The position numbers and the translations under genes are program-made. The notes beneath the pieces were generated by a model. That model had not been told where the DNA came from. It was given only the letters and a program-made list of their open reading frames with translations, and made no database searches. This document shows positions 1 to 14,008 of a DNA stretch of 14,008 nt, piece by piece; the stretch's first letter is position 1, and each line of letters opens with the position of its first letter. Source of the DNA: Methanosarcinaceae archaeon (GTDB lineage Archaea > Halobacteriota > Methanosarcinia > Methanosarcinales > Methanosarcinaceae). The stretch is taken from assembly GCA_020793555.1 (NCBI GenBank), contig DQIO01000285.1:1-14008 (forward strand), written 5' to 3'.

Positions 1-199
1 ATGGAACAGTGTCAGATCATATATCTAGCGATATTGTATGGTTGACTCGACACTAGTATATTTCACAACTTTTGGTATTTTCACCAATGATTGCAGGTGG
101 GAATTTTAAATTGCCGTTGACAGAATGTAAGTTTTATGGATTACATCAATCAAAACCAATAAGTAGTTAGAAATGATGTATTTTCATGGTGAATTTTAG
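1..199. other. Non-coding or gene-edge stretch at window start
   Basis: No convincing gene is seen. The ATG at position 1 opens a frame of only 14 codons. Frame 3 is open from the window edge to a TAG at 54-56 and could be the last residues of an upstream gene, but it is too short to judge. The stretch just before position 200 supplies a GGTGA ribosome-binding site (about 189-193) for the next gene. Confidence 0.4.
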
Positions 200-421
200 A
201 TGATCTATGCAAAAGAAGCGGCACTGGCTGCTAAGAATTACTTCGAGGCAATTAAATCACACAGTTATTTCTTATTTGAAACGAGCAAGGTTGAGCACAT
301 TGATAATCATTGGATTATTCAATGTGAAGTGAAAAATGTTTTTGAAAACGAAGCAAGAAAATATGAAGTGATCGTATCCGATGAATCTGGAGATATTGTG
401 GATGTCAGTAGGATTGATTAA
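200..421 (+). CDS. Small alpha/beta protein, likely partner of the PIN protein
   Basis: A 73-aa protein of unknown function. It has an N-terminal amphipathic helix (about residues 3-18, with AKEAALAAKNYF), then strand-rich sequence containing a WIIQCEV segment, and ends in a charged strand pair (KYEVIVSDESGDIVDV). This shape recalls PepSY-like or GvpO-like small archaeal proteins; that similarity is by eye and weak. A GGTGA Shine-Dalgarno site lies seven bases before the ATG. The stop codon lies inside the next gene, whose likely start at 402 gives a 20-nt overlap, so the two are probably translationally coupled. Being directly upstream of a PIN-domain protein suggests an antitoxin or accessory role, but it has no recognisable DNA-binding motif of the usual antitoxin kinds. 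Real gene: fairly sure; function: not known. Confidence 0.65.
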   Translation: MIYAKEAALAAKNYFEAIKSHSYFLFETSKVEHIDNHWIIQCEVKNVFENEARKYEVIVSDESGDIVDVSRID

Positions 422-902
422 GCCGTCGAAGAATGTTATTATCGATACCATCCCACTGTTGTTATTTCTGGTGGGAAACTACGACGTGAAATTGCTATCT
501 ACGTTCAAGAGGATCAAGACATACAGGTACACGGAAAAAGATTTCAGGATTTTCAGGCAATATCTTGCATATGCAAAGATTATCACTGTTACGCCAGGGG
601 TTTTATCAGAAGTTTCTAATTTTGCTGCGCAGTTAAAGCAGGATAAGTTTAGGGCGATGCTAAAAAAAAACATTGATATTTTAGAAAACGTCGAAGAAGT
701 TTATATTTCCAAGGGATCAATTATTGAATCTGATGAAATATTTAAATTTGGTTTCACAGATACATCCCTGATACTCGCTGCTAAGGATCATGGCGGGCAG
801 ATTTTGACACGGGACTATAAGTTATGCCAATATTGCAAGAGTTTAGGCATCAGTGCACGCAATATTGAGGAAATTCTTGAAGTGGGGGAATTATTTAAAT
901 AA
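402..902 (+). CDS. PIN-domain protein (putative toxin-like ribonuclease)
   Basis: A 166-aa PIN-fold protein. PIN domains are Mg2+-dependent ribonucleases, often the toxin of VapBC-type modules. The four acidic positions typical of the active site can be picked out: D15 in NVIIDT, E70 in VLSEVSNF, D120 in GFTDTSLI and D138 in LTRDYKL. The protein is longer than a classic VapC (about 130 aa) because of a helical insert around residues 28-55. The reading frame is open from 381, but the ATG at 402 is preferred because a GGAGA site (389-393) sits eight bases upstream of it. It overlaps the 73-aa gene by 20 nt. Whether it acts as a toxin or as a housekeeping RNA-processing enzyme cannot be decided here. 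Confidence 0.75.
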   Translation: MSVGLIKPSKNVIIDTIPLLLFLVGNYDVKLLSTFKRIKTYRYTEKDFRIFRQYLAYAKIITVTPGVLSEVSNFAAQLKQDKFRAMLKKNIDILENVEEVYISKGSIIESDEIFKFGFTDTSLILAAKDHGGQILTRDYKLCQYCKSLGISARNIEEILEVGELFK

Positions 903-929
903 GACACAAACCAGACCGATAATTTCCTT

Positions 930-1211
930 TTATTTTAGTTCAAGTCCTGATGATATCGAATCTCTTAAATTTTTATTCATATTATGGATCCAAGTAATTC
1001 CTTTGAGACTTACCGCGATCTTATTGCTCTTTTCGATATATTCAAGAATTACCATTAACGTATTATGGTTTACTTGCTTTGGCAATCTCCTTTTAAGTTC
1101 CGCCACTGAGATTACACTTTCCGGATTTGATTTCAAGGTGTTTTCTACCATAATTATGGTATTTAATGTGGGGGAATGTTTCGGTTTCCGTTCTTGTATT
1201 ATGCTTGCCAT
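930..1211 (-). CDS. Small winged-helix-like protein
   Basis: A 93-aa protein convergent with the PIN gene (27 nt apart). Residues about 18-76 look like a helix-turn-helix/winged-helix unit: helix 1 (TIIMVENTLKSN), a second helix in SVAELKRRLP, a putative recognition helix at NHNTLMVILEYIEKSN and a beta-wing at KIAVSLKGITWI. This is the arrangement seen in many small archaeal transcription regulators. The start is well supported: a GGAG site (1219-1222) lies seven bases before the ATG and a TATA-like element lies about 21 bases before the ATG, so the mRNA leader must be very short or absent. No close family is recognised. Overlapping open frames on the + strand are shadows. Confidence 0.65.
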   Translation of the reverse strand: MASIIQERKPKHSPTLNTIIMVENTLKSNPESVISVAELKRRLPKQVNHNTLMVILEYIEKSNKIAVSLKGITWIHNMNKNLRDSISSGLELK

Positions 1212-1231
1212 TTTGATACTCCGAACGTATG

Positions 1232-1242
1232 GATATATTAAT
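1232..1242 (-). promoter_or_regulatory. TATA-like element for the winged-helix gene
   Basis: The minus strand reads TTAATATATCC, an AT-rich TATA-box candidate a little over 20 bases upstream of the ATG at 1211. Its distance would put the transcription start almost at the start codon. Confidence 0.35.
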
Positions 1243-1528
1243 ATTCAAAAGTTATCAACTAATAATTATTTATGATGTATTTGTATTTATATGTACTCCT
1301 CACATTCACCATACTCACATGGCTGAAAAAAGTAAGTTTTCCTACACGGGCACCGAATTTTCGCAACATGCCTCAATTTGCGCCGCAAGTGGCGTATTTC
1401 ACTGCCACCAAATTCACAACCTAAACCTACAATTCTCAAATCTGCAGATACGATACTGATGGAAAGTATCCAACCAAAAAGATTAAGAGGTTGGAAAGCA
1501 AAGCAGATGCGCAGACAGAACAGTGAGG

Positions 1529-1554
1529 GGAACCCATACGAGGGTCCTTTCTTT
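1529..1554 (+). terminator. Terminator-like hairpin with T tract
   Basis: GGAACCC pairs with GGGTCC across a six-base loop, leaving one bulged A, and is followed by TTTCTTT. It would end a short + strand transcript from the structured region upstream. No protein gene lies directly before it, which is the main reason to suspect a non-coding transcript. Archaeal termination relies chiefly on the T tract, so the hairpin alone proves little. Confidence 0.3.
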
Positions 1555-1780
1555 ATAAAATGAAAATCAATAAGTACTCTATATAGTCATTAATGTTGAT
1601 ACAGATCATTAACCTGTGTGGAATCAGATAGTTTTTTCATGGATGTTTGACTTTGTGAGAACGCAAATTACGAATTAACAGGTATTGATATATTTTAATC
1701 AACAATCGTTTTGATGGATTTGTAAATTTCATGATTAATACCAATCCGGCAAATATTTTAAAAATAAAAGAGGCATACAA

Positions 1781-2788
1781 ATGGTACAGATGTATTATGA
1801 TAAAGACGCTGATATTGGCGCACTTAAAGGCAAGACAGTAGCAGTTATGGGATACGGTAGCCAGGGACATGCTCAGGCACAAAATCTTCATGATTCGGGG
1901 TTGAACGTGATCGTCGGTCTCAGGGAAGGCAGTGCACGATGGGCACAGGCTGAGAATGATGGCATCAAGGTTATGACAGTTGCAGATGCTGCAAAAGCAG
2001 CAGATGTTGTCCAGATTCTGCTTCCTGATGAGATTCAGTCAAAAGTTTACTATGCTGAGATCGAGCCTGGACTGGAAGCCGGAAATGCGCTTGTATTCTC
2101 ACATGGGTTCAATATCCACTATAACCAGATCATACCTCCAAAAGATGTGGATGTCTACATGGTTGCTCCAAAGAGCCCGGGACACCTTGTCAGGAGAACA
2201 TATAAGGAAGGCGCAGGCGTGCCCGGACTTATCGCAATATTCCAGGATGCAACAGGTAAGACACACGAACTCGCACTCGCACATGCAAAAGGTGTCGGAT
2301 GTACCAGAGCCGGTGTCATTGAGACCACCTTCCGCGAGGAAACCGAGACCGATCTTTTCGGTGAGCAGGTAGACCTTTGCGGTGGTGTTGCATCACTCAT
2401 CAAAACATCATTCGAGGTTTTGGTCGAGGCAGGATACCAGCCGGAAATGGCATACTTTGAGACATTGCATGAGTTGAAACTCATTGTTGACCTGATCCAT
2501 GAAGGTGGTCTTGAAAAGATGTGGTATTCAGTGTCCAACACAGCTGAGTATGGTGGTCTTACAGTCGGTCCAAAAATTATCAATGAACTCTCCCGCGAGG
2601 CAATGTATGATGCGCTTGAGAGGATCCAGAACGGCGAGTTCGCACGCGAGTTCGTGCTTGAGGGACAGACCAACCATGCTGTTCTTACGGCAATGGAACG
2701 TCAGGAAAGGGAACATCCGGTTGAGGTTGTTGGTAAGCAGCTCAGGGCAATGATGCCATGGCTTAACAGCGAACTCAATGAAGAGTAA
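1781..2788 (+). CDS. ilvC: Ketol-acid reductoisomerase (class I)
   Basis: A 335-aa acetohydroxyacid isomeroreductase (EC 1.1.1.86), which converts 2-acetolactate or 2-aceto-2-hydroxybutyrate to the dihydroxy acid in valine, leucine and isoleucine synthesis. The N-terminal Rossmann domain has the GYGSQG loop (24-29) and a GLREGS cofactor loop (46-51) whose R48 and S51 favour NADP(H). The C-terminal knotted domain has the Mg2+ ligands D191 and E195 (DLFGEQ), E227 and E231, the substrate-binding serine in VSNTAEYG (S252), and the catalytic-region SHGF histidine (H108). Length is that of a short class I enzyme. A GAGG site eight bases upstream supports the start. It stands alone here; the ilvB/ilvN genes often found next to it are absent. 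Confidence 0.98.
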
Positions 2789-2846
2789 GTTTCTATAATC
2801 ACTTAATTACCGTCGTGTTTGATACATGGCGGCTTGTTTTTCTTTT

Positions 2847-2858
2847 AGTATATATTTT
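2847..2858 (+). promoter_or_regulatory. TATA-like element for the nitroreductase
   Basis: AGTATATATTTT lies 16 to 27 bases before the ATG at 2874. The usual spacing to a transcription start would make the message leaderless or nearly so. The element lies inside the extra codons of a longer open frame that starts at 2826, which argues against using that longer start. Confidence 0.4.
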
Positions 2859-2873
2859 ATTGTGGGGTTTTTT

Positions 2874-3395
2874 ATGTCTACAATTATTGATACAATTCTG
2901 TCAAGACGAAGTGTTCGGGATTTCACGGACAAACCTGTTAGTAAAGATAAGATCAATACAATTCTGGATGCCGGCAGATGGGCGCCGTCCGGTTTGAATA
3001 ATCAGCCATGGCTTTATATCATTGTGCAGGAACCTGGTACGATCAAAGAAATCGCCACATGCACGCATTATAGCAATGTGGTACAAGGCGCCCCGCTTTT
3101 GATCGCTGTGTTCCTTGACCACGATGCTGAGTATAACTACGTGAAGGATGCTCAGGCGATCGGCGCCTCGATCCAGAATATGTTGCTTGCGTGTTGTGAG
3201 ATGGAACTTGGGGCGGTGTGGCTTGGTGAGATATTGAACCAAAAAGAGAAGGTAAATTCCATTCTCGATGCGCCGGATTCATTGGAACTTATGGCTGTGC
3301 TTGCGATCGGACATCCGGTTGGAAAAGACCGCACATCGACACGTAAAAGTATTCAGGATGTCACATTCAACGAAAAGTTTGGGGAAGTTTGGTGA
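2874..3395 (+). CDS. Nitroreductase-family FMN oxidoreductase
   Basis: A 173-aa flavoprotein of the nitroreductase family, which uses FMN and NAD(P)H to reduce nitro compounds, quinones or other acceptors; the natural substrate cannot be read from sequence. Visible motifs are RRSVRDF (11-17, FMN phosphate contacts), RWAPSGLNNQPW (35-46), IGASIQNMLL (96-105), LGAVWLGEI (112-120) and a closing AIGHP (145-149). The frame opens at 2826, but ATG 2874 is preferred: family members start close to this point, a GGGG stretch lies before it, and the added 16 residues cover a TATA-like element. It lies 85 nt behind ilvC and probably has its own promoter. No ferredoxin domain is fused. Confidence 0.9.
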   Translation: MSTIIDTILSRRSVRDFTDKPVSKDKINTILDAGRWAPSGLNNQPWLYIIVQEPGTIKEIATCTHYSNVVQGAPLLIAVFLDHDAEYNYVKDAQAIGASIQNMLLACCEMELGAVWLGEILNQKEKVNSILDAPDSLELMAVLAIGHPVGKDRTSTRKSIQDVTFNEKFGEVW

Positions 3396-3487
3396 ATGAA
3401 AAATTGGGATGGATATTGATTGGGATGGGGGGAGACGAAGAGATCTGATATGAGGTTTTGGTAGGAGGTAGATTCGTTTTGCCTGAA

Positions 3488-3514
3488 TGAAATATTTGAA
3501 AAGATAATATTTCA
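3488..3514. repeat. Perfect 9-bp inverted repeat downstream of nitroreductase
   Basis: TGAAATATT and AATATTTCA form a perfect 9-bp stem around a nine-base loop, between the nitroreductase stop (3395) and the convergent DUF1989 gene end (3649). There is no long T tract after it on either strand. It may be a weak bidirectional transcription end, or simply an AT-rich coincidence. The rest of 3396-3648 holds a purine-rich run (about 3399-3475) and nothing gene-like. Confidence 0.35.
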
Positions 3515-3648
3515 AGCATTATCCACTTCGTCTCTATACGAACAATAGGCTACCATCGTATTTAGCAGTTTTGGTTAAATAACTGTGAAAAAATAATTAA
3601 AAGTTGATACCATTGTTGGGCATAGCACCACAAATTTTAATTTTACAA

Positions 3649-4161
3649 TTACAGGATTTTGAGTGTTATCCGACCTTCTTCTCCAAATCTGCTGTCAGGG
3701 CATGCAGATATTGCAAGTGTTATATCCCGCATGCACCGAATTACAATATAATCACATGCTTGCGATGTGTTATTTGCCATTTGTATCATGCCATTGGCTG
3801 GAATATTAACATCAAGAAAGATGTTGATGGTATCAGGCAATGATTCGGGTTCAATTCCCAATGCACCGGATAGCAATTCGCGGCACCCGTCCTTTCCTAT
3901 GATCTCTGCACGGCATCCTGGAAGTGTGATATCGATCATGGATTGCGTGTTCATGGAATCGATAATGGCATAAGGCGCTCCATCCCTGCCATATATGTGA
4001 TCGCCTTCATAAAGGCGCAGGCTCATGTTGGTGTCTCTTGTCAGTCCTGCACTGAACTCCTTGAATGTGACTGTGCATGCCTGCTGTCCTGATGTGGTTA
4101 TCTTTAATCCCTGTCCGTTTTTCAGGTCAATGGTCTGGGCTTGTGCGAAATCGATTATCAT
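3649..4161 (-). CDS. DUF1989 / urea carboxylase-associated family protein
   Basis: A 170-aa protein that resembles the DUF1989 (urea carboxylase-associated) family. Recognisable family features in order are the N-terminal strand with NGQGLKI (15-21), MSLRLYEGDHIYGRDGAPY (46-64, matching the family's loop before the nucleophile region), the cysteine pair C83 and C93 (GKDGCREL), the PDTINIFLDV segment (109-118) and the closing SACPDSRFG (152-160). Some family members are guanidine- or carbamate-related hydrolases, but here there are no urea carboxylase or transport genes nearby and the histidine usually seen before the first cysteine is not obvious, so activity is not claimed. The frame is open to 4221, with an ATG at 4218 and a TTG before it; ATG 4161 fits the family start better, but neither start has a strong ribosome site. 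Confidence 0.7.
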   Translation of the reverse strand: MIIDFAQAQTIDLKNGQGLKITTSGQQACTVTFKEFSAGLTRDTNMSLRLYEGDHIYGRDGAPYAIIDSMNTQSMIDITLPGCRAEIIGKDGCRELLSGALGIEPESLPDTINIFLDVNIPANGMIQMANNTSQACDYIVIRCMRDITLAISACPDSRFGEEGRITLKIL

Positions 4162-4582
4162 TTGTACCGCTTTTATTTTGATTTGATTTGCCTTGAACTT
4201 TGCGCATATGTCTGGCATCAATTGGACCCAATCTTTAACTTGACTTTCAAAGATGTTATCAAAAACAGTACTGTGCGGCTACATAATTGTAGTCCCTATC
4301 AAAACATAAACCCTATTGCTTTCGATTTGCTTCATTTCTCATAAATTTCCCCAAATTCAGCAAAGAAAACAATCGAGCTTGCATCACATCCATCTCTTCG
4401 ACCATAATCTCAACTTTTCTACTCGATTTTTTCTGCACAAAAGCAAGACGAATATTGTCAGCTCACCATGCAAATATGCATGCACAGTATAAATATAATG
4501 TAGTATGGATATTCAAAACCGATATCAGGAAAATGTTTAAGATTTTCATATACCTGCGGAAAGTGCGATTAACAGGCCCCTG
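4162..4582. other. 421-nt intergenic stretch
   Basis: No supported gene is seen; short frames on the + strand lack ribosome sites and family resemblance. If the DUF1989 gene starts at 4218 the gap shortens by 57 nt. It contains a perfect CATGCA/TGCATG inverted repeat (4467-4482) next to a TATA-like AGTATAAATATAATG (about 4487-4500), and a pyrimidine-rich stretch around 4380-4440 on the + strand. Confidence 0.4.
4467..4482. repeat. Inverted repeat beside a TATA-like element
   Basis: CATGCA and TGCATG flank the four bases AATA, giving a perfect 16-bp palindromic site of operator size. Directly to its right (about 4487-4500) is an AT-rich TATA-like element readable on either strand. If it drives the - strand DUF1989 gene the leader would be some 300 nt; on the + strand no gene follows. 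Could be an operator or a chance palindrome. Confidence 0.3.
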
Positions 4583-5002
4583 TTATGAATATCGCTCAAT
4601 AACTTTTTTTATGATCCTGCCACTACTGCACAGTTCACAAGTTTTAGATTTATCAATACGAACAACTTTTGCATCAAATCCGTGTTCCCCCAGGTTCGCT
4701 TCAAGTTCCTCTGTATCATAAGTTTGATCATACCCGATTGCAACAATATCAGGTCTGATATCCTTTAACGGCTCGAACATGTCGGTCTCGCTTCCAAGAA
4801 CTGCCCTGTCAACGATCTTAAATGCATTTACCATAGTAAGACGCTGCTCTTCCGAAATTATTGGTTTTGGCTTATGTTTTATCATTGAATCCCTAGCTAC
4901 GATCACATACAATTCGTCTCCAAGTAAACGTGCTTCGGTCAAGTACAATACATGTCCCGGATGTAGTAGGTCAAATGTTCCTGTTGCGAGAACTCTTGTC
5001 AA
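4583..5002 (-). CDS. ribL: Archaeal FAD synthetase (FMN adenylyltransferase)
   Basis: A 139-aa nucleotidyltransferase-fold enzyme that adenylates FMN with CTP or ATP to make FAD (EC 2.7.7.2). The sequence has the opening ATGTFDLLHPGH with the catalytic HxGH (H14-H17), VARD (36-39), KPKPIISEEQRL (44-55), the GYDQ motif (90-93) and a closing SSGRII (126-131). The paired cysteines C122 and C125 just before that motif are a hallmark of the archaeal RibL type. A related cytidylyltransferase for glycerol-3-phosphate is the main alternative, but the CxxC-SSGRII ending fits RibL better. The start codon is TTG, chosen because the protein then begins at the family position and because AGGTGAT lies three bases upstream. 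It is divergent from the ArsR gene. Confidence 0.92.
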   Translation of the reverse strand: MTRVLATGTFDLLHPGHVLYLTEARLLGDELYVIVARDSMIKHKPKPIISEEQRLTMVNAFKIVDRAVLGSETDMFEPLKDIRPDIVAIGYDQTYDTEELEANLGEHGFDAKVVRIDKSKTCELCSSGRIIKKVIERYS

Positions 5003-5086
5003 AATATCACCTGTGTAATGGTAAGATGGTGCTAAATATTCGACAAACTTAATAACATTACTGAATTTTTACTAACAATCGATATG

Positions 5087-5096
5087 TTTTATATGT
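5087..5096 (+). promoter_or_regulatory. TATA-like element for the ArsR operon
   Basis: TTTTATATGT lies about 30 to 39 bases before the ATG at 5126. The spacing would put the transcription start near 5115-5120, just before the TGAGG ribosome site. The reverse strand of the same AT-rich stretch may contribute to the divergent ribL promoter. Confidence 0.35.
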
Positions 5097-5125
5097 AAAC
5101 CAGCCAATATACAATGAGGAAAAAC

Positions 5126-5431
5126 ATGTATACTGATGAACTCGCCGCACTGTTAAACACGCTTGGGAACAAGCATAGCCTCTCAATACTTGCGGAATTG
5201 GAAGACGGTGAGCAGTATGTTTCCGAACTCGCAGAGAAGATAGGGATATCACGTCCGCTTCTGTATCTTCATCTTAAGAAACTGGAAAATGTGGGGCTGG
5301 TTGAAGGGGAAATTCGACACTTTGACGAACCGCCATATACCAAAAAATACTATCGTGCAAACGATTTTCATATAGAAGTTACATTAAAACACATAAAGGA
5401 TATTGTTAAAAATACTATCAAGGAGATTTAA
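5126..5431 (+). CDS. ArsR-type winged-helix transcriptional regulator
   Basis: A 101-aa regulator. Residues 5-62 form a clear ArsR-like winged helix: LAALLNTLGNKHSLSILAEL (helices 1-2), YVSELAEKIGI (helix 3), SRPLLYLHLKKLENVGLV (recognition helix, 42-59) and a wing at 60-77 with EPPYTKKYYRA. The C-terminal helix (84-101) may be for dimerisation. No cysteine is present, so it is not a thiol metal sensor. The frame is open from ATG 5114, but that ATG overlaps the TGAGG ribosome site serving ATG 5126, so the latter is chosen. Three nt separate its stop from the next small gene, whose AAGGAG site lies in the end of this one. It probably controls its own operon. Confidence 0.85.
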   Translation: MYTDELAALLNTLGNKHSLSILAELEDGEQYVSELAEKIGISRPLLYLHLKKLENVGLVEGEIRHFDEPPYTKKYYRANDFHIEVTLKHIKDIVKNTIKEI

Positions 5432-5434
5432 AAC

Positions 5435-5596
5435 ATGGCATACTATACCACACAAACCGCATCTATCACATTGATCGCAGTGGTGGCAATAATTGGTTTG
5501 AGTTTAACCTACCTCAACTACAAGATGTTGACCACTATGCAAGAAGTCAATGAAAAATTAGAAAAGGTAGCGAAACTGCTGGAATCACTCGGGTAA
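5435..5596 (+). CDS. 53-aa single-pass membrane protein
   Basis: A tiny protein. A short N-terminus (MAYYTTQTAS) leads into one membrane helix (about residues 11-27, ITLIAVVAIIGLSLTYL), followed by a charged heptad-like helix (NEKLEKVAKLLESLG) that may form a coiled coil in the cytoplasm. An AAGGAG site nine bases upstream and a three-nt gap behind the ArsR-type gene support real translation. It has the same architecture as the next small gene (one helix, then a short charged tail ending in the cytoplasm), although the two sequences do not align well. Function unknown; a small membrane partner or signal subunit for the regulator is a reasonable inference. Confidence 0.6.
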   Translation: MAYYTTQTASITLIAVVAIIGLSLTYLNYKMLTTMQEVNEKLEKVAKLLESLG

Positions 5597-5637
5597 GTGA
5601 AATAATTATATCCAACTAGAATCGTTATGAGGAAAAT

Positions 5638-5862
5638 ATGATTTCAAAAGGCCATCCATATAGCAATCATGCAACTTTTCCATGTGATTCACAATATGCA
5701 ACTGTGCTGGATATGACTGCCGGCACACAGTACATACTACTGGGTTTAGTGTTAGCAATAGGTTTGGGCATGCTATTGCTATATTTTAAAATAAATTCCA
5801 CTCTTGGTAAAACAAGTGAAACATTGGGTGAAATAAGTGATCTTTTTGATACACTTGAATAG
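5638..5862 (+). CDS. 74-aa single-pass membrane protein
   Basis: A 74-aa protein of unknown function: a polar N-terminus of about 30 residues with one cysteine, a membrane helix at about residues 32-50 (ILLGLVLAIGLGMLLLYF) and an amphipathic tail (SETLGEISDLFDTLE). The ATG at 5638 has a TGAGG site five bases upstream and is chosen; an internal ATG at 5713 would give a 49-aa form almost the same shape as the 53-aa neighbour, but it has no clear ribosome site. It lies 41 nt behind that neighbour and probably ends the ArsR operon. It converges with rnfB with 67 nt between. Confidence 0.5.
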   Translation: MISKGHPYSNHATFPCDSQYATVLDMTAGTQYILLGLVLAIGLGMLLLYFKINSTLGKTSETLGEISDLFDTLE

Positions 5863-5882
5863 ATTGAGATAAAACCAATAAC

Positions 5883-5930
5883 AAAAAAAATACTGAAATA
5901 AAAGCAATAAGATTGTGGAAACCACAATCT
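5883..5930 (-). terminator. Terminator of the rnf operon
   Basis: Positions 5910-5918 and 5922-5930 form a perfect 9-bp stem (AGATTGTGG / CCACAATCT) with a three-base loop; the stem takes in the last base of the rnfB stop codon. On the minus strand it is followed by T-rich sequence ending in eight T (complement of 5883-5890). Hairpin plus T tract directly behind the last rnf gene fits a transcription end. Confidence 0.65.
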
Positions 5931-6727
5931 CATCTTAATTCAATAGTACCCTGTGGGCACTTTTCAACACAGGCACCGCATCCTGTGCACTTCTCCTGAT
6001 CGATCTCTGCCAGAAACTTAGTGACCGTTATAGCTTCCTCAGGACAGGCTTTTACACACAATTTACAACCGATACACCCAATTGTGCATGCTGCCTTAAC
6101 GGCTTTACCTTTGTCATGAGAGCGACATTGTACATGCACCTTTTCAGACGCTGTTGCAAGCACAAGTATATCGTTTGGACATGCATCCACACATATGCCG
6201 CAGCTTCTGCAGAGGTGAGGATTGAGTTCAGGGAGCCGTTTATCATTAATTATGAGAGCATTAAACGGACATGCCCGCACACATGTGCCCCGACCCATAC
6301 AGCCGAAACTACATCCTTTCTCACCATCGGAGAGCATCATCACTGCATTACAATCTTCTATACCTTCGTAATCGAACCTATCCACGCAGTTCACACCGCC
6401 GTTGCAGCACGCATACGGATATGCCTTTTCTGACTCTGAGACATCCTGACCCATAATACCGCCAATCGCTTTTACTGCACCAAAACCACCTACCGGACAT
6501 CCGTCGATCGGTGCATTCTCATTGACAACTCTATCTGCAAAATCAGCACATCCTGCAAAACCGCACGCACCGCAATTTGCACCAGGCAGGACCTCCATCA
6601 CCTCTTCAACCAGGGGATTGGCTTCTACCTTGAATATCTTTGATGCTGCCATCAACATGACTCCTACAGAAAGTCCAAGACCTCCTAAAACTGCCATTGA
6701 TTGTATAATTAAAGTATCAGCAGTCAT
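5930..6727 (-). CDS. rnfB: Rnf complex subunit B, multi-cluster ferredoxin-type
   Basis: The 265-aa electron-input subunit of the Rnf complex. An N-terminal membrane helix (about 7-29) is followed by the RnfB-type 4Fe-4S module (C52, C55, C60, C77) and four ferredoxin-type sites: C139-C143-C149-C153 in the CX3CX5CX3CP form, C173-C176-C179-C183, C218-C221-C224-C228 and C247-C250-C253-C257. Four more cysteines (C107, C108, C114, C126) lie between and could hold a further cluster, as in the long RnfB forms of anaerobes. In the family RnfB takes electrons from reduced ferredoxin on the cytoplasmic side. It is the last gene of the operon; its ATG overlaps the rnfA stop by four nt (ATGA) and an AAGGTGATT site lies upstream. 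Confidence 0.97.
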   Translation of the reverse strand: MTADTLIIQSMAVLGGLGLSVGVMLMAASKIFKVEANPLVEEVMEVLPGANCGACGFAGCADFADRVVNENAPIDGCPVGGFGAVKAIGGIMGQDVSESEKAYPYACCNGGVNCVDRFDYEGIEDCNAVMMLSDGEKGCSFGCMGRGTCVRACPFNALIINDKRLPELNPHLCRSCGICVDACPNDILVLATASEKVHVQCRSHDKGKAVKAACTIGCIGCKLCVKACPEEAITVTKFLAEIDQEKCTGCGACVEKCPQGTIELR

Positions 6728-7311
6728 AGGGGAATCACCTTAAAATAGTTGACAAAAGCCATTGACAACATCGTTGCGACCAGAAACGCATGTGGAAGTC
6801 CCTGTATGGCACCCGGGACATTGACATATTCCGCTCGTTCCCGGATCGATGCCATCATCAACATGGCGACCATATAACCAAGACCGGCTGCTATAGCGAA
6901 TACAACACTGTATATAAACGGGTATTCGTTCATCACATTCAGCATTACAACTCCCAGTACCGCACAGTTCGTTGTGATTAAGGGCAGGAATATACCCAGT
7001 GACCGGTACAGTGGTGTTACGTGTTTCCTGAGTATGAACTCCACCAGCTGCACAAGAGCCGCAATCACCACAATGAAGCAAATGAGAGTTAAGAATTCAA
7101 GCTTCAAAGGAACCAGAATATACGTATAAATTATAAATGATGCAACAGCCGCCATGGTCATAACAAATATGACCGCTCCTGACATCCCGGTTGCACTCTT
7201 TAGATCCTTTGTAACACCAACGAATGAACACAGACCAAGGAATTGTATCAAAAGGAAGTTCTTAACAAACACACCATTGATCAATACTGCAATTAGAGAT
7301 TCTTCTACCAC
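6724..7311 (-). CDS. rnfA: Rnf complex subunit A, membrane
   Basis: A 195-aa integral membrane subunit with six predicted helices. RnfA and RnfE form the inverted-repeat pair whose conserved cysteines hold an intramembrane 2Fe-2S cluster; the two cysteines here are C28 (FLGLCSF) and C116 (ITTNCAVLG). Conserved RSLGIFLPLITTNC and the C-terminal GLPHAF are present. The frame is open to a TTG at 7329, but the GTG at 7311 is chosen because GAGGTGAT lies four bases before it, the protein then starts at the family position, and the gene starts one nucleotide after the rnfE stop codon. Confidence 0.95.
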   Translation of the reverse strand: MVEESLIAVLINGVFVKNFLLIQFLGLCSFVGVTKDLKSATGMSGAVIFVMTMAAVASFIIYTYILVPLKLEFLTLICFIVVIAALVQLVEFILRKHVTPLYRSLGIFLPLITTNCAVLGVVMLNVMNEYPFIYSVVFAIAAGLGYMVAMLMMASIRERAEYVNVPGAIQGLPHAFLVATMLSMAFVNYFKVIPL

Positions 7312-7312
7312 T

Positions 7313-7927
7313 TTAATCACCTCTTGCAAGTTTCTTTGCTTTGCGGTAATTCACAATCGCCATCAATATTGCTATTGTCAAAAATGCACCAGGTGGCATA
7401 ATCATAAAGGTTGCAGGATTTATTGGAACAGTTATCAATGTATGCCCGAATGGTGCGATCGCACCGGTTCCGAGAAGTTCCCTGATACCACCCATAAGCA
7501 CCAGTACAAGCAAGAACCCTGTAGCACTGCCAAGTGCATCAATTAATGAATAAAAGACATTGTTCTTGTTCGCATAAGCTTCAGCACGTCCGATAATGAT
7601 ACAATTGACCACTATCAACGGAATGAACACGCCCAACTGCGTGTACATATCAGGCGTAAATGCTTCCATTGCCATATCAACAATTGTCACAAATGTGGCT
7701 ATTATTATAATAAATATCGGAAGTCTGACCGCTGCCGGTATCTGTTTTCGAAGTGCTGAAACTATCATATTTGAACAGACCAGTACAAACGCAGCACCTG
7801 CTGCCATTCCTATGCCATTTTCAACTGATGTTGTAACTGCCAGTAATGGACACAGACCCAGTACAAGTCCGAATATAGGATTATCTGTCGTAATCCCTCG
7901 TATATATTCATCTAATACTTTACTCAT
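7313..7927 (-). CDS. rnfE: Rnf complex subunit E, membrane
   Basis: A 204-aa integral membrane subunit, six predicted helices, homologous to RnfA and inserted in the opposite sense. The conserved cysteines are C26 (GLVLGLCPLLAVT) and C109 (LIVVNCIIIGRAEA), which with those of RnfA should bind the intramembrane 2Fe-2S cluster. The NPIFGLVLGLCP and VNCIIIGRAEA motifs identify RnfE over RnfA. It starts four nt after the rnfG stop with an AGGTGTGAT site, and its last codons contain the ribosome site of rnfA. Confidence 0.96.
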   Translation of the reverse strand: MSKVLDEYIRGITTDNPIFGLVLGLCPLLAVTTSVENGIGMAAGAAFVLVCSNMIVSALRKQIPAAVRLPIFIIIIATFVTIVDMAMEAFTPDMYTQLGVFIPLIVVNCIIIGRAEAYANKNNVFYSLIDALGSATGFLLVLVLMGGIRELLGTGAIAPFGHTLITVPINPATFMIMPPGAFLTIAILMAIVNYRKAKKLARGD

Positions 7928-7931
7928 AAGA

Positions 7932-8498
7932 TCACACCTGCTTCTTTAAATCATCAACCTGCCCACGCAATGCATCTATCACAGCCTGTGACGAAATTGT
8001 AGCACCAGTGATAGAATTAATCTTTCCTCCATCGCTGGTGAGCATTAGATTATTCATTTCCACATCCTTAAACTGGCTCGTGAAATCAGGACTCACAATC
8101 AGTGCACCCAGCCCGGGTGTTTCGGAATGCTTCATAATCGTTATTCCGGTTATTCTGGTGAATTGCGCATCCACTCCTCCTGCAACCTGTATCATCCCCT
8201 GGGATCCAACCTGATCCCTGAAGAATGCATATCCAACTGTGTTACCTGATGCATCCACTCCACGATAATACAATGTCTCAAGATCACCTTCTTCATTGAT
8301 TACCTTGTCACCATACACGTTTTCAAAATCCACTGCTTCCGGAACAATCTCTAATAAAGCTTCCTTCTGTGCAATATCATAGTTTATTTTCAACTGTGCC
8401 TGTGTCGGACCATAAGTCACACTTAATAGGGCAGCCGCAATGACCGAGATCAGCACCATTTTTCCAATAATGACTACGATATTTTCGTCCTTACTCAT
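7932..8498 (-). CDS. rnfG: Rnf complex subunit G, covalent-FMN protein
   Basis: A 188-aa protein with one N-terminal membrane anchor (about 8-30) and an extracytoplasmic FMN-binding domain. The flavin attachment motif SITGATISS places the covalently bound FMN on T167, and the conserved HSETPGLG loop (124-131) precedes it. ApbE-type transferase, which attaches the FMN in this family, is not encoded in the window. In the working model RnfG passes electrons on the outer face, here probably to the multihaem cytochrome. Its ATG overlaps the rnfD stop by four nt. Confidence 0.96.
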   Translation of the reverse strand: MSKDENIVVIIGKMVLISVIAAALLSVTYGPTQAQLKINYDIAQKEALLEIVPEAVDFENVYGDKVINEEGDLETLYYRGVDASGNTVGYAFFRDQVGSQGMIQVAGGVDAQFTRITGITIMKHSETPGLGALIVSPDFTSQFKDVEMNNLMLTSDGGKINSITGATISSQAVIDALRGQVDDLKKQV

Positions 8499-9349
8499 TT
8501 GCCATCACCTCCGAAAGGCTTTGGCAATGTCTTTATTTCAATATACGGTGCAATGCAGTTTGCAAGCATGAGTGCGTAGAACGTCCCTGTCACATAACTT
8601 GCATAATATCCATACAGAACTGTCAGGAAACCGCAGACGATTCCATAAATAATACGTCCTTTTTTAGTAATCGGTATCGTTGCAGAATCAGTTGCAATAA
8701 ACAGCACTCCGAACAGATAAGCACCTGTGATCACATAGGAAAGATCATCTTTTAACAAAAAGACCAGCAGCAATGTTGTTACAAAATAACTGAGTGGAAC
8801 TCTCCATTCAATATATCTCATTAATATAAGTACAACACCACCGATCAATGCAATCGGAGACACACCAACCAAAAACCCCGCTCCATTTTCCAGAATAAGA
8901 TCAGTTAATGCTACAATGTGAGGTGTTGACTTCGTGGTCATAATTGATGTCCAAGAAAGATTCAGGAATACCCACGATACCAAAACCGGATTGAACATAT
9001 AAGAACCAATGCCCCCATATGCATGTTTCACTATCGCGATCGCAAAGAACGAGCCTATGACCGCGATCCAGATCGGGGCATCATATGGAAGGACCAGTGC
9101 AAGCATCAATCCTATCAAAACTGCATGTCCATCAGCTATAGTAATTTCCTGATTGAACACTTTTTGGATCCCGGCTTCTGTTACAACTGCTGTTATTACG
9201 CTTGCAAGAAGTATTCCAAGTGCGGGTAATCCAAAGAAATAAATGGCAACCAGACTCACCGGTACAAGAGCAAGTACTTTGCCCCACATTATCTTATTAA
9301 CAGTTATGCCTTTTACTTTATGGGGTGGAGCTGAAATCGTCAGGGTCAT
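8495..9349 (-). CDS. rnfD: Rnf complex subunit D, membrane
   Basis: A 284-aa integral membrane subunit of the NqrB/RnfD family, with about nine or ten helices. Family landmarks are DGHAVLIGLMLALVLP (73-88), KHAYGGIGSYMFNPVLV (108-124) and the LFIATDSATIPITKKGR block (216-232) that corresponds to the ATDP motif of bacterial RnfD. The usual S/T-G-A-T flavinylation motif expected after the FNPVLV helix is not seen; that stretch (135-165) reads without it. The gene begins directly after the rnfC stop codon (no gap), with GGAGGTGT as ribosome site. Confidence 0.95.
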   Translation of the reverse strand: MTLTISAPPHKVKGITVNKIMWGKVLALVPVSLVAIYFFGLPALGILLASVITAVVTEAGIQKVFNQEITIADGHAVLIGLMLALVLPYDAPIWIAVIGSFFAIAIVKHAYGGIGSYMFNPVLVSWVFLNLSWTSIMTTKSTPHIVALTDLILENGAGFLVGVSPIALIGGVVLILMRYIEWRVPLSYFVTTLLLVFLLKDDLSYVITGAYLFGVLFIATDSATIPITKKGRIIYGIVCGFLTVLYGYYASYVTGTFYALMLANCIAPYIEIKTLPKPFGGDGK

Positions 9350-10648
9350 TTAGACACCTCCTTCACAAGATTCGCATCCGAGTGTCAGATTCGACGATTC
9401 TTTTTCTGCCATGTCAACATACGCTCTTTCAATCGCGACCTTTGCATACTTGATTAGCTGCAACAGCGGTATCTTCGAAGGACACTCCACTGTACAAAGA
9501 CCACACTCTACACAATTCATAACATGCATCAACCGACAATCATCGAATTTACCCTGATCTGCTAAAATTGCTATACGTGTAGGGAGTATATCAACAGGAC
9601 ACACATCAACACATCGGGCGCAATGGATGCATGGTATGGGTTGGACAGACAAAATCTCAGAGGGAGACTGTATAAGAATCCCGGCAGTCTGCTTTACAAC
9701 AGGCACTTCATCCGTGTACTGGGCAATGCCCGTATACAGCCCGTTGACTATTATCTTTCCGGGTTCACCGTTGCACCCACCGCATTGCTCAAAGATATCC
9801 TTAAATCTCATACCTATGGGCACCAGTATAGATTGCGGATTGCCCACCGGACCATACACTGACACTGGCATCAGCATGGAGGGTCTGCCATTTACTACTG
9901 CATCATACACCTCATAAGCCGGATTGACTCCGCATACAGCGACTTTGACATCCTGCGATTTCCCGCCCATCTGGCTTCTGGCACCAAGAATATCGTACAC
10001 AAGAAGATTTTCCATATTTAAGGTATATGCAATTTTGAGCGGTACAACACGAATGTTGCTTTCAAGCTTAAGGTTGGATAATATTCTGAATGCTTCCTTG
10101 TTGTTTCTGTTGACTGCAATGATAGCCTGCTTTGCACCAGATGCCTTCATCAGGAATTTCAAACCCTTATAGAACTGCGAGGAGTATGAATTAATACCCA
10201 CACATCCCGCGATCATTGATGATTCATAGGTGACGTTTAAGATAATAGTATCGATATTTTCGATAACCTCGCATGTAGGTGTACCGTATATCTCGACAAC
10301 ACCGGCATCCTTTATGATCTGTTTAATTTCGGACTGATCCGGATTATCCAGTGAGTTAAACTCAATCGACTGCTGTTGCTCGTCCACTGTTATTACAATA
10401 CTTATTACCTTGTTACCTGAGGGATGAGGTAGTTCATCGATCGCGGCCACAATTCCGGAAACACTTGCATGTACCGGCGCGGATCCTAAACCCACAGCTT
10501 CACCTATCTGTTGTCCGGCAAGAACTGTATCACCTACCGATACTAAAGGTTTGCATGGTGCTCCTTTGTGCTGACGCAAGGGTATCACAACGTCTTCTGG
10601 AAGTTTCTTCAGAAAGTTGATTGTTTCCAGATTATTATAGTTTCCCAT
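9350..10648 (-). CDS. rnfC: Rnf complex subunit C, ferredoxin-type, NADH motif degenerate
   Basis: A 432-aa soluble, membrane-associated subunit. It has the RnfC N-terminal barrel-sandwich region (about 20-90), a core domain where bacterial RnfC binds FMN and NADH, an SLBB-like stretch (about 280-320, CGGCNGEPGKIIVNG), and two 4Fe-4S sites: C340-C343-C346-C350 and C379-C382-C385-C389. The core glycine-rich GxGGxGFPT motif is replaced by GVVEIYGTPTCEVI (116-129), so NADH binding is doubtful; this agrees with archaeal Rnf, which does not use NAD. A GCESCEGG tail is present. It lies seven nt behind the multihaem cytochrome gene with a GGAG site inside that gene's last codons. Confidence 0.95.
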   Translation of the reverse strand: MGNYNNLETINFLKKLPEDVVIPLRQHKGAPCKPLVSVGDTVLAGQQIGEAVGLGSAPVHASVSGIVAAIDELPHPSGNKVISIVITVDEQQQSIEFNSLDNPDQSEIKQIIKDAGVVEIYGTPTCEVIENIDTIILNVTYESSMIAGCVGINSYSSQFYKGLKFLMKASGAKQAIIAVNRNNKEAFRILSNLKLESNIRVVPLKIAYTLNMENLLVYDILGARSQMGGKSQDVKVAVCGVNPAYEVYDAVVNGRPSMLMPVSVYGPVGNPQSILVPIGMRFKDIFEQCGGCNGEPGKIIVNGLYTGIAQYTDEVPVVKQTAGILIQSPSEILSVQPIPCIHCARCVDVCPVDILPTRIAILADQGKFDDCRLMHVMNCVECGLCTVECPSKIPLLQLIKYAKVAIERAYVDMAEKESSNLTLGCESCEGGV

Positions 10649-10655
10649 ATTGTCT

Positions 10656-12182
10656 CTATTCTCCTATTGGGTCATTTGCATTTTCCGCATTTGAATCTTC
10701 TTCCAATGCTGGCTTGCCCTCAACCTCTGCTGGTTTTGGTCGAGGGTCATATTTGTCCACTTCAATCGACAATACAGAGTAGTCCCCGGGGGATGCAGGA
10801 TCTGCATCATAACCCAGAGCTAACCAGTCCACCGGAGGTCTGTATTCATGACATATTGTGCACTCGATTGCCTCTGCGGTGAAATGGATACTGTCCAGAA
10901 TAGATGTCCCTGATGCACAGTGACAATCGCCGCAGGTCAACGGAGCTGCCAGACCGACTTTTGTGCTGGCTATATTATGACTGACCCTGAAGTACAAATC
11001 CTGCTCACGCAAGACTGCATTCGGATAATCTGGTTGACCATTATTGTTGCCATCGTATGCGTGCATCTCACCGGATAAAACTTGACCGTTATTGTCAGCA
11101 TCTGCTGCTATCACATCAGCCAGTGCAATCGGATTACCGATAGCTGTACTGGTATCTGGATTCAACCTGACATCAGCATTGATGCCTGCATCCCACCAGG
11201 TTACAGTGATAATATTAAACGGTACCAGTTTTACATTAGGATCATCCTTGCTGTCTGGAACCGGAAGTTTATCATCATCCATTCCATCAGACCATTCAAG
11301 TACAGGTCTGATCTCGGAATCCTTGTATATTTCTTCCTTCACACCGTTTGCCCAGTTAACAGATTCAAGTACGGTTTCTGCCGGAAGCATGGGTATGTGA
11401 CAACTATCACATGCAACTACTCCATAGTGCGCGCCATCAATTACCATGCCATGACTAATACCCTCATGACAATCAATACATTCCTTCATAGCTTCACTGC
11501 TGTTAGCTGGATCAGGTACACCACCCCTGCCGATCTGGTGATCTCTTGTAATATGACATTCAGAGCATTCTACCGAATAGCTGGCATGTACATCATATTG
11601 ATCATAATCACTCTGGGTCCATTTAACCCCGGTCTTTTTGGAATCACCCGAATGGCATGTGTATGCACAAGTCCGGGTTGTTGAAACACCATAAGACACA
11701 GGTTGACTTGTCAGAATAGCCCCTACCGCATCAAAGTTTGCTTCAGTGTACCTACCTTCTGCAATAGCCCTGCCACGTGCATCCCAATCATACTCTCCGG
11801 TTGGGTCATGGCAAATATTACAATCAATGTCCATGCCTTCGCCGCCATCAATCGTTTCAAGCGGTCCTCCGCCTGGATGATAATTCATGTATGACTTTGC
11901 CCAGTCATCTTCACTGCCAGGTTCAATCTCAAATCTTGTGAGATATGACATGCCATTGTACATACTGTCTTCGAAATCTCCTGCCCGCTGTACATGGTAA
12001 GATGCTACAACATCGTCGTATACATTTCCATGACAGCCGCCACATTGAAGTTCGTCCCAATGTCCATCGCTCAAATAGTGCGGAGCAGTGGCCTGATTTC
12101 CGCTGTGTCCCAAATTACCCATGTAGACGCCAGCAATCAATATGACTATAATAACTGCTGTTTTTATTATTAATCCATTCAT
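10656..12182 (-). CDS. mmcA: Rnf-associated multihaem c-type cytochrome, MmcA-like
   Basis: A 508-aa protein with an N-terminal hydrophobic segment (about 7-23) that exports or anchors it outside the membrane. Haem sites are seven CXXCH (C47, C121, C206, C235, C258, C417, C441) and one CXXXCH (C172-C176-H177), so eight haems c are possible; M. acetivorans MmcA is described with seven. An octahaem tetrathionate-reductase-like family is the alternative name. Between haems six and seven is a long insert (265-410) with an acidic stretch and two EF-hand-like loops (361-372 and 377-388) of the DxDxxGQ kind. Its place directly before rnfC matches M. acetivorans, where this cytochrome takes electrons from Rnf and can pass them to methanophenazine or external acceptors. 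It has no C-terminal membrane helix. It starts 15 nt behind the 121-aa gene, with AGGTGG. Confidence 0.92.
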   Translation of the reverse strand: MNGLIIKTAVIIVILIAGVYMGNLGHSGNQATAPHYLSDGHWDELQCGGCHGNVYDDVVASYHVQRAGDFEDSMYNGMSYLTRFEIEPGSEDDWAKSYMNYHPGGGPLETIDGGEGMDIDCNICHDPTGEYDWDARGRAIAEGRYTEANFDAVGAILTSQPVSYGVSTTRTCAYTCHSGDSKKTGVKWTQSDYDQYDVHASYSVECSECHITRDHQIGRGGVPDPANSSEAMKECIDCHEGISHGMVIDGAHYGVVACDSCHIPMLPAETVLESVNWANGVKEEIYKDSEIRPVLEWSDGMDDDKLPVPDSKDDPNVKLVPFNIITVTWWDAGINADVRLNPDTSTAIGNPIALADVIAADADNNGQVLSGEMHAYDGNNNGQPDYPNAVLREQDLYFRVSHNIASTKVGLAAPLTCGDCHCASGTSILDSIHFTAEAIECTICHEYRPPVDWLALGYDADPASPGDYSVLSIEVDKYDPRPKPAEVEGKPALEEDSNAENANDPIGE

Positions 12183-12197
12183 CTTTCAAACCACCTG

Positions 12198-12563
12198 TTA
12201 ATATTCAACCGCCTTATCTGAGTCGTACATAGGATGTTTTCTCTTTAAGAAAAAATTGTACATCGGTTTTATAAGACCAAGCACCATAGCAATAATCTGT
12301 GTTGCGACAAGGAACATTGCAATATTCAATCCGACATTGCGAATCATGTAGATTGTTTCATTTTCCATTATATTCGTTTTCGTCAGATCTGGTGTTATAA
12401 TTGCAGGGTCAACAATATTCTGCCATTCTATAATCGGTAGAAGTATGTTCGTGTGCATGATGTATGTGTATGACATGCACAGATATGCGTATATAAGAGA
12501 AACCAAAGCAACTATGGCAAGTATTATACCAAATATTCTGAATGGATTTTTCTTATTACTCAT
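12198..12563 (-). CDS. Two-helix membrane protein of the rnf operon
   Basis: A 121-aa protein of no recognised family. It has a basic N-terminus (MSNKKNPFR), a membrane helix at about 10-33, a loop of about 40 residues (34-72) that should face outside, a second helix at about 73-98 and a basic C-terminus (FFLKRKHPMYD). Charge distribution puts both ends inside. It contains one cysteine (C29) and histidines at H37 and H110, not an obvious haem pair. Its ATG overlaps the cytochrome b stop by four nt (ATGA), so it is probably made in fixed ratio with that cytochrome and may be a small partner subunit linking it to the multihaem cytochrome encoded next. Confidence 0.75.
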   Translation of the reverse strand: MSNKKNPFRIFGIILAIVALVSLIYAYLCMSYTYIMHTNILLPIIEWQNIVDPAIITPDLTKTNIMENETIYMIRNVGLNIAMFLVATQIIAMVLGLIKPMYNFFLKRKHPMYDSDKAVEY

Positions 12564-13237
12564 TTGGAATCACCTTCCATTACCTCATCATACCATTGCG
12601 TATATTCATGCTGGACCTCATGCGCATCCATATATCCTGTGAACATTGTCTTATCAACCGGGAAACGCGCTGGTGTGAGATGTACCACATAGAAATGCAA
12701 CAAAATACCACACAAGCTCAGTATTGCAAAACTGCCGTGTACAAATTTCAGGGAAAGTATTATCGATTTAGGTAAAATTGATGTAAAAAACCATGGCATC
12801 CAGATAACAATGCCTGTAACTCCCATGATCAGGGCATCAAAGATCGCAACACTGAAAATATCGATCTTTTCAAGCCAGTTGTACTTGCGATATCCTTCGG
12901 GCTGTTTTCCAATGTGGAATGAATACAAGACATCTTTTATAGCGGCCTTGCCGTCATGGATGCCAGGAAATACATTCTTCAATGGTGAAAAATCGATGAA
13001 TACCAGATAGAGTGCAAAATAAATTGCATAATATAATGATGATGCAATGAGTGCAACCCCGGCAACCCGGTGGATATACATCATCTCTGAAAGACCTATA
13101 AGTCCCGGGATCCATCCAAGTTCTTTAGGAAATATAAGTGAAATTCCTGTAATATACAGTATCATGATCGAGAGGGCGCACAAGGTATGTGCTCCAATCT
13201 GTGCTTCTGAAAAACGTTCTATCATCTTAGCTGACAT
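12560..13237 (-). CDS. b-type cytochrome, formate dehydrogenase gamma/hydrogenase type
   Basis: A 225-aa membrane protein with four predicted helices (about 14-36, 55-80, 126-150, 163-187), as in the di-haem b cytochromes of formate dehydrogenase and Ni-hydrogenase (FdnI/HyaC-like). Candidate haem ligands are H17 in the first helix, H56 in the second, and H167, H181 and H186 in the fourth; two haems are likely. The KYNWLEKIDIF segment before helix three is typical of FdnI-like proteins. In cytochrome-bearing methanogens such proteins react with methanophenazine. There is no dehydrogenase or hydrogenase gene nearby; its partners here are the rnf and cytochrome c genes. GAGGTGA lies three bases before the ATG. 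Confidence 0.85.
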   Translation of the reverse strand: MSAKMIERFSEAQIGAHTLCALSIMILYITGISLIFPKELGWIPGLIGLSEMMYIHRVAGVALIASSLYYAIYFALYLVFIDFSPLKNVFPGIHDGKAAIKDVLYSFHIGKQPEGYRKYNWLEKIDIFSVAIFDALIMGVTGIVIWMPWFFTSILPKSIILSLKFVHGSFAILSLCGILLHFYVVHLTPARFPVDKTMFTGYMDAHEVQHEYTQWYDEVMEGDSK

Positions 13238-13248
13238 GGTTCACCTCA

Positions 13249-13488
13249 CTAATTTCTAATAAGTCTAAGATGTACAATTAATGTCAGGAATGTCAGGAAG
13301 CATGCCCCACACACAACAATAAGTGTAAGACAAAGCTTTAGCAAACCAAGTAGTTCATATTCGATACTCGTCATTAATGGAAGCGATGTGTTCGGTGTAT
13401 TATATGCTGACACTAAACCCATGAGCAATAGTACAAATACAACAGTAATGACACATGCAATAAAACTAATATTTGATTTTGAAACCAT
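13249..13488 (-). CDS. 79-aa two-helix membrane protein
   Basis: A small protein with two membrane helices (about 7-29 and 47-71), an outer loop containing YNTPNTSLPLMTSIE, and positive ends (MVSKSN; HLRLIRN), so both termini should be inside. It has three cysteines within the helices. No family is recognised. It lies 11 nt before the cytochrome b gene and shares its transcript. It may stabilise or dock the cytochrome, but nothing in the sequence shows the role directly. Confidence 0.7.
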   Translation of the reverse strand: MVSKSNISFIACVITVVFVLLLMGLVSAYNTPNTSLPLMTSIEYELLGLLKLCLTLIVVCGACFLTFLTLIVHLRLIRN

Positions 13489-13526
13489 CTTTATTCTCCT
13501 GTTTACACCATCGGATGTTAAACCTA

Positions 13527-13922
13527 TTATTCAGCCGCCATTTCAAGTTGCTTAATAACTACAGCGATTGTGTTTCTTAAACGCTGCTCATTCAGTATCT
13601 TCAGATCCGGTGACACATATTTATTGATTTCAAACTTTTTAGGAATTTCTTGCGTATTGAAATCCAGAGCTTTATCAAGCGTTCCTTTTTTAGTAGCTAA
13701 TCCCAAAAAATTCACATTCATAAAAGCTCCCATCACATGCGCTTTAATTTCGATCCTCTCAAGGTGTGATTCAGAGTTTATGTACACCATGTTATGAGAT
13801 TCAACGCCGAAATTTCTTTCGATTCCATTCCAGCCGTACTCTTCCATTAGTTGATGAATGGCAACAATGAGATATCTATCATTAGATGCCGCTGTATCAC
13901 CTTTTGTGCTATGGTCACTCAT
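13527..13922 (-). CDS. 131-aa soluble orphan protein, first gene of rnf operon
   Basis: A soluble protein of unknown function. The N-terminus (SDHSTKGDTAASND) looks disordered; then comes a helix (RYLIVAIHQLMEEYGWNG), a strand-rich middle (ESHNMVYINSES, HLERIEIKAHVMGAFMNV) and a C-terminal helix (NEQRLRNTIAVVIKQLEMAAE). It has no cysteine, so it is not an electron carrier with Fe-S or haem c. It lacks a signal peptide and membrane helix, so it is probably cytoplasmic. GGATG lies before the ATG. Being first behind the promoter, it could be a regulatory or assembly factor; no DNA-binding motif is seen. Confidence 0.75.
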   Translation of the reverse strand: MSDHSTKGDTAASNDRYLIVAIHQLMEEYGWNGIERNFGVESHNMVYINSESHLERIEIKAHVMGAFMNVNFLGLATKKGTLDKALDFNTQEIPKKFEINKYVSPDLKILNEQRLRNTIAVVIKQLEMAAE

Positions 13923-13985
13923 AATAATACATCCTTTTATAACAATAATATTGATTTAAATTCTATAGCAGTGAATGGTCGCAAA

Positions 13986-14001
13986 TACTTATATCTTTCG
14001 A
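13986..14001 (-). promoter_or_regulatory. BRE/TATA-like promoter of the rnf operon
   Basis: On the minus strand the sequence reads CGAAAG followed by ATATAAGTA, a good match to an archaeal BRE plus TATA box. It lies about 64 bases before the ATG of the 131-aa gene, which would leave a 5' leader of roughly 35 to 40 nt carrying the GGATG ribosome site. Confidence 0.5.
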
Positions 14002-14008
14002 ATTTTAC

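Follow-up and report, generated by a model that had tools for sequence, protein, structure and literature searches.

Results

The mmcA-rnf locus and the genes ahead of it

The window, by which is meant the whole 14,008-nt stretch of DNA analysed here, is a contig of a 2.56-Mb genome that is 92.7 per cent complete. Its genes of interest run in the order p131, p79, cytb and p121, then mmcA, then rnfC-D-G-E-A-B (Table 1). A first-pass annotation had placed four ORFs ahead of mmcA-rnfCDGEAB with tight spacing and a 4-nt overlap, and these coordinates were reproduced: an ORF check found all four on the minus strand at the positions claimed, with 38 nt between p131 and p79, 11 nt between p79 and cytb, the 4-nt overlap between cytb and p121, and 15 nt between p121 and mmcA, which is separated from rnfC by a further 7 nt.

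Table 1. Positions of the genes and candidate signals of the locus within the window
Feature	Position	Strand	Basis
p131, soluble orphan protein, 131 aa	13527..13922	-	ORF and conservation in relatives
p79, first small two-helix membrane protein, 79 aa	13249..13488	-	ORF, hydropathy
cytb, four-helix b cytochrome, 225 aa	12560..13237	-	PF01292, FdnI-like
p121, second small two-helix membrane protein, 121 aa	12198..12563	-	ORF, conservation, hydropathy
mmcA, multiheme cytochrome c, 8 CxxCH/CxxxCH motifs	10656..12182	-	TIGR04314, motif count
rnfC	9350..10648	-	Pfam and NCBIfam
rnfD	8495..9349	-	Pfam and NCBIfam
rnfG	7932..8498	-	Pfam and NCBIfam
rnfE	7313..7927	-	NCBIfam
rnfA	6724..7329	-	PF02508 and position
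rnfB	5930..6727	-	Pfam and NCBIfam
BRE/TATA-like promoter element, ~70 nt before p131	13984..14002	-	Invariant in aligned upstream regions
Stem-loop with T-rich tail, possible terminator	5906..5934	-	Stem search; similar one in G180

MmcA scored 456 bits against TIGR04314 (cut-off 250), and RnfC, D, G, E and B each exceeded the cut-off of one NCBIfam Rnf model; RnfC passed TIGR01945 but fell below rnfC_Methano (453.5 versus 650), and RnfA, scanned against Pfam alone, matched PF02508 (178 bits). No above-cut-off family was found in Pfam or NCBIfam for p131, p79 or p121. Simple hydropathy predicts no membrane helices in p131, two each in p79 and p121, and four in cytb, and the reading of the small ORFs as genes is supported by their conservation in relatives.

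The single promoter proposed in the first-pass annotation corresponds to one promoter-like element before the first gene, a 19-nt stretch identical in five of five aligned upstream regions, which is BRE/TATA-like by the archaeal consensus. For the terminator proposed alongside it, the candidate is a stem of 13 pairs and a T-rich tail 3' of rnfB, matched by a similar stem in G180 and a less similar one in G183 (both genomes of the window's genus); terminator-like hits are not enriched across the window (6 versus a mean of 9.3 in shuffles). Facing rnfB on the plus strand are a 105-aa regulator-like gene (5114-5431) and a 74-aa ORF (5638-5862), both kept in G180 and in G184, another genome of the genus, and each 96 per cent identical between the two.

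An old neighbour of mmcA and an added module

Four relatives of cytb were found among genome contigs, and because all of them sit in Methanosarcinaceae MAGs, one being HMMV ANME3_46, we infer that the window's genome is ANME-3 or very near it. For the comparison family f3, the 'ANME-2 cluster archaeon' names of its proteins and the published distribution likewise point to ANME-2a/b.

Matches to p131 (E <= 0.1) were found in 64 of 185 genomes of the order, two of them at chance level; the 62 strong matches comprise 58 in the window's family and four in group g19 of f3. An MmcA match accompanies p131 in 61 of these 62 genomes, the one without it, G181, being 60 per cent complete, and p131 stands directly before mmcA in each of the ten mapped module-free loci that have it; MmcA-bearing genomes of genera g4, g5, g10 and g14 gave no strong p131 match. 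Because p131 precedes mmcA in many methanogens it is ruled out as an extra gene, and the added unit, as judged from comparative gene order, is a three-gene module, p79-cytb-p121, rather than four genes. The earlier count of four extra genes therefore holds for p79, cytb and p121 and falls for p131, and comparison with relatives confirms that the b cytochrome and the two small membrane proteins are additions to the apparent mmcA-rnf operon. Sequence searches with p131 against families and the PDB gave no convincing match, and its fold model is poor (pLDDT 54); it may have a putative role in assembly or regulation of MmcA-Rnf.

A b cytochrome of the FdnI type

By its score against PF01292 (60.3 bits, cut-off 30.1) cytb belongs to the prokaryotic cytochrome b561 family, as does FdnI, the likewise four-helix cytochrome b556 of E. 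coli formate dehydrogenase-N (1kqf chain C). Residues H17, H56, H167 and H181 of cytb align with FdnI H18, H57, H155 and H169, and the four are invariant in 21 sequences. In FdnI these histidines are heme ligands, and an Asn that is also aligned in cytb belongs to the quinone site. Against equivalog models cytb remained below cut-off, both for the formate dehydrogenase gamma subunit (TIGR01583; 45.4 bits versus 115.85) and for the hydrogenase-type cytochrome b of the VhtC/Mco side (TIGR02125; 22.5 bits versus 121.5). It is the sole PF01292 protein found in the window's genome and, to judge by family and ligand pattern, is an FdnI-like cytochrome of the diheme type. Its nearest relatives outside rnf loci lie in molybdoenzyme operons, although the tree link is weak (84/64); profile comparison of p79 with the first small protein of those operons gave 4.9-41 per cent, which is not enough to establish homology.

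Conservation and fusion of the module

The linkage to rnf on which the first-pass reading depended is found in relatives: cytb and the small gene after it precede mmcA in all 12 mapped f3 loci, with p131 between the pair and mmcA in four of them. A close cytb occurs in six of the seven genomes of the window's genus, and the module stands before mmcA in all five module-bearing loci whose contig continues; the exception to linkage is the seventh genome, G184, whose rnf locus has no module. None of the 73 MmcA-matching genomes of the family outside genus g1 has a close cytb, and no cytb relative was found on viral contigs. Paralogues of cytb at 34-35 per cent identity occur in G075 and G076, on contigs apart from the mmcA locus, and weak p121 matches lie just before mmcA in G110 (E 0.025) and G111 (E 0.011), each with an internal stop.

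Seven f3 loci have a p79 counterpart as a separate 82-85-aa gene before cytb, and in G015, G018, G019 and G021, all of group g19, a p79-related N-terminal extension of ~90 aa is fused to cytb; a fifth g19 locus, in G016, is of the unfused type (the genome has 6 per cent contamination), and the twelfth f3 locus (L055) ends inside cytb. Fused proteins account for six of 26 database relatives. In profile comparisons p79 matched the fused extension at 94.8 per cent and the extension matched the separate f3 gene at 99.3 per cent, although p79 compared directly with the separate gene gave 30 per cent only. The match of p121 to its f3 counterpart was 99.1 per cent, and four comparisons of p79-type with p121-type profiles gave 0.1 to 13.5 per cent.

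A second cytb family (L051-L054, L056-L058, L063), 31-35 per cent identical to that of the window, follows a small gene of 97-133 aa. The pair of small gene and cytb looks like a recurring unit. One f3 locus only, that of G007, has a 403-aa ORF between mmcA and rnfC (L045, 6616-7827).

Sister loci with and without the module

A quick EF-2 tree (gene in 27 of 28 genomes) joins G184 to G180 (99) within the window's genus (99). The rnf neighbours of the two are close (a 388-aa protein 96 per cent and ApbE 88 per cent identical), and identity within the cluster is 90 per cent for RnfE, 81 for RnfB, 80 for RnfA, 73 for RnfD and 68 for RnfG. The G180 locus has the module and an ANME-type MmcA and RnfC, with no MA0665 match in the genome; G184 has no module, p131 lies 14 nt before mmcA, an MA0665 homologue is present, and MmcA and RnfC group with those of methanogens. 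That G184 is a binning artefact is unlikely, given that the flanks of its two rnf contigs are 88-96 per cent identical to G180.

Of the 73 other MmcA-bearing genomes in the family, 72 have a homologue of MA0665, a weakly DUF4870-like protein; none was found in the six module-bearing genomes of the genus, the window's included (two queries; genomes 60-98 per cent complete). Seven of 12 module-bearing f3 genomes gave a match, at 30-41 per cent identity. In methanogens, as in G184 (L159, 1822-2205), the gene follows rnfB, which in the window ends at 5930. Judged by inspection only, neither p121 nor p79 seems related to MA0665.

G075 (76 per cent complete) has an ANME-3-clade MmcA and RnfC with no module and no MA0665 match, which counts against any strict rule tying the module to such proteins. 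Its MmcA (L142, 2629-3783) is shortened, with 6 heme motifs, and lies directly behind p131. The number of MmcA heme motifs varies over 30 loci: the window has 8 and most methanogens have 7-8, three g19 loci have 7, and six other f3 loci have 9. A joint quick tree of MmcA-Rnf places G184 with methanogens and G075 among the module-bearing rows, and the single-gene trees of the locus, all from quick searches, conflict with each other. The MmcA-Rnf locus has the look of a mosaic, for which gain, loss or replacement would each be a possible account.

In two of the seven genomes of the genus, G183 and G184, a gene for dimethylamine methyltransferase that contains an in-frame TAG lies among methylamine-type genes (L189, G183:C41; L190, G184:C126); MtaB was found in none of the seven. 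Since G183 combines the module with methylamine methyltransferase genes (it is 98 per cent complete with 4 per cent contamination, so contamination is possible), the module is no proof of methanotrophy, and its use as a clean methanotrophy marker is unsupported when G183 with it and G184 without it both have the dimethylamine gene.

Discussion

That rnf clusters of ANME-2a, 2b and 3 contain a cytochrome b, and the idea of an electron route through it, have been in print since 2022 (Chadwick et al. 2022; PMC9012536). The protein is described there as absent from related methanogens, whether through transfer or through loss on the methanogen side, and it is proposed that reduced methanophenazine may donate electrons through it to the cytochrome c linked to Rnf, a step for which that paper names only candidate enzymes so far. 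Cytochrome b near RNF is also reported for ANME-2a/b, ANME-2d and ANME-3 (PMC10989977). The flanking small genes, the fusion and p131 have no mention in the main-text passages of PMC9012536 on these clusters, and the small partners are not claimed as unpublished; what goes beyond the print found is the composition of the module, the fusion within it, where it is likely to have come from, and the mosaic character of the sister loci.

We would give about even chances to the reading that the module joins methanophenazine to MmcA, probably sending electrons outward. Under this reading p79-cytb-p121 would work with MmcA and Rnf, cytb being related to the quinone-reactive diheme subunit FdnI. The cytochrome would span the membrane with both termini inside, its inner-face heme exchanging electrons with methanophenazine and its outer-face heme with MmcA, which would replace the outward-facing FeS subunit of FdnI-type enzymes, while p79 and p121 would probably be accessory subunits. 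The likeliest added function would then be a path from reduced methanophenazine through cytb and MmcA to the outside, with MmcA gathering electrons both from ferredoxin (via Rnf) and from methanophenazine; such a second entry into MmcA is what a diheme cytochrome that crosses the membrane and has a quinone-type site would suit. The MmcA of M. acetivorans transfers Rnf electrons to methanophenazine, and it needs no b cytochrome to reduce an analogue of methanophenazine (PMC11024163); outward flow appears likeliest because MmcA can do this alone and because methanogens with mmcA-rnf do without the module. The evidence consists of gene order, homology, the conservation of the heme ligands, a link with mmcA that two groups share, and the fusion of a p79 relative to cytb in one of these. 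The methanophenazine or outward route of the first-pass annotation survives as a natural hypothesis, the same idea appearing in PMC9012536, with a direction that we still infer.

Several points count against this reading. G184, of the same genus, has no module, and G075 is module-free with an ANME-3-clade MmcA and RnfC. G183 pairs the module with a dimethylamine methyltransferase gene. Electrons in FdnI run inward, and outward flow through an inner-face site would be expected to cost membrane potential. The tree link to molybdoenzyme operons is weak (84/64), and p79 compared with its separate counterpart gave 30 per cent.

As to origin, the membrane anchor of a molybdoenzyme is the probable source of the module, which in the window's genus sits between the old neighbours p131 and mmcA. 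It is quite possible, if short of probable, that the common ancestor of both families already had it and that methanogens lost it, as opposed to an insertion in the ANME-3 line. The cytb proteins of ANME-3 and ANME-2a/b form sister clades, neither nested in the other, their identity (44-54 per cent) is similar to that of RnfD and RnfG (46-56 per cent), and the joint MmcA-Rnf tree needs few losses. However, the module lies between p131 and mmcA in ANME-3 but precedes both in the four ANME-2-type loci that have p131, and p131-mmcA adjacency is widespread. Transfer from inside ANME-2a/b into ANME-3 is unsupported, given the sister relationship of the cytb clades.

The same proteins could run inward: at the outer face MmcA would donate electrons to the module, and methanophenazine would be reduced at an inner-face site with proton uptake from inside. 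Oxidation of ferredoxin by Rnf would thereby gain a redox loop like the one that FdnI forms with menaquinone. The relationship of cytb to FdnI and the passage of Rnf electrons to methanophenazine by M. acetivorans MmcA (PMC11024163) are consistent with this, but we consider it unlikely: MmcA reduces the methanophenazine analogue with no need of a b cytochrome (PMC11024163), and a close cytb is missing from all 73 other genomes of the family that carry MmcA. More improbable is a separate complex, encoded in the operon but working with another extracellular cytochrome while Rnf and MmcA act as in methanogens, which would suit G075 with its module-free ANME-3-clade MmcA and RnfC but sits poorly with cytb and the second small gene preceding mmcA in 12 of 12 ANME-2a/b-like loci (four with p131 between) and the module doing so in five of five module-bearing loci of the genus with a continuing contig.

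The outward reading, in which methanophenazine feeds MmcA, can be taken further, into more doubtful territory: the module might be a transferable cassette derived from a molybdoenzyme anchor and swapped together with a matching MmcA and RnfC, displacing MA0665 and turning a ferredoxin:methanophenazine pump into an exporter of electrons from both donors. If so, G180 and G184 would be a natural with/without pair at one locus. A defined module bears on the route by which electrons from methane oxidation reach outside partners in ANME; three genes and a module-free sister locus make the methanophenazine-to-cytochrome c step testable in a tractable Methanosarcina that has MmcA and Rnf.

Comparison with known systems

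Compared with FdnI, the window holds no molybdopterin or FeS subunit, cytb is flanked by two small proteins, and its partner appears to be MmcA/Rnf. The molybdoenzyme operons of G063 and G064, and a second copy in G015, contain a cytb 38-43 per cent identical to that of the window with a small gene before it, and in G063 a small p121-like gene also follows (94 per cent in comparison with the f3 counterpart profile); these cytochromes stand with molybdopterin and FeS subunits, whereas that of the window stands with mmcA-rnf. Mco, a proposed methanophenazine:cytochrome c oxidoreductase, likewise pairs a b cytochrome and a multiheme one and is proposed to catalyse the reaction suggested here, but is described as using a VhtC-type cytochrome (PMC9012536), and the cytb of the window is below the cut-off of the VhtC-side model. 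The M. acetivorans cluster has mmcA and then rnfCDGEAB, as in the window (PMC11024163), but is without p131 and the module and, unlike the window, has MA0665 behind rnfB. ANME-3 clusters are said in PMC9012536 to hold MA0665, in contrast to the six of six module-bearing genomes of the window's genus in which none was found. The ANME rnf clusters of that paper are otherwise alike in joining cytochrome b with mmcA, under the same hypothesis of methanophenazine oxidation (PMC9012536).
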